Positions 1 to 64,000 of a stretch of DNA of 64,000 bases are shown here, piece by piece. Below the pieces are notes generated by a model. It was not told the origin of the DNA. It saw only the letters and a program-made list of their open reading frames with translations, and did no database searches. The stretch lies in contig CP047880.1 of NCBI GenBank assembly GCA_009911715.1, positions 744,001 through 808,000 of the forward strand. The letters are read 5' to 3'. The first letter of the stretch is position 1. Each line of letters opens with the position of its first letter. A program made the translations under genes and the position numbers. The stretch comes from Methanomassiliicoccaceae archaeon DOK (GTDB taxonomy: Archaea; Thermoplasmatota; Thermoplasmata; Methanomassiliicoccales; Methanomethylophilaceae).

Positions 1-108
1 GGTGATCTCCTTTCCGAAGGCGTTGGGAATCATAATCGGTTTGTTGGAGTTTCTGTCATATCTTGCAACTGCAGAGTACGTTGTTCCGAGGTCTATTCCA
101 ACCTTCAT
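1..108 (-). CDS. Hsp70-family chaperone/ATPase, N-terminal fragment
   Basis: Reading leftward from the ATG at 108-106, the protein begins MKVGIDLGTTYSAVARY and leaves the window after 36 residues. The GIDLGTTYS motif is the phosphate-1 loop of the Hsp70/actin ATPase fold, so this is a DnaK/Hsp70-family member. Whether it is housekeeping DnaK or a divergent Hsp70-like protein cannot be told from 36 residues. A TATA-like stretch (plus 132-147) lies just upstream, and palindromic operator-like sites flank it on both sides. The ArsR-type regulator gene ends 147 bp upstream on the same strand, which suggests it controls this gene. Confidence 0.85.
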   Translation of the reverse strand, partial: MKVGIDLGTTYSAVARYDRNSNKPIMIPNAFGKEIT

Positions 109-113
109 TTCCC

Positions 114-245
114 ATCGAATTTCGTAAACGCATATTAATATAAAAACATCAAGACGCAGTGACACTTTGTCCTACGAAATTCGTAGCAGATATAACACTG
201 GCACCTAAACTAATTTCACGGGTCAGGTCGGATACGAATGTCGTA
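114..245. promoter_or_regulatory. Three TACGAAATTCGTA-like palindromes around the Hsp70-like promoter
   Basis: The 13-mer TACGAAATTCGTA at 173-185 is an inverted repeat with one central base. Near copies occur at 233-245 (TACGAATGTCGTA) and 114-126 (ATCGAATTTCGTA). They are spaced 59 and 60 bp apart. On the minus strand the TATA-like element at 132-147 lies between the first and second sites, so the site at 114-126 would overlap the transcription start and the others lie upstream. This arrangement suits a repressor. The adjacent arsR gene is the obvious candidate binder; that link is inference. Confidence 0.6.
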
Positions 246-255
246 GGCGCCGGCG

Positions 256-615
256 TCATCCCTCCTCGCCCACATGTTCCAGGGCCGTCTCGAGGACCGT
301 CTTCACGTGGTCGTCGCAAAGTGAGTAGTAGATGGACCTCCCCTCCCTGCGCGAGGTCACGAGGTGGGCGTCCCTAAGCATCCTGAGCTGATGTGAGACC
401 GCCGACATGGACATACCCAGGGTCTCGCTGATGTCGCACACGCACATCTCCCCGGCGTCTAGTGCCAGCATTATTTTCACCCTGGTGCCGTCCCCGAAGA
501 TCTTGAAGAAGTCGGCAAGCTGTTCGACCGTCTCGGGGTCGGGCATGAATCCGCTGGCTCTCTCGACAGCGTCCTTGTGCACCTCATGTGCCTGGCATAC
601 GAGTTCCTCGTCCAT
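256..615 (-). CDS. ArsR/SmtB-family metal-sensing repressor (CadC-like)
   Basis: A 119-residue winged-helix repressor of the ArsR/SmtB family. Residues 54-60 contain the metal motif with C58 and C60 (MCVC), and a further cysteine sits at C7; these match the positions of the alpha3N Cd/Pb site of staphylococcal CadC (C7, C58, C60), with H10 or H13 possibly replacing CadC C11. The C-terminal helix carries D101-x-H103 and H114-x-x-E117, the spacing of the alpha5 zinc site of SmtB/CzrA. Both site types therefore seem present. The ATG follows the stop of the upstream small membrane gene by one base (TGA-G-ATG), so the two are translationally coupled. Likely targets are the palindromes at 114-245 and 846-858. 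The inducing metal is not known. Confidence 0.92.
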   Translation of the reverse strand: MDEELVCQAHEVHKDAVERASGFMPDPETVEQLADFFKIFGDGTRVKIMLALDAGEMCVCDISETLGMSMSAVSHQLRMLRDAHLVTSRREGRSIYYSLCDDHVKTVLETALEHVGEEG

Positions 616-616
616 C

Positions 617-799
617 TCAGCTCTGCCCCTTCATGCGGAAGAACATGATGACCATCACTATGACGGCGATCAGGGCAACCACGCCGGCGACGGCCCCGAT
701 GACCGCGATGTGCTCTGGGACGAGAACCACTGCGAAGGACAGGATGATGAGAATCGTGGCGAGAATCGCCGCGGCTGTGACCAAAGGTCCCTTCGTCAT
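617..799 (-). CDS. Small two-helix membrane protein, coupled to arsR
   Basis: A 60-residue protein with two hydrophobic segments, about residues 8-28 and 31-53, joined by a short VPEH turn, and a short basic tail (RMKGQS). I do not recognise a family. The gene ends one base before the arsR ATG, so it is the first gene of a two-gene operon. It could be a metal-stress membrane protein or a small transporter accessory; context is the only support. The gene is credible because of the coupling and the clean transmembrane pattern. Confidence 0.6.
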   Translation of the reverse strand: MTKGPLVTAAAILATILIILSFAVVLVPEHIAVIGAVAGVVALIAVIVMVIMFFRMKGQS

Positions 800-845
800 G
801 GAGACGGGATTGTCATTCTCATTGAAAAACTGTCCAGTCCCGGAC

Positions 846-858
846 TACGAAAATCGAA
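846..858. promoter_or_regulatory. Fourth TACGAA-type operator candidate, upstream of the arsR operon
   Basis: TACGAAAATCGAA matches the palindrome at 173-185 in 11 of 13 positions. It lies about 50 bp upstream of the start of the small membrane protein-arsR operon (minus strand) and also just upstream of the TATA element of the divergent Sel1 gene (CTCATATCG, 878-886). It would permit autoregulation of arsR and possibly control of the Sel1 gene. This is an inference from sequence similarity. Confidence 0.4.
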
Positions 859-907
859 GACGATCCGACGGCAAGGCTCATATCGTCCGCTGGCTCATGC
901 GGGTTGC

Positions 908-1837
908 ATGACGGATCCCGCGGAGCTCTGCGACAGGGCTGTTAGATTGTACCCCACCGACCCGGAGGCGGCTTACGACCTCTTCGTCGAGGCCGCCCAG
1001 CAGGGCTTCCCCAACGCCTTCTTCGGACTGGCGGAGATGAAGATGTCCGGCGTAGGCACGGAGCGCGACCCCGAAGGGGCACTAGAACTCTACACAGCGG
1101 CTGCGGAGGCCGGTCATCCGCCGTCGATGTACCGTCTTGGCGCCTACTACAGCGGAGCCGCCGGGGCGGGGGAGGACCCCGAGAAGTGCAGGTTCTGGTT
1201 CGAGAGGGCGGCCAACGCCGGGATGGCGCAGGCCTATCCGGAGATCGCGGGGATATACCTCTACGGCTACGGCACCCCTCAGGACACCGTCAAGGCTTTC
1301 CACTGGTACAGCAAGGCGGCCGAGGCGGGAGACCCCCTGTCGATGTTCAAGGTCGGGTACATGCGCTCCGAGGGTGTGGGTGCCGAGAAGGACATGGACG
1401 AGGCGGTCAGGATGTTCAGGATGTCGGCGGTCGCCGGGGTCCCTGAGGCGATGTTCAAGATGGCCACCCTGGCGAGGGACGGTGTCGTCCCGGGCGGCGC
1501 GAAGGCGGCTCTGTCATGGTACCGTTCCGCGTCAGACGCGGGGTTCATGCCGGCCACGTTCAACATGGCCACGATGTACTACGAGGGCGAGGGGACCGGC
1601 AAGGACCTGGAGAAGGCGTTCGAGCTCTACAGCAGGGTCGCCGACACGGGGGACGGCGACGCGCTGTTCATGGTCGGCAGGATGTACTTCGAGGGTCTAG
1701 GGGTGGAGAAGGATCAGGTAAGGGGTTTCGAGTTCTTCGGGAGGGCGGCGGCTGCCGGCAACAGGATCGCCCAGGAGTTCGTCGAGGACATCCGTCGCAG
1801 GCAGAACACGCAGCTCATCCACATAGACGGGAGCTGA
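908..1837 (+). CDS. Sel1-like repeat protein
   Basis: A 309-residue protein of tandem Sel1-like repeats (TPR-like helical pairs, about 36 residues each), recognised by repeated A-x-x-G-x-x-x-A/M-x-x-x-G-x-x-Y-x-x-G-x-G patterns followed by A-x-x-W/L-Y/F-x-x-A. I count seven to eight repeats from about residue 20 to the end. There is no signal peptide. Sel1 proteins usually act as protein-interaction scaffolds; the partner is unknown. The start at 908 is chosen because the TATA-like CTCATATCG (878-886) is centred 26 bp upstream, giving a leaderless mRNA, and because longer readings lack Sel1 character. It is convergent with the rubredoxin gene, whose stop is one base away. Confidence 0.85.
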   Translation: MTDPAELCDRAVRLYPTDPEAAYDLFVEAAQQGFPNAFFGLAEMKMSGVGTERDPEGALELYTAAAEAGHPPSMYRLGAYYSGAAGAGEDPEKCRFWFERAANAGMAQAYPEIAGIYLYGYGTPQDTVKAFHWYSKAAEAGDPLSMFKVGYMRSEGVGAEKDMDEAVRMFRMSAVAGVPEAMFKMATLARDGVVPGGAKAALSWYRSASDAGFMPATFNMATMYYEGEGTGKDLEKAFELYSRVADTGDGDALFMVGRMYFEGLGVEKDQVRGFEFFGRAAAAGNRIAQEFVEDIRRRQNTQLIHIDGS

Positions 1838-1838
1838 A

Positions 1839-1976
1839 TCACTCCTCGAGGGGCTGGAACTCGGACTTGGGCTCTCCGCAGACGGGGCAGCACCAGTCAT
1901 CGGGGAGGTCGGCGAACTTGACGCCTTCCGCCTCCTCATCGTAGATGTATCCGCAAAGGGGGCATCTGTATTTCAT
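1839..1976 (-). CDS. Rubredoxin
   Basis: A 45-residue protein starting [15 protein letters not shown] and ending in PLEE. It has the two rubredoxin knuckles, C5-x-x-C8-G-Y and C30-P-V-C33-G, that bind a single iron, with the expected DDWCCPVC segment. It is a small cytosolic electron carrier, typically for oxygen or superoxide detoxification in anaerobes. Its length is slightly shorter than the usual 52-54 residues because the loop after the first knuckle is short. It stands alone, with no rubrerythrin or superoxide reductase next to it. Start and stop are unambiguous. Confidence 0.95.
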
Positions 1977-2279
1977 GTAACGGCGTTATCCCCCATTGCT
2001 ATAATAAATTTCCTAGAAGCGTATCGTCAGAAACGATCGAGACCGATGTGAAATGCAATGCGGTCGGATGTGCAGTTTCACCGATTCCGGGATGGGGTTT
2101 ACCGAACGAGGGAAGCAAGGGGCGTCTCATGGATGAGATCATGGATATGGCGGACTTGCATTCAGGGAGGGCGAGGCACTCGCTTCCGCACGGGCACGAG
2201 GGACCTCATCCTGATGTGTCTGAGGGGCTGCACCGGCGTTCACTATGATGGAGAAGAACATACGGTGGCATCCAATCCA
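1977..2279. other. Intergenic stretch without a supported gene
   Basis: It holds the rubredoxin promoter at its left end (ATTATAGC-like element on the minus strand near 1998-2005). The short open frames on the plus strand have no recognisable similarity and no ribosome binding site. I see no RNA gene. Confidence 0.5.
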
Positions 2280-3614
2280 TCACACGAACATCGCCATGTA
2301 CGCCGGCAGATAGACGATCCCGTTCTCGACGGAGAGGTCCTTCGAGTGAATCACGTATGACTGTCCGATCCTCTTCCCGAATCTTCTGCGGAAGTCGTCC
2401 AGGGATTTGTGGTCGCGGCTGCGGTTGGAGGACTTCACCTCGACCGGACAGATCCTTCCGTCTCTTCTGATGAGGAAATCTATCTCCATCTGTCCATCCG
2501 GGTCGTTGCGCCCTCTCGAGTAGAAGAACAGTCTGTCGCCGAGCGAGACCAGGGTCTGTGCAACGACGTTCTCCATCACCATTCCCTCGTTGACTCCGAT
2601 CCCGTTGAGGAGGACGTCCTTGTAGAGTTCGTTCTCTAGGTATCTGCGGTCCGAATAAGAATGGGTCACCAGGAGCCCAGTGTCCGCCATGTAGCATTTC
2701 AATGTGGGCCTGTCGCTGTAAACGGAGAGTCCTATCTCTGGATTGTTGGAGTTCAGGCAGAGGTTAACGATGCGGCCGTCCACAAGCCGCATGAACGAAT
2801 CTTCGTACTCCCTCATCCTCGCGTTCTTGTCGATGGTGGACAGTGTGAACACCTTGTCCTTTCTGTTCAGTTCTTCCGGGATGCGGTCGAATATGTTGCG
2901 GACATGGTTGGTGTTCCCGCCGGGCCACTTTCCGATATCCTCCCTGTACAGGCCCAGGATGCGTCTCTTGACGCGATCGACCTGTTCGAAGTCCCTGGAC
3001 TCCATATATGCTGCTACGGCCTGTGGCATCCCTCCCACGAGCATGTACTGTTTGAACAGTCTCATCATCTTCTTGTGGACCGCCTCTCCGACAGGAGATC
3101 TCCTTTCGAAGCATTCTCTTATCATCTCCAGAGCCTGGTCCTCCCCCATGGCCCACAGGAACTCCTCGAAGTCCATGGGACACATCTCCACTCTGTCCTC
3201 TTCGGACGGTATGAGGATGGCGGAAGACTTGGTCTTTATCGAGACGAGGGATCCGGTTTCGATGTAATCGTATCTGCGGTCTTTCACCAGATGTTTGATG
3301 AGTTGTCTCGCACGGAGGTAGTTCTGGATCTCGTCGAAGATGATCAGGGACTCCCTCTCATACAGTTTTGTGCTGTAGATGGCCGACAGGCTGCTGAACA
3401 GAAGGTCGAAGTCGCTGTGGTATTGCTCGAAGGCGTTGATGACATCGTCGTTCGTGAAATCCACTACGATGTAGCTCTTGTATTCGTTCCTGCCGAACTC
3501 CTCGGCGATGAAGGTCTTGCCGACACGGCGCGCACCCTCGATCAGGAGCGCGGATTCCCCCTGCCCTTTTTTCCATTGAAGGAGTTCTGCGTAGACCTTC
3601 CTCTTCATCGTCAT
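2280..3614 (-). CDS. AAA+ ATPase with DUF4143/nuclease-like C-terminus
   Basis: A 444-residue protein. Residues 24-34 hold the Walker A motif (EGARRVGKT) and about 88-96 the Walker B (SLIIFDEIQ). The middle has the GGMPQAV signature of this family. The C-terminal part carries E-x-D-F-L-I then CPVEVKSS, the D...E-x-K layout of a PD-(D/E)XK fold. The family (AAA_14 + DUF4143) is abundant in archaea and gut bacteria; its function is not settled. A close paralogue lies at 52.6-54.2 kb. The start matches the paralogue's MRRK start region. Upstream, in the same frame, there are decayed 11-codon repeats interrupted by TAA (3677-3675) and TGA (3626-3624). Confidence 0.88.
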   Translation of the reverse strand: MTMKRKVYAELLQWKKGQGESALLIEGARRVGKTFIAEEFGRNEYKSYIVVDFTNDDVINAFEQYHSDFDLLFSSLSAIYSTKLYERESLIIFDEIQNYLRARQLIKHLVKDRRYDYIETGSLVSIKTKSSAILIPSEEDRVEMCPMDFEEFLWAMGEDQALEMIRECFERRSPVGEAVHKKMMRLFKQYMLVGGMPQAVAAYMESRDFEQVDRVKRRILGLYREDIGKWPGGNTNHVRNIFDRIPEELNRKDKVFTLSTIDKNARMREYEDSFMRLVDGRIVNLCLNSNNPEIGLSVYSDRPTLKCYMADTGLLVTHSYSDRRYLENELYKDVLLNGIGVNEGMVMENVVAQTLVSLGDRLFFYSRGRNDPDGQMEIDFLIRRDGRICPVEVKSSNRSRDHKSLDDFRRRFGKRIGQSYVIHSKDLSVENGIVYLPAYMAMFV

Positions 3615-3645
3615 ATCTGGATATCATCGGGAATAGATATAATTC

Positions 3646-3764
3646 TCACGATTTACAGGGTTATGTTTCCTGGATTAATCACGAAAAACATAGTTATGAA
3701 ACCAGAGATTTTCACGAAAAACAAAGTTACAAACGGATGATTTCTCACGAAAAACAGGGTTATG
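3646..3764. repeat. 33-bp-period repeat array upstream of the first AAA+/DUF4143 gene
   Basis: Four 20-bp cores begin at 3646, 3679, 3712 and 3745, exactly 33 bp apart. On the plus strand they read TCACGAAAAACA(T/A/G)(A/G)GTTAT(G), with the first copy slightly diverged (TCACGATTTACAGGGTTATG). The 13-bp intervals between cores differ. The minus-strand TATA-like CTTATATCG (about 3787-3795) would place transcription start just before the array, so the array would lie in the 5' leader of the ATPase mRNA. In the ATPase frame the units read as 11-residue repeats of the type NPVFRE, with two stop codons. It may be a decayed coding extension or a set of binding sites. Confidence 0.85.
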
Positions 3765-3812
3765 CAATCCAGCCGTCCGAGGCCAGGCGATATAAGAAGA
3801 GGGTTGGAAGAC

Positions 3813-3826
3813 GGGGCCGGAGCCCC
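3813..3826 (-). terminator. Hairpin terminator at the end of the feo operon
   Basis: GGGGC-CGGA-GCCCC forms a perfect 5-bp stem with a 4-base loop, 17 bp past the last gene of the minus-strand feo operon. T-rich sequence follows on both strands. Confidence 0.5.
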
Positions 3827-3842
3827 TGTTTTGACTAAGGAA

Positions 3843-4031
3843 TCAGTTCTTCTTGCAGCAGTCGCGTCCGTCCTCGTCGATGGTCACGTTGGACTGGCAT
3901 CCGGACTTGCAGTGGGCGCAGTCCTTGCACCCGCAGCTGCTGATGCCCTTCCTCCTCTGGTAGATCATGTAAGAGACCGATGCGACCACCAACAGGACGA
4001 TCACTATTCCCACGACGAGGTCGTTGCTCAT
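3843..4031 (-). CDS. FeoB-associated Cys-rich membrane protein
   Basis: A 62-residue protein: one transmembrane helix (about residues 5-23), a basic patch (YQRRKG), then a cysteine-rich tail (SSCGCKDCAHCKSGC, with CC near the end). This is the FeoB-associated family (often FeoB-linked or FeoC-like small protein). It follows feoB with an 8-bp gap and should be cotranscribed. It probably sits beside FeoB in the membrane and binds iron or supports assembly; the exact role of the family is not settled. Confidence 0.85.
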   Translation of the reverse strand: MSNDLVVGIVIVLLVVASVSYMIYQRRKGISSCGCKDCAHCKSGCQSNVTIDEDGRDCCKKN

Positions 4032-4038
4032 GCGCTCA

Positions 4039-6249
4039 TCACTCCTCGGCGTCGTACTGGTCCTTGCCGGACAGCTGTCTGAACGGGTCCTTGGCCCACA
4101 GCAGGTAGACGATGATGGCGAGCACCACCACCGCCGCGATCGTGCTTCCGATCGGCGCGGCCTGTTCGACCAGGGATCCGTCGATGACCAGGGAGTTCCA
4201 TCCGCCTATGTAGCTGGTGAAACCGTAGATGATCAGCGCGACGGCGTAGGCCAGCAGGCACTGGTAGAGGACGGCCATTCCGGTGTCCTTCCACTTGCCG
4301 AGCTCCCTGTGCATGGCACCGATTGCCGCGAAGCAGGGGGCGCAGATGAGGTTGAACGCCAGGAATCCGAGTCCGGCGGACTTGGTCAGCATGCCGGAGA
4401 GGACGACCTCGAGTCCCTCGCCGTTGTCCCCGGCCTCGATGCCGAACAGGGTGCCGAAGGTTCCGACGACGTTCTCCTTGGCGATGAGGCCGGTGATGGT
4501 TCCGACGGTGAGCTCCCAGTTGTCTCCCCATCCGAGGGGCGCGAATATGACGCAGACGGCCTCTCCGAACGCGGCGAGGATGGACTGCGCGTCACCGACG
4601 TTGTCGCCGATGTACTGCAGGCTGGTGTCGTAGCTTGCGAGGAACCACAGGATGATACAGGAGATCAGGATGATGGTTCCGGCCTTCTTGCAGAACGCCC
4701 ATCCCCTGTCCAGGGTCCCCTTGACGATGTTGGTCGCGCTGGGGATGTGGTAGGGGGGCAGCTCCATGATGAACGGAGCGGGGGTTCCGGAGAGGCTCTT
4801 CAGCTTCTTCAGGATGATTCCGGAGATGAGGACCATGACGATTCCCATGACGTAGCAGAAGACGGCGATGAGTCCGTTTCCGGGGAACACGGCGCTGGTG
4901 ATCATGGCGATGACCGGCAGCTTGGCGCCGCAGGGTATGAAGGTCGTTGTCATGGCGGTGATGCGCCTGTCCCTCTCGCTCTCGATGGTCCTGGAGGCCA
5001 TGACTCCGGGCACACCGCAGCCGGTTCCGACGAGCAGGGGGATGAGGGTCTTTCCGGACAGACCGAAGTGCCTGAACACGCGGTCCATCACGAACGCGAT
5101 CCTCGCCATGTATCCGATGTCCTCGAGGATGCACAGCGCGAGGAACAGCAGCAGCATCTGGGGGAGGAAACCGATGACGGCTCCGACTCCGCCCACGATA
5201 CCTGAGCAGAGCAGCGCGTCGACGGCGCTGAAGGTTCCGTCGCTCTCGCACCACTCCCTGACGGCGGGGTCGATCCACTCGCCGATGAACACGTCGTTCA
5301 CCCAGTCGGTGCACCACGTACCGATACCGACGATCTCGAAGTCGCCCCAGGCGAATCCGATGATGCCGAAGAACACGACGGCGATGACGCCTATGAAGAT
5401 CGGGATTCCCCAGATCCTGTGGGTGACGATCCTGTCGACCCTGTCGGAGAACGTCCCGCGCTCGTCCCTCGGCGCTTTCTTGACTGCAGCTGACGCGATC
5501 TCCGTGATCCTGTTGTACCTTCCGTCCGCGACGATGGAGTCCGCGTCGTCGTCCTTCTTCTCCTCGAGCTCCCTGACGACGCCCGAGATCCTGTCCACCG
5601 CCTCGGGGAACTCCTCGCAGACGGCCTTGTCGTTCTCGACGAGCTTCACGGCGTAGAACCTGAGCGCCTCGTCGGGCACCTTGCCTTTCAGAGCCTCCCT
5701 GGCCTGGGAGACCACCGCCTCGACGTCTCCGTCGAAGTACATGGGTTCGGGGGTCTGCTTGGCCTCTGCGACCTCCCCGACCGCCGCGACCAGCTCCTTT
5801 ATACCCTCGGCGTTGAGGGCGGAGACCGGGACGACCTTGCATCCCAGATCCTTGGAGAGCTTCTCCACGTCGATCTTGTCACCCAGTTTGCGGACCTGGT
5901 CCATCATGTTCAGCGCGACGACGGTGGGTATCCCCGTGTCTATGATCTGGAGGGTGAGGAAGAGGTTCCTCTCCAGGTTCGTCGCGTCCACGATGTTGAT
6001 GACTGCGTCCGGTCTGTCGTTTATCAGGAAGTTCCTTGATACGATCTCTTCCGGGGAGTACGGCGACAGCGAGTAGATCCCGGGGAGGTCCACGAGCTCG
6101 TAGTCCGTCCCGCGGATCTTTCCGACCTTCCTGTCGATGGTGACTCCCGGCCAGTTCCCGACGCGCTGGTTCGCACCAGTCAGCTTGTTGAACATGGTGG
6201 TCTTCCCGCTGTTGGGGTTACCGGCCAATGCTATTGTCAAACTCATCAT
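4039..6249 (-). CDS. feoB: Ferrous iron transporter FeoB
   Basis: A 736-residue FeoB. The N-terminal G domain has G1 GNPNSGKT (about 9-16), G3 DLPG (54-57), G4 NMMD and G5 SAL, followed by a helical spacer and a membrane domain. The two gate motifs are visible: VGTGCGVPGVMASRTIES and FIPCGAKLPV, the latter with the conserved cysteine. It imports Fe2+ across the cytoplasmic membrane using GTP. It is preceded by two feoA genes and followed by the FeoB-associated gene, all on one strand under the operator at 6871-6934. Either of two adjacent ATGs (6249 or 6246) may be used. Confidence 0.97.
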   Translation of the reverse strand: MMSLTIALAGNPNSGKTTMFNKLTGANQRVGNWPGVTIDRKVGKIRGTDYELVDLPGIYSLSPYSPEEIVSRNFLINDRPDAVINIVDATNLERNLFLTLQIIDTGIPTVVALNMMDQVRKLGDKIDVEKLSKDLGCKVVPVSALNAEGIKELVAAVGEVAEAKQTPEPMYFDGDVEAVVSQAREALKGKVPDEALRFYAVKLVENDKAVCEEFPEAVDRISGVVRELEEKKDDDADSIVADGRYNRITEIASAAVKKAPRDERGTFSDRVDRIVTHRIWGIPIFIGVIAVVFFGIIGFAWGDFEIVGIGTWCTDWVNDVFIGEWIDPAVREWCESDGTFSAVDALLCSGIVGGVGAVIGFLPQMLLLFLALCILEDIGYMARIAFVMDRVFRHFGLSGKTLIPLLVGTGCGVPGVMASRTIESERDRRITAMTTTFIPCGAKLPVIAMITSAVFPGNGLIAVFCYVMGIVMVLISGIILKKLKSLSGTPAPFIMELPPYHIPSATNIVKGTLDRGWAFCKKAGTIILISCIILWFLASYDTSLQYIGDNVGDAQSILAAFGEAVCVIFAPLGWGDNWELTVGTITGLIAKENVVGTFGTLFGIEAGDNGEGLEVVLSGMLTKSAGLGFLAFNLICAPCFAAIGAMHRELGKWKDTGMAVLYQCLLAYAVALIIYGFTSYIGGWNSLVIDGSLVEQAAPIGSTIAAVVVLAIIVYLLWAKDPFRQLSGKDQYDAEE

Positions 6250-6319
6250 TCTTCTCTCCTTGCATAGCTCACGCTGGTCGAAATGAAAATCGCGCAGCGC
6301 GAGTCAGAAAACAGGGCGG

Positions 6320-6541
6320 TCACTCGACCTCGATGTTCTCCGCATCACCTTTCCTGAGACTGAGCTCGTAGCCCCTGATGGTGATCTCGATGGGGTCGCC
6401 CAGGGGCGCCACCTTGCGAACGTAGATCTGGCATCCCTTGGTGATGCCCATGTCCATCAGATGCTTCTTGAGAGCCCCCTCTCCGTGAAGCTTCACGACC
6501 TTGACCGTGGAGCCCACTTCGGCATCTTTCAGTGTCTTCAT
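6320..6541 (-). CDS. feoA: FeoA-domain protein (second feoA of the operon)
   Basis: A 73-residue SH3-like FeoA protein starting MKTLKDAEVGSTVKVVKL, with the typical LMDMGITKGCQIYV and PIEITIRGYELSLRKGDA segments. FeoA binds FeoB and supports Fe2+ uptake. The start at 6541 is preferred over longer readings because the extra N-terminal residues have no family similarity. The next ATG lies 4 bp after the upstream feoA stop, so the pair is probably coupled. Confidence 0.92.
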   Translation of the reverse strand: MKTLKDAEVGSTVKVVKLHGEGALKKHLMDMGITKGCQIYVRKVAPLGDPIEITIRGYELSLRKGDAENIEVE

Positions 6542-6545
6542 TCTA

Positions 6546-6848
6546 TCAGCTCTCGGGGCAGAACAGGATCTTGGAGGCCATCTTGCGGTCAATGGCGATC
6601 TTCGACCCCTTGACGTCGAGGATCACGCTGCCACTGGCCTCGCAGACGGCCTTGACCTCCGTGCCCGGTGTGAATCCGAGTCCCGCCAGGAATCTCTTGG
6701 TCTCTTCCCTTCCAGAAATGCTGACGACGGTACCCTTGTCCCCCACTCTGGCCATGGAGATAGGGATACCTGGCGAACTCGCCATGCTGTTGCCGCTGCA
6801 GGATGCGCTCTTATCAAACCCCGCACAAGCGTAGGTACCTGGATTCAT
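6546..6848 (-). CDS. feoA: FeoA-domain protein (first feoA of the operon)
   Basis: A 100-residue protein: an N-terminal extension of about 30 residues containing two cysteines (YACAGFDKSASCSG), then a FeoA SH3-like domain (MARVGDKGTVVSISGREETKRFL to the end). The ATG at 6848 lies 25-26 bp from the centre of TATATA (6871-6876), so the mRNA is probably leaderless and the extension is translated. It opens the four-gene feo operon. The extension is not usual for FeoA; the cysteines could bind metal, but that is speculation. Confidence 0.85.
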   Translation of the reverse strand: MNPGTYACAGFDKSASCSGNSMASSPGIPISMARVGDKGTVVSISGREETKRFLAGLGFTPGTEVKAVCEASGSVILDVKGSKIAIDRKMASKILFCPES

Positions 6849-6870
6849 ACTTTGAGGATTTCCTAAATGG

Positions 6871-6934
6871 TATATAACTTTAGCTAAGCCTAAACATATT
6901 TAGATATGCCATCTAATTATTTAGATAATCTTAA
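6871..6934 (-). promoter_or_regulatory. feo promoter with DtxR-type operator and two further palindromes
   Basis: The TATA box TATATA is at 6871-6876. Immediately upstream (on the minus strand) is TTTAGCTAAGCCTAAA (6879-6894), close to the TTAGG(N)CCTAA operators of DtxR/IdeR/MDR1 iron repressors and positioned to block TBP/TFB. Two more inverted repeats follow: TTAGAT-(5)-ATCTAA at 6900-6916 and TTTAGATAATCTTAA at 6920-6934. Iron repression by the DtxR protein encoded at 56174-56842 is the likely control. Confidence 0.75.
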
Positions 6935-7135
6935 CATTAAAATAGTGGTGGACGCGGGCCCGGAGGCGCCGATGTCATCGTATTTAATCATGAGTGCGGA
7001 ATCGCACGGGGGCGGGGGTCGGCATTCATCCAGGCATGTAGTTTAACCCATGTTAACGCCTCCGGGGATTAACGGAGTGAGCAACTTCGTGGTTCCACCG
7101 TTCCCTTTTTTATGGAGGTTCTGGTAACATAGGTC

Positions 7136-8812
7136 ATGATGAACGACATCGAGATCGCAGAGTCAGCGAAGGTCAAGGACATCAGGGAGATCGCGGCGAA
7201 AGTCGGGCTCTCCGAGGACGAGATCCAGATGTACGGCAGGTACATGGCGAAGGTGCCCCTGGCCAGCCTCGAGAAGCTCAAGGACAAGAAGGACGGGAAG
7301 CTCGTGGTCGTGACCGCGATCACCCCCACGCCCGCAGGGGAGGGGAAGACCGTCACCACCATCGGGCTCATCCAGGGACTTGGGAAGCTCGGCAAGAACG
7401 TGGTCGGAGCCCTCAGGGAGCCCTCCATCGGACCCACCTTCGGAATCAAGGGCGGGGCCACGGGAGGCGGCTACTCCCAGGTGTACCCCATGTGGGACAT
7501 CGACCTGCACTTCACCGGCGACATCCACGCCGTCACCGCCGCGCACAACCTGCTGTCGGCTATCATCGACAACGAGCTCGTGAGGGACAACGCCCTCAAC
7601 ATCGACCCCACCAAGGTCGTGTTCAAGAAGGCGATGGACATCAACGCCCGCGAGCTCAGGAACATCGTCACGGGTCTCGGAAGGGACAGGATCCTCGGCG
7701 GAGTGCCCCACGAGGCCGGGTTCCTCATCACGTCCGCTTCGGAGATCTCGGCCATCCTCGCCCTCTCGGAGGACAGGGCGGACCTCAGGAGGAGGCTCGA
7801 GCGCATGGTGGTCGCGTACACGTACGAGGGAAAGCCCGTCACGGTCGCCGACCTCAAGTGCGTCGGAGCCATGATGGTCCTGCTCAAGGACGCGATCAAC
7901 CCCAACCTCGTTCAGACGCTGGAGGGTGAGCCCGTGTTCGTCCACGGGTTCCCGTTCGCGAACATCGCCCACGGAACCAACAGCATCATCGCCACGAAGG
8001 CCGCCCTCAAGCTCGGGGACTACGTCATCACCGAGGCCGGTTTCGCCTCCGACCTGGGAGGGGAGAAGTTCATGGACATCGTCTGCAGGCAGTCCGGCAT
8101 GAGGCCCGACTGCGTGGTCGTCGTCGCCTCCATCAGGGCCCTGATGACCCACGGAGGAGGGTTCCTGGACAAGCCCGAGACCCTCACCGTCGAGACCCTC
8201 AAGGCCGGACTGTGCAACCTGGACAAGCACATCGAGAACATGTCCTCCTACGGACTGCCTATCGTCGTCTCCATCAACCACTTCGAGCACGACACCCAGG
8301 AGGAGATGGACCTGGTCATGCAGCACTGCCGGGAGATCGGCGTCAGGTGCGCGTTCTCGGACGCCTTCATCAAGGGCGGAGAGGGTGCGATCGACCTCGC
8401 CAACACGGTCCTCGAGGCCCTGGAGAACGACAAGCCCGACTTCAAGTTCCTGTACCCCGACGAGGCATCCATCAAGGACAAGATCGAGGCGGTTGCCACC
8501 AACATCTACGGCGCCGGATCCGTCACCTACACTCCAGCCGCGGAGAAGACCATCGCCCAGATCGAGGCCGACGGATTCGGGAACCTGCCCGTGTGCATCG
8601 CGAAGACGCAGGCGTCCCTCACCGACGACTCCAAGCAGAAGGGTGCCCCGAGGGGATGGGTCCTGAACGTCAGGGAGGTCCAGCTGTCCTCGGGAGCGGG
8701 ATTCGTCGTCCCGGTCTGCGGCACGCTGACCCTGATGCCCGGACTCCCGAAGGTCCCCGCCGCCATGAGGATGGACCTCCTGGACGACGGAAGGATCGTC
8801 GGACTCAAGTGA
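7136..8812 (+). CDS. fhs: Formate-tetrahydrofolate ligase
   Basis: A 558-residue protein of the usual family length (about 555-560). It holds the ATP-binding loop PTPAGEGKTVTTIGL (about 63-77), REPSIGPTFGIKGGA and the long conserved DLHFTGDIHAV segment. It makes 10-formyl-THF from formate, ATP and THF, for purine synthesis and one-carbon supply; glyA at 58.5-59.7 kb feeds the same pool. Two adjacent ATGs (7136 and 7139) are possible. A TATA-like TTTTTTATGG near 7107-7116 gives a leaderless start. It is monocistronic with a hairpin terminator after the stop. Confidence 0.97.
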   Translation: MMNDIEIAESAKVKDIREIAAKVGLSEDEIQMYGRYMAKVPLASLEKLKDKKDGKLVVVTAITPTPAGEGKTVTTIGLIQGLGKLGKNVVGALREPSIGPTFGIKGGATGGGYSQVYPMWDIDLHFTGDIHAVTAAHNLLSAIIDNELVRDNALNIDPTKVVFKKAMDINARELRNIVTGLGRDRILGGVPHEAGFLITSASEISAILALSEDRADLRRRLERMVVAYTYEGKPVTVADLKCVGAMMVLLKDAINPNLVQTLEGEPVFVHGFPFANIAHGTNSIIATKAALKLGDYVITEAGFASDLGGEKFMDIVCRQSGMRPDCVVVVASIRALMTHGGGFLDKPETLTVETLKAGLCNLDKHIENMSSYGLPIVVSINHFEHDTQEEMDLVMQHCREIGVRCAFSDAFIKGGEGAIDLANTVLEALENDKPDFKFLYPDEASIKDKIEAVATNIYGAGSVTYTPAAEKTIAQIEADGFGNLPVCIAKTQASLTDDSKQKGAPRGWVLNVREVQLSSGAGFVVPVCGTLTLMPGLPKVPAAMRMDLLDDGRIVGLK

Positions 8813-8824
8813 ACCGATCAAAAC

Positions 8825-8840
8825 AGGGCCTCAGGGCCCT
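8825..8840 (+). terminator. Hairpin terminator after fhs
   Basis: AGGGCC-TCAG-GGCCCT gives a 6-bp perfect stem and 4-base loop, followed by TCCTTTTCTTT. It begins 12 bp after the fhs stop. Confidence 0.7.
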
Positions 8841-8907
8841 TCCTTTTCTTTCATCACATCTGGTTTCTTCACAGGTTCTGTTCTTGTGCACATGATTGTG
8901 TGTATGA

Positions 8908-8929
8908 ATGTGCATATGCATATGCACAT
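8908..8929. repeat. 22-bp perfect palindrome
   Basis: A perfect palindrome with the core GTGCATATGCATATGCAC (8910-8927), extended by two base pairs on each side. It lies in the 260-bp gap between the convergent fhs and Sel1 genes. Alternating purine-pyrimidine runs such as CATATGCATATG can extrude cruciforms or bind a dimeric protein. The rest of this gap (8841-9071) shows nothing else I can name. Confidence 0.7.
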
Positions 8930-9071
8930 GAATCTGTGAAAGAAAAACCGGGTAGCCGGTACTTCAGGGCTCAACAGATATTGGTGAGGTCTGGATACAA
9001 GCACCTTTGGGGACTAATGAAGAACCCACACATGTTTGGAACTGGGAGAGTATGTCTGGCCAGGAGAAGCG

Positions 9072-9746
9072 TCAGAGTTTCTTGAGGTTGACCTTTCCGT
9101 CGGCCATGTCGTACCAGCGGTCGGATTCCTCCCTGTCGGCCTCGACGCCGTCGCCGACCCTGTACATGTTGCCCAGGAGGATCTGGGCGCCCTTGTGCCT
9201 GTTGAGGGCTGCGGACGTGAGCCATTCGACGGCCTTCCCCATGTCCTTGGGGACGCCGGCCCCGGCCTTGTAGAACTGTCCGACCATGAACTGCGCCTCG
9301 GCGTGGCCGTTGTTGGCCGCCCTGAGCATCCACTTGGCAGACCTCTCGAGGTCGCGGGGGATGTCCTCGTCCCTGAAGTAAAGGAGGCCGATCTCGTACT
9401 GGGCGCGGACGTCCTCGTCGGCGCATTTCAGGAACATCCGCTCGGCGGCCCTGGAGTCCTTCTGGACGCCGACCCCGGTCGCGTACATCTTGCCGAGGAA
9501 GTAGGTGGCTCCCCTGTTGCCACCGTCATGGGCCTTCTGGAACCAGGAAAGGGCCGCGTCGTAGTCCTTGGGCACGCCCTGTCCCCTGGCGTACATCATG
9601 CCGAGGTTGTACTCCGCGTCGGCGTCTCCCTCGCGGGCGCGAGTCACGAAAATGTTGTATGCTCTGGCGTAACCCTTCTCGTTCCGATTGCGGAGGACGA
9701 ACTTCGCCCATTCCATGGGCTCCATCTTCTCTGAATCGGCGTTCAT
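9072..9746 (-). CDS. Sel1-like repeat protein
   Basis: A protein of 224 residues (229 from the GTG at 9761) with five to six Sel1-like repeats, for example AEYNLGMMYARGQGVPKDYDAAL and AQFMVGQFYKAGAGVPKDMGKAV segments. There is no signal peptide. TATA-like CTTATAAAAG lies at plus 9779-9788 and predicts transcription start near 9758, just inside the GTG, so the ATG at 9746 is preferred. It is one of five Sel1 genes in the window and is not in an operon with the others. Confidence 0.8.
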   Translation of the reverse strand: MNADSEKMEPMEWAKFVLRNRNEKGYARAYNIFVTRAREGDADAEYNLGMMYARGQGVPKDYDAALSWFQKAHDGGNRGATYFLGKMYATGVGVQKDSRAAERMFLKCADEDVRAQYEIGLLYFRDEDIPRDLERSAKWMLRAANNGHAEAQFMVGQFYKAGAGVPKDMGKAVEWLTSAALNRHKGAQILLGNMYRVGDGVEADREESDRWYDMADGKVNLKKL

Positions 9747-9901
9747 GATCCACCACTGCACGCCTGGATTGGAGACGACTTTTATAAGGGTTCTCAGAAA
9801 ACGGTCGTCTGGCCCACTTCATGACAAAATTGTACATTCATTTGGAATCACAATAAAATTGCATACAAATGTACATTATTTCAAGCAAATTCTGAAAATT
9901 T

Positions 9902-9948
9902 TTTTATAATCGCAACCTGTGAGCGGACAATCGGCAGGCATTCCTGCC
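9902..9948 (+). promoter_or_regulatory. pdxS promoter and leader hairpin
   Basis: TTTTTATAATCG (9901-9911) is a good archaeal TATA box. The predicted leader of about 30 nt contains GGCAGG-CATT-CCTGCC (9933-9948), a perfect 6-bp hairpin, right before AAGGATG and the pdxS ATG at 9964. Two TGTACATT motifs at 9831-9838 and 9870-9877 lie upstream. The hairpin may tune translation; nothing proves it. Confidence 0.45.
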
Positions 9949-9963
9949 AAGGATGCATGACTT

Positions 9964-10860
9964 ATGTCGGAAGGATTCGAGGAGAGGTACGGGCTCAACA
10001 AGGAGCTGGCACAGATGCTGAAGGGCGGCGTCATCATGGACGTCACCACGCCCGAGCAGGCGAGGATCGCCGAGAAGGCCGGCGCGTGTGCGGTCATGGC
10101 CCTTGAGAGGATCCCGGCGGACATCCGCGCCGCCGGAGGGGTGTCCAGGATGTCGGACCCCAAGATGATCAAGGGCATCCAGGCCGCCGTGTCCATCCCC
10201 GTCATGGCGAAGTGCAGGATCGGCCACTTCGTCGAGGCCCAGATACTGGAGGCCATAGACATCGACTACATCGACGAGAGCGAGGTCCTCTCCCCTGCCG
10301 ACGACGTGTACCACATAGACAAGACCCAGTTCAAGGTGCCCTTCGTCTGCGGCGCCAGGGACCTCGGTGAGGCTCTCAGGCGCATCGGCGAGGGCGCGTC
10401 CATGATACGCACCAAGGGAGAGCCAGGGACAGGGGACGTCGTCCAGGCCGTGTCCCACATGAGGGCGATGAACAGGCAGATCGCGGAGCTCGCCGCCGTC
10501 AGGGACGACGAGGTCTACGAGTACGCCAAATCGCTGCAGGTGCCGCTGGACCTCGCACGCTACGTCCACAAGAACCGCAGGCTGCCCGTCGTGAACTTCG
10601 CCGCGGGCGGAGTCGCCACCCCCGCGGACGCGGCGCTCATGATGCAGCTCGGCGCCGACGGGGTCTTCGTCGGATCGGGGATATTCAAGTCCGGCAACCC
10701 CGAGAAGAGGGCCGCCGCGATCGTCAGGGCCGTCACCGACTTCAGAGACCCCAAGGTCCTGGCGGAGGTGTCCGAGGACCTGGGCGAGGCCATGGTCGGA
10801 ATCAACAAGGACGAGATCGAGAAGCTGGAGAACATCAGGATGGCGGAGCGCGGGCAATGA
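9964..10860 (+). CDS. pdxS: Pyridoxal 5'-phosphate synthase, lyase subunit PdxS
   Basis: A 298-residue TIM-barrel protein. It makes PLP from ribose 5-phosphate, glyceraldehyde 3-phosphate and ammonia. Key residues are D26 (VIMDV), the substrate lysine K83 in VMAKCRIGH, and K151 in [12 protein letters not shown]. The family is very conserved and the length is normal. Its stop overlaps the pdxT start (ATGA), so both subunits are cotranslated and form the 12+12 complex in the cytosol. The first ATG with family similarity is at 9964. Confidence 0.98.
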
Positions 10861-11420
10861 GCCGCATCGGCGTCCTGGCCGTCCAGGGTGCCTTCAGGGA
10901 GCACATCGACGTGCTCTCCGGCCTCGGGGCCGAGTGCTTCGAGATCAGGAAGGCGTCGGACCTCGACGGAGGGGCGGACGGCCTGGTCCTCCCAGGAGGT
11001 GAGAGCACCGTCATGGGCAAGCTCATCCGCGACCTGGGGATGTTCGGGGCCCTGAGGGACATGGTGTCATCCGGCGTCCCCGTGATGGGCACCTGCGCGG
11101 GCCTGATCCTCCTCGCCGAGGAGGTCGAGGGCGGCGAAGCGCATCTCGGCACCCTCCCGGTGACCGTGAGGCGCAACGCCTACGGGAGGCAGCTGGGGAG
11201 CTTCTCCGCACACGGAGAGTTCTCCTGTGTCGGCGAGGTCCCGCTGGAGTTCATCCGCGCCCCGATGATAACCCGCGTGGGCGACGGAGTGGAGGTGCTG
11301 TGCGAGTGCGGTGGAGTGCCGGTAGCCGTCCGCCGCGGAGGCCAGCTGGCAATGTCGTTCCATCCCGAGCTCACTCCCGACAGGGGGATACACAGCTACT
11401 TCCTGGACATGGTGGGGTGA
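10857..11420 (+). CDS. pdxT: Pyridoxal 5'-phosphate synthase, glutaminase subunit PdxT
   Basis: A 187-residue class I glutamine amidotransferase. It hydrolyses glutamine and channels ammonia to PdxS. The motifs are LPGGEST (about 45-51), the nucleophile cysteine in [11 protein letters not shown], and the H-x-E pair in SFHPELT. The gene overlaps pdxS by 4 bp. Confidence 0.97.
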
Positions 11421-11462
11421 ACCCCGCCTGTCCCCCACCCAATCGCGGGGTCCGTCGAATCA

Positions 11463-11470
11463 TATATAAA
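11463..11470 (+). promoter_or_regulatory. TATA box of the Sel1 gene cluster
   Basis: TATATAAA is centred 26 bp before the ATG at 11493. The upstream ATG at 11481 is only 11 bp past the box and cannot be transcribed from it, so this element decides the start. Confidence 0.65.
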
Positions 11471-11492
11471 ATAGAGCATTATGGGCGGAACC

Positions 11493-12965
11493 ATGATAGA
11501 ATCACAGAGCACCGAGGAAGGGTACTACAATCCTTCCCGCAGGTACATGGACTGCGCTTCCCCTGATTACGATCTCCGCGAGGCCGCTGTCCAGGCGGAG
11601 AGCGGGGCGGCCGAGGCCGTCCCCGACGCGCAGTACCTGCACGGGCTCTTCCTTTACACCGGCGAGGCCGGGACCCCGAAGGACGAGAAGACCGCAATGG
11701 ACATGTTCGCCCTCGCCGCGTCCGCGGGGTACCGCCCGGCGGAGATCGTCCGTCAGGAGATCGAGAGGAACGACCGCGACGCCGAGTCCGAGCTTCTGTC
11801 GCTCAGGCTGAGGGGCGAGCAGAGGGACACCGACGCCTGCTCCAGGCTTTTCGACATCTACGACAACGGCCTCAAGTCCGCCAAGAAGGACCACGCCGAG
11901 GCCATCAGGTGGTACACGGTCTGCGCCGAGAACGACGACGTCGATGCCCAGAACACCGTCGGCTTCATGTACCTCATGGGAAAGGGCATCCGTAAGGACC
12001 GCGACAGGGCCGTGAGGTGGCTCAAGGCGGCCGCCGACAACGGATGCGCCCAGGCGATGTACCGCATGGGCAAGATGTACGACGAGGGGCTCTGCGACAC
12101 GGAGCCCGACCTCAAGAGCGCCATGTCGTGGTACCAGAAGGCGGCGGACGCCGACGACCCCGACGCGGAGTTCGCGCTCGGATGCATATACTCCATGCCG
12201 AGGACCAGGTACTCCGACGACAGGGAGGCCGCCAGGATGTTCGGCCGCGCAGCGGAGAACGGGCATGCAGAGGCCCAGTACCAGATCGGGATGATGTACG
12301 CCTACGGCCAGGGGGTCCCCCGCGACCCGTCCATGGCGTCCAAGTGGCTCGAGAAGGCCTGCGAGGGCGAGTACCAGCAGGCCATGGTCGACTACGCCAA
12401 CATGTGCTTCGAGGGACAGGTGCTCCCGAAGGACTTCGAGAAGGCCGCCAAGTGGTTCACCGTGGCGGCGAACAGGTGCAACGGCTACGCCCAGTACGCC
12501 CTGGGCTGCATGTACGGCTCCGGCTACTACTTCCCGCAGAACAGCACCGAGGCCGTCAGGTGGTTCACTGAGGCCGCGGAGATGGGCGAGGTCAACTCGC
12601 AGTACGCCCTGGCATGCTTCTACTACGAGGGCAGGGGCGTGGAGAAGGACCTCGACCAGGCGGTGATGTGGTTCGACCAGGCCGCCGACCAGGGGCATCC
12701 CGCGGCGAAGTCGTTCCTGGGGATGCTTCAGATCACAGGCACCGGGACCACCCAGGACATAGTGGAGGGCCTCAGGAACCTCAACGAGGCCGCCGACCAG
12801 GGATACTACGAAGCCGAGTACTACCTGGGCAAGCTCTACTACGAGGGCAAGTACGTGAACAAGAACGTGCCGAGGGCGAAGAAGTTCCTGAACCAGGCCG
12901 CCAAGCAGGGGGACAGGGACGCGCTGGCACTTCTGAACAAGATCAAGACGGAGAGATCGCGTTGA
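11493..12965 (+). CDS. Sel1-like repeat protein, first of three in tandem
   Basis: A 490-residue protein starting MIESQSTEEGYYNPSRRYMD. About twelve Sel1-like repeats run from residue 50 to the end, with signatures such as NTVGFMYLMGKGIRKDRDRAVRWLKAA (motif spread, not contiguous in all units). There is no signal peptide or transmembrane segment. Start as argued for the TATA box at 11463-11470; an ATG at 11481 would add four residues. The stop TGA overlaps the TTG start of the next Sel1 gene (TTGA). Function unknown beyond protein binding. Confidence 0.85.
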   Translation: MIESQSTEEGYYNPSRRYMDCASPDYDLREAAVQAESGAAEAVPDAQYLHGLFLYTGEAGTPKDEKTAMDMFALAASAGYRPAEIVRQEIERNDRDAESELLSLRLRGEQRDTDACSRLFDIYDNGLKSAKKDHAEAIRWYTVCAENDDVDAQNTVGFMYLMGKGIRKDRDRAVRWLKAAADNGCAQAMYRMGKMYDEGLCDTEPDLKSAMSWYQKAADADDPDAEFALGCIYSMPRTRYSDDREAARMFGRAAENGHAEAQYQIGMMYAYGQGVPRDPSMASKWLEKACEGEYQQAMVDYANMCFEGQVLPKDFEKAAKWFTVAANRCNGYAQYALGCMYGSGYYFPQNSTEAVRWFTEAAEMGEVNSQYALACFYYEGRGVEKDLDQAVMWFDQAADQGHPAAKSFLGMLQITGTGTTQDIVEGLRNLNEAADQGYYEAEYYLGKLYYEGKYVNKNVPRAKKFLNQAAKQGDRDALALLNKIKTERSR

Positions 12966-14050
12966 GTCCGAACCTGAGACAGGACGCCGCCCATGGCGAC
13001 CCGTACGCCTGTCTCGCGCTGGCGTACTTCTACCAGACGGGCAAGGAGATGGCCCAGGACATAAACCAGTCCCTGGAGTGGTACGAGAGGGCCGCGAAGC
13101 TCGGATGTGCCAGGGCCCACTGGGAGCTGGCGCAGATGTACGGCAGCGGCGAGTGCGTGGAGCAGGACAACGACCACTACATGAGGCACCTGTACGCGGC
13201 CGCCGGCCTCGGGAAGCCCGAGGCGCAGCTGGCCCTGGCCCGCGAGTACGCCCTGGGCGAGGTGGTCCCGAGGGACCTCAACGCCGTCTTCGCATGGCTC
13301 AGCAAGGCCGCGTCCCAGGGGGACTCCCTGGCGAAGTTCGGGGTCGGCTACATGTACGCCAAGGGCTACGGCGTGGACAGGTCCGTCCCGGACGCGGAGA
13401 CCTGGTTCGCGTCCGCGGCGATCTCCGGCGACGCGGAGATGTTCCTGCACGTCGGTCTCGGATACGAGTTCGGGATACACATGATACAGAAGGACCTGGT
13501 GGAGGCGGCCAGGTGGTACAAGTACGGCGTGGATATGGGCCACGAGAAGTGCCTCATATGCTGGAGGTCCGTCCTGGATACCCTGGATGGCCAGAAGCCC
13601 GAGACCCTGGAGGCCCGCACGGCCAGGCTGCTGAGCACAGACTCGCAGTTCGAGATCGACGAGATCGAGAACGCGCTGGCCGCGGCCGACACCCTGTTCG
13701 ACTCCGGGGACGAGTACGGTGCCCTGGACTACTACCAGCTGGCGGCGGACCTGGGCAGCGCCGAGGCGATGTTCAACATCGCGATGATGTATCACCAGGG
13801 GATAGCCGTGAGGAGGGACGACGCGCAGGCGCTCAGGCTGCTGGCCAGGGCTGCCAACGCGGGCTCCGCTGACGCGCAGTTCTACCTGGCGTCGGCTTAC
13901 GAGACCGGCCTGATCCCCGCGGACGACTCCCAGATCGTCAAGCTCTACTCGGACGCAGCGTTCAACGGGTTCCTGGCGGCCTTCTACTACCTCGGCAAGT
14001 ACGTGGACCATCCTGAGGTTTATGTCCGCAGGACGCATACGAGGCGCTGA
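12962..14050 (+). CDS. Sel1-like repeat protein, second of three (TTG start)
   Basis: A 362-residue protein with Sel1-like repeats in two blocks, about 10-185 and 225-345, separated by a less repetitive helix-rich linker. The start is inferred as TTG at 12962 because it overlaps the preceding TGA (TTGA), has a GGAGAG Shine-Dalgarno sequence 6 nt upstream, and is directly followed by family-like sequence (SPNLRQDAAHGDPYACLALA). No ATG fits: the first one (in KEMAQDIN) would cut the first repeat. The next Sel1 gene starts one base after its stop. Confidence 0.8.
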   Translation: MSPNLRQDAAHGDPYACLALAYFYQTGKEMAQDINQSLEWYERAAKLGCARAHWELAQMYGSGECVEQDNDHYMRHLYAAAGLGKPEAQLALAREYALGEVVPRDLNAVFAWLSKAASQGDSLAKFGVGYMYAKGYGVDRSVPDAETWFASAAISGDAEMFLHVGLGYEFGIHMIQKDLVEAARWYKYGVDMGHEKCLICWRSVLDTLDGQKPETLEARTARLLSTDSQFEIDEIENALAAADTLFDSGDEYGALDYYQLAADLGSAEAMFNIAMMYHQGIAVRRDDAQALRLLARAANAGSADAQFYLASAYETGLIPADDSQIVKLYSDAAFNGFLAAFYYLGKYVDHPEVYVRRTHTRR

Positions 14051-14051
14051 C

Positions 14052-14780
14052 ATGTCCTTCGAAACAGTTCTCAAGGCGGCCCAGAACGGGGACGCCGACG
14101 CGCAGGTGGCGATGGGATACCTCTTCTTCAAGGGCGAGGGCGTGCTGCAGGACCGCAGGGAGGCCGCCAGATGGTTCGGCCTGGCAGCGGACCAGGGCAA
14201 CGCCGAGGCCCTGTGCAACCTGGGCTACATCAAGGCCCACGGCACCGGTGTGAGGGCCGACCTGGAGAAGGCCATGGAGCTCTACAGGAAGTCGGCCGAG
14301 CTCGGGTACGTTCGCGCCATGTTCAACCTCGGCTTCATGTACACCGACGTCGAGGGCATAGAGCAGGACTGGCAGCAGGGGTTCTACTGGTACTCCAAGG
14401 CAGCCGAGGCGGGCAGCGTCATGGGGCTGTACAGGGTAGGCGTCATGCTCCTGGAGGGCAGGGGCGTCGACAGGGACCCCGTCAGGGCCGCCGAGGCCTT
14501 CGCCAGGTGCCTGGACAACGGATACGCAAAGGCCGGGTACAGGCTCGGCAGGATGCACATGGAGGGAGACGGCGTCCCGAAGGACGTCTCCAAGGCATCC
14601 AAGTTCATGATCAAGGCGGCGGACATGGGCTCCGAGGACGCCATGTGCGAGCTCGGGAAGATGTCCCTCACGGGCGAGGGGATGGTCCGCAGCGAGAACA
14701 ACGCCCGCAAGTGGCTCACCAAGGCCGCGGCCCGCGGCAGCGAGGAGGCCAAACAGATCCTGGAGGGGATGAAGAGATGA
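14052..14780 (+). CDS. Sel1-like repeat protein, third of three
   Basis: A 242-residue protein starting MSFETVLKAAQNGDADAQVA, with about six Sel1-like repeats filling the whole length. The ATG at 14052 follows the preceding stop by one base (TGA-C-ATG); an in-frame ATG at 14022 would overlap the previous gene. The stop overlaps the ATG of the CoA ligase gene (ATGA), so the three Sel1 genes and the ligase look like one transcription unit. That link to a CoA ligase is the only hint of function. Confidence 0.85.
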   Translation: MSFETVLKAAQNGDADAQVAMGYLFFKGEGVLQDRREAARWFGLAADQGNAEALCNLGYIKAHGTGVRADLEKAMELYRKSAELGYVRAMFNLGFMYTDVEGIEQDWQQGFYWYSKAAEAGSVMGLYRVGVMLLEGRGVDRDPVRAAEAFARCLDNGYAKAGYRLGRMHMEGDGVPKDVSKASKFMIKAADMGSEDAMCELGKMSLTGEGMVRSENNARKWLTKAAARGSEEAKQILEGMKR

Positions 14781-16012
14781 GGATGAACGAGTACCAGAGG
14801 GAGGTCGTGTTGGAGCTGCTGTCGGAGATCAAGAGCCGCAGCCCGTTCTACGCCGAGAAGTTCAGGGACATCGACCTCACGGCGATCCGCACGCAGGAGG
14901 ACTTCGAGACCCTCCCGTTCACCGACAAGGGGGACCTCAGGGAGGCGTACCCCCTGGGTCTGGCGGCCGTTCCGGAGAAGGACATCGTCAGGATCCACTC
15001 GTCGTCCGGAACCACCGGGACCCCTGTCGTCATCCCGTACACCAAGAAGGACGTTGAGGACTGGGCGGTCATGTTCGAGAGGTGCTACCGCATGGCGGGC
15101 ATCACCGAGAAGGACCGCATCCAGATCACTCCCGGCTACGGGCTCTGGACAGCCGGAATCGGGTTCCAGGCGGGCTGCGAGAGGCTGGGGGCGATGGCCG
15201 TCCCCATGGGTCCAGGCAACACCGAGAAGCAGCTCCGCATGATGGAGGACATGCAGACCACCGTCCTGTGCGCCACCTCGTCCTACGCCCTCCTGCTGGC
15301 GGAGGAGATCAAGAGGCGCGGGATCAAGGACAGGCTGGCGCTCAGGAAGGGCGTCATCGGCTCCGAGCGCTGGGGGGAGAAGATGCGCAACGCCATCGCC
15401 TCGGACCTCGGTGTGGAGTTCTACGACATCTACGGTCTGACAGAGATCTACGGTCCCGGCATAGGGATAAGCTGCGACTACCGCAACGGCATCCACATGT
15501 GGGACGACTACCTCTACTTCGAGATCATCGACCCCAAGACCGGGAAGACCGTCCCCGACGGCACCGTGGGGGAGCTCGTCATAACCACGCTCAGGAAGGA
15601 GGGGGCCCCGCTCATAAGGTACAGGACCCACGACATGACCAGGATCATCCCCGGGGAGTGCCCCTGCGGATCCAGGTTCCCCAGGATCGACATCATCGTC
15701 GGGCGCACCGACGACATGATCAAGGTCAAGGGGGTCAACATGTTCCCCGCGCAGTTCGACGAGGTGCTCTCAACCATCGATGGCGCCACCAGCGAGTACC
15801 AGGTGATGATAGACCACCTCATGGGGAGGGACGAGGTGACGGTCTACTTCGAGACAGACCGTCCCGAGGACCAGAGACCGGCCATGGAGCAGGAGCTGGT
15901 CCAGAAGATCAAGTCCAAGATGAACATCACCGTGAAGCCCATGGCCGTCAACGAGGGGTACCTGCCGAGGAGCGAGAAGAAGACCAACAGGATCTTCGAC
16001 AACAGGTACTGA
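14777..16012 (+). CDS. Phenylacetate-CoA ligase family (PaaK-like) acyl-CoA synthetase
   Basis: A 411-residue adenylate-forming enzyme. The phosphate loop is SSSGTTGTPV (about 77-86); YGLTE (about 217-221) is the conserved A5-type motif; the Y-R-T-H-D segment and the ECPCGSRFPRI segment are typical of PaaK. The C-terminal lysine-bearing subdomain ends in SEKKTNRIFDNRY. It activates an aromatic or other carboxylic acid as a CoA thioester. The true substrate is unknown; methanogens use such enzymes to recover aryl acids for aromatic amino acid synthesis. It is coupled to the Sel1 gene by ATGA and is followed 4 bp later by the phosphatase gene. Confidence 0.9.
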   Translation: MRMNEYQREVVLELLSEIKSRSPFYAEKFRDIDLTAIRTQEDFETLPFTDKGDLREAYPLGLAAVPEKDIVRIHSSSGTTGTPVVIPYTKKDVEDWAVMFERCYRMAGITEKDRIQITPGYGLWTAGIGFQAGCERLGAMAVPMGPGNTEKQLRMMEDMQTTVLCATSSYALLLAEEIKRRGIKDRLALRKGVIGSERWGEKMRNAIASDLGVEFYDIYGLTEIYGPGIGISCDYRNGIHMWDDYLYFEIIDPKTGKTVPDGTVGELVITTLRKEGAPLIRYRTHDMTRIIPGECPCGSRFPRIDIIVGRTDDMIKVKGVNMFPAQFDEVLSTIDGATSEYQVMIDHLMGRDEVTVYFETDRPEDQRPAMEQELVQKIKSKMNITVKPMAVNEGYLPRSEKKTNRIFDNRY

Positions 16013-16016
16013 TACG

Positions 16017-16799
16017 ATGCGCGAGGCCGAGTTCATCCAGAGGGTGTTCAGGGAGGCGGCGCCCATCGTCCTGGGAGGCGACCGTACCGCCGAGAGGAAG
16101 GACACGGCTCTGGGCGTGTACGACGTTGTCACCGACTCCGACGTCAGGACCGAGGAGTTCGTCCTGTCCAGGATCGCCGAGGAGTTCCCCGGGGACTCCG
16201 TCATCTCCGAGGAGACCCATCCCGACGCCGGGGAGGGCGAGAGATGCTGGGTCCTGGACCCTATAGACGGCACGATGAACTACACCCGCGGGATACCGTT
16301 CTTCGGCATGCAGGCAGCCTTTCTGGAGGACGGCGTGCCGACCATGGCCTGCATATACCTACCCGTGTTCGACGAGATGTTCGTCGCCACGGAGGAGGGG
16401 GCGTACCTTAACGGGAGGCCGATCCGTCCCGCAGCGCCGAGGCCGCTGAGGGAGTGCATCCTGTCTACTGGGGACTTCAGCAGGAGGTCCGTGGAGTTCA
16501 GGGTGGGGCAGGCCAACCTCATGAGTCGGTGCTACGACGACGTCGGGCGTTTCAAGATGTTCGGCGCCTCGTGCGTGGACTACGCCTATCTTGCCTGCGG
16601 CCGCACGGACATCCACGTCCGCTTCCTGAACAAGAAGTGGGACTACCTGCCGGGGATGTACCTGGCGGTCAGGGCGGGCGCGGTCTTCGACAGGAGGCTC
16701 ACGAGAGAGAACCGCCTGCTGATGCTCTGCTCATCGGATCCGGTGCTGGACGAGGCGGTGGAGAAGCTGTCGCCGGCGATCCTGTCCGGTTCCAGGTGA
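16017..16799 (+). CDS. Inositol monophosphatase-family phosphatase
   Basis: A 260-residue Mg2+-dependent phosphatase. Metal-binding motifs are visible: SEETHP near 62-67, WVLDPIDGTMNY (about 80-91) and WDYLPGMYLAVRAGA near 205-219, where the family usually has W-D-x-A-A. The family includes archaeal enzymes acting on inositol phosphate, fructose-1,6-bisphosphate and related substrates. The LP in place of the usual AA after WD is a mild departure. It probably ends the Sel1-ligase operon (4-bp gap). Confidence 0.85.
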   Translation: MREAEFIQRVFREAAPIVLGGDRTAERKDTALGVYDVVTDSDVRTEEFVLSRIAEEFPGDSVISEETHPDAGEGERCWVLDPIDGTMNYTRGIPFFGMQAAFLEDGVPTMACIYLPVFDEMFVATEEGAYLNGRPIRPAAPRPLRECILSTGDFSRRSVEFRVGQANLMSRCYDDVGRFKMFGASCVDYAYLACGRTDIHVRFLNKKWDYLPGMYLAVRAGAVFDRRLTRENRLLMLCSSDPVLDEAVEKLSPAILSGSR

Positions 16800-17094
16800 C
16801 CGTTCGTCATGTACTGGGAGGCATTCTTTCCACAGGAACGTCCTTATCAGGTTCTGAACTGGATATTGGTACCTGGCTTCAGAGGCTCGATATGTAGAAC
16901 ATGTCTATGTTCTTCTCACCAGACACGGACTCAGCGAGAAAAAAATCAAGGCATATTATGCGAAATAATGCACAACTTATGCTCATTTTTTGATAATATG
17001 TAAAATTACACGGAATGAGGTCTGAAAACGACTTGAAACATGCCTTCCAGCGATTGGAAAGGATGACGTCGAAGCGTCCGTTGGCGTCACAGAT
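16800..17094. other. Intergenic region, no feature recognised
   Basis: About 295 bp between the convergent phosphatase and rfcS genes. It becomes AT-rich from 16930 to 17010. I find no tRNA, no convincing open frame and no strong hairpin. Confidence 0.5.
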
Positions 17095-18054
17095 TCATCT
17101 GGCGTTGCCGCCGATCATGATGAAGTACGCCAGCAGAGCCTCGAGCTGGATCCTCTCGTTGCTGCCCTCCACGATCCTGAACTCTATCTCCCCGCACTTG
17201 TCGATGAGCTTCACCTTGTCGTAGTCGGACACGCCGAGGTCGAAGATCGATGCATGGATCTGCCTGATCACGTCCTGTCCGGAGAGCCCGTATGTGATCA
17301 TGATCTCGTCCAGCGAGTCGCGGGCCTTGATGAAGTTCCCGGCGAGGGCCGTCTCGAGCATCGACTTCACGGCCTCAGGGTTGGCGAGGCCGGCGGTCTG
17401 GTAGATGAGGTCCAGGTCGATGGGCTTCCCGAGGGATGCCGCGACCTGCAGCGAGTTCACTGCGCGCCTCATGTCGCCGCGTGCGATGCGGACGAGGCCG
17501 GCCATGGCATCCTCGTCGATCGTGACGTTCTCCTTCTCGACGATCATTCCGAGGAACCCGGCGATGTCCTCGGGGGATATGGGCCTGAACTTGAAGACGG
17601 CGCATCTGGACTGGATGGGGTCGATGATCCTGGAGGAGTAGTTGCAGGAGAGGATGAAGCGGCAGATGCCGGAGTACTTCTCCATGGTCCTCCTAAGGGC
17701 ACCCTGGGCGTCAGACGTGAGGTTGTCCGCCTCGTCCAGGAAGATGATCTTGAACTCCGCGTCGCCGATGGGTGCGGTCCTGGCGAAGTCCTTGATCTTG
17801 CCACGGACCACCTCGATCCCCCTCTCGTCGGAGGCGTTGAGCTCGATGAAGTTGCCCCTCCACTCGTCTCCGAAGAGTTCCCTCGCCAGGGCCAGGGAGC
17901 ATGTGGTCTTGCCGGTGCCGGCGGGACCTGTGAACATGAGATGGGGCATGCTGCGTGAGCGCACGTACGACTCGAGTCTCGATGTGACGTGCCTCTGTCC
18001 AACAACCTCCGAAAGCGTCTTAGGCCTGTACTTCTCCGTCCAGATCTCGTTCAT
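17095..18054 (-). CDS. rfcS: Replication factor C small subunit
   Basis: A 319-residue clamp-loader AAA+ subunit. It starts MNEIWTEKYRPKTLSEVVGQ, has Walker A GPAGTGKT (43-50), Walker B IIFLDEADNL (about 104-113) and the SRC sensor/arginine-finger motif near 150. Together with RfcL it loads PCNA onto primer-template DNA. Archaeal length is normal. The start is firm; a TATA-like ACTTTATCG (plus 18087-18094) gives a leader of about 10 nt. Confidence 0.97.
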   Translation of the reverse strand: MNEIWTEKYRPKTLSEVVGQRHVTSRLESYVRSRSMPHLMFTGPAGTGKTTCSLALARELFGDEWRGNFIELNASDERGIEVVRGKIKDFARTAPIGDAEFKIIFLDEADNLTSDAQGALRRTMEKYSGICRFILSCNYSSRIIDPIQSRCAVFKFRPISPEDIAGFLGMIVEKENVTIDEDAMAGLVRIARGDMRRAVNSLQVAASLGKPIDLDLIYQTAGLANPEAVKSMLETALAGNFIKARDSLDEIMITYGLSGQDVIRQIHASIFDLGVSDYDKVKLIDKCGEIEFRIVEGSNERIQLEALLAYFIMIGGNAR

Positions 18055-18099
18055 GGCGATCGTCCACTCCGATGGCGAGGCACGATAAAGTGTTTGGGG

Positions 18100-18486
18100 T
18101 TATGATTTAGCGCCGTCGACTGAATCGATTAACCTTTTTGCCAGTCTGTCGCATGTTTCCATCATGCCTTTGGAATCGTTAATGCGCAGTGGATCATAAT
18201 CGCACCGGACACGGCAATCCCTCAGGAACTGGAGGTCTTCGCAAAACGAATCGTATTCGTCATAGCTGTTCATCTTGAAATGCTTGATCAGAGATGCATG
18301 GACGTTCGTTTCGCTCCAAAATCCGTATCTTCTGCGAGCATATGCTCTTACGAGGTTGAATACGGAATAGTACATTCTGTTAATGGCGGTTCTGTGTGAG
18401 GTCTCATCGTCGTCTTCTTGTTCTCTGATTGTTGTGGAAATTGAGTAAAATCCATGCCAATCATACTCATCAGATTGAGTTGACAA
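18100..18486 (-). CDS. HEPN-domain-like protein
   Basis: A 128-residue all-helical protein resembling HEPN domains: TAINRMYYSVFNLVRAYARRRYG, then an R-D-C-R-V-R-x-D-Y motif near the C-terminus. HEPN proteins are often RNases in toxin-antitoxin or defence modules, but the catalytic R-x4-6-H motif is not clear here. The ATG at 18549 would overlap the previous gene by 80 bp; a TTG at 18486 with GGAGG about 10 nt upstream overlaps by only 17 bp and is preferred. The stop is TAA, rare in this window. The gene is richer in A+T than its neighbours. Confidence 0.6.
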   Translation of the reverse strand: MSTQSDEYDWHGFYSISTTIREQEDDDETSHRTAINRMYYSVFNLVRAYARRRYGFWSETNVHASLIKHFKMNSYDEYDSFCEDLQFLRDCRVRCDYDPLRINDSKGMMETCDRLAKRLIDSVDGAKS

Positions 18487-19006
18487 CGAGATCACTTCCT
18501 CCACACGCCTTTCTGTTGATTTCCACGATCTTCCATATGGCATCGGCATCCATCACAGGTCCGGTGCGAATCGAGTATCTCACGTAACACTCCCCCGAAT
18601 CTGTGACGAGCACTATCCTCTCCGTGCATCCCGGCAGCTCATCCTGTGCCATCCTGTGGACGTGTCTGAATTCCTGGTCGATGCCCGGATGGGCTTTCAG
18701 GAACCTCCACATGGCGGGATCGTCCTGGATCCATACGCCGAGGCTCTCCATCGTGTCCACCACGTACGCGCAGTAACGTGTGCGTCTCTCGTGGTCTATG
18801 CGCTTCTCGACGATGGTCCCGTCCTCCGACAGGACGCCGCAGTACAGCGACTCCTTGTGCCTCTTCTTGTTGGCGGAGTCCCACCAGGTGGTGGCCCACC
18901 TCACGATGTGGATGCCTCCTCTCCTCTCGACCGTGAGTCCCGTCTTCCCCTGCCTCCTCTGTTCGGCCAGCCAGTCCTTGGCCCACTGTTCCGGTTCCGA
19001 GCCCAT
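18470..19006 (-). CDS. Hypothetical protein paired with the HEPN-like gene
   Basis: A 178-residue protein I do not recognise. Residues about 25-75 (IHIVRWATTWWDSANKKRHK to SLYCGVLSEDGTIV) resemble the N-terminal arm domain seen in some transposases, but no DDE catalytic region follows. The C-terminal part (VTDSGECYVRYSIRT) looks like a beta-rich domain. The ATG at 19006 is supported by TATA-like CTATATACC (plus 19029-19037) 27 bp away. It overlaps the HEPN-like gene, suggesting a two-gene module. Confidence 0.65.
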   Translation of the reverse strand: MGSEPEQWAKDWLAEQRRQGKTGLTVERRGGIHIVRWATTWWDSANKKRHKESLYCGVLSEDGTIVEKRIDHERRTRYCAYVVDTMESLGVWIQDDPAMWRFLKAHPGIDQEFRHVHRMAQDELPGCTERIVLVTDSGECYVRYSIRTGPVMDADAIWKIVEINRKACGGSDLVVNSI

Positions 19007-19073
19007 GTGAAGAGCATCGCATCATGGGGTATATAGTTTTGGGGTATACATTACGACCAGGAATTTACTTAAC

Positions 19074-19093
19074 CCGAATTAATTAATATACGG
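19074..19093 (+). promoter_or_regulatory. Promoter of the first MFS gene with an imperfect palindrome
   Basis: The TATA element (TTAATATAC, about 19083-19091) is centred 25-26 bp before the ATG at 19111. It is embedded in CCGAATTAATTAATATACGG, an imperfect inverted repeat ending in CCG/CGG. A MarR-type repressor could bind here and block TBP; the gene downstream encodes one. Confidence 0.4.
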
Positions 19094-19110
19094 AAAGTAT
19101 CGCCCGGCCC

Positions 19111-20514
19111 ATGGCAAAGAGCAACAGCTACGCCAGGGCGCACATACCGCTCCTGGTGACGATCGCGCTGGGCATGTTCCTGGACGGTCTGGACGGGACG
19201 ATAGTCAACGTCGCCCTGCCCGACATCTCCGAGTCCTTCGGCATGGACTCGAGCCTGTCGTCCTGGATAGTCACGGTGTACTTCCTGGTCCTCGCGGGAC
19301 TGGTCCTGATATTCGGCAAGCTCTGCGACAGCGGGGCCATCAAGAAGATCATAATCGCCGGTTTCCTGGTGTTCAGCCTCGCGTCGCTGGCGTGCGGGCT
19401 GTCGGAGGACATAGTCGTGCTGCTGGCAGCGAGGGCGGTCCAGGGCGTGGGGGCGTCGATGCTCGCGGCGTCCTCCGTGATGCTGAGCGTGAAGTTCCTC
19501 CCGTTTCACATGACGAGCTTCGGCCTCGGCGTGGGGCTCCTGGGTTCGTCCATCGGCGCGGCGATAGGCCCCGCGCTCGGGGGCGTGCTGGCCGAGACCC
19601 TCTCCTGGCACTGGGTCTTCTTTATCAACGTGCCCGTCGGCATAGTCGCGGCGGTCATAGCCCACAGGGCCATCCCCGCCGACACCGGATTCGACAGGAG
19701 CGCCTTCGACTACAAGGGCTCCGTGCTCCTGTTCCTGTCATTGGTCACGGGCCTCTACGCCCTGGAGTCGTTCCCGTCCCACGGCGTCACGACGGCGACG
19801 GTGGTTTCGCTGGTCCTGTTCGTGGTCCTGTTCTCGGTGTTCGTGCTGTACGAGCGCAGGATATCCATCCCCGTGCTGAACCTGAAGGTGTTCCGCAGCG
19901 GGAGGTTCGTGGCGGTGTCCGTCTCGTTCCTGATAATGAACGCCTGCTACATGGGGTGCCTTTACCTCCTGCCCTACTACATGAGGGTGGAGCTGGGCTT
20001 CGACACGATCATGTGCGGGCTGTTCCTGCTCGTTGCCGCCGTGATGACACTGATATTCTGCCTCAAGGTCGGGAAGATGGCCGACATGAGGGGCAACAGG
20101 CCCTTCGTCATCGCCGGATGCTTCCTGATGGTCGTGGCGATGGCCCTGTTCTCGCTCATGGACGCGTCCATGCCCACATGGGTGCTCATAGTCGGGCTGG
20201 CGCTGCTGGGCACGATGTGGGGCGTCGCCGGCGGTCCGGTGGGCAGCAGACTCATCGACAACGTGCCATCCGACCAGAGGGGCTCCGGGTCCGCGCTGCT
20301 CTCGTTCTTTATCTACTTCGGCAGCGCCCTGGGCACCGCGCTGTTCGCGGGGCTGTTCGGGTTCGGTTCCGCGTCCGCCGGGCAGCCCATCGCCGACCTC
20401 GACCCCGCGGTGTTCATGGAGGGATTCGGATTCGCCATGGCCTTCGGAGTCGCCATCGCAGCCCTGGCGCTGATCCTGTCCTGGGCGGTCAACGAGAGGA
20501 GGTCCGCGGCATGA
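19111..20514 (+). CDS. MFS multidrug exporter, DHA2 (EmrB/QacA) family
   Basis: A 467-residue integral membrane protein with about 14 predicted helices. The DHA2 signature is GLDGTIVNVALPDI in helix 1, then RAVQGVGASML (motif C region) and GPALGGVLAE, then FFINVPVG. It probably exports toxic organic compounds by proton antiport. The stop overlaps the ATG of the MarR gene (ATGA), and a second similar exporter follows. Leaderless start as described for the promoter at 19074-19093. Confidence 0.93.
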   Translation: MAKSNSYARAHIPLLVTIALGMFLDGLDGTIVNVALPDISESFGMDSSLSSWIVTVYFLVLAGLVLIFGKLCDSGAIKKIIIAGFLVFSLASLACGLSEDIVVLLAARAVQGVGASMLAASSVMLSVKFLPFHMTSFGLGVGLLGSSIGAAIGPALGGVLAETLSWHWVFFINVPVGIVAAVIAHRAIPADTGFDRSAFDYKGSVLLFLSLVTGLYALESFPSHGVTTATVVSLVLFVVLFSVFVLYERRISIPVLNLKVFRSGRFVAVSVSFLIMNACYMGCLYLLPYYMRVELGFDTIMCGLFLLVAAVMTLIFCLKVGKMADMRGNRPFVIAGCFLMVVAMALFSLMDASMPTWVLIVGLALLGTMWGVAGGPVGSRLIDNVPSDQRGSGSALLSFFIYFGSALGTALFAGLFGFGSASAGQPIADLDPAVFMEGFGFAMAFGVAIAALALILSWAVNERRSAA

Positions 20515-20950
20515 CGATCAGGACGAGCTTCGACAGGATCTACCGCGCCATGACCGTGAGGAGCAGTGCGTGGACAAGAGGCAGGGGACCATGGACCTGA
20601 CATACAAGGAGATGATGTATCTCTACCTGATCGACCTCACCGAGGACTGCACGGTGTCCAAGCTGGCCGACATGATCAACGTCTCCCTGCCCGCCGTGAC
20701 GAAGAGGATAAACTCCCTGGAGGAGCGCGGGCTGGTCCAGAGGACCAGGAGCGAGGGGGACGGGAGGGTCAAGACCGTCACGCTCTCGGAGCGCGGTGCC
20801 GCGCTGTCCAAGCGCATGGACGACCTCTTCTATCCCATACTCGACCGCTTCGCGGAGAGGTTCCCCCCGGAGGACGTCGCCAGGTTCTGCACGATGCTGG
20901 ACATGCTCTCGGACGACATCGAGGGTGCCATCAGGGGGAGTGCGCAGTGA
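20511..20950 (+). CDS. MarR-family regulator, apparently frameshifted near 20566
   Basis: The wing-helix body (LTYKEMMYLYLIDLTEDCTV to SERGAALSKRMDD) is read from a GTG at 20570 and gives only 126 residues, lacking helix 1. The expected helix 1 (SFDRIYRAMTVRSSA) is encoded just upstream in another frame, from an ATG at 20511 that overlaps the exporter stop (ATGA). Restoring one base near 20566-20570 makes a 146-residue MarR protein, the normal family length. Either the gene carries a real deletion or the sequence has an error. It likely represses the two flanking exporters. Its stop overlaps the GTG of the next gene. Confidence 0.75.
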
Positions 20951-22392
20951 GCGGAGCCTCCATCGTCACAATGGACGAGTCCAGGGTGATCACGGACAGG
21001 AGGGGCCAGTGGATGATCCTGGCCGTCATGGCCGTGGCAATGTTCCTGGACGGCATGGACGGGACCATCGTCAACGTGGTCCTGCCGGAGATCAGCGGGA
21101 GCTTCTCCACCGATACCAGCACCACATCCTGGGTCGTGACGATCTACTTCCTGATGATGGCGGGGCTGATCCTCATCTTCGGCAAGGTCGCCGACGGCGG
21201 GGCCATCAAGAGGGTGTTCGTGGGGGGCATGGCGATCTTCACCGTGAGCTCCCTGCTCTGCGGGCTCTCCACGACGCTCCCGCTGCTGCTGGCCTTCAGG
21301 GCGGTGCAGGGAGTCGGCGCGGCCATGCTCGCGGTCTCCGCCTTCATGCTCTGCGTCAAGTTCCTGCCCAAGTCCATGGCGGCCTTCGCCATGTCCATGG
21401 GCGTGCTCGGGATCGCCGTCGGAGGCGCCATGGGCCCGGCCATAGGCGGGGTGCTGTCGGAGCTGATGTCCTGGCACCTGGTGTTCTTCATCAACGTGCC
21501 CATCGGTATCGTGGCGATCGCCCTGGCCCTGAAGGCCGTGCCGAGGGACGGCGAGTTCACCGCCAGGGGGTTCGACCTGAGAGGCGCGGCCCTGCTGTTC
21601 GTGTCCATGGTGTGCGGGCTCTACGTGCTGGAGTCCGCCCCCTCCCATGGGTTCGACGGGGTGTCCGCCGCATGCCTGCTGGTGTTCGTCGTCGGCATGG
21701 CGCTGTTCGTCATGGTCGAGCGCAGGGCCGCGGACCCGGTGCTGAAGCTCCGCCTGTTCAGGCTCCCCAGGCTGCTGGCGGCAATCGTCACGATGGTGAT
21801 CATCAACATGTGCTACATGGGATGCATCTACCTGATCCCGTACTACCTCCAGGTGGAGATGGGTCTGGACAGCATCGACAGCGGGTACTACCTGCTCATC
21901 CCCGCGGTGGCCACACTGGCGTTCTGCGTGTGGATAGGCAGACTGGCGGACAAGTACGGCAACAGGCCGTTCGACATATTGTCCTGCGTCATCATGCTAG
22001 CGTCGATGGTGGTCTTCGCCCTCATCGACCCGGATGCGGTGTGGATGCTGGTGCTCGGACTGATCTGCATGGGTGTGATGTGGGGCATCGGAGGCGGCCC
22101 GATCTCCAGCAGGATGCTGGAGAACGTCCCCGACGAGGACCGCCCGTCCAGCTCGTCGCTGAACTCGTTCATCATCTACTTCGGCTGCGCGGCGGGCACC
22201 GCGCTGTTCGCGGGCCTGTTCGGCCTGGGCTCGGGCTCCTCCGGGCAGGACCTGGCAGGCCTGAGCGGGGAGGTGTTCCTGGAAGGGTTCCGCTTCGCGA
22301 TGGTGTTCGGAGTCGTGCTGTCCATCATCGCCCTGGTGCTGTCCTGGGCGGTCAACGAGAGGAAGGCCCCGAGGCGGCGCGCGGAGGATTGA
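20947..22392 (+). CDS. MFS multidrug exporter, DHA2 (EmrB/QacA) family, second copy
   Basis: A 481-residue paralogue of the exporter at 19111-20514, with the same GMDGTIVNVVLPEI, RAVQGVGAAML, GPAIGGVLSE and FFINVPIG signatures. The GTG at 20947 overlaps the MarR stop (GTGA) and is preferred; the ATG at 20971 is an alternative that loses eight residues. It forms an exporter-regulator-exporter operon that ends in the strong hairpin at 22422-22453. Confidence 0.9.
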   Translation: MSGASIVTMDESRVITDRRGQWMILAVMAVAMFLDGMDGTIVNVVLPEISGSFSTDTSTTSWVVTIYFLMMAGLILIFGKVADGGAIKRVFVGGMAIFTVSSLLCGLSTTLPLLLAFRAVQGVGAAMLAVSAFMLCVKFLPKSMAAFAMSMGVLGIAVGGAMGPAIGGVLSELMSWHLVFFINVPIGIVAIALALKAVPRDGEFTARGFDLRGAALLFVSMVCGLYVLESAPSHGFDGVSAACLLVFVVGMALFVMVERRAADPVLKLRLFRLPRLLAAIVTMVIINMCYMGCIYLIPYYLQVEMGLDSIDSGYYLLIPAVATLAFCVWIGRLADKYGNRPFDILSCVIMLASMVVFALIDPDAVWMLVLGLICMGVMWGIGGGPISSRMLENVPDEDRPSSSSLNSFIIYFGCAAGTALFAGLFGLGSGSSGQDLAGLSGEVFLEGFRFAMVFGVVLSIIALVLSWAVNERKAPRRRAED

Positions 22393-22421
22393 CCCCCGCA
22401 GCCCGTCGGGGAAGGGAGAGC

Positions 22422-22453
22422 GGGGCGGGACCGTCGAGGGGACATCCCGCCCC
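22422..22453 (+). terminator. Hairpin after the exporter operon
   Basis: GGGGCGGGA (22422-22430) pairs perfectly with TCCCGCCCC (22445-22453), a 9-bp stem with a 14-base loop. There is no T-run directly after it. Confidence 0.5.
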
Positions 22454-22575
22454 GACCACAGACCGAGCGATCCTCCAACACACCGAACCGCCCCTTCCGG
22501 ATCCCGACTGAGATGCGGATCCGCCGCATGCGGCAGTCGGAACCATTGTCTACCTATTCGGCATAATCCACAAGC

Positions 22576-23538
22576 ATGAAGATCTACGAGGCCTACGAGC
22601 TGGCCATCAGGACCGGCATGGAGATGGACCCCCGCCCGAAGGACGAGGTCCAGAAGGTCCTTGACGACGCCAGGGAGGCGTACGACAAGCTCCCCGAGGA
22701 CAGGAGGGAGCTCTTCGACCAGGAGAGGCTCTGGAACCCCTACACCGACTCCCGCTTCTCCGTGATGGCCGACGAGGCCCGCGACATGGAGGCCGAGTGC
22801 CTCATGTGGGGGATAGACGTCGGACCCGCCGAGGTCCTCCTCGCCGACAGGCTGAGGGAGAAGGGCAGGAACGTCTCCGCACTCGTCGCCCACCATCCCA
22901 TCGGCATCGCGAGGACCAAGTTCCCGGAGGTCATGTGGATGCAGACCGACATGTACCACGAGATGGGGGTGCCCATCAACGTCACCGAGGGCCTCATGAA
23001 GCCCCGCATGGACGACGTCCTGCGCGGGGTCATGGGCTCCAACTACAACCAGGGCGCCGACGCGGCCAGGCTCCTCGGGATCCCGCTCTTCAACGTCCAC
23101 TCGCCGGCGGACAACATGGTGCAGAGGTACCTGACCGACCTGTTCGAGAGGACCGAGCCGAAGAGGCTGGGGGACCTCATAGACGTCCTGTACACCGAGC
23201 CCGAGTTCAGGCAGGCCGCCAGGTGCAACAGCCCGCCGGAGATCATCGTCGGGGGCAAGAGCAACAGGTGCGGGAGGATCGTCTGCAAGATGACCGGCGG
23301 CACCTCCGGCCCGAAGGAGATCTACGAGAAGTTCGCTCAGGCCGGCGTGGGCACCGTGGTGGGTATGCACTTCCCCGAGAGCCACATCGAGGAGGCCAGG
23401 AAGAACAACGTGAACATCGTCATCTCCGGCCACATGTCCTCGGACTCCCTCGGGGTGAACCTCATCTGCGACGTGTGGGAGAGGCACGGCATAGACGTGC
23501 TCCCGTGCTCCGGATTCACCCGTTTCAGCAGGAACTGA
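22576..23538 (+). CDS. NIF3/DUF34-like metal-binding protein
   Basis: A 320-residue protein with the NIF3 (Ngg1-interacting factor 3) features: LVAHHPIGIA (about 112-121), where the histidines bind a dinuclear metal centre, the NVTEGLM and FNVHSPADN segments, and GHMSSDSLGVN near the C-terminus. It is longer than the common 250 residues because of a helical N-terminal region (residues 1-65). The biochemical role of the family is unsettled. It is followed one base after its stop by orc1/cdc6. Confidence 0.7.
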   Translation: MKIYEAYELAIRTGMEMDPRPKDEVQKVLDDAREAYDKLPEDRRELFDQERLWNPYTDSRFSVMADEARDMEAECLMWGIDVGPAEVLLADRLREKGRNVSALVAHHPIGIARTKFPEVMWMQTDMYHEMGVPINVTEGLMKPRMDDVLRGVMGSNYNQGADAARLLGIPLFNVHSPADNMVQRYLTDLFERTEPKRLGDLIDVLYTEPEFRQAARCNSPPEIIVGGKSNRCGRIVCKMTGGTSGPKEIYEKFAQAGVGTVVGMHFPESHIEEARKNNVNIVISGHMSSDSLGVNLICDVWERHGIDVLPCSGFTRFSRN

Positions 23539-23539
23539 C

Positions 23540-24705
23540 ATGTTCGAGAGGGCCTCCACCATTATTCGCGACGGGTCCAAGCTGGACTACGCCTACGTCC
23601 CCGCTAACCTGGTCCACAGGGAGGAGCAGATGGCGAGGCTGGAGACGCTCTTCAGGCCCCTCGCCGAGTCCGGCCGCCCATGCACCGCGTTCCTGACCGG
23701 CAGCGTGGGGACCGGGAAGACCGTGACGGCCACCAGGTTCTCCATGGACCTGGCGGACTACATGGCGAAGGCCGGGAGGCCCATCGACACCGTCTACGTG
23801 AACTGCCGCAACACCTCCGAGGCGGGGGCGCTGCTGCAGATCCTCAGGCACTACGACAGGGGGTTCCCGGACAGGGGGTTCTCCGCGGACGAGATGGCGC
23901 GCGCAATGGCGTCCCACCTGGCCACCGGGGAGCGCGCGATGCTGGTGATCCTGGACGAGGTGGACGTACTGCTCAAGAAGGGCTCCGTGGACATCGTCTA
24001 CCAGCTCACCAGGACCGACACCGCCCGCTCCGCGCCGGTGTGCGTGGTCCTGATCTCGCAGGAGCCCATCGACAGCCTCCTGGACGAGGCCTCGATGTCG
24101 ACGTTCCGCAGGAGCAACACCGTCAGGTTCAACCGCTACTCCCGCGGGGAGCTCAGGGAGATAGTCGGGGCCAGGGCGGAGGAGGCCCTGCATCCCGGCA
24201 GGATAACCGAGGACGCGCTGGACCTCATCGCCGAGCACGCTGCGGAGTACGGCGATGCCAGGGTCGCCATAGAGCTGCTCGACAGGGCGGCGAACATCGC
24301 CGAGGAGGACTCCGAGGGCGAGGTGACCATCGAGCACGTCAGGGCCGCCAAGGCGATGATATACAGCTCGGTGTCCGAGGGGAGGCTGAGGTCCCTGGAC
24401 ATCAACAGGATGCTGGTGCTCCTCGCGGTTGCCCGCGCCATGAAGCAGAACCCCTCCATACCGTCGTCGTCCGCCGAGAGGACGTACGCCGTGGTCTGCG
24501 AGGAGTACGGGGTCCAGGCCAGGAAGCACACCCAGTTCTGGACGTACCTGCAGGACCTGGACAGGATCGGGGTGGTGAAGGTCGGGGTCTCCACGGACAG
24601 CAACGGCAGGGTGGCCACCGTGGCGCTGCCAGACATCCCGTCCAAGGTGCTCGCCGAGAAGATGGAGGCGATCGTGGAGGAGAGGCTCAGGGAGGTCGAC
24701 GATGA
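23540..24705 (+). CDS. Orc1/Cdc6-family replication initiator, 3' end out of frame
   Basis: An AAA+ initiator: Walker A GSVGTGKT (54-61), Walker B MLVILDEVD (about 134-142), sensor region ISQEP, then a winged-helix domain (about 310-385). Archaeal Orc1/Cdc6 binds origins and loads MCM. The protein should end near 24705, where TGA overlaps the next ATG (ATGA), but that TGA is in another frame. As given, the reading frame stays open to 25552, across most of the next gene. One missing base near 24690-24702 would explain this and give 388 residues, the usual size. No origin repeats are visible next to it. Confidence 0.8.
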
Positions 24706-25622
24706 GATGCGATCTCTGCGACCGCGAGGCCGTGACGTTCGTCAGGTACAACGGCTCCCACCTGTGCGACAGGCACTTCATGCGCTACGTGGACCGCAGG
24801 GTCAAGCGCGAGATCAGGAAGCAGATCGATGTCAAGCACGGCGACAGGATCGCCGTGGCCGTCTCAGGCGGCAAGGACAGCATGGTCGCCCTGAAGATGA
24901 TATCCTCGGTGTTCGGGCCGAGGAACGGCGTGGAGGTCCACGCCATAACGATAGACGAGGGCATAGAGGGATACCGCCCTCCCAGCGTGGACATCGTCAG
25001 GAGGTTCTGCGAGTCCAACGGCGTGGCCTTCCATCTGAGGTCGTTCACCGAGCTGGGGGTCACCATGGACGAGGCCGCCCCCGTCTCCGGGGACGCCAGC
25101 CCGTGCACCTACTGCGGCGTGTTCCGCAGGAGGCTCATGAACGACGAGGCCAGGAGGATAGGCGCCGACTGGCTGGCCACCGGCCACAACCTCGACGACA
25201 TGGCCCAGTCCGTGATGATGAACTTCGTCAGGGGCGACGTGGAGAGGCTGGCCAGGATGGGCCCGCACGAGACCGTGCAGCCCGGGCTGATCCCCAGGTT
25301 CATGCCCCTGAGGACGATCCCGGAGAAGGAGACGCTGCTGTACGCCCTGGTGTCCGGGCTGGAGTTCTGGGACGGCGTCTGCCCCTACTGGCAGGAGGCC
25401 CTGAGGAACCAGTACCGCGACATGGTCGACGGGCTGGAGGACAGGTCCCCCGGCGCGAAGTTCGGGATCCTGTCGTCGTTCGACACCCTCCGCCCTATGC
25501 TGCACAGGGAGTACGCCGGGGCGACGCTCCATCCGTGCCCCAGGTGCGGTGAGCCCACCGTCGGCAGCAGCTGCAAGTCCTGCGAGCTGCTGGACACGCT
25601 CAGGGCGAGGATACAGGGCTGA
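24702..25622 (+). CDS. tRNA 2-thiolation ATPase, TtuA/Ncs6 family
   Basis: A 306-residue PP-loop enzyme. The N-terminal zinc finger is C3-x-x-C6 with C22-x-x-H25. The PP-loop is AVSGGKDSMVAL (about 54-65). PCTYCGVFRR and GHNLDDMAQ follow, and a second zinc ribbon (CPRCGEP, CKSCELL) closes the protein. Such enzymes adenylate tRNA and insert sulfur at U54 (TtuA) or U34 (Ncs6/NcsA), using a ubiquitin-like sulfur carrier and in several cases a 4Fe-4S cluster. Which uridine is used here cannot be told from sequence alone. Confidence 0.9.
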   Translation: MRCDLCDREAVTFVRYNGSHLCDRHFMRYVDRRVKREIRKQIDVKHGDRIAVAVSGGKDSMVALKMISSVFGPRNGVEVHAITIDEGIEGYRPPSVDIVRRFCESNGVAFHLRSFTELGVTMDEAAPVSGDASPCTYCGVFRRRLMNDEARRIGADWLATGHNLDDMAQSVMMNFVRGDVERLARMGPHETVQPGLIPRFMPLRTIPEKETLLYALVSGLEFWDGVCPYWQEALRNQYRDMVDGLEDRSPGAKFGILSSFDTLRPMLHREYAGATLHPCPRCGEPTVGSSCKSCELLDTLRARIQG

Positions 25623-25625
25623 CGT

Positions 25626-27296
25626 TCAGAGGTCCAGGATCTCGGCCCCGACCTTTGACACCACTCCGCAGAAGGCGATGCCGTACAGGACGACCCTCCC
25701 CTTCATGCCGTTGTAGTACCTGCGGTCGTGGATCTGGCGGATTGCGTCCTCCACGGCCGTGTCCAGCTTGTCGATGGCGTCAGCAGTCTTCAGCTCGATG
25801 ATGATGGGTGGGGAGCCGCCCTTCAGTGGTGTCAGGACGATGTCGGTGCGACCGTTGCCTTCCTGCCTCTCGGTCCTGACATCGTGACTTTCCGCGAGGG
25901 TCCCCTTCAGGATCGTCATTAGCAGTATCTCGTACGCGTATTCCCTGTTCAGGTTTAGGTAGTTCCCGCTTGTCAGCAGTCTGTTCAGGACGGTCTCCAT
26001 CGGTTCCGTCCTCATGTCCAAAAGGGAGCTGCAGAACTCTACGAACAACTTGCTGCCCATGACCGGCTTGTTGTTGGTCAGGATCCTCTCGAGGTCCTCC
26101 TTGACCTCTCTGTTGGGTATCGAGATGAGGTAGGTCTTAGAATCTGTAGGTTCAGCCTTGAGGTACCCCGTCATCGCCATGAGCGAGTAGAGGTTCGTGT
26201 CCCACAGGGACATCATGTCCTCGTATGTGATGTCGTAGCGGAGTTCGGTCTCGATGGAACCTCCGGACAGGATGGTGATAACCTTGTCGATGTTCGATTC
26301 ATCGGCCCTCTGGATCATCCATCTGAGGGACACGTTCTCGCTTGTTCCCGTCCAGTATCCTTCGGCCCTGAAGCCGTTCTGAACGTACAGCATGACGCTG
26401 TACGGGTTGTAAACCTCGGCATCACCGAAACGGTACCCGTCGTACCATGCTCTGACGTCGTCGAAACTGTCCTGATGGCCGTAGTATCCCAGGATGTCCC
26501 TGACCTCTGCCTCTGTGAACCCGAACCTCTCGTCGGAGGTGGTCGATGCGATGTTGTTGATACTGATGTTGTTCAATCCCGAGAACATTCCCGCCTTGGC
26601 CACCTGCATGACTCCGGTGACATACGCCATCTGGAGGTTCCGGTTGCTCTTGAGGGTGGTGGAGAAGAATCCGCTGAGGAAATCAATGATCATCTTCTGC
26701 GTTTCCGTGCCGAAGGAATCTGTTAGAGCACGGTCGTATTCGTCGATGAGCACGATAGATCTTCTGCCGTGGTACCTATGCAGGATCTCGCACAGCGTCA
26801 GGATGGATTCACGGAGGTCGTCCTCTGATGCCTTCTTGCTGTATATCCTGTCGAGGAGAAGGGATTCGCTCCTCATGACGACGTCGGAGCTCAGCTCCTT
26901 GTCGAACCTTTTGAAGGTCCTGATGATGATCGAGTTCAGGGACTCGATGAAGAGGCCGTAGTCCCTCGGATTTGCATCCTTCAGATCCAGGTAGATCACG
27001 GGGAACGCGTTGCGGTAGCGGTCGAACTCTGGGAACTCCGAGATGGCTAGTCCGTCGAACCACGTGTTTCCCTCATACTGCATGTTGAAGTAGGCGTCCA
27101 GCATGGTGATGTTGGTGGTCTTCCCGAAACGGCGTGGACGGGTGTACAGGTACACATCACCATCGCCCTTGTCGAGCATGTCCTTTATCAGGAGTGATTT
27201 ATCGACATAGTATTTGTCGCGATCACGGATGTCCTGGAAGGACATTCCGCCGGTACTCACCTGCTTCATGTCGTCCAGTATGTGTTGGGTCAACAT
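25626..27296 (-). CDS. AAA-ATPase-like protein with C-terminal PD-(D/E)XK domain
   Basis: A 556-residue protein of the AAA-ATPase-like/PDDEXK_9 family common in gut anaerobes. Walker A is TRPRRFGKT (about 52-60); Walker B is IVLIDEYD (about 183-190). The C-terminal nuclease-like part has GNGRTDIVL followed by IIIELKT, the D...E-x-K core. The role is unknown; defence or mobile-element links have been suggested for relatives. The ATG at 27296 or one nine codons later (KQVSTGGMSF) may be the start. The last 78 bp of its coding region are nearly repeated in the fragment upstream. Confidence 0.85.
   Translation of the reverse strand: MLTQHILDDMKQVSTGGMSFQDIRDRDKYYVDKSLLIKDMLDKGDGDVYLYTRPRRFGKTTNITMLDAYFNMQYEGNTWFDGLAISEFPEFDRYRNAFPVIYLDLKDANPRDYGLFIESLNSIIIRTFKRFDKELSSDVVMRSESLLLDRIYSKKASEDDLRESILTLCEILHRYHGRRSIVLIDEYDRALTDSFGTETQKMIIDFLSGFFSTTLKSNRNLQMAYVTGVMQVAKAGMFSGLNNISINNIASTTSDERFGFTEAEVRDILGYYGHQDSFDDVRAWYDGYRFGDAEVYNPYSVMLYVQNGFRAEGYWTGTSENVSLRWMIQRADESNIDKVITILSGGSIETELRYDITYEDMMSLWDTNLYSLMAMTGYLKAEPTDSKTYLISIPNREVKEDLERILTNNKPVMGSKLFVEFCSSLLDMRTEPMETVLNRLLTSGNYLNLNREYAYEILLMTILKGTLAESHDVRTERQEGNGRTDIVLTPLKGGSPPIIIELKTADAIDKLDTAVEDAIRQIHDRRYYNGMKGRVVLYGIAFCGVVSKVGAEILDL
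25660..25737. repeat. 78-bp direct repeat, copy A
   Basis: This segment is identical to 27344-27421 except at two positions. It encodes the tail of the PDDEXK domain (QIHDRRYYNGMKGRVVLYG). The match at the DNA level suggests recent duplication or gene conversion between the two genes. Confidence 0.85.
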
Positions 27297-27309
27297 AAAC
27301 TTACATCTG

Positions 27310-27729
27310 TCATGGCATGACGGTCTCCGTCCCGACCCGGGCTACCACTCCGCAGAAGGCGATGCCGTACAGGACGACCCTCCCCCTCATGCCGTTGTAG
27401 TACCTGTGGTCGTGGATCTGGGAGATCGCCTCGTCGACGGCATGGTCCAGGTCCTCGGGCCTCCCGGCCCTCTTCAGCTCGATCACGATGCCTGGATTGT
27501 CGGCATCCCCCGAGAACATGACGATGTCTGTGCGACCGTTGCCGCTCTGGACCTCGGTCCTCACATCGTATCCGTTGATGAGTCTCTTGAGGGTGACGGC
27601 GACTATGAGCTCGTAGGACTGCTCCATGTGGAGGTTATGGTAGTTGAACGCCGTCAGGATGCTGGGGTGGAAGCCCACGCGCGAGGACTTCCGGACCTTG
27701 CGTGCGGGTTCCGTTACGAGTAGTTTCAA
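27310..27729 (-). pseudogene. C-terminal fragment of an AAA-ATPase/PDDEXK paralogue
   Basis: A 139-residue reading frame homologous only to the last quarter of the gene at 25626-27296: the nuclease core GNGRTDIVMFSG then IVIELKR, and the tail QIHDHRYYNGMRGRVVLYG. The ATPase domain is missing, so it is a truncated duplicate. It might still be a free PD-(D/E)XK protein, but no promoter or ribosome site supports its start. The gap 27730-27940 upstream contains an 8-bp inverted repeat (AGGACCAG at 27760, CTGGTCCT at 27792) and no gene. Confidence 0.7.
27344..27421. repeat. 78-bp direct repeat, copy B
   Basis: Partner of 25660-25737, two mismatches in 78 bp, same orientation, about 1.7 kb away. 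Recombination between the copies would delete the ATPase gene. Confidence 0.85.
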
Positions 27730-27852
27730 GGAGATGAGAAAACAGGTCCGAGGTGGGAAAGGACCAGAGCCTTAGGTTGCAAGCTGCGGCCCTGGTCCTC
27801 GGAATAATCCGTCTGATTCTTGAGATTATTCGGTTATTCTGAGAAACACTTC

Positions 27853-27866
27853 GGCCCTTCGGGGCC
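27853..27866 (-). terminator. Hairpin downstream of the cysS-radical SAM operon
   Basis: GGCCC-TTCG-GGGCC, a perfect 5-bp stem with a tetraloop, lies about 75 bp past the radical SAM stop in the direction of transcription. Confidence 0.4.
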
Positions 27867-27940
27867 AGGTCCTTCGAACGGGATTGTTGTATCCATATAT
27901 ATAACAGATGCGTTGGCGCAATCGTATGGCCCATCGGTCA

Positions 27941-28969
27941 TCAGAAGTCCCTGAAGGGCACCAGGTCGCAGCATCCGCACTCGAAGCACATCGTCACCGA
28001 GGTCTCGGTGGTCAGCCCGTGCCTCCTCATGGCCGCCTTCTGCATCTCGGCCAGCCTAATCGCCCTCTCGGGGGTGATCTGCTCGCACCTGATGCCCGCC
28101 TCCATGAGCCTCACGCGGTTGATGTCGTTGACCCTGAGCGCCCTCAGCCCGGGAAGCACGCCCATCCTGCACATCCTCTCCATGGCGACGTCCAGGTCGG
28201 CGTCGGTCTCCCCCATCCCGTAGATGATGTTGGACACCACCCTCCCCCTGCCGAAGACGTCGACGGCGTCGGACAGCAGGGACCATATGGAGTCCATGTC
28301 CAGGTCCGGGCAGGCCTTCGAGAAGATCTCCCTGCTGGGCGACTCCAGGTTCAGCTTGATCTCGTCGGCGCCCGCCTCCTTTAGCCTCTCGATGTGCTCC
28401 CTGGACGAGACGTACGGCTCCACGCCGATTGGCATGTCCGGGCATCTGGAGCGGACGGCGCGGATCACGTCGACGAACCTGTCCACCGTGGATCCCACGT
28501 CGCCGACGACGCCGCTGGTGAGCGACACCGCCTTTACCTCGTAGGAGGAGAGCGAATCCTCCAGCATCTCCATGATCCTCTCGGTGGAGAGGTGCTTGTC
28601 CTCCGAGGGGTCCAGCAGCGGGGAGTTGCAGAAGGCGCACCTGTACATGCACCTGGGGTCCAGGTTGAAGAACGCCTGCTCCGGGCAGTGCCTAACAACG
28701 GGGACGATCTCCACCCTGGGGATGAACTGCCTGCCCCTCCTGGTGAGGGACAGCCTCCCCCTCTTGCCGACGACGAGCTCGAACTCGCCCGAATCGCGGG
28801 AGACGGTCTTCTTCACGCGGTACCCGTCGAAGGCGAACACCGCCGATCCGAACCCGGCGCCGGGCCCGGCGGTGGAGTGCGAGATCCTGCAGGGCGGCTC
28901 GAAGCCCTCGGGCAGCCTCACGGCCCCGCCCAGGGTCAGGACGGCCTTGCGCCTCAGAGCCTCTTCCAT
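27941..28969 (-). CDS. Radical SAM protein of unknown substrate
   Basis: A 342-residue protein. The 4Fe-4S motif CMYRCAFC (C-x3-C-x2-C) starts near residue 117. It is preceded by an unusual N-terminal domain (RISHSTAGPGAGFGSAVFAF) and followed by a barrel with EPYVSSREH and NIIYGMGETDAD. The C-terminus carries a second cysteine cluster, CFECGCCDLVPF, which may hold an auxiliary cluster. I do not recognise the family. The ATG at 28969 overlaps the end of cysS by 16 bp, so the two are cotranscribed; a role linked to cysteine or sulfur is only a guess. Confidence 0.85.
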   Translation of the reverse strand: MEEALRRKAVLTLGGAVRLPEGFEPPCRISHSTAGPGAGFGSAVFAFDGYRVKKTVSRDSGEFELVVGKRGRLSLTRRGRQFIPRVEIVPVVRHCPEQAFFNLDPRCMYRCAFCNSPLLDPSEDKHLSTERIMEMLEDSLSSYEVKAVSLTSGVVGDVGSTVDRFVDVIRAVRSRCPDMPIGVEPYVSSREHIERLKEAGADEIKLNLESPSREIFSKACPDLDMDSIWSLLSDAVDVFGRGRVVSNIIYGMGETDADLDVAMERMCRMGVLPGLRALRVNDINRVRLMEAGIRCEQITPERAIRLAEMQKAAMRRHGLTTETSVTMCFECGCCDLVPFRDF

Positions 28970-30369
28970 TTGGCGCCCTCCGCCGAATCCTCCAGGGAGA
29001 ACCCGGCATCCTTGACGCGGTCGCGGATCATGTCGGCGAGGTCGTACATCTTGCGCTTCCTGAGCTCCTGGCGCAGGTCCACCAGGATGGACATGACGGC
29101 GTCCAGGTCCTCGCCGGTCTCGCCGTCCCGGGGCATGATGCCCAGCACGGTGTCGAACTCCGCGATGAGGGACATCCACTCCCTGGCGGTGGAGGCCGTC
29201 ATCGTCCCCTCGGACATGGCCCTGTTGGACTCCGAGGCCATCTCGAACATGACGCCGATTGCCTCGCGGGTGTTGAAGTCGTTGTCCATGGCCTCCCTGA
29301 ACCTGTTCCTGTACGAGGCGATCGCGTTGCCGTCGGCGGCGCCCTCGGGGGCGTCGCGGACGTAGGCCTGCAGCTCCCTGTAGTTGTTGGTGAGCCTGCC
29401 GAGGGCGGCACCGGCCTCGATCAGCATGTCCTCGCCGTAGACCAGGGGGCTCATGTAGTGGGTGTTGAGGAAGTAGAACCTGACGGTGCGGGTGTCGTAC
29501 TTGGCCAGCACGTCCTTGACGGTGAAGAAGTTGCCCAGGGACTTGGACATCTTCTCCTCCTTGGACATGCCGTGGCCCTTCACCTGCAGCATCCCGTTGT
29601 GCATCCAGTAGTTGGCCAGCGGCTTCCCGGTGACCGCCTCGGTCTGGAGGATCTCGTTCTCGTGGTGCGGGAAGATAAGGTCGTTCCCGCCGCCGTGGAT
29701 GTCGATCTGCTCGCCGAGGTAGCGGTAGATCATGGCCGAGCACTCGATGTGCCATCCCGGCCTGCCCCTGCCCCAGGGCGAGTCCCAGGAGACCTCCCCG
29801 GGCTTGGCGGCCTTCCAGACGGCGAAGTCCTGCGGGTTCCTCTTGTAGGGGTCCGCGGCGATCCTGCCGGAGGACTGCATCTGGTCGGCGGTGCGGTTGG
29901 TGAGCCTGCCCTCGCCGCCCATCTTAGCGACGTCGAAGTAGACGCTGCCGTCCTCGGCGACGTAGGCGTAGCCGTTGTCGATGATCCTCTGGACCATGGA
30001 TATGATGTCGCCGATGCACTCGCTCGCCTTGGGGTAGATGTCGGCGCGGTTGATCCCCAGCCTGGCGGAGTCCTCGAAGTACTTCTGGATGTACCTTGCG
30101 GAGAGCTCCAGGGGCTCCACGCCCTCCTGCGCGGCGCGGGCGATGATCTTGTCGTCCACGTCGGTGAAGTTGGTGACGTGGGTGACCTCGTAGCCGGAGT
30201 ACCTCAGGTACCTGGCGACCATGTCGAATACGATCATGCTCCTGGCGTGGCCCATGTGGATGTCGTCGTAGACGGTCACTCCGCAGACGTACATCCTGAC
30301 CTTTCCGGGCTCGATGGGCTTGAACTCCTCCAGGGAGTTCGTGAGGGTGTTGTGGATCCTGAGTGACAT
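28954..30369 (-). CDS. cysS: Cysteinyl-tRNA synthetase
   Basis: A 471-residue class I synthetase. The HIGH motif is HMGHARS (about 39-45), preceded by [10 protein letters not shown] with the zinc cysteine; [12 protein letters not shown] and [14 protein letters not shown] carry the other zinc ligands; the KMSKS loop is EKMSKSLGN (about 275-283). It charges tRNA-Cys directly. Length and start are typical. The ATG at 30369 is the only sensible start. Confidence 0.98.
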
Positions 30370-30765
30370 CGGAATCGTCGGTTAATCGCCTGCATTTATT
30401 AATATGTGGCTGGACGGGACGTGTGCGATGTGTGAGATTGGATGATGCATCCAATAGATGATGGGCGAGCCATTAAATTGTGCAAGGATGTTGTTCTTAT
30501 CACCTCAGAATACGACGGATGCACAAACGGGATTCGTGGAATCGACGTATGACGCATTCGGATTCGTCAGGTTCCTGAGGGATCGTAGAGGAGGGGAAAT
30601 AGGTGGTAGGTTGCGTGTCCGTGCGTTTTGGGTGTGTCCGGACGAGGGCCGCCGTCTGGGTGGCCGGGCGGTGTATACACTTCATGAATCATACTGTATA
30701 TTCCTTAAAGCGGCTTAACGCTGTGATTACATAGGGTATATCTTTATATATAGGATTCAGGTGAG
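30370..30765. other. 396-bp intergenic region
   Basis: It contains the cysS promoter at its left end. A perfect hairpin lies at 30437-30455 (ATTGGATG-ATG-CATCCAAT) and a 10-bp palindrome GTGTATACAC at 30671-30680. The right end holds the strong TATA box TTTATATATAG (30743-30753) of the surface-protein gene. The open frames inside look random. Confidence 0.5.
30743..30753 (+). promoter_or_regulatory. TATA box of the giant surface-protein gene
   Basis: TTTATATATAG predicts transcription start near 30774. That is past the first in-frame GTG (30766) and leaves a leader of about 145 nt up to the GTG at 30919, with the poly-G tract at its 3' end. Confidence 0.6.
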
Positions 30766-30904
30766 GTGGATTTCCAAAGGCTCGGAGATTACCTAGCCCT
30801 CCCGTATCGGCTGAAAAACGCCATAGGGTTCGAGGGGCAGGGGGCCGGGTTCGGAAGAGGTGAGAGCATAGGCGTCAGGGAGCACGTTTCGGGATGCTGT
30901 AACA

Positions 30905-30915
30905 GGGGGGGGGGG
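30905..30915 (+). repeat. Homopolymeric tract of 11 G
   Basis: Eleven consecutive G lie 3 nt before the GTG at 30919 that starts the signal peptide. Such tracts change length by slipped-strand mispairing. Here the tract occupies the Shine-Dalgarno position, or, if translation begins at 30766, it lies inside the reading frame. In either case its length could switch or tune expression. It is also a place where sequencing errors are common. Confidence 0.85.
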
Positions 30916-30918
30916 TCT

Positions 30919-33900
30919 GTGACCTCCAGAAGGTATCCAGCGAAGGCGTTCGCGGTGTTCGCAGTCCTCCTGCTGACGCTCAGCGTGCTTCCCATGATCG
31001 GTGTCTTTGCTCCGGAGGCCGAAGGGTATGACGGTGAGTCATACAATGTGGTATATCATCCTGGAAATCCAGGATATATAAACAGCAATTATAACGATAC
31101 GACCACGCCTGGCAATCTAGAGATAAAGTATTTCGGCACTCCGATATCCGAATACAACCCACAGTTCTGGACGGATGCCAGTGGATACAGGGGCTACATC
31201 AACGGCGAGATCCAGAATGGTACGCTCACCAATTGGTATGGGATTAAACAATATCACGAAAACTGGACAGTAGTTTTCTCAGGTTGGTTTGTTTCCGATT
31301 CTGCAGGCAATATTACAGGAACCGAAACTGTTGATCCTGGAGAGGATTTATCAGATTTTGTTGTCCAATCGGATGGTAAAATCCATTTGACAGCCCAGTG
31401 GTCTTACATTACCAATATTGATTATAATTCGTCCCAGAGTTATACGTCTGGGAATAAGTACACAAATATCATCTTGCTGAGCCAGGATGTTAACCTTGAC
31501 GACAGATCTTCCAACGTAACTATAAGGTCCGATACCACCAACGGTGGTTCAATTCGCACCATATATCTTGACGGTTCGTTGTATATGGGATCCTCCGTAA
31601 TCCTCGATAATGCACGGTTATGGGGAAACGGAGGGACAACAACTCAAGACAGCAACGGACTATACGCTAGCCCCAACAGCAAGCTAATCGTTGGAACCAA
31701 TGTATCCACTACTTATTGGAACGGTTCATATGTGCAGATTGTTGGAGGTCCGTCAAGTGGTTGGTATTGGGATAATTACAGTTACACCGATGTACGTGTG
31801 TTCAGTGGGACATACTCCAACATCGTGGGAGGAGGAACTGACGGATATAGTGGAACAATCACTACAACAAGCATCGTGATGGCAGGTACCACATCTGTTT
31901 TGGAGGCAGTGTGGGGCGCCAGTATTCGTGGCGAAACAGGCACATCGAATGTATTGATTGTCAACGGTTCTATCAATGCCCTAGGCTATAATGAAAATGG
32001 TGAACTAAGACAAGGTTTCAGTACCATTATCGGTGGTTCCAGATACGGCAATGCTGGTAATACCGAGGTGACCATAACAGGTCTTTCTGAGGTATTTGCG
32101 GCCCAGGGTGGAGGTAGGGACCCTCAGAGTTATACTACGAACTCACACGTAGTCGTTTCTGGAAAAGCCATAGTAGAGCATATGGTGTGCGGAAGCCTTA
32201 CGGACGGTAATAGCCGGGATGCTAATCCTCGTGTTGGAGAATCAACTGTTGAGGTGAAGGATTCCGCGCAGGTCAGGGATGTTTATGGCGGAGGATGGGA
32301 CCTATGGGCAGATCCAATAAATCCCAGTACTGGAAAAACAAATGTGGTGATTTCTGGCGGACACATTATAGGTTCAGTATATGGTGGAGGCTTCAGGGGT
32401 TCCATCGGTACGGGAATCCAGTCTGATATTACATCAAGTGTCATTGTTACTGGAGGAACCATAGACGGTTCAGTCTACGGTGGAGGTCAGGGTGGTCCTG
32501 ACCCCATGAGTAATGGAAACAGCACTAATACCACTGGTAAGGCCTATGTTGACGGAAATGTGAGTGTCCAGGTCCTGGGCGGATTCATCAAAGGCTCAGT
32601 CTACGGCGGGGGCTTCGGAGCACAGAAGCTCTGGGGGGACACCAACGGAGTCAACGACACCGCCAAGGTCACAGGGGACGTCAATCTTACCATCGGTGGC
32701 ACTGCGGTCATAGGAGGCTCTGTCTACGGAGGCGGCAAGGGACTCGGTCGCGGGGAAGCCATCAACAATAACGATGTCCAGAACATCGCCTACGTCCTTG
32801 GCTCCGTGACGATGACGATTCAGTCCGGAACCATATCCGGGTCTGTCTTCGGAGGTGGCGAGTACGGTTCTATCGGTACCGAATCCAGTAATCCTTACGG
32901 AAATATCACCATGTACATCGGCAGGGCGTCGATTGACGGAGACGTCTTCGCCGGAGGCCTGGGCGAAGACGGGCGCCTATCCGCATACACACTGAATAGG
33001 TTCCTGACCATCGATGGAGCCACCATCGACGGATCGGTGTACGGGGGGAGCCGTCTCGGAGACGACAACCGTTCGGGTTCTGGCAATCTCTCCCACAGCT
33101 CCCACACCGAGATCCGCATAGTGTCTGTCGACATGTCGGGCTCTGGGAACGTCTACGGCGGAGGGTACATGGGACACTCCTACATGGACACGTACGTTCT
33201 CATCGGAATCCCCGCCGCAGAGGCAGCTGGTCTCAGCAACGTCAGCGGATATATCTACCTAGACTCAGTATACGGCGGATCCAGCATCGCGGAGCCCACG
33301 GGCAATCAGAGTGGCACAACGTTGCTCGACGGTTCCAGTTACATCCACATAGGCTCTAGGTATCAGGACGGAAATACTCCGTATCAAGGAGTATGGATAT
33401 CAGGCGACGTATTCGGCGCAGGAGATTACTGTGACATCACGGGTCATTCCGAGATCGTCTTCGAGAGGTTCTCCCAGGACATCAGCATGCTGTCCGTCCA
33501 GAAGGCCGATCTCGTGACGCTCATCGGCTCGTCCCTGGAGCTTGATGGAAACGTGGACGGCGCATCGCTTTCGGGTTCCGAGAAGTTCTCGTTCAACAGG
33601 GTCGGGGAACTCGTTCTGAGGTATGACGATCAAACCAGCACACCCAGCAGGGTTGTGGCCAATGCCGCCGCATCCATCTCCGGCTACAGCAGCCAGTACG
33701 CCGACGGCAGCACAGGCACAGTGCCCAGTAGCTATGATAAATACAACAGCATCCGCATGAACGGCGGTATGATGTTCTCCATCCTCGGACAGGGGGACAC
33801 TGGCCTGGATGTGTCCATCATCGAGGGGCACACGGTCCTCGAGTCCGACGACAACCCGTACTACGGGGCGTTCGCCATCGGTACGGCCAACAAGGCTGGG

Positions 33901-36900
33901 GTCCCCGTCGTCGTCGAGGACGACACGGCATTCTACGTCAAAACGGGGGGAGGTTATGTCAGGACGCAGACGGTCGATTACAACTACACTGTCTCTGATT
34001 CTAACATGGTCTTCCGCGTATGGTACATCTCTGGATCGTACAAGGTCGAGGACACCGTGACCCTCCAGGACCTGGGCAACGGAAAAACCGTTCCCGGAGC
34101 CTCGGACATCAAGATGCCGAAGCTGGTCACAGGCTCTTCAATCGTCTTCGCAGGCTACTACGTGAACTCCGACACGGTCGGATCGCTCAATCTCGTGGAT
34201 TCCCTTGATAACACCAGTTCGGGGAGGGACTTCCTGGTTAACGTCGGAGTTTCTGGAGATGGGAACTACACCACATTCAATGACGGAAAAGGTTTCAGAC
34301 TCGGGTCATCAGACCGCACCGAGACCAGCCAGAGCGGTCTGAGGCTCCAGACGACTATCTCCACCAACGGGGGCTTCTCAACGACGGGATATGTCGGCAC
34401 CATCACCCTCCACTTCGCCGAGTTGAGCGGGGGGATAGCGGTCAACGTCTACGATGTGGAGATCTCGGTCTACCTCAGGGCGCAGGATCTGAAGAATCTG
34501 ACGATAACCCATGACATCATCATGAGAGGCTCCGGAACCGTGTCGGGTAGCACGGACATCTACCTACCCGCGCTGAGCAACAGCAGGACGGGCGAGTACT
34601 ACATCAAATCCGTGACAATTGGAGGGGACATCACCATCACTCCCGTGGCAACCAACCTCAACAAGGACGGATGGCTCTACAAGGCTACAAATGGGGAAAC
34701 CTACTTCGAGACCGATGCGGGTCTGAACGACTACATGGGAATCGGGGGAGTCTACTCACCGGTCCTGAGGATGAACTACACCCTGCAGGAGAACTCCGAC
34801 GGGTCAATGACGGGTGCGACCATATTCGTCCAGATGAGGGAGGAGGGTACATCCGACTTCACCCACACATACACGATAGTCCTCAATCCAGTCAAGGTCA
34901 CCCAGGTCACGATCACCTTCCAGGACACCTATCTTCTGGCGGATTCTAACAAGCCCTGGGCGGACTATGAGGCTCTTTTCTCCATAGACATCGACTACGG
35001 GCTCACTCTGTCGGAGACCTTCGTTGCCGTGAACACAGGCACATTGGGGGCCCTATCAGGCGATGCAGGATTCATCCAGGGCTTCGACGATACGCTCTTC
35101 AAGTCTAACGGGGCCGTGGTGGCCGGAACAGAGAGCTACCTCGACACCATCGTCAACCAGGTGGGGTACACGATAGTACCTATCCCGGATCTTCTGGCGA
35201 TGGTTGCGAAAAACAAGCCAAGCACAGCCTACGAAAACAGTGATGGAGATAAGCTGAGCTTTGAATACAGCGTTCATCAGCCCCGCTGGTATCAGAACGC
35301 GCTGTGCATGGCCGAGATCAACTTCGATTCCAAGTTCACTTCGGACCTCAGCATATTCGCCGGCTACAGCATCGTCGTAACCGTGATGGGAGTCATCGAT
35401 GGACAGGATCCGTTCGAGCTGGATGTTATATTCCCCGGAGCTCCCGGGGAGGCCGTCGTTCTGTCAGTTGACGTGTTCACGCTCCCCATCGGATACGAGG
35501 GCAAAGGATGGTACACGGGATACGATTCATCCACCGGAAATTTCACCGGAAAAGTGGAAGACGGAAAACTGACAACCTTCTCCAACACGACGGTGTATCT
35601 CAAACTAGAACTGAAACACTACACTCTTAGTGTGCTGTTCCACAAGGATGGCAATGTTGTGACAATCCACTACGATGCTCCATACACTTTCACCTACAGG
35701 CAAACTGTAGCAATCTCTGGCATAGCGGTTCCGGAGAATTACCATATCGCATCCGCCAAAGGGACCGTCCAGGGCGGCGGAAGCTGGACGATCACCATCA
35801 CTAACCAGAACAGCCTGACGTTCAGCGGTCCTGCGGGAGACCTGACCGTGGATGTGTACCTCAGCAACCAGTACACGATCACAATCACGATGCCGTCAGG
35901 GAATTACAGTGACAACTCGCTATATTCCTTTGGTCAACCTCATGAAAATGGAGGTGCCTGGTACATTCCGATAGTGCAGTCATCATCCAATCGTCAATCT
36001 TCGATTCAGATTACAGTCAGCTCAGGTATGTATCTGATCGTGAATGATATTGATAATTACAATAACAATGACGTCTTCTTTAGCATTTATTCGTCTGGCG
36101 AAGAAATCCGTAAGTACATTGGCGAGACGTACTATCTATACGTCGGAACTATTGATTCAGACAGGGAATATGAGATCTTTGTCTCCGTCCAGTGGAGTGT
36201 GAGTCTCGGAGCGAACTACACCGCCCATTATTCAGCCTATAATCCAGACGGTTCTATGTCAAATGATTCCGGGGTACTCATAAACGGCGATAAAGTATTC
36301 ACAGGATACTCGATCACTCTGAATCCTTCAGAGAACTACATTTTCGGCCCTACGTTCACCACACATGGGGTCGTTCTGACGAACGACGATCCTCGCACTT
36401 ATAGGGTGATCTCGAACTCGGGAACCGTCGTATTCGGGGATGCGATTCTCCGTCAGTTCACTCTGACAGTCACGGTGTTGTTTTCGGATCCGTATCCGCC
36501 CACACCCAATGGAACGTTCACTCTGCAGGATAGCACGACCACATACCCTGGAACGCCCACATACCAGAACGGAATCCTCACTGTGGAATATGTGCTCGCA
36601 TCAGGCGCATACACCTGGGCTGCGGATTTTGATGGATTCGTCGAGAGCAGAGGAAGCACTTCGGTGAACGGCGACACGTCTATCCAGGTGGTCCTCCAGC
36701 CGGTGACGTTTGTGATTGAGTTCTATGATTCTGATGGAGCATCGATCTATACTTTCAGTGAGTACTGGGATGAAATAATCGGGAAGGGGATCAGTTCTAT
36801 CTACTCTGATTCTTCGGACGCATGGGGTGTCTACAGCAGCATGTGGGACGATGTCGTCAGAGTCATCGAAACACAGGATGCCCTCGGCTACGATGATTTC

Positions 36901-37236
36901 GGAGGGAACGACTCCGACACCAAGACGCTCTACCTCCGTGAGATACCCGGTCTGAGCGACATAGTCCCTGGCAATCTAGACATCGTCATATTCACACACC
37001 AGGGCGGGATCAACGGCGTCCACGAGACCGATGTGAAAACAGGGTTGGAATCAGACATCCAGTACAGGGTCGATGTTGGCGGTTCTACCGTTCTCATCAC
37101 AGTCTATGCAGACGGGCGCGTGCTGATAGACAACTGTCCCGAAGGGACTGGAACGATAGTCCTGGATCTCGGACGCGGAAGCTCCCTGATGATTGTTTCG
37201 CTGCCGAATCTGGATGACGCGGGGGTATCGCAATGA
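30919..37236 (+). CDS. Giant secreted/surface beta-solenoid adhesin-like protein
   Basis: About 2105 residues from the GTG at 30919. A signal peptide follows at once (TSRRYPAKAFAVFAVLLLTLSVLP, spread over residues 2-25, cut after AEG or nearby). Residues about 190-800 form a beta-solenoid with roughly eleven G-S/D-V-Y/F-G-G-G repeats. The rest contains beta-sandwich and InlB-like stretches rich in N, S, T and Y. No C-terminal transmembrane anchor is seen, so it may be secreted or held by other proteins. Base composition is visibly richer in A+T than the surrounding genes, mostly in 31040-32580 and 35880-36300, suggesting transfer or rapid evolution. A GTG at 30766 would add 51 residues but lies upstream of the predicted transcription start. 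Confidence 0.8.
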   Translation: MTSRRYPAKAFAVFAVLLLTLSVLPMIGVFAPEAEGYDGESYNVVYHPGNPGYINSNYNDTTTPGNLEIKYFGTPISEYNPQFWTDASGYRGYINGEIQNGTLTNWYGIKQYHENWTVVFSGWFVSDSAGNITGTETVDPGEDLSDFVVQSDGKIHLTAQWSYITNIDYNSSQSYTSGNKYTNIILLSQDVNLDDRSSNVTIRSDTTNGGSIRTIYLDGSLYMGSSVILDNARLWGNGGTTTQDSNGLYASPNSKLIVGTNVSTTYWNGSYVQIVGGPSSGWYWDNYSYTDVRVFSGTYSNIVGGGTDGYSGTITTTSIVMAGTTSVLEAVWGASIRGETGTSNVLIVNGSINALGYNENGELRQGFSTIIGGSRYGNAGNTEVTITGLSEVFAAQGGGRDPQSYTTNSHVVVSGKAIVEHMVCGSLTDGNSRDANPRVGESTVEVKDSAQVRDVYGGGWDLWADPINPSTGKTNVVISGGHIIGSVYGGGFRGSIGTGIQSDITSSVIVTGGTIDGSVYGGGQGGPDPMSNGNSTNTTGKAYVDGNVSVQVLGGFIKGSVYGGGFGAQKLWGDTNGVNDTAKVTGDVNLTIGGTAVIGGSVYGGGKGLGRGEAINNNDVQNIAYVLGSVTMTIQSGTISGSVFGGGEYGSIGTESSNPYGNITMYIGRASIDGDVFAGGLGEDGRLSAYTLNRFLTIDGATIDGSVYGGSRLGDDNRSGSGNLSHSSHTEIRIVSVDMSGSGNVYGGGYMGHSYMDTYVLIGIPAAEAAGLSNVSGYIYLDSVYGGSSIAEPTGNQSGTTLLDGSSYIHIGSRYQDGNTPYQGVWISGDVFGAGDYCDITGHSEIVFERFSQDISMLSVQKADLVTLIGSSLELDGNVDGASLSGSEKFSFNRVGELVLRYDDQTSTPSRVVANAAASISGYSSQYADGSTGTVPSSYDKYNSIRMNGGMMFSILGQGDTGLDVSIIEGHTVLESDDNPYYGAFAIGTANKAGVPVVVEDDTAFYVKTGGGYVRTQTVDYNYTVSDSNMVFRVWYISGSYKVEDTVTLQDLGNGKTVPGASDIKMPKLVTGSSIVFAGYYVNSDTVGSLNLVDSLDNTSSGRDFLVNVGVSGDGNYTTFNDGKGFRLGSSDRTETSQSGLRLQTTISTNGGFSTTGYVGTITLHFAELSGGIAVNVYDVEISVYLRAQDLKNLTITHDIIMRGSGTVSGSTDIYLPALSNSRTGEYYIKSVTIGGDITITPVATNLNKDGWLYKATNGETYFETDAGLNDYMGIGGVYSPVLRMNYTLQENSDGSMTGATIFVQMREEGTSDFTHTYTIVLNPVKVTQVTITFQDTYLLADSNKPWADYEALFSIDIDYGLTLSETFVAVNTGTLGALSGDAGFIQGFDDTLFKSNGAVVAGTESYLDTIVNQVGYTIVPIPDLLAMVAKNKPSTAYENSDGDKLSFEYSVHQPRWYQNALCMAEINFDSKFTSDLSIFAGYSIVVTVMGVIDGQDPFELDVIFPGAPGEAVVLSVDVFTLPIGYEGKGWYTGYDSSTGNFTGKVEDGKLTTFSNTTVYLKLELKHYTLSVLFHKDGNVVTIHYDAPYTFTYRQTVAISGIAVPENYHIASAKGTVQGGGSWTITITNQNSLTFSGPAGDLTVDVYLSNQYTITITMPSGNYSDNSLYSFGQPHENGGAWYIPIVQSSSNRQSSIQITVSSGMYLIVNDIDNYNNNDVFFSIYSSGEEIRKYIGETYYLYVGTIDSDREYEIFVSVQWSVSLGANYTAHYSAYNPDGSMSNDSGVLINGDKVFTGYSITLNPSENYIFGPTFTTHGVVLTNDDPRTYRVISNSGTVVFGDAILRQFTLTVTVLFSDPYPPTPNGTFTLQDSTTTYPGTPTYQNGILTVEYVLASGAYTWAADFDGFVESRGSTSVNGDTSIQVVLQPVTFVIEFYDSDGASIYTFSEYWDEIIGKGISSIYSDSSDAWGVYSSMWDDVVRVIETQDALGYDDFGGNDSDTKTLYLREIPGLSDIVPGNLDIVIFTHQGGINGVHETDVKTGLESDIQYRVDVGGSTVLITVYADGRVLIDNCPEGTGTIVLDLGRGSSLMIVSLPNLDDAGVSQ

Positions 37237-37297
37237 CACTCAACAAGCTCGAGAAGCTAAGATCGAAACCTTTTGTGAAACAAACGGAAGTGAGAAT

Positions 37298-38512
37298 TTG
37301 AACAGCAAAATCACAGCTATGTTCGCTGTTGCTGTCATGGTCACTGCAGGGTTCGTCCTGGTCGCTGATACGGCGGGGACGGATGCTAAAGTAGTGCCTG
37401 ATGACAGTTCAATGCAGACCCTATCGATAAAAGAAGGTATATCGCATAATGTCACGCTATATACTGATGAGTATCAGTATAGCATCTATGGGTATAAGCT
37501 GACTTGGTATATTGCACAGAACCCGGATGGTTACACTGGTCAGAGCAAACTTGACACAATACCATTCGACAAGTTCAACAAATTGGGTGACCGTAACATC
37601 ACCTCAACAAATAAATACACATCCACACCGGTGACTATAGGCGAAGTAAAATTCACCCTCAGTGAGAGGAATTACACTAACGGGAGTGATTTCCATAATA
37701 TCGGTGAATACAACCTCAACATTGTTGCAAACAGCGGAGCCTCTAGTCCTGGGAACATCATCATCAAATGTGTTGTGTCCGTGAATCTCGATGATACACA
37801 TTCATACGATGTGGATAGCCTTTACTATCTATACACAGTTAATGTTGAAGAAGCTAAAACGTACACTCTCAATAGCATGACATTTATTAAGGGTGTTAAC
37901 TACTCAGAAAAAATCGTTGTAAAATCAGAAGTTCAGGATAATAACCTGAATGTTGGTGATTACTATTGGTATGCAACTGGTCTCCCCAGCGGTCTCTCTA
38001 TGAACAGGGATGGGACCATAGCCGGAACACCTCATGAGTCGGCATCTTCCGTATCTTCGGTGAAGGTAGTAGGAACTTTAAAAAATAATTCAAGTGTCGT
38101 TGTAAATGCTACATTGAGTGTTACAATCAAAGAGGGTTCAACTGACAGCATTGTTCTCTCCATTTCTGGCAATGGAAGCGATGTTGTGACGATCGATGAG
38201 AACGTAAGTTATGTTGTAGAGGCTAATTCCAAAGGAGTTAGGCTCAACGTCGGTCTCACTCCTGGAAAGGATTTGCCCTATGACGTACTCACCGTTAGGA
38301 TTGTAGGCAATGATGGGAACATAAAAGTGATCGATGACAGTGCTATGTCGACAACATCGTTCGATATTTCAAGCTACCTCAATGGAACAGGGTTCTATCA
38401 AATCTACGTTACCTCTGTAGTTGATAGCGAGACGAAGACTAATTCTGTTGGTCTGTACGTTATCGGCAATCTTGACAGTGTTTTCGCTGAGATAATAGTG
38501 TCAGGAGCATGA
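37298..38512 (+). CDS. Secreted protein with Ig-like (He_PIG-type) domain, TTG start
   Basis: A 404-residue protein. The signal peptide is SKITAMFAVAVMVTAGFVLV with a cut near DAKVV. A segment near residue 225-250 (TGLPSGLSMNRDGTIAGTP) is a putative Ig/cadherin-like repeat seen in cell-surface proteins. It has many N-x-S/T sites and no C-terminal helix. The start is inferred as TTG 37298, with GGAAGTGA upstream and a lysine before the hydrophobic core. It lies 61 bp after the giant gene and shares its AT-rich composition, so both probably form one operon. Confidence 0.75.
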   Translation: MNSKITAMFAVAVMVTAGFVLVADTAGTDAKVVPDDSSMQTLSIKEGISHNVTLYTDEYQYSIYGYKLTWYIAQNPDGYTGQSKLDTIPFDKFNKLGDRNITSTNKYTSTPVTIGEVKFTLSERNYTNGSDFHNIGEYNLNIVANSGASSPGNIIIKCVVSVNLDDTHSYDVDSLYYLYTVNVEEAKTYTLNSMTFIKGVNYSEKIVVKSEVQDNNLNVGDYYWYATGLPSGLSMNRDGTIAGTPHESASSVSSVKVVGTLKNNSSVVVNATLSVTIKEGSTDSIVLSISGNGSDVVTIDENVSYVVEANSKGVRLNVGLTPGKDLPYDVLTVRIVGNDGNIKVIDDSAMSTTSFDISSYLNGTGFYQIYVTSVVDSETKTNSVGLYVIGNLDSVFAEIIVSGA

Positions 38513-38525
38513 GTAGAAATCAACA

Positions 38526-38539
38526 GGGCCTTCGGGCCC
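38526..38539 (+). terminator. UUCG-capped hairpin between two surface genes
   Basis: GGGCC-TTCG-GGCCC, a 5-bp stem with a UUCG tetraloop, 13 bp after the stop at 38512 and 18 bp before the next ATG. It may be a terminator or a processing/attenuation site. Confidence 0.5.
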
Positions 38540-38557
38540 CCATTAATGGTGATTAAA

Positions 38558-39559
38558 ATGCGCAAAGCAGTCATTCTGTCTCTGATTGTTCTCACGGTTC
38601 CCATGCTTTTTGTCATGGTTACCCCATCCGAGTCTGACGCTATTGACGTCGATTATGACCGCGAGGTGTATTGCTATGGGGACAACCCAACGTTTAAACA
38701 TCCGACTTCTGGCTCGCTAAACATCGATTGGTCCGTATCAGGATACGATGAGAATGGAACCCTGGTAGAGACAAATGGTCATGAGAACGATGACCAGAGT
38801 TTCACGGTTTCTCTGGAAGGGCTTTCCTACGCAGTAATCACCCAGAGGGTATCGCATCCCGTGAACACCGATCAGACTGCCCAGCAGACGATGCTCGTCC
38901 ACGCTATGCATATAGGGGACGAGGTCTACGAGGTGAGGTTCTGGAACGGAAACGATATTGTCGATACTGTCGAAATAGACCATACGACGGTCGTCGAGGT
39001 ACCGGGGTACTTTGCCATGCCTCCCACAGATCCTATCAGGGACGGGTTCGTCTTCGGCGGATGGTTTACTGACCGTAGCTTCGTGGCCAACAGCGAATTC
39101 GATCCGAGGCAGCCTATTACGGGCGACATGGACGTCTATGCGAAATGGACCTCCGTGAGCACCCCTGGCGGCGACTCCGGTCGCGTCGATGTGGAAAACC
39201 ATGTCGTGACCTTCCAGTGCGACACTGGCCTCACCTACAACCTGCTAAGCAACACTGGCGGGGTCATAACCTTCGAGGTCCTCGAGGAGAGCGGGTACGA
39301 TGTCGTCTGGTCCACCGTCGAGGTCACCGCGGACTACTGCGACGTGTCGTATATCAACGGCGTCTACACCCTGTCCGGCATCAACAGCGACGTGATCGTC
39401 CAGATAACCGGCGAGGTCGTCACATCCGACAACCCCAACGCCCCATCGGACAACGGTGGCACCGACTACACGCTGTACGCCATACTCCTGATCATCCTGG
39501 CCGTCATCTGCATCGCGCTGGCCGTCTACATCATGAGGACCCGCGGGAGCAGGGTATGA
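38558..39559 (+). CDS. Membrane-anchored surface protein with InlB-type repeat
   Basis: A 333-residue protein. It has a signal peptide (MRKAVILSLIVLTVPMLFVM), one InlB B-repeat/flg_new unit (about 125-200, ending GGWFT...DVYAKWT), a second domain (GLTYNLLSNTGG to INSDVIVQITGE) and a C-terminal helix (LYAILLIILAVICIALAVYIM) with a basic tail. GGTGA at 38548-38552, five bases upstream, selects the ATG at 38558 over 38546. The second domain recurs in the protein at 40411-40935. The stop overlaps the next ATG (ATGA). Confidence 0.82.
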   Translation: MRKAVILSLIVLTVPMLFVMVTPSESDAIDVDYDREVYCYGDNPTFKHPTSGSLNIDWSVSGYDENGTLVETNGHENDDQSFTVSLEGLSYAVITQRVSHPVNTDQTAQQTMLVHAMHIGDEVYEVRFWNGNDIVDTVEIDHTTVVEVPGYFAMPPTDPIRDGFVFGGWFTDRSFVANSEFDPRQPITGDMDVYAKWTSVSTPGGDSGRVDVENHVVTFQCDTGLTYNLLSNTGGVITFEVLEESGYDVVWSTVEVTADYCDVSYINGVYTLSGINSDVIVQITGEVVTSDNPNAPSDNGGTDYTLYAILLIILAVICIALAVYIMRTRGSRV

Positions 39560-39876
39560 TGACATCCGGAGCAAGGGGCGAAGCCGGCGCGGGCGCCGAC
39601 GTTCTCGAGTCGACGCGCATGGTCTCCATGCTGCTGTACCTCTACGAGAACGGCGAGTCCCGCAGGATGGAGATCTACAACGCGGTCGGGAGGAACAACC
39701 GCCTCCCCGACAAGCTGGACGTCCTGAGGGACATGGGCCTGGTGTACTACGGCGGGGACAACCCCAACCGCTCCATCATCGGGCTCACGGACCTCGGCGT
39801 CCACGTGGCCTCCAAGCTCCGCGACATCGACGCCGCCATCAGGACCTCCGAGTTCCCCGGCAGCGGCGTTGCCTGA
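39556..39876 (+). CDS. Small winged-helix DNA-binding protein
   Basis: A 106-residue protein. Residues 20-90 look like a winged helix: VSMLLYLYENGESRRMEIYN (helices 1-2), LPDKLDVLRDMGLVYY (recognition helix), GLTDLGVHVASKL (wing and last helix). It is coupled by ATGA to the surface protein gene and probably regulates this locus. Base composition returns to the high-GC average here. Confidence 0.7.
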   Translation: MMTSGARGEAGAGADVLESTRMVSMLLYLYENGESRRMEIYNAVGRNNRLPDKLDVLRDMGLVYYGGDNPNRSIIGLTDLGVHVASKLRDIDAAIRTSEFPGSGVA

Positions 39877-40410
39877 AACATTTCGGAGGCTCGCCCCGGG
39901 TCCGCTCGGGCCGGGCCTCCACAAACACTCTTTCAATCTTTCTCCTGTATTCATGTTCCGGTGGCATAGGCTGGATTGTACATCCAACAGGTCTTACCGA
40001 TTCAGTCTAATCGGATTACTGTATAAGTCGAAGAGCGGATGCATGTCGAGCATCCGTACAGAGCATCCATGCTGGTGACGCATCTGGAATGCGGATTGTT
40101 CCGTATCTTGAAATCCCCGTTTCCGCTTCGAAATTCACGGTTGATGAATTATTATCCAAGTATCTGAGTGAATCCATTCGGAAACGGGCTCAATTCCAGA
40201 GGATCATGTGGAAAAAGAAAGGACGACGGTATGATTACCTAATACCTTAGATGCTATGGATTATTTCGGATAATAAATTAAATATAGCATACATGGATAT
40301 TGATTTTAGAAGGTAAGAATGCGGGTGTTTGTCGGCCTATATCCATCCAATGTTCGGACGGTGCCGCCGTCGCCCCCGTGTCCTGCCCTTGGATGAGAGG
40401 AGGTGCCTGC
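39877..40410. other. Long intergenic region and leader of the next surface gene
   Basis: This AT-richer stretch carries the TATA element AATTAAATATAG (about 40272-40283) of the gene at 40411, predicting a leader of about 105 nt. It also holds a 53-codon reading frame at 40089-40250 listed separately. I see no RNA gene. Confidence 0.5.
40089..40250 (+). CDS. Possible 53-residue basic small protein
   Basis: The frame begins MRIVPYLEIPVSASKF and ends KKKGRRYDYLIP before a TAG. It has a charged, helical character and an ATG start but no ribosome site or TATA box. Its TAG stop is unlike every recognised gene in the window, which argues for a decayed remnant or chance. Confidence 0.25.
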   Translation: MRIVPYLEIPVSASKFTVDELLSKYLSESIRKRAQFQRIMWKKKGRRYDYLIP

Positions 40411-40935
40411 ATGGAGGTCTCGAAGCTGGTCGCGTTCGTGTCGATCGTCCTGCTCGTAGCCGCGGTGCCCGTCATCTCAGCATCCTCCGACGCGAAGGTC
40501 GAGGACGGCATCGTCCAGGGCGATGCCGACATCCGTGACGCCCCGGTCTCCGCGGGCTCCGTCACCGTCGGGGAATACATGATCACATTCAGCCCGACGA
40601 TCGGCATTAGCTACGAGATCCTCGACAGGGACGGCGACTCCGTCTCGTTCAAGGTCGTCGGCGAGCAGGGCGTCTCCATCAACCCCTCCACCGTGAAGGT
40701 CGCCGTCGGCGACGACATCCTCCAGCCGGAGGGTGGGATCTACACCCTGAACGGGATCACGTCGGACATCATGGTGTCCATCGACGGGGAGCCCTACTAC
40801 TCCTCGTACCCCGGCGACGCACCCGACGTAAGCCCATTCCCGACGTGGATCGTCTTCATGATTCTGGCGATAGTCTTCGCCGTCGCCGCGGTCCTGGCCT
40901 GGATGCGCGGAAGGAACGTGGGCTCCGGGGAGTGA
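40411..40935 (+). CDS. Membrane-anchored surface protein, paralogous domain
   Basis: A 174-residue protein: signal peptide (MEVSKLVAFVSIVLLVAAVP), one beta-rich domain (GISYEILDRDGDSV to TLNGITSDIMVSIDGEP), a C-terminal helix (WIVFMILAIVFAVAAVLAW) and RGRN tail. The domain is clearly related to the second domain of the protein at 38558-39559: both share G-x-x-Y-x-x-L, then I/V-Y-T-L-x-G-I-x-S-D-x-x-V-x-I-x-G-E. AGGAGGT, six bases upstream, fixes the ATG at 40411. Confidence 0.82.
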   Translation: MEVSKLVAFVSIVLLVAAVPVISASSDAKVEDGIVQGDADIRDAPVSAGSVTVGEYMITFSPTIGISYEILDRDGDSVSFKVVGEQGVSINPSTVKVAVGDDILQPEGGIYTLNGITSDIMVSIDGEPYYSSYPGDAPDVSPFPTWIVFMILAIVFAVAAVLAWMRGRNVGSGE

Positions 40936-40991
40936 CCCCGGAACCGTGAAAAGTCATGAGCGTCCGTCGGGACGCGTTTGTGGGACCGGAG

Positions 40992-41657
40992 TCAGAACTC
41001 GTCCGAGTCCCTGTCCTTTATGAGCTTCTCCAGCGCGGCCACCTGGGCCCTCAGCACGGAGATCTCCGCCTCCATGGAGGCCATCCTGTCCTTTTCGGGG
41101 TCGGGCAGCTGGTTGTGCATCAGGTCGCACTCGCTGGTCTTCAGCCCGGCCCTCCTGACGATCCTCCCGGGGACGCCGACCACGGTGCAGTCGTCGGGCA
41201 CATCCTTCAGGACGACCGATCCCGCACCGATGCGCACGTTGTTCCCGATCGTGATGTCCCCGAGCACGGACGCGTTGCATCCGACGACGACGTGGTTCCC
41301 GATCGTGGGGTGCCTCTTGCCCTTGTTGGTAGAGACGCCCCCCAGGGTGACGCCCTGGTACAGGGAGACGTTGTCCCCTATGATGGCGGTCTCGCCGATC
41401 ACCACTCCCGTGGCGTGGTCTATGAAGAACCTCTTGCCGATGGTCGCGCCGGGGTGGATGTCGCAGCCGGTGAGCTGGTGCGCTTTGAAGTTGATCTCCC
41501 TGGCCTCCATCTTCCTCCCCTGGAGCCAGAGCTCGTGGCTCTCCCTGTACATGCTGACCGCCTGCAGTCCCGTGTGGAACCTCCTGGCGTCCTCCTCGTC
41601 CACGATGGCCGGGTCCTTCTCCATGACCACCGCGAGGTCGTCCGGGTCTATCCTCAT
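40992..41657 (-). CDS. cysE: Serine O-acetyltransferase (CysE-type)
   Basis: A 221-residue left-handed beta-helix acetyltransferase. Hexapeptide repeats run through HPGATIGKRFFIDHATGVVIG, with the catalytic D-H pair, then YQGVTLGG and KRHPTIGNHVVVG. A C-terminal coiled coil (MEAEISVLRAQVAALEKLI) follows. It makes O-acetylserine from serine and acetyl-CoA for cysteine synthesis. The ATG at 41657 is chosen because TATA-like CTTATACTC (about plus 41682-41690) lies about 28 bp away and the longer reading has no family similarity. No cysK is adjacent. Confidence 0.93.
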   Translation of the reverse strand: MRIDPDDLAVVMEKDPAIVDEEDARRFHTGLQAVSMYRESHELWLQGRKMEAREINFKAHQLTGCDIHPGATIGKRFFIDHATGVVIGETAIIGDNVSLYQGVTLGGVSTNKGKRHPTIGNHVVVGCNASVLGDITIGNNVRIGAGSVVLKDVPDDCTVVGVPGRIVRRAGLKTSECDLMHNQLPDPEKDRMASMEAEISVLRAQVAALEKLIKDRDSDEF

Positions 41658-41830
41658 TTTATCGCTGGAGTATCGACGTCTGAGTATAAGTGGGTTCCAA
41701 GGGAGGGGTCCGTAGAGATTGGGGTCGGTGATGGGGCCGAGCAACGGCTTCGCATCTGAGATCGTCAGAAGCAGTTCATTTCGATACGGACGCGGATTGC
41801 ATATCCAGCATCATTGTGGATTAGCAATCC

Positions 41831-41883
41831 ATACACCTATAACGAAATCTTCCACTGGAAAAAATACACCTATAACGAAATCT
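41831..41883. repeat. Orphan 33-bp-period repeat pair
   Basis: The 20-mer ATACACCTATAACGAAATCT occurs at 41831-41850 and, unchanged, at 41864-41883: the same 33-bp period and 20-bp core length as the arrays beside the two AAA+/DUF4143 genes. No ATPase gene is present here. On the minus strand one frame reads DFVIGV every 11 codons, resembling EILFGD in the array at 54 kb. Confidence 0.8.
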
Positions 41884-41942
41884 GTACCGGTCGAAAACAA
41901 ACATGCGACGTCAGTCGTCGCGGGATTAGGGATAATTGGAGA

Positions 41943-41957
41943 GGCCCTCCTCGGGCC
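41943..41957 (-). terminator. Hairpin after the PAPS-reductase-like gene
   Basis: GGCCC-TCCTC-GGGCC, a 5-bp stem with a 5-base loop, 10 bp past the stop in the direction of transcription. Confidence 0.5.
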
Positions 41958-41966
41958 CCTCCGGTT

Positions 41967-43898
41967 TCACTGGTCGAACCCGTCGTTGTCCCTTGCGAAG
42001 TTGACCGACGGGCAGGGTCCGAAGCAGTCCCTGCAGTAGATGCACTCGTCCTCGTGGATCTTCACGTGGCCGTCCTCCATGTACAGGGCGCCCGGGTCGC
42101 ACCTCGCAGCGCAGAGCCCGCATCCGACGCACTGCTCCGCCCTGACGACGACTTGGAAGGCGTGGTCCATGTGCTTCCTGGCGTCGTTCTCCACGTTCGC
42201 CTTGCATATGATCGCGCCCTCGCGGTAGATCGTGGTGTAGTCCGCGGACACGAACTCCCCCTCGGGGTCCTCGGTCACCACCCAGCCTATGGCGTGGCAG
42301 AAGGGCTTCACCTTCGCTATGTCGATGGGCCTGGACAGCGCCGCCTCGATGCTGTACCCTATCGTGCAGGGGGAGTAGCCCTCCTGCACCTTGATAGTCA
42401 GAGGTCCCCTCTCCGGGGCCTTCGTCTGTTTGGTCAGTTCCGACACCTCCTTTCCTGATATCCTGTGCACCTCCTCCCTGATGGATTTCGGTGCGTTCTT
42501 CCATCTCCAGAGCCCGTATTCCTTCCACTCCTCGGGCAGCCCGCGCTCCTGCATATACTGTGTGAGGTACTCGTCCCACTGGTCCCAGCGGGAGCTCTTG
42601 CCCGCGATGGCCTCGAACTCCGCCAGGTCCGACGCGGGGCAGAGGAAGCATCCGATCCTGTCCAGGCCGCGGGTGTACCACACGTTGAAGGGCTCCTTCC
42701 TGGAGAAGATGTACAGCCACACGTGCATGGCGCACCAGTTCTGGATGGGGGACGCCCCGATCTGCCCGGGGGTCCAGGGGTTGGTCCAGACCCTGGGCTT
42801 GGCGTTCCTGGCCTCGGACTCGTACTTCCTCTGGCCGATGAACGACAGCACCCCGTCGGGGAAGTTCTTCGTGATGGCGCCGACGGTGGGGCCGAGCTTG
42901 TTGGTCTTGCAGCACCACCTGTAGTCCTTGGCCGGCGGCCCGAAGTAGACCAGGTTTCCGAAGAAGGCGTCGGTGGGCGCCTTCTCCTCGATCAGCTTGA
43001 GGTTGTGCCTCCTGCACACGTCGCGGACGTGCTCCACGGTCTCGTCGAACTCCAGTCCGGTGTCCACGAAGAGGACGGGGAGGCTGAGGCCGGCGTCGAT
43101 GGTCAGGAGGAGCGAGGCGAGGCTGTCCTTACCGCCGGAGAAGGACACGATGGCGGGCTTCTGGTTCTTCTCGATCGTGTTCCTGATGAACCCGACAGCC
43201 TCGGTGACCCTCTTCTCGATCACGTCGTGGTTGGCCTCGACTACGTCGTCCCAGCTGTGGGGGGTCTGCAGGTCCCTGAACTCCTCGGGCTTGTACCACC
43301 TGGTCTTCACGGCGACGCCCTTGTCGGCGGCGACCATCTCGGGGCCCGTCATCCTAGCCATCCCGGTGGCGACTACCTCGCGTTCTGCGGTGACGATGAG
43401 GATCTCGTCCCCGGGCTTGATGTCGGGGTCGGCGTCGACGACGCCGGGGGCCATCAGGTTCTTGCTCTCCCTGACGAACGGCACCGCTCCGGGGTCGCAG
43501 ACGACGTACCCCTTGGAGTAGGCCTTGCCTATGCGGTAGGCCCCCTGCATCCTGGACACGAACTTCCATCCGGAGCCCATGTCGTAGCGCAGGGAGGCGA
43601 CGACGGCGCCGTCGACAATGACCTCGTCCATGCGGTCCAGGGCCGGCGCCTTGCTGAGGATGACGATGTGTCCCTCCGGGAGCACGGCCTGTCCGGTGCC
43701 CTCCCCGTAGTCCCTGTCCAGGATGGACCTTATCAGGTCGATGTCGTGCTGGAAGGCCGGACGTGCGTCGCCTGGCGGCGTCAGCTCGATCTCCTCGGTG
43801 GGCTCTCCGCACACCGGGCACTCCTTGGACTCGAGTATGGGCAGGTTGCACCCGTAGCACCATCTCAGGTGGTTCTTTCCAAGTCTTATAGCTCCCAT
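41967..43898 (-). CDS. PAPS-reductase-like protein with zinc ribbon, PUA and ferredoxin domains
   Basis: A 643-residue multidomain protein. The N-terminal zinc ribbon is C14-x-x-C17 and C27-x-x-C30. A PUA-like domain follows (about 125-200). The PP-loop of the PAPS-reductase fold is SFSGGKDSLAS (about 249-259), with CCKTNKLGP and CFLCPASD downstream. The C-terminus has two ferredoxin motifs, CVGCGLCAARCDPG and CIYCRDCFGPCP. The architecture is known in methanogens, but its reaction is not settled; sulfur transfer to RNA or assimilation are both possible given PUA and Fe-S domains. Neighbouring cysE supports a sulfur role. Confidence 0.88.
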   Translation of the reverse strand: MGAIRLGKNHLRWCYGCNLPILESKECPVCGEPTEEIELTPPGDARPAFQHDIDLIRSILDRDYGEGTGQAVLPEGHIVILSKAPALDRMDEVIVDGAVVASLRYDMGSGWKFVSRMQGAYRIGKAYSKGYVVCDPGAVPFVRESKNLMAPGVVDADPDIKPGDEILIVTAEREVVATGMARMTGPEMVAADKGVAVKTRWYKPEEFRDLQTPHSWDDVVEANHDVIEKRVTEAVGFIRNTIEKNQKPAIVSFSGGKDSLASLLLTIDAGLSLPVLFVDTGLEFDETVEHVRDVCRRHNLKLIEEKAPTDAFFGNLVYFGPPAKDYRWCCKTNKLGPTVGAITKNFPDGVLSFIGQRKYESEARNAKPRVWTNPWTPGQIGASPIQNWCAMHVWLYIFSRKEPFNVWYTRGLDRIGCFLCPASDLAEFEAIAGKSSRWDQWDEYLTQYMQERGLPEEWKEYGLWRWKNAPKSIREEVHRISGKEVSELTKQTKAPERGPLTIKVQEGYSPCTIGYSIEAALSRPIDIAKVKPFCHAIGWVVTEDPEGEFVSADYTTIYREGAIICKANVENDARKHMDHAFQVVVRAEQCVGCGLCAARCDPGALYMEDGHVKIHEDECIYCRDCFGPCPSVNFARDNDGFDQ

Positions 43899-43941
43899 GA
43901 TTTCCTCAGTCAGGTACAGGCCCTGGGCCTATTTAGGATTA

Positions 43942-46900
43942 TCACGACCTCCTCAGCACCATGACGAACACCGCCGCCACGGCGGCGAGCACGCCGGCCA
44001 CGATGCCCACGGCGGCGAGGCTGACGCCCCTTCCGCCGGAGCCGTCCCCGGTGTCTTCGCCGGAAGTCCCCGGCTCCTCAGGTTGCGTGACGTCGCCGTC
44101 GCCGCTTCCGTCGTCCGGGTTCTCCGGATCATCGGTTCCATCGTCTCCGCCAGGCACCCCGGGGCCCTCCGAGCCGCCGTCGCCTCCTGGTGTCGGGTCC
44201 ACAGGCCTTCCGGGGTTCCAGGTTCCGCCGCCCGGATCGGTTGACGGGCCGCTGGGATCGGAAGGCTCCTGCGAGTCGTCCGGCCCGTCGTCACCGCCGG
44301 AGGGCGTGTCGTCGTCCTTGTCCTCGTCATCTGATCCGGCAGGGGTGTCGTCCCCGTCCGAGGGGTCCTCGGTGTCCGGGGGATCGGGCTCCGCGGTGAC
44401 GGCGGTCCACACGGCGTGGAGCGTCATGTCGCCGGTGGGCGACAGGGCGGATCCAGTGGTGTAGGCGACCTCCCCACCATCGGAGAGGGACCATCCGGAG
44501 AACTCGTGGCCCTCCCTTGTGCCGGGGTCGACGTCTATCGTGAGGGTCCCATCCTCCCTCACGGTCTCCGTCGCCACCGTCTTCCCGTCGGAAACGAAGG
44601 TCACATCGTGGAACTCGAAGTCCCTCCACTGTGCGGCAAGGGTCACGTCCCCGGTCAGGACGAAGGAGTCCCCGAGTACGTAGGTGCCCTCCCCGTCGGA
44701 CCAGCCGACGAACTCCCTCGTGTAGGTGTCAGCTGGGTCGGGCTGCGTGATTTCGAACTCGGAGGCCTCCAGCCCCTCGGCCTCGGCAACTACAGTCTCC
44801 CCGTTCACGTAGGTGACGGTGAACTCCTCCGCGGCCCTCCACTGGGCGGTCAGGATTGTGTCCGAACGTAGCACGAAGCTGTCCCCGAGTACGTAGGTGT
44901 CGCCGGATCCGTCGGCCCATCCCAGGAAGATAATCCCCTCCCTGACGGGGTCCGCGAACCCTATGGTGACCTTGTCGCCCTCGGTGCCCGTGGACTGGTA
45001 CAGCTGGACGTCGCCGTCCATGTACCTCACCGTGAACTCTCCCGGGGCCCTCCACTGGGCCGTGAGGCTGATGTCCGACGCCGGCGTCAGCTCTTCCCCG
45101 CGCTCGTAGTGCCTCCCGTCTGGTCCCATCCACCCGGCGAAGATCTTGCCGTCGCACACGGGGTCGTCGATGTCGATGACGATCGTGCCTCCCTCTCTGC
45201 AGTTGACGGTTAAGACGGTCGTTTTGCCGTCGACGAACGTGACGAGGAACTTCATGCGCTCATGGTACGAGGCCGTCAGCATCAGCTTCCCGTCCTCGAG
45301 GATGGTGTCGCCGACACGGACCGGGGTCCCGTCCTCCCTCAGCCAGTGGTCGAACACGAGGTTCTCCGTGTCCTCGCACTCCAGGGTCACGGTGTAGGGG
45401 ATACCCTCGATCTTGTGGTCGGTGACGGTGTCGCCGTTTGGGTCGACGAAGGTTATCTCGTAGGCCGCCCTGTCCCTCCACTGTGCTGTCAGCACGAGGT
45501 CGGACGTCACGGTCACCCTCCCGCCGGTGGCCAGTGCCAGCCCTTCCGGCCCCGACCAGTGGTCGAAGATCAGGTCTGACGTTGGCTCGTCCACGTCGAT
45601 CGTGAGCTCCCTGCCGTCGTAGCAGGTCTCCTCGGCCCACTTTTCCTCCCCAACGAGGAATGTCACGGTGCGGAGCTCCCTCTCCCCGAAGACCGGGGTC
45701 AGGGTCCTGTCCCCGTCCATGAGGATGCCGTCGTCGGCACCGAGGACGGTCGCTCCGTCGAGGGACCATCCGAGGAACCTCTGGTGGGCCTCCCCGTCGG
45801 TCACGACGGCCGGGTCGACGTGGGCGGTGACGTTGTACGCGTGCTGCGAGGAGGCGACAACCTCCCCGTCCTGCCCGAGGTAGGACAGCGTGCGGAACGC
45901 CGTCGGCTCCCAGACGCTGACCGCGGTGTGGGCGGTGAACGTCTCGATCATGTCGCCCGCTTCGTAGCTTTTGTCCCCCACGGACCATCCCGCGAACCCG
46001 TACCCGACCAGGTCCGGCAGTTCAGGGTAGGAGCTTCCGAAGGTAAACAGGACCTGCGTCTCCAGCTCCGACGTGTCCGCGTAGGCCGAGATGCCGGAGT
46101 GGTCCAGGGTCAGGACTGCGTTTCCGAATACGGGGACGAGAGTCACATCACCGCCGGTCGAGACCAGCGTGTCCCAGTCGATCTGCGTGTACTCCCCCTC
46201 GAGGCCCTCGATCTCCCAGTGGTCGAACTCCAGGTCCCCGAGCGTCGGCTCGGTCAGCTCGAAGGAGGTCGTGCCCGGCTCCATCTCCACCACGGTCTCA
46301 TCCAGCCCCAGTCCGTCGGGGTACCTCACCACGGCTTTGGACTGGTTGAGGTGGTAGTCCGTGCCCTCCACGGGCATGAACGAGAAGTTGCAGTCGTAGG
46401 GTTTGTCCGTGACCGTCAGGTTCACGGGGTTCCCGTCCACGTCCGTGACCCTGAGGAACTCCGCGTGGTCCAGGTTGAAGGTCAATGTGCCGTTCAGGCA
46501 GTGCGCCGACTCGTAGAGGTCGGCCGCGCCGTCGAAGTAGAGCCTGTCGACGCCGATGACCGTCGCCTCCTGTTCCGTGCCGACAATCTGGATGGTGAGC
46601 GCCGAGCCGGTGAAGGCGTCGGGGTGGATGCTCGTGACCTTCCTCAGGTCCAGGCACTCGAGCCCGCTTCCGGCGAACACGCTGCTGCCGATACTGGTCA
46701 CCGAGGTGTAGTGGAAGCGGAACCTCTCGAAGTCGGCGCAGTCCCTGAAGGCGTCGTCGCCGATGGTTGTCAGCTTCTCCCTGAAGAGGCACGACTCCAG
46801 CCCGGAGCCCATGAACGCCTCCTCGCCGATCGACTCGGCGCCGATGGCGTACACGTAGGACAGGTTGGTCGTCCCCTTGAACGCGCGGTCGCCGATGTGC

Positions 46901-47196
46901 TTCACCGTGTCCGAGAAGTACACGTCCCTGATGGTCGTGCATCCGTTGAATGCGTCGTCCACCAGGGTGTCGCTCCCGTTCCCGATGACGTAGATGTATC
47001 TGTGCCCGTCGAGCGTGGCGTCGGTGTACCGCTTCTGCGCCAGCACGACGTGGTAGTCGATGCTGCCGATCCTTACGGTGTCCCCCTCCTTCAGAGGGGT
47101 GCCGTCGGCGTCCGTCTCCTGTGGGTCGGAGACCAGCGCCAGCGTCATCGCCAGCATCACCACGGCCAGGGCCGTGGCCATTATCGCTTTGTTCAT
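43942..47196 (-). CDS. Surface protein with BspA-type LRRs and InlB repeats
   Basis: A 1084-residue protein. Its signal peptide is MNKAIMATALAVVMLAMTLA. Residues about 50-210 are BspA-like leucine-rich repeats (IGDRAFKGTT, IGEEAFMGSG, IGDDAFRDCA). From about 240 to 900 there are about nine InlB B-repeat units, each ending in W-x-G...L-T-A-Q-W. A long D/G/P/S/T-rich linker (about 905-1045) and a C-terminal helix (VSLAAVGIVAGVLAAVAAVFVMVL) with RRS end the protein. It is probably a cell-surface adhesin. GGTGATC four bases upstream supports the ATG at 47196. Composition is high-GC, unlike the giant protein at 31-37 kb. Confidence 0.9.
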   Translation of the reverse strand: MNKAIMATALAVVMLAMTLALVSDPQETDADGTPLKEGDTVRIGSIDYHVVLAQKRYTDATLDGHRYIYVIGNGSDTLVDDAFNGCTTIRDVYFSDTVKHIGDRAFKGTTNLSYVYAIGAESIGEEAFMGSGLESCLFREKLTTIGDDAFRDCADFERFRFHYTSVTSIGSSVFAGSGLECLDLRKVTSIHPDAFTGSALTIQIVGTEQEATVIGVDRLYFDGAADLYESAHCLNGTLTFNLDHAEFLRVTDVDGNPVNLTVTDKPYDCNFSFMPVEGTDYHLNQSKAVVRYPDGLGLDETVVEMEPGTTSFELTEPTLGDLEFDHWEIEGLEGEYTQIDWDTLVSTGGDVTLVPVFGNAVLTLDHSGISAYADTSELETQVLFTFGSSYPELPDLVGYGFAGWSVGDKSYEAGDMIETFTAHTAVSVWEPTAFRTLSYLGQDGEVVASSQHAYNVTAHVDPAVVTDGEAHQRFLGWSLDGATVLGADDGILMDGDRTLTPVFGERELRTVTFLVGEEKWAEETCYDGRELTIDVDEPTSDLIFDHWSGPEGLALATGGRVTVTSDLVLTAQWRDRAAYEITFVDPNGDTVTDHKIEGIPYTVTLECEDTENLVFDHWLREDGTPVRVGDTILEDGKLMLTASYHERMKFLVTFVDGKTTVLTVNCREGGTIVIDIDDPVCDGKIFAGWMGPDGRHYERGEELTPASDISLTAQWRAPGEFTVRYMDGDVQLYQSTGTEGDKVTIGFADPVREGIIFLGWADGSGDTYVLGDSFVLRSDTILTAQWRAAEEFTVTYVNGETVVAEAEGLEASEFEITQPDPADTYTREFVGWSDGEGTYVLGDSFVLTGDVTLAAQWRDFEFHDVTFVSDGKTVATETVREDGTLTIDVDPGTREGHEFSGWSLSDGGEVAYTTGSALSPTGDMTLHAVWTAVTAEPDPPDTEDPSDGDDTPAGSDDEDKDDDTPSGGDDGPDDSQEPSDPSGPSTDPGGGTWNPGRPVDPTPGGDGGSEGPGVPGGDDGTDDPENPDDGSGDGDVTQPEEPGTSGEDTGDGSGGRGVSLAAVGIVAGVLAAVAAVFVMVLRRS

Positions 47197-47211
47197 TTGA
47201 TCACCCGCTGC

Positions 47212-47227
47212 GACCGTTCGAACGGTC
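47212..47227. promoter_or_regulatory. 16-bp perfect palindrome upstream of the LRR/InlB surface gene
   Basis: GACCGTTCGAACGGTC is self-complementary. It lies 16 bp upstream of the surface-protein ATG (47196), next to the ribosome binding site, where a dimeric repressor would block transcription start or early elongation. Confidence 0.5.
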
Positions 47228-47424
47228 TGCGGATGGTCATCCCGCGCCTGCCTATTTCACCGAGGTGCTGTTCAATAGCGAGGTTAAATCTAAGGGCGGA
47301 CGAAGGTATAGCTTCCTCAATAGGGCCGCGGATATCCGTCGATAGTCGAAATTCTACCTATGCCTATGTACGACTCTGCACATCTAATTAAATAGAACCA
47401 ATACATCTGGCACATAGGGATAGG

Positions 47425-47700
47425 ATGCCTATGAAACTAAGACTCTTCGAGTCCAGACGCGGACGCGACGCTTCCCGTTCGGACCGTCCCAGGTACGTGT
47501 CGTCTCTCCAGAGGGACGTGCAGAAGTACACGGGATGGACGGAGGACAACGTCAGGTCCGACTACAGGGCCTCGAAGTCGGTCCACACGATCATGACCCT
47601 CGGGTACATGGAGTACTGCGACGGGGTGCTCGTGCTGACCAGCAAGGGGAGGATGCTGATGCAGAACGTGTCGGTTCCGGCCCCGATGGCCACGGATTGA
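47425..47700 (+). CDS. Small winged-helix-like protein
   Basis: A 91-residue protein (89 if the second ATG at 47431 is used). A basic N-terminus (KLRLFESRRGRDASRSDRPR) precedes a helix-turn-helix-like region (VQKYTGWTEDNVRSDYRASK) and a wing (LGYMEYCDGVLVLTSKGRML). It is divergent from the surface-protein gene, with the palindrome at 47212-47227 in the shared gap, so it may regulate that gene. It is comparable in size and context to the regulator at 39556-39876. Confidence 0.6.
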   Translation: MPMKLRLFESRRGRDASRSDRPRYVSSLQRDVQKYTGWTEDNVRSDYRASKSVHTIMTLGYMEYCDGVLVLTSKGRMLMQNVSVPAPMATD

Positions 47701-47870
47701 GCCGCGGCAGTGACGGAACACGGTTCTCAGAAGGTGCTCCAGTCGGCACCAGGTCGATTCGGATGACGGCCGGTTCTTCGCATTTAGGCGGGACGTCCGA
47801 AGACGTCCAAGAATGTTGTATGGGGTTTAACGGCGGAGACGGAAACGCCGCCCCCGCCGCCGGCCGACGC

Positions 47871-49136
47871 TCAGTCGAGCGTGGCCTTCTTGTAGAGCGA
47901 CAGGTCGGCGCCCAGGGGGATGGTGGCGTCGAAGCCGACCTTCCACGTGGTCTTCCCGTGGGAGCTGGGGTCCAGCGACGAGCCGGCGGCGCCGGGGATC
48001 TTCAGGATCCTGTCGGCCTGCATCCTGGTGGCGACGGCCCACTCGACCTCCTTGTCGTCGAAGATGTCGATGTCGTCGTCCACGATGATGACCTGCTTCA
48101 TGGAGGGGTGCCCGGTGAACGCGGCCATGATCGCGTTCACCCCGTCGCCCTCCTTGTTCTTGGCGATGGAGACGACCCCGTTCAGCCAGCAGCATCCTCC
48201 CTCTGTGAGCCTCACGTTCTTAACGCGGGGGACGGCCTGCCTCACGGTCTTCAGGATCATGGGCTCCCTGGGGAGTCCCATGAGCATGTAGTGCTCCCAG
48301 CCTCCGGGCAGGAGGGCGTGGAAGATCGGGTCCTTCCTGGTCCAGATGCGGTCGATCTCGATGACGGGCTGCTGCCTCTCGAAGTCGTAGGTTCCGGTGA
48401 TGTCCACGAACGGCCCCTCTTTGGTCTCGTTCAGGGTGATCCTCCCCTCCAGGACGTAGTCGGTGTCCGCGGGGACCAGGAGGCCGTTGTCGGTGCGACC
48501 CACCCTCAGGGGGGTGCCGTGGCCCTTCCTGAACATGGAGGACGCGACCTCCAGCTCGTCGGCGCCGAAGTCCATGGATGTGGCGGCGGCGAGCAGGACC
48601 TCCGCCCTGGCGCCGACGCAGATGGCGATCCTGAGCTCCTCGCCGTTCTTCTTGGCCATGTTGTAGATCGTGAAGAGGTGCCTGGGGACGAGCCTGACCG
48701 CGATGTGGTTGCGGTCCATGATCATCATCCTGTGGAAGGACACGTTCTTGGTGCTGTTGTAGTCGGTCACGATCACGCCGGACGTGATGTAGCGGCCGCC
48801 GTCCTCGGGGAAGTACTTCGGGATGGGCAGCTTCATGAGGTCCAGCTCCGCCTGGACCTCCCTGAACTCGGGGGAGTCCACGACCTCGCAGGGCTCGGGG
48901 CTGGTGATTGCGTGGAGGAGGTGCTCCACGATGCCGTCCTTCGGGACGTTGAGTGCGGCGGCGATCTTCTCCCTGGTGGAGAACAGGTTGCCGACTGCCC
49001 TCCCGCCGTTGAGGTCCTCGAACACGACGGTCTTCGACTGGTCCTCCATGAGCTTCCTCGTGACGTCGCGGGTGTCGGGGTCGGTGGGGCCCTGGACGGT
49101 CACGACGTCTCCGGAGATGGATTCCTTGACTGACAT
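47871..49136 (-). CDS. ubiD: UbiD-family prenylated-FMN decarboxylase
   Basis: A 421-residue UbiD-family enzyme starting MSVKESISGDVVTVQG. Typical segments are YITSGVIVTDYNSTKNVSFHRMM (spread), the E-x-P-F-V-D-x-T-G-T-Y loop, and VDDDIDIFDDKEVEWAVATR. It needs prenylated FMN made by a UbiX protein, which is not in this window. In many archaea the UbiD homologue decarboxylates trans-anhydromevalonate 5-phosphate in isoprenoid synthesis, a reasonable but unproven role here. The ATG at 49136 overlaps the upstream regulator gene by 37 bp. Confidence 0.9.
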   Translation of the reverse strand: MSVKESISGDVVTVQGPTDPDTRDVTRKLMEDQSKTVVFEDLNGGRAVGNLFSTREKIAAALNVPKDGIVEHLLHAITSPEPCEVVDSPEFREVQAELDLMKLPIPKYFPEDGGRYITSGVIVTDYNSTKNVSFHRMMIMDRNHIAVRLVPRHLFTIYNMAKKNGEELRIAICVGARAEVLLAAATSMDFGADELEVASSMFRKGHGTPLRVGRTDNGLLVPADTDYVLEGRITLNETKEGPFVDITGTYDFERQQPVIEIDRIWTRKDPIFHALLPGGWEHYMLMGLPREPMILKTVRQAVPRVKNVRLTEGGCCWLNGVVSIAKNKEGDGVNAIMAAFTGHPSMKQVIIVDDDIDIFDDKEVEWAVATRMQADRILKIPGAAGSSLDPSSHGKTTWKVGFDATIPLGADLSLYKKATLD

Positions 49137-50602
49137 GAGCACCCGTATGCAGTGGCCCGTGTTTCTATTTTCTGTCGTCGCAGCCTGCCGCTGACGACCC
49201 ATCTCCCTCTGGTGCCGTCGACTCTGGTGAGCATCCCGGACGTCTTCAGCCTGTCAACCGCCGTGACCACACGGGACCTGGGTACGTTCAACCGTTCGGC
49301 TATGGCCGATATGGAGAGCGTCCCGTCCTCGGAAAGCAGGGAGACGACCTGTCCATCCAGGATGTCCTTGTCCGTGTCGGACGGCACGAGCGACAGGCGG
49401 ACGGTGACTCTGGCCGGTTCCATCTCCTCGGTGAACGCTGGACTGGGCAGCCCCAGGCTCTTGCAGTAGGACAGTATGCGATGGATGCCGCTCCCGGCAT
49501 GTTCCACAGCACCTATGAGGGAGAACATGGTCGCCATCGTCTGGTTCCTCGGATCGCTGACCCCTCCGGCCATCGCCGTATCCAGAGGTATGCGGAACGT
49601 GCCGCAGTTGCGGACAGAGAACGACCTGGGGCGCCATTCCACGAGGATCCCTCCTCTTCCGCGATAGTCAGCGTTGACAAGTGCGTTTACCAGCATCTCT
49701 CTCATGCATTTGTCAAGTTGGGTGTCCTCCACGCGCCTCATGTCGTCGTCTATCGCCATCCTCCTTCCGGTGACGGTCTTCAATGAGTTCATGACCCTGA
49801 TGTAGAAGTCGTAGACGTTCCCGGACCATTCGCCGTCCCCGCTGGTGATCCTCAGGCTCCATTCGTCATCCGAGACGTATTCGCGGTAGTCGAGATGGTA
49901 GTTGTACGACTCGGACATTATGCAGTACGAGCGTCCGAACATAAGGAGTCCGGCGAGCGTCGGTACGAGCGTCCCTTCCGAATCCACCGCTGCACCCACG
50001 ACTCTCAGGAACTCCCCATCATCCAGGTTGTTCCAGGGGTGCTCTCCTTTCAGGGTGCGCATGCTGTTCCTGAACGCGGAGACTGTTCCGGGGTCGAAAT
50101 CGCTGATGCCGGATGTGTTGACGGGCACCCTGTCCGTGGGGCCGGACATCGAGTCCGTGATCATCGAGTTGATCTCGTCGGGGGTGCATCTGTAATCCCC
50201 TTCCCCATTTCTTCTGAAGGAGTTGCGTGTATTGCCGTTGATGAACAAGGGACGGTCTTTGCGGTCTGCGCGTGGTACCCTGATGACGATGAGTTCCTTC
50301 CCATCGACATCGGTGATAACCACGTCCGAATCCGTGAGCAGGTTCGCGCTGACCTTCTCTGTGTTGTTCAGTCCGTTCCAGAGTCCGTTCAATGTGCCCT
50401 GTACGTCAGGAACACCTTCGATGACCATCCCCTTCTCGTCATCTTCCACCACCCCGAGAACTATCGTCCCTCCGTTGGTGTTGGCGAATGCGGAATACGT
50501 CTCCCAGAAACTTTTAGGGAAGCCCCCCTGTGCGCTCTTTACTTCCAGTTCCACATTTTCTTTTATAATGTGTTTGAAGTCGGTAGATTCAGGGGAGGTC
50601 AT
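49100..50602 (-). CDS. AlbA_2-domain ATP-binding protein with winged helix
   Basis: A 500-residue protein. The N-terminal AlbA_2/Schlafen-type domain (ENVELEVKSAQGGFPKSFWETYSAFANTNGG, spread) has G-T-I-V-L-G-V. The middle is an ATPase-like domain (MREMLVNALVNADYRGRGG, and GSGIHRIL). The C-terminus is a winged helix (LSISAIAERLNVPRSRVVTAVDRLKTSGML). Such proteins are putative transcription regulators or helicase-related proteins. The start is at an AT-rich intergenic region. The 37-bp overlap with ubiD may be translational coupling or simply a long 3' extension. Confidence 0.85.
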   Translation of the reverse strand: MTSPESTDFKHIIKENVELEVKSAQGGFPKSFWETYSAFANTNGGTIVLGVVEDDEKGMVIEGVPDVQGTLNGLWNGLNNTEKVSANLLTDSDVVITDVDGKELIVIRVPRADRKDRPLFINGNTRNSFRRNGEGDYRCTPDEINSMITDSMSGPTDRVPVNTSGISDFDPGTVSAFRNSMRTLKGEHPWNNLDDGEFLRVVGAAVDSEGTLVPTLAGLLMFGRSYCIMSESYNYHLDYREYVSDDEWSLRITSGDGEWSGNVYDFYIRVMNSLKTVTGRRMAIDDDMRRVEDTQLDKCMREMLVNALVNADYRGRGGILVEWRPRSFSVRNCGTFRIPLDTAMAGGVSDPRNQTMATMFSLIGAVEHAGSGIHRILSYCKSLGLPSPAFTEEMEPARVTVRLSLVPSDTDKDILDGQVVSLLSEDGTLSISAIAERLNVPRSRVVTAVDRLKTSGMLTRVDGTRGRWVVSGRLRRQKIETRATAYGCSCQSRNPSPETS

Positions 50603-50927
50603 AACAATAGATTGTTCTGTTATTTTATAATCATTTCTTCATTGTTTCAAGTTGAATGATTGAAAATGAATATTCAGAATAATCATAATCATAATTATTA
50701 TTCAGATTCTCACTTAATTTTGTAAAAAATGTAGAAATTCACGTCGAATTTGATATAATCATTTTTTGCATATTGATAAAAAATAATAATTGAAATTTCT
50801 GAATAATCAAAAATGAATAATCGAATAATTCTTTCAATGTTCGAACCAGGATAGTCCTGTCGATTCCCGGTCCCATCATTATTGCACGCACGCGAATGTG
50901 TAAAATACGGGTTCGCGATGAACACTC
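50603..50927. other. 325-bp AT-rich divergent promoter region
   Basis: Very A+T-rich compared with the window. GAATAATC recurs at about 50673, 50802, 50818 and, cut short, 50825, and ATAATCATAATCATAATTATTATT (positions 50676-50700) is partly palindromic. It holds the promoters of gltX (TAAAATAC near 50901) and of the divergent AlbA_2 gene. No gene is supported. The short frame on the minus strand is an AT-rich artefact. Confidence 0.5.
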
Positions 50928-52607
50928 ATGTCCGACCAGATCGAGGATACGATCAGGAAATTCGCTCTTCAGAACGCCGTCTTCTTCAAAGGCAAGGCCA
51001 ACCCCAAGGCCGTCGTCGGGAAGATCCTCGGGGGATGCCCCGAACTCAGGTCCAAGGCCGCCGAGATCACCCCTCTGATCAACCAGATCGTGGAGGAGGT
51101 CAACGCCATGGGGCTGGAGGCGCAGACGAAGGCCCTGAGCGAGATGGACTCCTCCATGCTGGTCAAGGAGAAGAAGGAGCGCCACTACGAGCTCCCGGAG
51201 CTCAAGAACGTGGACGGCCGGGTCGTCATGCGCATCGCGCCCGGCCCCTCCGGCCCGCTGCACATCGGCCACACGAGGGTCTCCGTACTCAACGACGAGT
51301 ACGTCAAGAGGTACGGAGGGGACCTCGTCCTCAGGTTCGAGGACACGAACCCCGAGAAGATCGACCCCGACGCCTACGACATGATCCCCGAGGACCTGGA
51401 CTGGCTCGGCGTCAAATGCAACAGGACCTACATCCAGTCGGACAGGTTCGAGATGTACTACGACTACACGAGGAAGCTCCTGGAGATGGGCAAGGCCTAC
51501 GTGTGCACATGCGACGCGGACCACTGGAGGGAGCTCAAGGAGCACAGGCAGGCCTGCCCGTGCCACGACCTCCCGGTCGAGGAGCAGCTGGACAGGTACG
51601 ACAGGTTCCTGGCCGGGGAGTACGAGGAGGGCAAGGCCGTCGTGGTCGTCAAGACCGACCTCAACCACCCCAACCCCGCCGTGAGGGACTTCGTCGCCCT
51701 GAGGCTCGTCTCCCATCCCCACCCCAGGACCGGCGACAGGTACGTCGCGTACCCGATGATGAACCTCTCAGTGGCCATCGACGACCACGAGATGGGCATG
51801 ACGCACGTCATCCGCGGGAAGGACCACCTCAACAACACCCTCCGCCAGGAGTACATCTTCGACTACTTCGGATGGAAGAAGCCCGAGTACTATCACTACG
51901 GGCTCGTCAACATCCCCGACACCGTCCTGAAGACCTCCATCATCAAGGGCGAGATCCAGAACGGGACGTACTCCGGATGGGACGACGTCAGGACCGGGAC
52001 CGTCCGCGCCATGGAGCGCAGGGGCATCAGGCCCGAGGCGATCCGCAGGTACTGGGTCGAGGCCGGCATGAAGGCCGTGGACATCCAGTTCTCCTGGGAC
52101 AACCTGTACGGCATGAACAGGGACATCATCGACGCCGAGAGCAACAGGTACTTCTTCGTCCGCGACCCGGTCAGGTACGACATCGACGGCGTCGACGTGA
52201 TCGAGGGCTCCGCCCCCAAGCATCCCGACCACCCCGAGAGGGGCGACAGGGTCTACAGGCTGGAGGACCCCAGGACCGTGTTCCTCGCAGGCGAGGACTC
52301 CAAGCTGTTCCAGGAGGCCGAGAGGATCAGGCTCAAGGACCTGTGCAACCTCGAGTACGGCCTCCCCGCCAGGTACGCTGGGAACGACGTCTCCATACTC
52401 AAGCAGGGCGTCCGCGCCGTGCAGTGGGTCGGAAGGGACTCCGAGGAGGCGACCCTGCTGATGCCCGACGGAGAGGTCTGGTCCGGTCTGGCCGAGAGGG
52501 CACTCATGGACGAGCCCGGCGAGATGGTCCAGCTGGAGAGGATCGGGTTCGCCAGGATCGAGAAGAGGGAGCCCGGAAAGGTCTCCATGGTGTTCGCGCA
52601 CCGCTGA
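50928..52607 (+). CDS. gltX: Glutamyl-tRNA synthetase, archaeal type
   Basis: A 559-residue non-bacterial GluRS. The HIGH motif is PSGPLHIGHTRV (about 106-117); FEDTNPEKIDPDAYD follows; LKTSIIKGEI holds the KMSKS-equivalent loop region; the C-terminal half is the eukaryal/archaeal beta-barrel anticodon-binding type (DSKLFQEAERIRLKDLCN). It charges tRNA-Glu, and in archaea also tRNA-Gln for later amidation. The ATG at 50928 is 24-25 bp from the TATA-like TGTAAAATAC, so the mRNA is leaderless. Confidence 0.97.
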   Translation: MSDQIEDTIRKFALQNAVFFKGKANPKAVVGKILGGCPELRSKAAEITPLINQIVEEVNAMGLEAQTKALSEMDSSMLVKEKKERHYELPELKNVDGRVVMRIAPGPSGPLHIGHTRVSVLNDEYVKRYGGDLVLRFEDTNPEKIDPDAYDMIPEDLDWLGVKCNRTYIQSDRFEMYYDYTRKLLEMGKAYVCTCDADHWRELKEHRQACPCHDLPVEEQLDRYDRFLAGEYEEGKAVVVVKTDLNHPNPAVRDFVALRLVSHPHPRTGDRYVAYPMMNLSVAIDDHEMGMTHVIRGKDHLNNTLRQEYIFDYFGWKKPEYYHYGLVNIPDTVLKTSIIKGEIQNGTYSGWDDVRTGTVRAMERRGIRPEAIRRYWVEAGMKAVDIQFSWDNLYGMNRDIIDAESNRYFFVRDPVRYDIDGVDVIEGSAPKHPDHPERGDRVYRLEDPRTVFLAGEDSKLFQEAERIRLKDLCNLEYGLPARYAGNDVSILKQGVRAVQWVGRDSEEATLLMPDGEVWSGLAERALMDEPGEMVQLERIGFARIEKREPGKVSMVFAHR

Positions 52608-52617
52608 AACGCTCAAA

Positions 52618-52638
52618 GACGGGGGTCCATCCCCCGTC
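52618..52638. terminator. Bidirectional hairpin between gltX and the AAA+ gene
   Basis: GACGGGGG-TCCAT-CCCCCGTC gives a perfect 8-bp stem with a 5-base loop. It sits between convergent genes and overlaps the stop codon of the AAA+ gene. Confidence 0.7.
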
Positions 52639-54187
52639 ACAGGAAAATCGCCATGTACAACGGCAGGTAGACCGTCCTGCCGTCACTATCGATATTCTTC
52701 GGATGGAGCACGTACCCGTCACCGGTCTGGCGGGCGAACTTTCTCATGAACCGGTCAAGAGACACATGCATCCTGCTCCTGGATGATTTGACCTCCACCG
52801 GGCAGACCTTTATCCCCCTCCTGATGAGGAAGTCGATCTCCATGTTGTCGTCCGGGTCGTCACCGTATCTGGAGTAGAAGTACAGCCTGTGTCCGCTGGC
52901 GACCAGCATCTGCGCGACCAGGTTCTCGGTGATCATGCCCTCGTTGATCCCAAGCTTTCCGGTCAGCACGGCCTTGTACAGCGGATTGTCGGTGTACGGA
53001 CCGTCACCGAACGCCATCGTTATCAGCAGGCCCGTGTCGGCCATGTAGTACTTGACCTTGCTGTCGTCGAGGCTCAGGGCAAGGCCAACGTTGGGGTCCA
53101 CGGAGTTGAAGCAGGGGTTGACGATCATTCCGTCGGTCAGCCATAGGAAAGCATCGGAGTACCTCCGTGATTTCGCTTTTTTGTTGATCGATGTGATGTT
53201 GAACTTCTTCTCTTTCTTGGACAGCTGCGAAGGTATGGTCTCGAAGACCTCCCGGACCTTCGTCTGGTACTGTTCGGCGAACTTGCCTATGTCGTTCCTA
53301 TACAGCTGGAGGATGTCCCTCTTCACATCATCGGTCAGGCGGAAGTCCTTGGTGTTCACATAGGTCGAGACTGCCTGGGGCATCCCGCCCACGAGCATGT
53401 ACTGTCTCAGAAGGTTCATCGTGGATCTGTGGACGGCCTCGCTTACCGTTTTGCGCTCTTCGAAGCATCTCTTGATCAGTGGAACCGTCTCGGTGTTCCC
53501 CATCGCCCATAAGAATTCCTCGAAGTCCATGGGATGCATGTAGATGTGCTTCTCCTCCGAAGGGATCAAGATGTTGGAGACATTGGTTTTTATAGAGATG
53601 AGGGAACCCGTCTCGATGTAATCGAATCTGCGGTCCTTCACCAGTCTTTTTATCATCTGTCTCGCCTTGGGGTAGAGCTGCACCTCGTCGAAAATGACGA
53701 GGGATTCACGTCTGTACAACGTGACTCCGTAGATGGCCGACAGCTCGTTGAAGAAAAGGTCGAGGTCCAGGCTGTCGTTCTCGAACACATCAATGACCGT
53801 CGGGGGCGCATCGTTGAAGTCTATCCATAGGAAAGAGCGATATTCATTTCTCGCGAACTCCTCCACGACGAAACTCTTGCCGACACGACGGGCGCCGTCT
53901 ATAAGCACGGCGGTCCTGCCATCGCTGGCCATCTTCCATTGCACAAGGTCGTCGTAGATCTTCCTCCTCATGTAGGGCGGTCTGTCATCACTATTGGGGG
54001 AATTCATGATTCTGTCACCAAATAGGATTTCAGGATATATGGTTTTGTCACCAAATAGAATTTCAGACACATTCGATTTGTCACCAAATAGGATTTCAGA
54101 ACTGGTCAATCTGTCACCAAATAGGATTTCAGAACTGGTCAATCTGTCACCAAATAGGATTAAGAAGAATCGGAAGTCCGACGTCAT
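52637..54187 (-). CDS. AAA+ ATPase with DUF4143, with N-terminal 11-residue repeats
   Basis: A 516-residue paralogue of the protein at 2280-3614. Walker A is IDGARRVGKS (about 97-106), Walker B SLVIFDEVQ, then GGMPQAV and the nuclease-like E-x-D-F-L-I...CPVEVKSS. Starting at ATG 54187 (GGAGG 11 bases upstream), the first 60 residues contain five ILFGD units every 11 residues, encoded by the 33-bp array. If translation began at 54007 or at the MRRK start used by the paralogue, the array would be untranslated leader. The open frame through five units favours translation; the paralogue, with stops in the same place, argues against a need for it. Confidence 0.85.
   Translation of the reverse strand: MTSDFRFFLILFGDRLTSSEILFGDRLTSSEILFGDKSNVSEILFGDKTIYPEILFGDRIMNSPNSDDRPPYMRRKIYDDLVQWKMASDGRTAVLIDGARRVGKSFVVEEFARNEYRSFLWIDFNDAPPTVIDVFENDSLDLDLFFNELSAIYGVTLYRRESLVIFDEVQLYPKARQMIKRLVKDRRFDYIETGSLISIKTNVSNILIPSEEKHIYMHPMDFEEFLWAMGNTETVPLIKRCFEERKTVSEAVHRSTMNLLRQYMLVGGMPQAVSTYVNTKDFRLTDDVKRDILQLYRNDIGKFAEQYQTKVREVFETIPSQLSKKEKKFNITSINKKAKSRRYSDAFLWLTDGMIVNPCFNSVDPNVGLALSLDDSKVKYYMADTGLLITMAFGDGPYTDNPLYKAVLTGKLGINEGMITENLVAQMLVASGHRLYFYSRYGDDPDDNMEIDFLIRRGIKVCPVEVKSSRSRMHVSLDRFMRKFARQTGDGYVLHPKNIDSDGRTVYLPLYMAIFL
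54014..54164. repeat. 33-bp-period repeat array at the 5' end of the second AAA+/DUF4143 gene
   Basis: Cores of the form GTCACCAAATAGGATTTCAG begin at 54014, 54047, 54080, 54113 and 54146, all exactly 33 bp apart; the last is cut short by divergence. One core has A for G (54047 unit). The intervals 54100-54112 and 54133-54145 are identical, so the last full unit is a recent duplicate; other intervals differ. On the minus strand each unit encodes S/P-E-I-L-F-G-D-R/K plus variable residues. Confidence 0.9.
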
Positions 54188-54238
54188 GGGCTAGGAGTCC
54201 TCCTGCGCATCGGAATCTCCGCCCCTGTCGGCGACAGC

Positions 54239-56155
54239 TCAGAACGCCTGCAGGAGGAGGTTCGTCGCCGTTCCCAGGAGGATGGCCACGACAATGGACA
54301 GGACGCTGACCCCGACGGTCTCCTTCCAGCCGATCTCCCTCCACATGGTGATGAGGGTCGCGACGCACGGCATGTACACGGCCATCACGACACCGAACAC
54401 GACGAACTGGTCGGGGGTCATGAACGCCTCCAGCGCGACCCCGCCTGCTAGAATCTGCAGCATCCCGAGGGCCATCTCCTTCCTCAGGATGCCCACGATG
54501 AACGCTATGGAGCACACGGCGGGCAGCCCGAGCATGCCGACGATCACGGGCGAGAGCGGGTCGACGATCACGTCGAGGAGCTCGTACTGGAGCAGCACCT
54601 CCACGACGATGGAACCCACCACCAGCAGAGGGAAGGCGATGTAGAAGAAGTCCTTGATCCTGTACCAGGTCTTGAACAGGACGTTCTTGGCGCTCGGGAC
54701 CTGGAGGTCGGGGAGCTCCATCGCCAGGTTGCTGGGCTCGTACTTCATGAACCTGTTCATCAGGACCCCCGTGACCACGGCGAGGCACACGAGCATCACC
54801 AGGATCCCGAACGCGTAGACGATGCCGGAGTAGCTTCCAGTGGCCCCCATGATGATGGCCATCTGGGCGGAGCAGGGCACGGCCATGACGATCATCGAGG
54901 AGAGGATGACCTTCTCCCTGCGGGACTGGACGGTGCGGACCGCCATGATGGCGGGCACGTTGCATCCGAGTCCGACGATGATGGGTATGAACGACCCCCC
55001 GTGGAGGCCGAAGTGGTGCATGGTCCTGTCGAGGAGGACGACGGCCCTGGTCAGGTACCCGGAGTCCTCCAGTATCCCCAGTATGATGTAGAACACCATG
55101 ATGTACGGGATGACCAGGGACATGATCGCCTGGATGCTCCCGTCTATGCCGGTGAGGACGGCGGTCCAGAACTCGCTGTCGCCGCCCAGGTCGATGATGG
55201 CGGTGCCGACCACCGCCTCGTAGACGGAGGAGACGACCCCGTCCAGGAACGACCCCACGTAGACGATGGTCGTGAGGATCACCAGGCAGACCGCCAGCAG
55301 GATCGGTATGCCGGTGACCGGGGTGATCATCACGTCGGATATCCTGTCGGCCAGTGACGGCTTGGTGTCGCTCTCGGAGACCACGTCGCTAACGATGTTC
55401 TCGGCCTCGGCGTACCTGGACGAGGCGATGCCGACCGCCAGGCTCTGGCCGGTTCCGTCCCTGTAGAGCTTCTTCATGACGGCCACGGTGTGCTTCAGGT
55501 CCGTGCCGATCATCTCGTCGAAGGGCTCCGACTCCTCCAGGAGCTTGACGGCGACCCCGCGCTTGTTGAACTTGAGGTTGTCGGGGAGGCCGTCCTCCAG
55601 TGCGACGATGGCCTTCTCGATGTCGGGCATGTACTCGACCCTGAACCCGGAGGCCCTGGCCTTTCCCTCGCAGACGGCGTCCGCGAGGGCGTCGACCCCT
55701 TCCGAGGTCTTGGAGGACACGGGCATCACCGGGACGCCGAGGATTCCGGAGAGGGCGTCGATGTCGATCCTGTTCCTCTTCCTGGCCTCGTCGATCTTGG
55801 TGAGCGCGATGATTGTGGGGAGTCCCAGCTCCAGTGCCTCAAAGCAGAGGACGAGGCTGCTGACCAGGTTGGTGGCGTCGGCGACGAGGATGACGGTGTC
55901 GTTGCGGCCCTCCCAGAGGTCCCTGAGTACGACCTTCTCGTCGTCGGAGTTCCCGGACATGCTGTAGGTTCCGGGGAGGTCGTGGACGCTGACGGTCTTG
56001 CCGTTCCTCGTTACCACTCCCTCGTCGAACTCCACGGTCGTGCCGGGATAGTTGGACGATATGACCCCCACGCCGGTCAGGCGTGTGAAAAGGGATGACT
56101 TGCCCACGTTAGGCTGTCCTACCAGGGCTACCTTGAATGTTTTCCCATGAGCCAA
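54239..56155 (-). CDS. feoB: Ferrous iron transporter FeoB, second type
   Basis: A 638-residue FeoB, shorter than the one at 4039-6249. G domain: G1 GQPNVGKS (about 13-20), G3 DLPG, G4 TKID, G5 SSKTS. Gate motifs in the membrane part are VGLGCNVPAIMAVRTVQS and AVPCSAQMAIIMG, a different subclass from FIPCGAKLPV of the first FeoB. It may be specialised for another metal level or another divalent metal. It is directly downstream of dtxR (18-bp gap) and has no feoA of its own; the regulator carries a fused FeoA-like domain. Confidence 0.95.
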   Translation of the reverse strand: MAHGKTFKVALVGQPNVGKSSLFTRLTGVGVISSNYPGTTVEFDEGVVTRNGKTVSVHDLPGTYSMSGNSDDEKVVLRDLWEGRNDTVILVADATNLVSSLVLCFEALELGLPTIIALTKIDEARKRNRIDIDALSGILGVPVMPVSSKTSEGVDALADAVCEGKARASGFRVEYMPDIEKAIVALEDGLPDNLKFNKRGVAVKLLEESEPFDEMIGTDLKHTVAVMKKLYRDGTGQSLAVGIASSRYAEAENIVSDVVSESDTKPSLADRISDVMITPVTGIPILLAVCLVILTTIVYVGSFLDGVVSSVYEAVVGTAIIDLGGDSEFWTAVLTGIDGSIQAIMSLVIPYIMVFYIILGILEDSGYLTRAVVLLDRTMHHFGLHGGSFIPIIVGLGCNVPAIMAVRTVQSRREKVILSSMIVMAVPCSAQMAIIMGATGSYSGIVYAFGILVMLVCLAVVTGVLMNRFMKYEPSNLAMELPDLQVPSAKNVLFKTWYRIKDFFYIAFPLLVVGSIVVEVLLQYELLDVIVDPLSPVIVGMLGLPAVCSIAFIVGILRKEMALGMLQILAGGVALEAFMTPDQFVVFGVVMAVYMPCVATLITMWREIGWKETVGVSVLSIVVAILLGTATNLLLQAF

Positions 56156-56173
56156 TGGGCTTCCCCTGCGGTT

Positions 56174-56842
56174 TCATTCTGACTCTGCGGCGGTGTCTAC
56201 GAAGATGTGTGATGCCAGATGGTAGTCCAGAGCCATGGTGGCGTTGCCCATCCTAACGATGCGGGGGCCTCCGTCGGACAGGATGGTCTCGATGGAGATC
56301 TCGCGACCGGGGACGAAGCCCATGGAGATGAGCCTCTTGACGACCTCCGTGTCATCCGACGTGATGTGGGAGATCCTTCCGGACTCGCTCTGGGCCAGCT
56401 TGTTGAGCGGCGTGATCCTCGTTATGCCCTCGGAAACGGCCTTGCAGGGCTTCTTGCAGCTCTGGCAGTCCGAGTCGACGGGGGTGCCCATCATGTGGCA
56501 CATCTTGATCGCCGACTCGTCGGAGATCGCGTGCTCCATCCTGCAGGCCTCCTCGTGCGCGGTCTTGTGGTCGATGTTGAGATAGTCCGTGAGGAACCTC
56601 TCCAGGACGTGGTGCTTCTTGCGCAGCTGCCTGGCGTATGTGAGTCCCTCCTCGGTGAGTGAGACGCCCTTGTACTTCTCGTAGTTCACAAGACCTTCCT
56701 TCGCCAGGACCTTGATCATCTCGCTGACGCTCGCAGGGGAGACGTTCATGTAGGTGGCGAGCTCGGTGGTCTTCGCCACGCCCTCCCCCTCTGTCAGCCT
56801 GAGGATGTTGATCAGATAGTCCTCGCGATTTCCTGTAGTCAT
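56174..56842 (-). CDS. DtxR-family metal-dependent repressor with FeoA-like C-terminal domain
   Basis: A 222-residue regulator. Residues 1-70 form the winged helix (VAKTTELATYMNVSPASVSEM). The dimerisation/metal domain holds D8, H77 and C100-x-x-E103-H104, the C-x-x-E-H arrangement of iron-type DtxR/IdeR rather than E-x-x-E-H of MntR. A short cysteine-rich linker (DSDCQSCKKPC) leads to an SH3/FeoA-like domain (about 140-216). It should repress iron uptake genes when Fe2+ is high: its own operon with feoB and the feo operon at 6.9 kb. The ATG at 56842 is 26 bp from the TATA box. Confidence 0.95.
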   Translation of the reverse strand: MTTGNREDYLINILRLTEGEGVAKTTELATYMNVSPASVSEMIKVLAKEGLVNYEKYKGVSLTEEGLTYARQLRKKHHVLERFLTDYLNIDHKTAHEEACRMEHAISDESAIKMCHMMGTPVDSDCQSCKKPCKAVSEGITRITPLNKLAQSESGRISHITSDDTEVVKRLISMGFVPGREISIETILSDGGPRIVRMGNATMALDYHLASHIFVDTAAESE

Positions 56843-56863
56843 TGCTCCATCATTAAGGCATTC

Positions 56864-56888
56864 CTATTTATAGTTAAGGTCTACCTAA
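56864..56888 (-). promoter_or_regulatory. dtxR-feoB promoter with DtxR-type operator
   Basis: The TATA box CTATTTATAG (56864-56873) is abutted by TTAAGGTCTACCTAA (56874-56888), an inverted repeat like TTAGG..CCTAA iron boxes. The layout, operator directly upstream of TATA and leaderless ATG about 26 bp away, is the same as at feoA. This supports autoregulation. Confidence 0.7.
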
Positions 56889-56926
56889 TCTAACCCTTCC
56901 GAAGCACCGTCCCGACGGCTGCTGGC

Positions 56927-58171
56927 TTATGCCTCCGGAGCGCCGATGACGACGTCCCTCCCGATGAGGTATCCGAGCACGACGAGCGATGCGGCGACGC
57001 AGATGAGGAATAGTATGCCGGGCCCCCAGTCCGAGGCCACGTCGTGCATAGCCCCGACGGCGACGGGCCCGACGGCCGCCACAAGGTAGCCGACGGACTG
57101 GGCTATCCCGGAGACGCTGGACGAGTCCCCGGAGGTTTTCGTCCTGAGCCCGAACAGCATCGAGGGGTAGGTTATGCAGGCCCCTCCGCAGAGGCCGCAC
57201 AGGAGGACGGGGGCTGCCAGGGACGCAGGGCTCCCGGACGACAGCTGGAGCAGTGCCAGCCCGACTATGTACATCGCACCGAGGGACGCCCCGACGGCGC
57301 GCAGGTCCCTGCGGATTTCGGTGATTACAGGCAACAGGATCGAGCCGGCGATGCCCACCACCATATAGACGGAGACGACCACCCCGGCCTCCGACGGGTC
57401 GAGCCCTTTCGACTGCAGGATGACGGCCATCCAGGCGACCATGGCATAATATATCAGCGACTGCAGGCCAAGGTACAGGGCAATGAACCAGGTGGTGGGC
57501 GAGGAGAGCAGCGACCTCCTGCTCCCGGCCTCCGGCACCCCCTCCTCGATTCCGGCGTCCCTGTGGGGGACCCACATCAGGAGGACCACCGCGACCAGGA
57601 CGGCCTAGACGAGCAGCGAGCCCCTCCATCCGACCGCGTCGCCGATGGGAACGCTCACGGCCCCGGCCACGGCGGACATGAGGGACATCATCGCGGTATA
57701 TATCCCGGTCAGCCTCCCGATCCTCTCGGGGTAGTGCGCCTTGATGAAGGCGGGTATGAGCACGTTCCCGGCCGTTATGCCGATGCCGACCACCGCCGTC
57801 CCCAGGAACAGCCCGTAGGTCCCCAGGAGGGAGCGGCACAGCACCCCAGAGAGGACCATGGCTAGCCCCAGGACCATCACATGCCCCGCCGGGTGTCTCC
57901 TGCCCAGGTCTCCCATCACCACGGAGAACGCCGCGAACATGAGCAGGGGGATGGTGGTGATGGTGCCCATGGCCACGGACGAGATCCCGAGGTCGCTCTG
58001 GATGACGTCGGCGAGCGGCCCGACGCAGGTGAAAGGCGCGCGGAGGCAGAACGCCGTGGCGATCAGCGTCACGGCAAGTCCGACTGCGATGTGCGATCTT
58101 CTGATAGAACCACCCTCGGGTGTAACCGGTTTGGGACGGGGGATGCCCCCCGTCGAAGGGAAGGGGATCAC
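56927..58171 (-). CDS. MFS transporter (CynX/NimT-like) interrupted by one in-frame UAG
   Basis: A 12-helix MFS protein of the cyanate/nitroimidazole-transporter type (LRAPFTCVGPLADVI early, GGACITYPSMLFGLR late). The frame is open from about 58171 to the TAA at 56927 except for a TAG at 57607-57605, codon 189. Sequence on both sides stays in the same frame and is of the same protein: GWRGSLLV-(TAG)-AVLVAVVLLMWVP. Relatives usually have a tryptophan there, so TGG to TAG is the simple change. In a pyrrolysine-encoding archaeon the UAG could be read through. The start is taken as GTG 58171, overlapping the upstream stop (GTGA), but is uncertain. Confidence 0.75.
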
Positions 58172-58449
58172 TCCTCCTTCTTGCCGATGGACTCCTTCTG
58201 GGACTTCAGGTCGGCGATCTTCTCCTCGCACTTCTTGATGTCCTCGTAGATTCCGGCCACGTCGGCCTCGGCGGCGGTCTTGCCGGCCCTCAGGGCCTCC
58301 AGGACCTTGTCGCCGATCTGCTTGGTGAAGTCCTCGATGGCCTTCTCCTGCTTGCGGATCTCGCTGTCGAGCTTCTCCTTGTCGATGGCGTTCCCGAGCT
58401 TCTCGTCAGCGTTCTTGACGGAGTCCTTGACCTTGTCCATGAATCCCAT
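58168..58449 (-). CDS. Small coiled-coil protein, function unknown
   Basis: A 93-residue, highly charged protein starting MGFMDKVKDSVKNADEKLGN. Residues about 20-90 are helical with heptad-like spacing (EKLDSEIRKQEKAIEDFTKQ; EDIKKCEEKIADLKSQKE). GAGGTGA five bases upstream supports the ATG at 58449. It lies 16 bp after glyA and overlaps the MFS gene. I do not recognise a family. Confidence 0.7.
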   Translation of the reverse strand: MGFMDKVKDSVKNADEKLGNAIDKEKLDSEIRKQEKAIEDFTKQIGDKVLEALRAGKTAAEADVAGIYEDIKKCEEKIADLKSQKESIGKKEE

Positions 58450-58465
58450 TGTTGTCACCTCTCTT

Positions 58466-59749
58466 TCACTCGACCAGCTTGTGGTATCCGTAGGCGGGCT
58501 CGCCGGCGTTGAAGCAGTACTGGATCGTCGTGAACTGCTTCTTGAATGCCTTCACGTCCTCTTTAACCTTGGCAGGATCCTCCTTCTTGACGACCACTCT
58601 GGCTATGAGCTCGGCGACCTCCTTCATGTCGCTCTCCTTCATTCCGATCCTGGTCATCTCCTGAGATCCGAGCCTGAGTCCGGAGGGCCTGACGGAGCTG
58701 GTGTCCCTGGGGAGCATGTTCTTGTTGCAGATGATGTTCGCGTCCTCGAGAGCCTGGGCGCAGTCCTTGCCTCCGCCGAACTGGCCGACGTCGACGGCGA
58801 TTGCGTGGGACCTGGTGAAGCCGAGGTCGGGGCAGAGGACGGGGACGCCCAGCTCGTAGAGGGCCTCTCCGAGGGCCCTGGCGTTCTTGCAGGCCTGGGC
58901 GGCGTACTCCTTTCCGAAGACGTCCATCTCGGCCAGGGTGATGCCCAGGGCGGCCATGGCGTGGAGGTGGTGGCTGGAGGTGACTCCGGGGAAGACGGCC
59001 TTCTGCAGCTTCTTCTCCTGCTCCTCGGTCAGGTTCTGTCCGAGGAGGAGGCCGTGGTTGGGTCCGGGAAAGGTCTTGTGGGTGGACGAGGACACCACGT
59101 TGACCCCCTCCCTGAGGGGGTCGTGGAACTGTCCGCCGGCGATGAGGCCGAGGACGTGGGCGCAGTCCTCCCAGACCAGGCAGCCGATCTCGTTGAAGGT
59201 GTCCTGGAGCTCCTTGAGCGGTGGGGGGAACAGGAAGACGGACAGACCGAACTGGGCGACCTTGGGCCTGACCTCCTTCAGCAGCTTGATGGTCCCGTCC
59301 ACGTCCAGGTTCATGTCGTGCTCGTTGAACGGGTAGTTGACGGAGTTGACGGCCCTCTGTCCGAACGCGCCGAACTCGCAGGTGGAGATGTGGGCGCCCT
59401 GGGCGAGCGCGCAGGTGGTGATCGTGTCGCCGGGCTGGGCGAAGGCGAACAGGACGGCCATGTTCGCGACGGTCCCGGAGATGGGTCTGACGTCGGCGAA
59501 CTGGGCGTCGAAGACCTTCTTGGCGAGTTCGATGGTCTTGAGCTCGACCTCGTCGACGTAGATGTTGCCCTGGTAGTAGCGCTTCTTGGGGAGTCCCTCT
59601 GCGTACCTGTCTGCGAAGTCGGAGATGAGCATCTCCTTGGCCAGCGGGCTCATGAGGTTCTCGGAGGCGATCATGGGAATGCACTCCTCGAACCACTTGT
59701 TGTGAGCCATGACCTTGTCGCGGATGAATTTGGCGTCTTCCTGTGCCAT
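58466..59749 (-). CDS. glyA: Serine hydroxymethyltransferase
   Basis: A 427-residue PLP enzyme converting serine and THF to glycine and methylene-THF. Recognised by IPMIASENLMSPLAKEML, the YYQGN segment, and the PLP lysine in SSSTHKTFPGPNHG (about 222-235). The C-terminal half includes RPSGLRLGSQEMTRIGM. It pairs with fhs at 7.1 kb in folate one-carbon metabolism. A TATA element CTATATAG (59777-59784) gives a leader of about 5 nt. Confidence 0.97.
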   Translation of the reverse strand: MAQEDAKFIRDKVMAHNKWFEECIPMIASENLMSPLAKEMLISDFADRYAEGLPKKRYYQGNIYVDEVELKTIELAKKVFDAQFADVRPISGTVANMAVLFAFAQPGDTITTCALAQGAHISTCEFGAFGQRAVNSVNYPFNEHDMNLDVDGTIKLLKEVRPKVAQFGLSVFLFPPPLKELQDTFNEIGCLVWEDCAHVLGLIAGGQFHDPLREGVNVVSSSTHKTFPGPNHGLLLGQNLTEEQEKKLQKAVFPGVTSSHHLHAMAALGITLAEMDVFGKEYAAQACKNARALGEALYELGVPVLCPDLGFTRSHAIAVDVGQFGGGKDCAQALEDANIICNKNMLPRDTSSVRPSGLRLGSQEMTRIGMKESDMKEVAELIARVVVKKEDPAKVKEDVKAFKKQFTTIQYCFNAGEPAYGYHKLVE

Positions 59750-59784
59750 TGTTATCGCACCTGGATGTTCCGCATCCTATATAG

Positions 59785-61626
59785 TCACGCTGAGGAGCGG
59801 GCCTCCACCATGCGGGCCAGCAGCAGCCTGGAGGACTCCAGTGTCTCCGCCGTGGCGGACAGCACGGAGGCGTACGTCCTGTCCCCGTCGGTCAGCTCCG
59901 ACGGGTCCGGCGCGTCTCCTTCTCCCAGCATCGACAGGGCGTTCCTGCGGCCGGCGTCCGACAGCCTGCCCGACTCCCCGCAGAGGTAGGAGCACTGCGA
60001 CAGGACGCTGTCCTGGTGTGCGAGGAACAGCCCGGCGTCGGCGTCCGGGTCGGCCTCCACGTTCATGTGGAGCTTCGCGGAGAGCCCGGTTGCTGTGAGG
60101 GAAGTGACGGTCTCCCCGTCGGGGTCCCTGCGGCCGCTCAGCGAGTCCGCCACGAGGGACATCATCCTGTCGGACAGCGCCAGGTACCTCCCGCCCATGG
60201 AGACGTCCTCGTTCCTTATGCGGTAGGGCAGCACAAGGTAGTTGGCGAGGGTCGCGGCGACAACTCCCAGCAGGATGAACAGGATCCTCTCCGCCACGGC
60301 GTCCCCTGCGGGCGAGGCCATGGACGCGGCTATCAGCGCGGAGAACGTGATGAAGACCATCATCACGTCGTACCTCTTCGGGTCCAGCACGGTGTAGACG
60401 TAGTTGGCGACCAGCAGCGCCGCGGACAGCAGTCCGGCGTCCCCGCCTACGAGCGCCAGTACCACCGCGAAGGCGGCCACCCCCACGAGTGTCCCGGTGA
60501 GCCTCATGGCGGACTTGCGCCAGGCGTTGTCTACATAGGGCAGGACCAGGGCGACAGTGGTGAACAGCAGCCACTTGGCGTTCTCCAGGTCCCAGTACTG
60601 CCACACGAAGGCGAACAGGGTGAACACCACGGACATGCGCACGGCGAAGGTGAACCTCGCGGAGTCGGTGTGGAAGCTCTCGAACGCCATGGCCCTCATC
60701 CTCCCGCGGAGGTCCGTCGCCGAGTCCGGGGACTGATCCGAGGCGAGCGACGACAGGCCGTCCCTGAGGGACAGCACGGAGGCGGTCAGAACCCCGTCGG
60801 CTCCGGGATGGTCGGAGAGGAAGCGGTCGGCCGTCTCGCGGACGGCGGAGACGTCGCACTCCCCTCTCTCGTGGGAGGCGACGGTCCCCATGAAGGACAT
60901 CAGGGACCTCAGCACCTCCGGGTCGCGCTCCCTCTCGCAGACCGCCCTCCCTGCCATGTGCAGCGAGGACGCCAGGTCCAGGACCTTGCGGTCCCCGGGC
61001 GTGGAGAAGAAGCTCCTCCTGAGCCTGTCGTACATGGAGCTCCTGAGCCTGAGGCAGAGGGCGTCGACCGACTCGGCGGAGGGGGATCCCCCGCTCAGGA
61101 CGGTCTCGCAGCAGGACGAGACCTCGGAGCAGAGCGAAGCTATGCCCTCGTGGCAGGTCCTGGCGTGCCTGTTCCTGTTTATCAGGACGTTGAGCGCGAC
61201 TATGAACACCGAGCCGACAACGAGGGCGAGCACCCTCACCGGCAGGTCCTCCGCCGAGACGGGGACGGAGAGCATGAACGCGTACCCCAGCAGGAACGGG
61301 AAGTGCATCGGCGACCTGAGATCCTGTGTCGTGAGGTAGCTCAGGGCGAAGACGACCGTGAAGTTGATCGCGGCCCCCACGAAGGCGTTCCCGCAGCTCA
61401 CAGAGGCGTAGGCTCCTAGCCCCATGAGCAGGGTGAAGGCGACCAGCCCGCCCAGGTTCAGCATGGGGCGCACGGAGAGGTCCTGGCCCAGCATCATCAG
61501 GGCCAGCACCACCACTACCACGCCCGTCAGGGAGTTCTCCTGACCGAACACCTGGGCGAAGACCGCCACGAATAGGCATATGAGGATGAAGAACAGACTC
61601 TTCCCGGCTACCGTCTTGGCATCCAT
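59785..61626 (-). CDS. FUSC-family (aromatic acid exporter-like) membrane protein
   Basis: A 613-residue membrane protein with two blocks of about five to six helices (residues about 5-155 and 335-480), separated by a soluble helical domain and followed by a C-terminal soluble domain. This duplicated layout is that of FUSC/YccS/AaeB proteins, thought to export aromatic acids or other small molecules. The ATG at 61626 is chosen because TATATAAA (61649-61656) is centred 26 bp upstream; the longer reading has no family similarity. It is divergent from ribB. Confidence 0.8.
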   Translation of the reverse strand: MDAKTVAGKSLFFILICLFVAVFAQVFGQENSLTGVVVVVLALMMLGQDLSVRPMLNLGGLVAFTLLMGLGAYASVSCGNAFVGAAINFTVVFALSYLTTQDLRSPMHFPFLLGYAFMLSVPVSAEDLPVRVLALVVGSVFIVALNVLINRNRHARTCHEGIASLCSEVSSCCETVLSGGSPSAESVDALCLRLRSSMYDRLRRSFFSTPGDRKVLDLASSLHMAGRAVCERERDPEVLRSLMSFMGTVASHERGECDVSAVRETADRFLSDHPGADGVLTASVLSLRDGLSSLASDQSPDSATDLRGRMRAMAFESFHTDSARFTFAVRMSVVFTLFAFVWQYWDLENAKWLLFTTVALVLPYVDNAWRKSAMRLTGTLVGVAAFAVVLALVGGDAGLLSAALLVANYVYTVLDPKRYDVMMVFITFSALIAASMASPAGDAVAERILFILLGVVAATLANYLVLPYRIRNEDVSMGGRYLALSDRMMSLVADSLSGRRDPDGETVTSLTATGLSAKLHMNVEADPDADAGLFLAHQDSVLSQCSYLCGESGRLSDAGRRNALSMLGEGDAPDPSELTDGDRTYASVLSATAETLESSRLLLARMVEARSSA

Positions 61627-61837
61627 GGGTGCCCGTCCTGTCTGCAGGTATATAAACGGGACCCATCGTCCTCTGCCGACAGCGTCCGATCGGGGCGAAA
61701 GCTTTCTAATCTGCCTGCCATGTCCCCGACGTGACCCGGGGTACGGCGGCGTCATGTTACAACCGCGGCCGTCATCTACTTTTTTCCTGGTAGTTCGCTC
61801 CGCCTTATCTTATGCACGGCGATTCACCGGCGAGAAC

Positions 61838-62551
61838 ATGAGCGGATTCGAAAGGGCGCTTGATGACATCAGGGCCGGCAGGCCCGTCCTCGTCTACGAC
61901 TTCGACGACAGGGAGCGGGAGACCGACATGACGGTCGCATCCCAGTTCGTGACCGCGTCCACGCTCAGGACGATGAGGCACGATGCGGGCGGTCTCGTCT
62001 GCACGACCACGCCCGGGAGGCTCGCCGAGGAGATCGGACTCCCATTCATGTCGGACGTCTTCTGGGACGACGTGGAGAGGTACCCACTCCTGAAGGCCAT
62101 GGCCCCCACGGACATCCCGTACGACAGGACGAAGTCCTCCTTCGGCATCACGATCAACCACCGCGACACGTACACCGGCATCACCGACGACGACCGCGCG
62201 CTGACCATCACCCAGTACGCCGAGACCATCTTCCAGGACGCACCCGTGGAGGAGATCCGCAGGCAGATGGGCGAGAGGTTCAGGGCGCCGGGGCACGTAC
62301 ACCTCCTCAACACCACGGACAGGATCCTGGTGGACAGGAGGGGCCACACCGAGCTCTGCACCGCCATGATGTACATGGCAGGCGTGAAGCCCTCGGCCAC
62401 CATCTGCGAGATGATGGGCGACGACGGCGGGGCGATGCCGCGCGAGAGGGTCGAGGAGTACGCCGCGGAGAGGGGCCTGAGCTTCATCACCGGGACGGAG
62501 ATCCTGGACAGGTGGGAGGCCTTCAGGTCCGAGCGCGGGGAGGACCTCTGA
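61838..62551 (+). CDS. ribB: 3,4-Dihydroxy-2-butanone 4-phosphate synthase
   Basis: A 237-residue enzyme making the four-carbon unit of riboflavin from ribulose 5-phosphate. Segments seen: DFDDRERETDMTVASQFVT (the acidic metal site), TKSSFGITINHRDTYTGIT, and GHTELCTAMMYMAGVKPSATICEMM. The GTP-cyclohydrolase II half is absent, as in archaea. A TATA-like TTATCTTA (61805-61812) lies about 29 bp before the ATG. First gene of a four-gene riboflavin operon; TGA and the next ATG are adjacent. Confidence 0.96.
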   Translation: MSGFERALDDIRAGRPVLVYDFDDRERETDMTVASQFVTASTLRTMRHDAGGLVCTTTPGRLAEEIGLPFMSDVFWDDVERYPLLKAMAPTDIPYDRTKSSFGITINHRDTYTGITDDDRALTITQYAETIFQDAPVEEIRRQMGERFRAPGHVHLLNTTDRILVDRRGHTELCTAMMYMAGVKPSATICEMMGDDGGAMPRERVEEYAAERGLSFITGTEILDRWEAFRSERGEDL

Positions 62552-63450
<899 letters not shown>

Positions 63451-63454
63451 GGAA

Positions 63455-63868
63455 ATGAAGGAGTACAAGATTGGAATGGTCGCCGCCGAGTTCAACTTCG
63501 AGGTGACCTCGCTCATGATCGAGAGGGCCAAGGCGGAGGCGGAGTTCCTCGGAGTGAAGATCGTCAAGACGATCCTCGTCCCCGGGGTCTTCGAGATCCC
63601 CATGGCCGTGAAGAAGATGCTGGAGTCCGACGACATCGACGCCGTCATCACCCTCGGCGCCGTCATCACCGGCGAGACCAAGCACGACGAGGTGGTTGTC
63701 GCCCAGAGCTCGAGGAAGATCATGGACCTCGGGCTGGAGTACAACAAGCCCGTCGGATTCGGGATCACCGGACCCGGCATGACCGAGCTCCAGGCCATGG
63801 ACAGGATCGAGAAGGGCCGCGAGGTCGTCGACGCCGTGGTCAAGATGCTCCAGAGGCTGGACTACTGA
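63455..63868 (+). CDS. ribH: 6,7-Dimethyl-8-ribityllumazine synthase
   Basis: A 137-residue lumazine synthase: MKEYKIGMVAAEFNFEVT, VPGVFEIPMAVKKML, TLGAVITGETKHDEVV (with the catalytic histidine), PVGFGITGPGMTELQA. It condenses the ribB product with the ribitylaminopyrimidine. It is the last gene of the operon, 4 bp after ribC, and is followed by a hairpin. Confidence 0.97.
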   Translation: MKEYKIGMVAAEFNFEVTSLMIERAKAEAEFLGVKIVKTILVPGVFEIPMAVKKMLESDDIDAVITLGAVITGETKHDEVVVAQSSRKIMDLGLEYNKPVGFGITGPGMTELQAMDRIEKGREVVDAVVKMLQRLDY

Positions 63869-63875
63869 TCTCAAC

Positions 63876-63891
63876 GAGGGCTCCGGCCCTC
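63876..63891 (+). terminator. Hairpin terminator of the riboflavin operon
   Basis: GAGGGC-TCCG-GCCCTC, a 6-bp stem with a 4-base loop, followed by ATTTTACCTT, 7 bp after the ribH stop. Confidence 0.7.
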
Positions 63892-63909
63892 ATTTTACCT
63901 TATTCCACA

Positions 63910-64000
63910 TCACATCTTCGGCGTCTTGCCGTCGCAGATTCCGTTCTTCAGGATCTTTATGACGGTGGACATGGGGATGCCGGTCTCGATGGAGATCCTG
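63910..64000 (-). CDS. C-terminal fragment of a helix-turn-helix protein
   Basis: Reading leftward from the window edge in one frame gives RISIETGIPMSTVIKILKNG, then a short tail ending KTPKM before TGA (63912-63910). The segment looks like a recognition helix pair (S-I-x-T-G-I-P-x-S-T-V-x-K-I-L), so the gene probably encodes a DNA-binding regulator. Only about 30 residues are visible. Confidence 0.6.
   Translation of the reverse strand, partial: RISIETGIPMSTVIKILKNGICDGKTPKM

What the first reader, a model, noticed from the sequence alone, without database searches (positions are those of the whole stretch)
54014..54164. 33-bp-period array encoding ILFGD repeats at the start of an AAA+/DUF4143 ATPase
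Five units begin exactly 33 bp apart, with a 20-bp core (GTCACCAAATAGGATTTCAG) and 13-bp intervals that differ except for one recent duplication. They lie directly at the 5' end of the ATPase gene and keep its reading frame open, giving 11-residue units with ILFGD. Exact 33-bp spacing equals 11 codons and about three helical turns, so selection could act on protein, DNA binding or both. Unit number could change by recombination, altering the ATPase N-terminus or its expression. I know of no described function.
Basis: partly seen in the sequence, partly recalled or inferred. Interest (0 to 1): 0.85.

Follow-up and report, generated by a model that had tools for sequence, protein, structure and literature searches.

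The report
Private repeat arrays before defence-candidate ATPases
The repeated DNA does not mainly encode protein: it is one case of a general pattern in which genes of a very common, untested candidate antiviral ATPase family (PDC-S01) in archaea and bacteria each carry their own private set of evenly spaced DNA repeats at the promoter, most likely bound by the ATPase itself to control its gene.

Summary
The array is real: five 33-bp units, with cores 95-100% identical and spacers 31-46% identical apart from one duplicated pair. The peptide reading (ILFGD) is probably incidental. The likely start codons (54007 or 53971) lie downstream of the array, and a TATA-like ATATAT sits inside it. Relatives have the same arrangement with periods that break the reading frame. 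In this genus, 63 of 78 genes of two AAA_14/DUF4143 clades have an upstream tandem array, against 1.9% of control windows and 1 of 14 in a third clade. The period is fixed by protein clade: 23/24 bp in clade A, 32/33 bp in clade B (the window gene). The core sequence differs from gene to gene. An independent scan of 75 clade-A genes from bacteria and archaea found 67 arrays, all with period 23 or 46. In bacteria the array ends a median 38 bp upstream of the ATG, usually next to a -10-like box. Core similarity tracks the protein's winged-helix segment beyond overall identity. PADLOC files the protein as PDC-S01, a very common untested defence candidate. Best reading: a gene-private operator array bound by its own ATPase (inferred). 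No description of such arrays was found in the papers searched.

The parts
54014..54033 (-). repeat unit core 1, nearest the gene (GTCACCAAATAGGATTTCAG on +)
54047..54066 (-). repeat unit core 2 (one substitution, AGAATT)
54080..54099 (-). repeat unit core 3
54113..54132 (-). repeat unit core 4 (with its spacer an exact duplicate of unit 3)
54146..54161 (-). repeat unit core 5, truncated to 16 of 20 bases
54035..54040 (-). TATA-like ATATAT in the spacer between the two units nearest the gene; assignment as the archaeal TATA box is inferred
   Evidence: inference
54005..54007 (-). candidate start codon ATG (MNSPNSDD), with GGTGA 7 nt upstream
53969..53971 (-). candidate start codon ATG (MRRKIYD), the one aligned with the starts of clade-B relatives
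52637..54007 (-). AAA_14/DUF4143 ATPase of clade B, PADLOC PDC-S01 (456 aa from the 54007 start)
53873..53896 (-). Walker A motif GARRVGKS
53042..53275 (-). predicted winged-helix region (aa about 245-322), the likely DNA-reading part; low model confidence here, placed by analogy with the clade-A model
52778..52855 (-). PD-(D/E)XK motif region of DUF4143 (E390, D392, E405, K407 conserved)
54169..54182 (-). weak terminator-like hairpin and T run between feoB and the array (1.3 expected by chance in the region)
54239..56155 (-). feoB-like flanking gene; lies next to gltX in relatives that lack the array and the ATPase
50928..52607 (+). glutamyl-tRNA synthetase-like flanking gene
2283..3608 (-). 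second clade-B ATPase in the window, 56% identical
3646..3762 (-). its own 33-bp array with a different core (TAACCCTGTTTTTCGTGA), outside the ORF
41831..41883 (-). solo two-unit 33-bp array (AGATTTCGTTATAGGTGTAT) without an ATPase; shares its core with the array of the distant ATPase L016

Best explanation
The array is a non-coding set of binding sites in the promoter of the ATPase gene, read by the ATPase's own winged-helix domain. ATPase subunits (or dimers) occupy consecutive units, which clade-specific protein geometry holds at 23/24 bp (clade A) or 32/33 bp (clade B), and so control transcription of their own gene, most likely by repression. Each gene has its own core sequence, so the up to 20 paralogues in one genome do not cross-regulate. 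Shown: the arrays, their gene linkage, the clade-fixed period, their position at the promoter, the privacy of the core for three of the four arrays examined, and the statistical link between core and winged helix. Inferred: binding by the cognate protein, oligomerisation along the array, repression rather than activation, and a defence role of the ATPase.
For: Linkage: 63/78 clade A+B genes have an upstream score of at least 15, against 53/2724 control windows (odds ratio 212, P about 3e-81) and 1/14 clade-C genes. Independent scan: 67/75 clade-A genes, all at lag 23 or 46, against 111/3866 controls. Among 18 plasmid-borne relatives, 13 score at least 16 at lag 22/23 or 32/33. Clade fixes the period: A 45/50 at 23/24 and none at 32/33; B 24/28 at 32/33 and none at 23/24; C 0/14. 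Position: in bacteria the array ends a median 38 bp upstream of the ATG and a -10-like box lies between in 37/49 (45% in shuffles), most often within 10 bp of the array; in the window a TATA-like ATATAT lies in the last spacer. Core kept, spacers drift; Vibrio and Acinetobacter ATPases 70% identical share TATGCGCATAAAA with different spacers. Covariation: Mantel r 0.37 (clade A) and 0.33 (clade B), 0/999 permutations; with overall identity removed, the segment that tracks the core is aa 241-301 of L014, the winged helix in the pLDDT-94 model (max-statistic P 0.015 and 0.006). The cores of three own-genome arrays have no credible second site. Precedent: RptR represses its own defence-island promoter through three direct repeats (PMC12255303).
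Against: No binding or expression data exist. Genome-wide motif-protein correlation is also expected from co-inheritance, and the winged-helix residual signal is modest: it is significant for all pairs and for pairs above 42% identity but not for pairs above 50%. Some alleles keep only one unit (Vibrio) and several clade-B genes have weak or no arrays, so the array is not indispensable. One core (ATAGGTGT) also occurs as a solo array elsewhere. In archaea an array just upstream of TATA could activate rather than repress. The winged-helix region of the window protein itself is modelled with low confidence.
Confidence: 0.68

Rival explanations
1. Coding repeat: the array is selected as an 11-residue ILFGD peptide repeat at the ATPase N-terminus.
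For: The frame is open through the array on the coding strand and 33 is a multiple of 3; three clade-B arrays with period 33 are open in frame.
Against: Clade-A periods of 23 and clade-B periods of 32 shift the frame; only 3/22 and 5/41 arrays are in an open ATPase frame; the opposite strand is open too; relatives start downstream of the array; a TATA-like box lies inside it.
Confidence: 0.05
2. Cis-acting tag or loading site: the ATPase assembles on its array not chiefly to regulate transcription but to form an oligomer, a store, or a self mark (iteron-, centromere- or ORB-like), and the nuclease acts elsewhere when the system is triggered.
For: Iteron-like geometry (about 2 or 3 helical turns), Orc1/Cdc6-like AAA+ plus winged-helix fold, PD-(D/E)XK motif residues and Card1/Cdn1/Can2 fold matches, a solo array with an ATPase core elsewhere, private cores.
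Against: The position next to the core promoter in bacteria and archaea is what an operator needs; no replicon feature was seen around the window gene; the -10 enrichment is over shuffles only.
Confidence: 0.17
3. Mobility mark: array plus gene is a one-gene mobile cassette and the array is the element's end or attachment site.
For: Empty sites with gltX next to feoB in four relatives; patchy distribution; solo array in two genomes at the same locus.
Against: The array is at one side only, no copy at the other end, no target duplication or recombinase seen; the core evolves with the protein.
Confidence: 0.05
4. RNA-level function: the repeats act as transcribed leader RNA elements or small RNAs.
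For: Transcribed constant-size tandem repeats are known in Bacillus (PMC8161180).
Against: In bacteria the -10-like boxes lie downstream of the array, so most of it would not be in the mRNA; no Rfam match at the window array.
Confidence: 0.04

Closest known systems
PDC-S01 (PADLOC phage-defence candidate; AAA+ ATPase fused to PD-(D/E)XK)
   Same: The window ATPase matches PDC-S01 models at E about 1e-111 and clade A matches another PDC-S01 model; same domain description in PMC12988326.
   Different: Gene-private upstream arrays with clade-fixed period are not mentioned in the passages and section read of the papers that name PDC-S01.
RptR direct-repeat operator of a defence island (PMC12255303)
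   Same: Direct repeats at the promoter of a defence locus, bound by a locally encoded protein; the repeats overlap the -10 box.
   Different: RptR is a dedicated repressor with 9-bp repeats and one conserved site; here the effector ATPase is the presumed reader, units are 22-33 bp and every gene has its own core.
Iteron arrays of plasmid replicons (general knowledge)
   Same: Direct repeats of about 2-3 helical turns directly upstream of the gene for a winged-helix DNA-binding protein.
   Different: No Rep family match; the window gene is chromosomal and stands alone; private core per paralogue.
Constant-size, variable-sequence bacterial tandem repeats (Subirana and Messeguer, PMC8161180)
   Same: Fixed repeat size with unrelated sequences, including 20-23 nt; a protein polymerising on the DNA was suggested there.
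   Different: The word ATPase does not occur in that text; their best-described class is 52 nt in Firmicutes.
Archaeal AAA+ ATPases 2qen/2fna and Orc1/Cdc6 (folds)
   Same: AAA+ followed by winged helix; Orc1/Cdc6 binds repeated origin boxes.
   Different: Extra C-terminal PD-(D/E)XK domain; no replication context; fold similarity only (TM about 0.2-0.5).

Membership tests
PDC-S01 / AAA_14-DUF4143 | match to the family profile HMMs | tested here: met
   PADLOC PDLC04786 E 1.1e-111; Pfam PF13173 and PF13635 above cut-off
PDC-S01 / AAA_14-DUF4143 | Walker A ATPase plus conserved PD-(D/E)XK motif | tested here: met
   invariant or nearly invariant G43, K44, E390, D392, E405, K407 in the window protein's numbering
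PDC-S01 / AAA_14-DUF4143 | antiviral activity | not testable with these tools
Autoregulated direct-repeat operator | repeats adjoining or overlapping the core promoter | tested here: met
   (bacterial -10 boxes over shuffles; TATA-like box in the window is inferred)
Autoregulated direct-repeat operator | binding by the cognate protein and change of expression | not testable with these tools
   only indirect covariation with the winged helix
Iteron replicon | direct repeats at 2-3 helical turns upstream of the gene for a DNA-binding protein | tested here: met
Iteron replicon | Rep initiator family protein | tested here: not met
   Pfam and NCBIfam give no Rep family
Iteron replicon | autonomous replication origin | not testable with these tools
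   the window gene lies in a 1.89-Mb contig between housekeeping genes
Coding tandem repeat (ILFGD) | period a multiple of 3 and frame open across homologues | tested here: not met
   periods 23, 24, 32, 33; open in 8 of 63 arrays
CRISPR array | repeats of about 23-50 bp separated by unique spacers of similar length, with cas genes nearby | tested here: not met
   spacers of 13 bp in the window, part of them duplicated; the flanking genes are gltX- and feoB-like

The most novel reading that the evidence does not exclude
PDC-S01 is a self/non-self DNA system: each ATPase-nuclease reads its own private array as an address (a self mark and assembly platform) whose sequence and winged helix diversify together like compatibility groups, so the arrays are part of the defence mechanism itself and not merely a promoter control. 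Solo arrays elsewhere in the genome would be trans members of the same address.
Probability: 0.15. Interest if true: 0.95.

Novelty: new variant of a known kind. Interest (0 to 1): 0.82.

Why it matters
PDC-S01 is reported as the fourth most common defence system across prokaryotes, and most such candidates have no experimental validation (PMC12988326). A gene-private array with a clade-fixed period gives the family a DNA target that can be tested at once, allows candidates to be found by an array-plus-ATPase signature, offers a large natural set of protein/DNA specificity pairs (more than 120 here), and may explain part of the unexplained constant-size, variable-sequence tandem repeats of bacteria.

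Tried and rejected
Coding repeat: rejected on periods, frames and start-codon alignment. Dispersed genomic repeat: the window core has no other close site in its genome (the next best has 2 mismatches in 16, the rest 3, with 3-mismatch hits also in the reversed-pattern control) and no 33-bp pair in 146 other genomes of the order. RNA element: no Rfam match. CRISPR: rejected on spacer length and neighbours. Universal palindromic unit: clade A is not palindromic and clade B only weakly, so a one-dimer-per-unit model is not general. Selection on codons: only one substitution in the core, so a synonymous/nonsynonymous comparison is uninformative. Profile A2 was too diverse for the collection scan. 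A PADLOC scan of DUF234 and clade-C proteins failed on coordinates and was not repeated. No PDB chain matches the clade-A profile by sequence. The paper library is incomplete, so a published description cannot be excluded.

Full report
1. The observation. The array is as described: five units 33 bp apart at 54014-54161, core GTCACCAAATAGGATTTCAG, four complete and one truncated. Its tandem score is 85, against at most 9 in 30 dinucleotide shuffles of the same region and at most 30 elsewhere in the window. The four full cores are 95-100% identical pairwise; the spacers are 31-46% identical apart from the duplicated pair, which is the pattern of repeated sites with drifting spacers. The gene is on the - strand and encodes AAA_14 plus DUF4143.

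2. Where the gene starts. The longest frame runs through the array, but a + strand frame does so as well. Clade-B relatives begin at M-x-R-K-x, which in the window is the ATG at 53971; the next ATG upstream, 54007, follows a GGTGA at 7 nt and is also downstream of the array. A TATA-like ATATAT lies at 54040-54035 in the spacer nearest the gene, which would put transcription start close to 54013 (inference from usual archaeal spacing). A weak terminator-like hairpin lies between feoB and the array (1.3 expected by chance in the scanned region).

3. It is not one array but a rule. The genome has ten DUF4143 genes. All nine that belong to two clades have an upstream repeat signal at their clade's period (score 13 or more), seven of them with score 15 or more. 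The second such gene of the window lies at 2283-3608 with its own 33-bp array and a different core, outside the ORF. Over 92 genes of the genus, clade A (P-loop GPKWCGKT) has period 23/24 in 45 of 50, clade B (GxRQxGKT, GARRVGKT; the window gene) 32/33 in 24 of 28, clade C (TLITGARQVGKTTLC) neither in 14. 63 of 78 clade A+B genes reach score 15, against 53 of 2724 control windows from the same loci (P about 3e-81) and 1 of 14 clade-C genes. In a scan with a clade-A profile, not selected for repeats, 67 of 75 testable genes from Firmicutes, Spirochaetes, Bacteroidetes, Actinobacteria and archaea have an array, always at lag 23 or 46. Among 18 plasmid-borne relatives, 13 score at least 16 at lag 22/23 or 32/33, including Segatella (50% identical to the window protein, period 33), Vibrio, Acinetobacter and Fusobacterium (32), Bacteroides and Collinsella (23) and an alphaproteobacterium (22).

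4. Anatomy and position. A clade-A unit is roughly a 12-15-bp core and an 8-11-bp spacer; the window's clade-B unit is a 20-bp core and a 13-bp spacer. In bacteria the array ends a median 38 bp upstream of the ATG; a -10-like hexamer lies between in 37 of 49 (45% in shuffles), most often within 10 bp of the array. The array would therefore cover the -35 region, and transcription would mostly start downstream of it (inference).

5. Who reads it. Core similarity rises with protein identity (Mantel r 0.37 clade A, 0.33 clade B, no permutation of 999 as high). Since co-inheritance alone could give this, overall identity was removed; the remaining signal sits in aa 241-301 of L014 (max-statistic P 0.015 for all pairs, 0.006 for pairs above 42% identity, not significant above 50%). 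In the clade-A model (pLDDT 94) this segment is the winged helix between the AAA+ and PD-(D/E)XK domains. Fold matches are archaeal AAA+ ATPases, Orc1/Cdc6 bound to DNA, and the nucleases Card1, Cdn1 and Can2. Vibrio and Acinetobacter ATPases 70% identical share the core TATGCGCATAAAA with different spacers. In an orthologous pair (L012, L091; 87%) the core has changed in all units together.

6. Dynamics. Vibrio plasmids whose ATPases are 98-99% identical have three units or one, an exact 64-bp difference. The array and gene come and go together: gltX and feoB lie side by side in four relatives, including the closest one (gltX 95% identical). The cores of three own-genome arrays have no credible second site in the genome. 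The exception is the core of L016 (ATAGGTGT at 33 bp): it recurs as a solo array between a PAPS-reductase-like gene and cysE in this window (41831-41883) and at the same place in the relative G097, which also has an L016-type ATPase (79% identical) with that core; other species with the same gene order lack both array and ATPase there. This may be a target in trans or the remnant of a lost cassette.

7. What it is. PADLOC assigns the ATPase to PDC-S01, described as the fourth most common defence system in prokaryotes, with most such candidates unvalidated (PMC12988326). No described arrays were found in the held papers, although the library is incomplete. The best-supported mechanism is an autoregulatory operator array read by the ATPase's own winged helix, with private specificity per paralogue. 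RptR, a repressor of a defence island, works through three direct repeats in its promoter (PMC12255303) and is the nearest experimental parallel. Binding, the sign of regulation and any defence role remain inferred.

8. Verdict.

Noticed in passing
window 41831-41883; G097 loci L306 and L317: Solo 33-bp array upstream of cysE with the same core as the array of ATPase L016; in a relative it is at the same place and an L016-type ATPase with that core is present too. Possible trans target or remnant.
   Followed up: partly
L285, L289, L290, L293 and other DUF234 loci: Genes of the neighbouring DUF234 ATPase family in the genus also show upstream repeats, of period 28/29 or about 15 (10 of 25 score at least 15), so the rule may extend to a second family of ATPases.
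   Followed up: partly
L264, L267 versus L268, L269 upstream of the ATPase: Vibrio plasmid alleles with 98-99% identical ATPases carry 3 or 1 repeat units, differing by exactly two units of 32 bp.
   Followed up: yes
L249-L266: PDC-S01-type ATPases with arrays occur on plasmids of human gut and marine bacteria, including a Segatella copri plasmid protein 50% identical to the window protein.
   Followed up: partly
L307 (G102 contig C14): Another ATAGGTGT 33-bp array with no match to the L016-type ATPase within 1.5 kb, in an incomplete genome.
   Followed up: no
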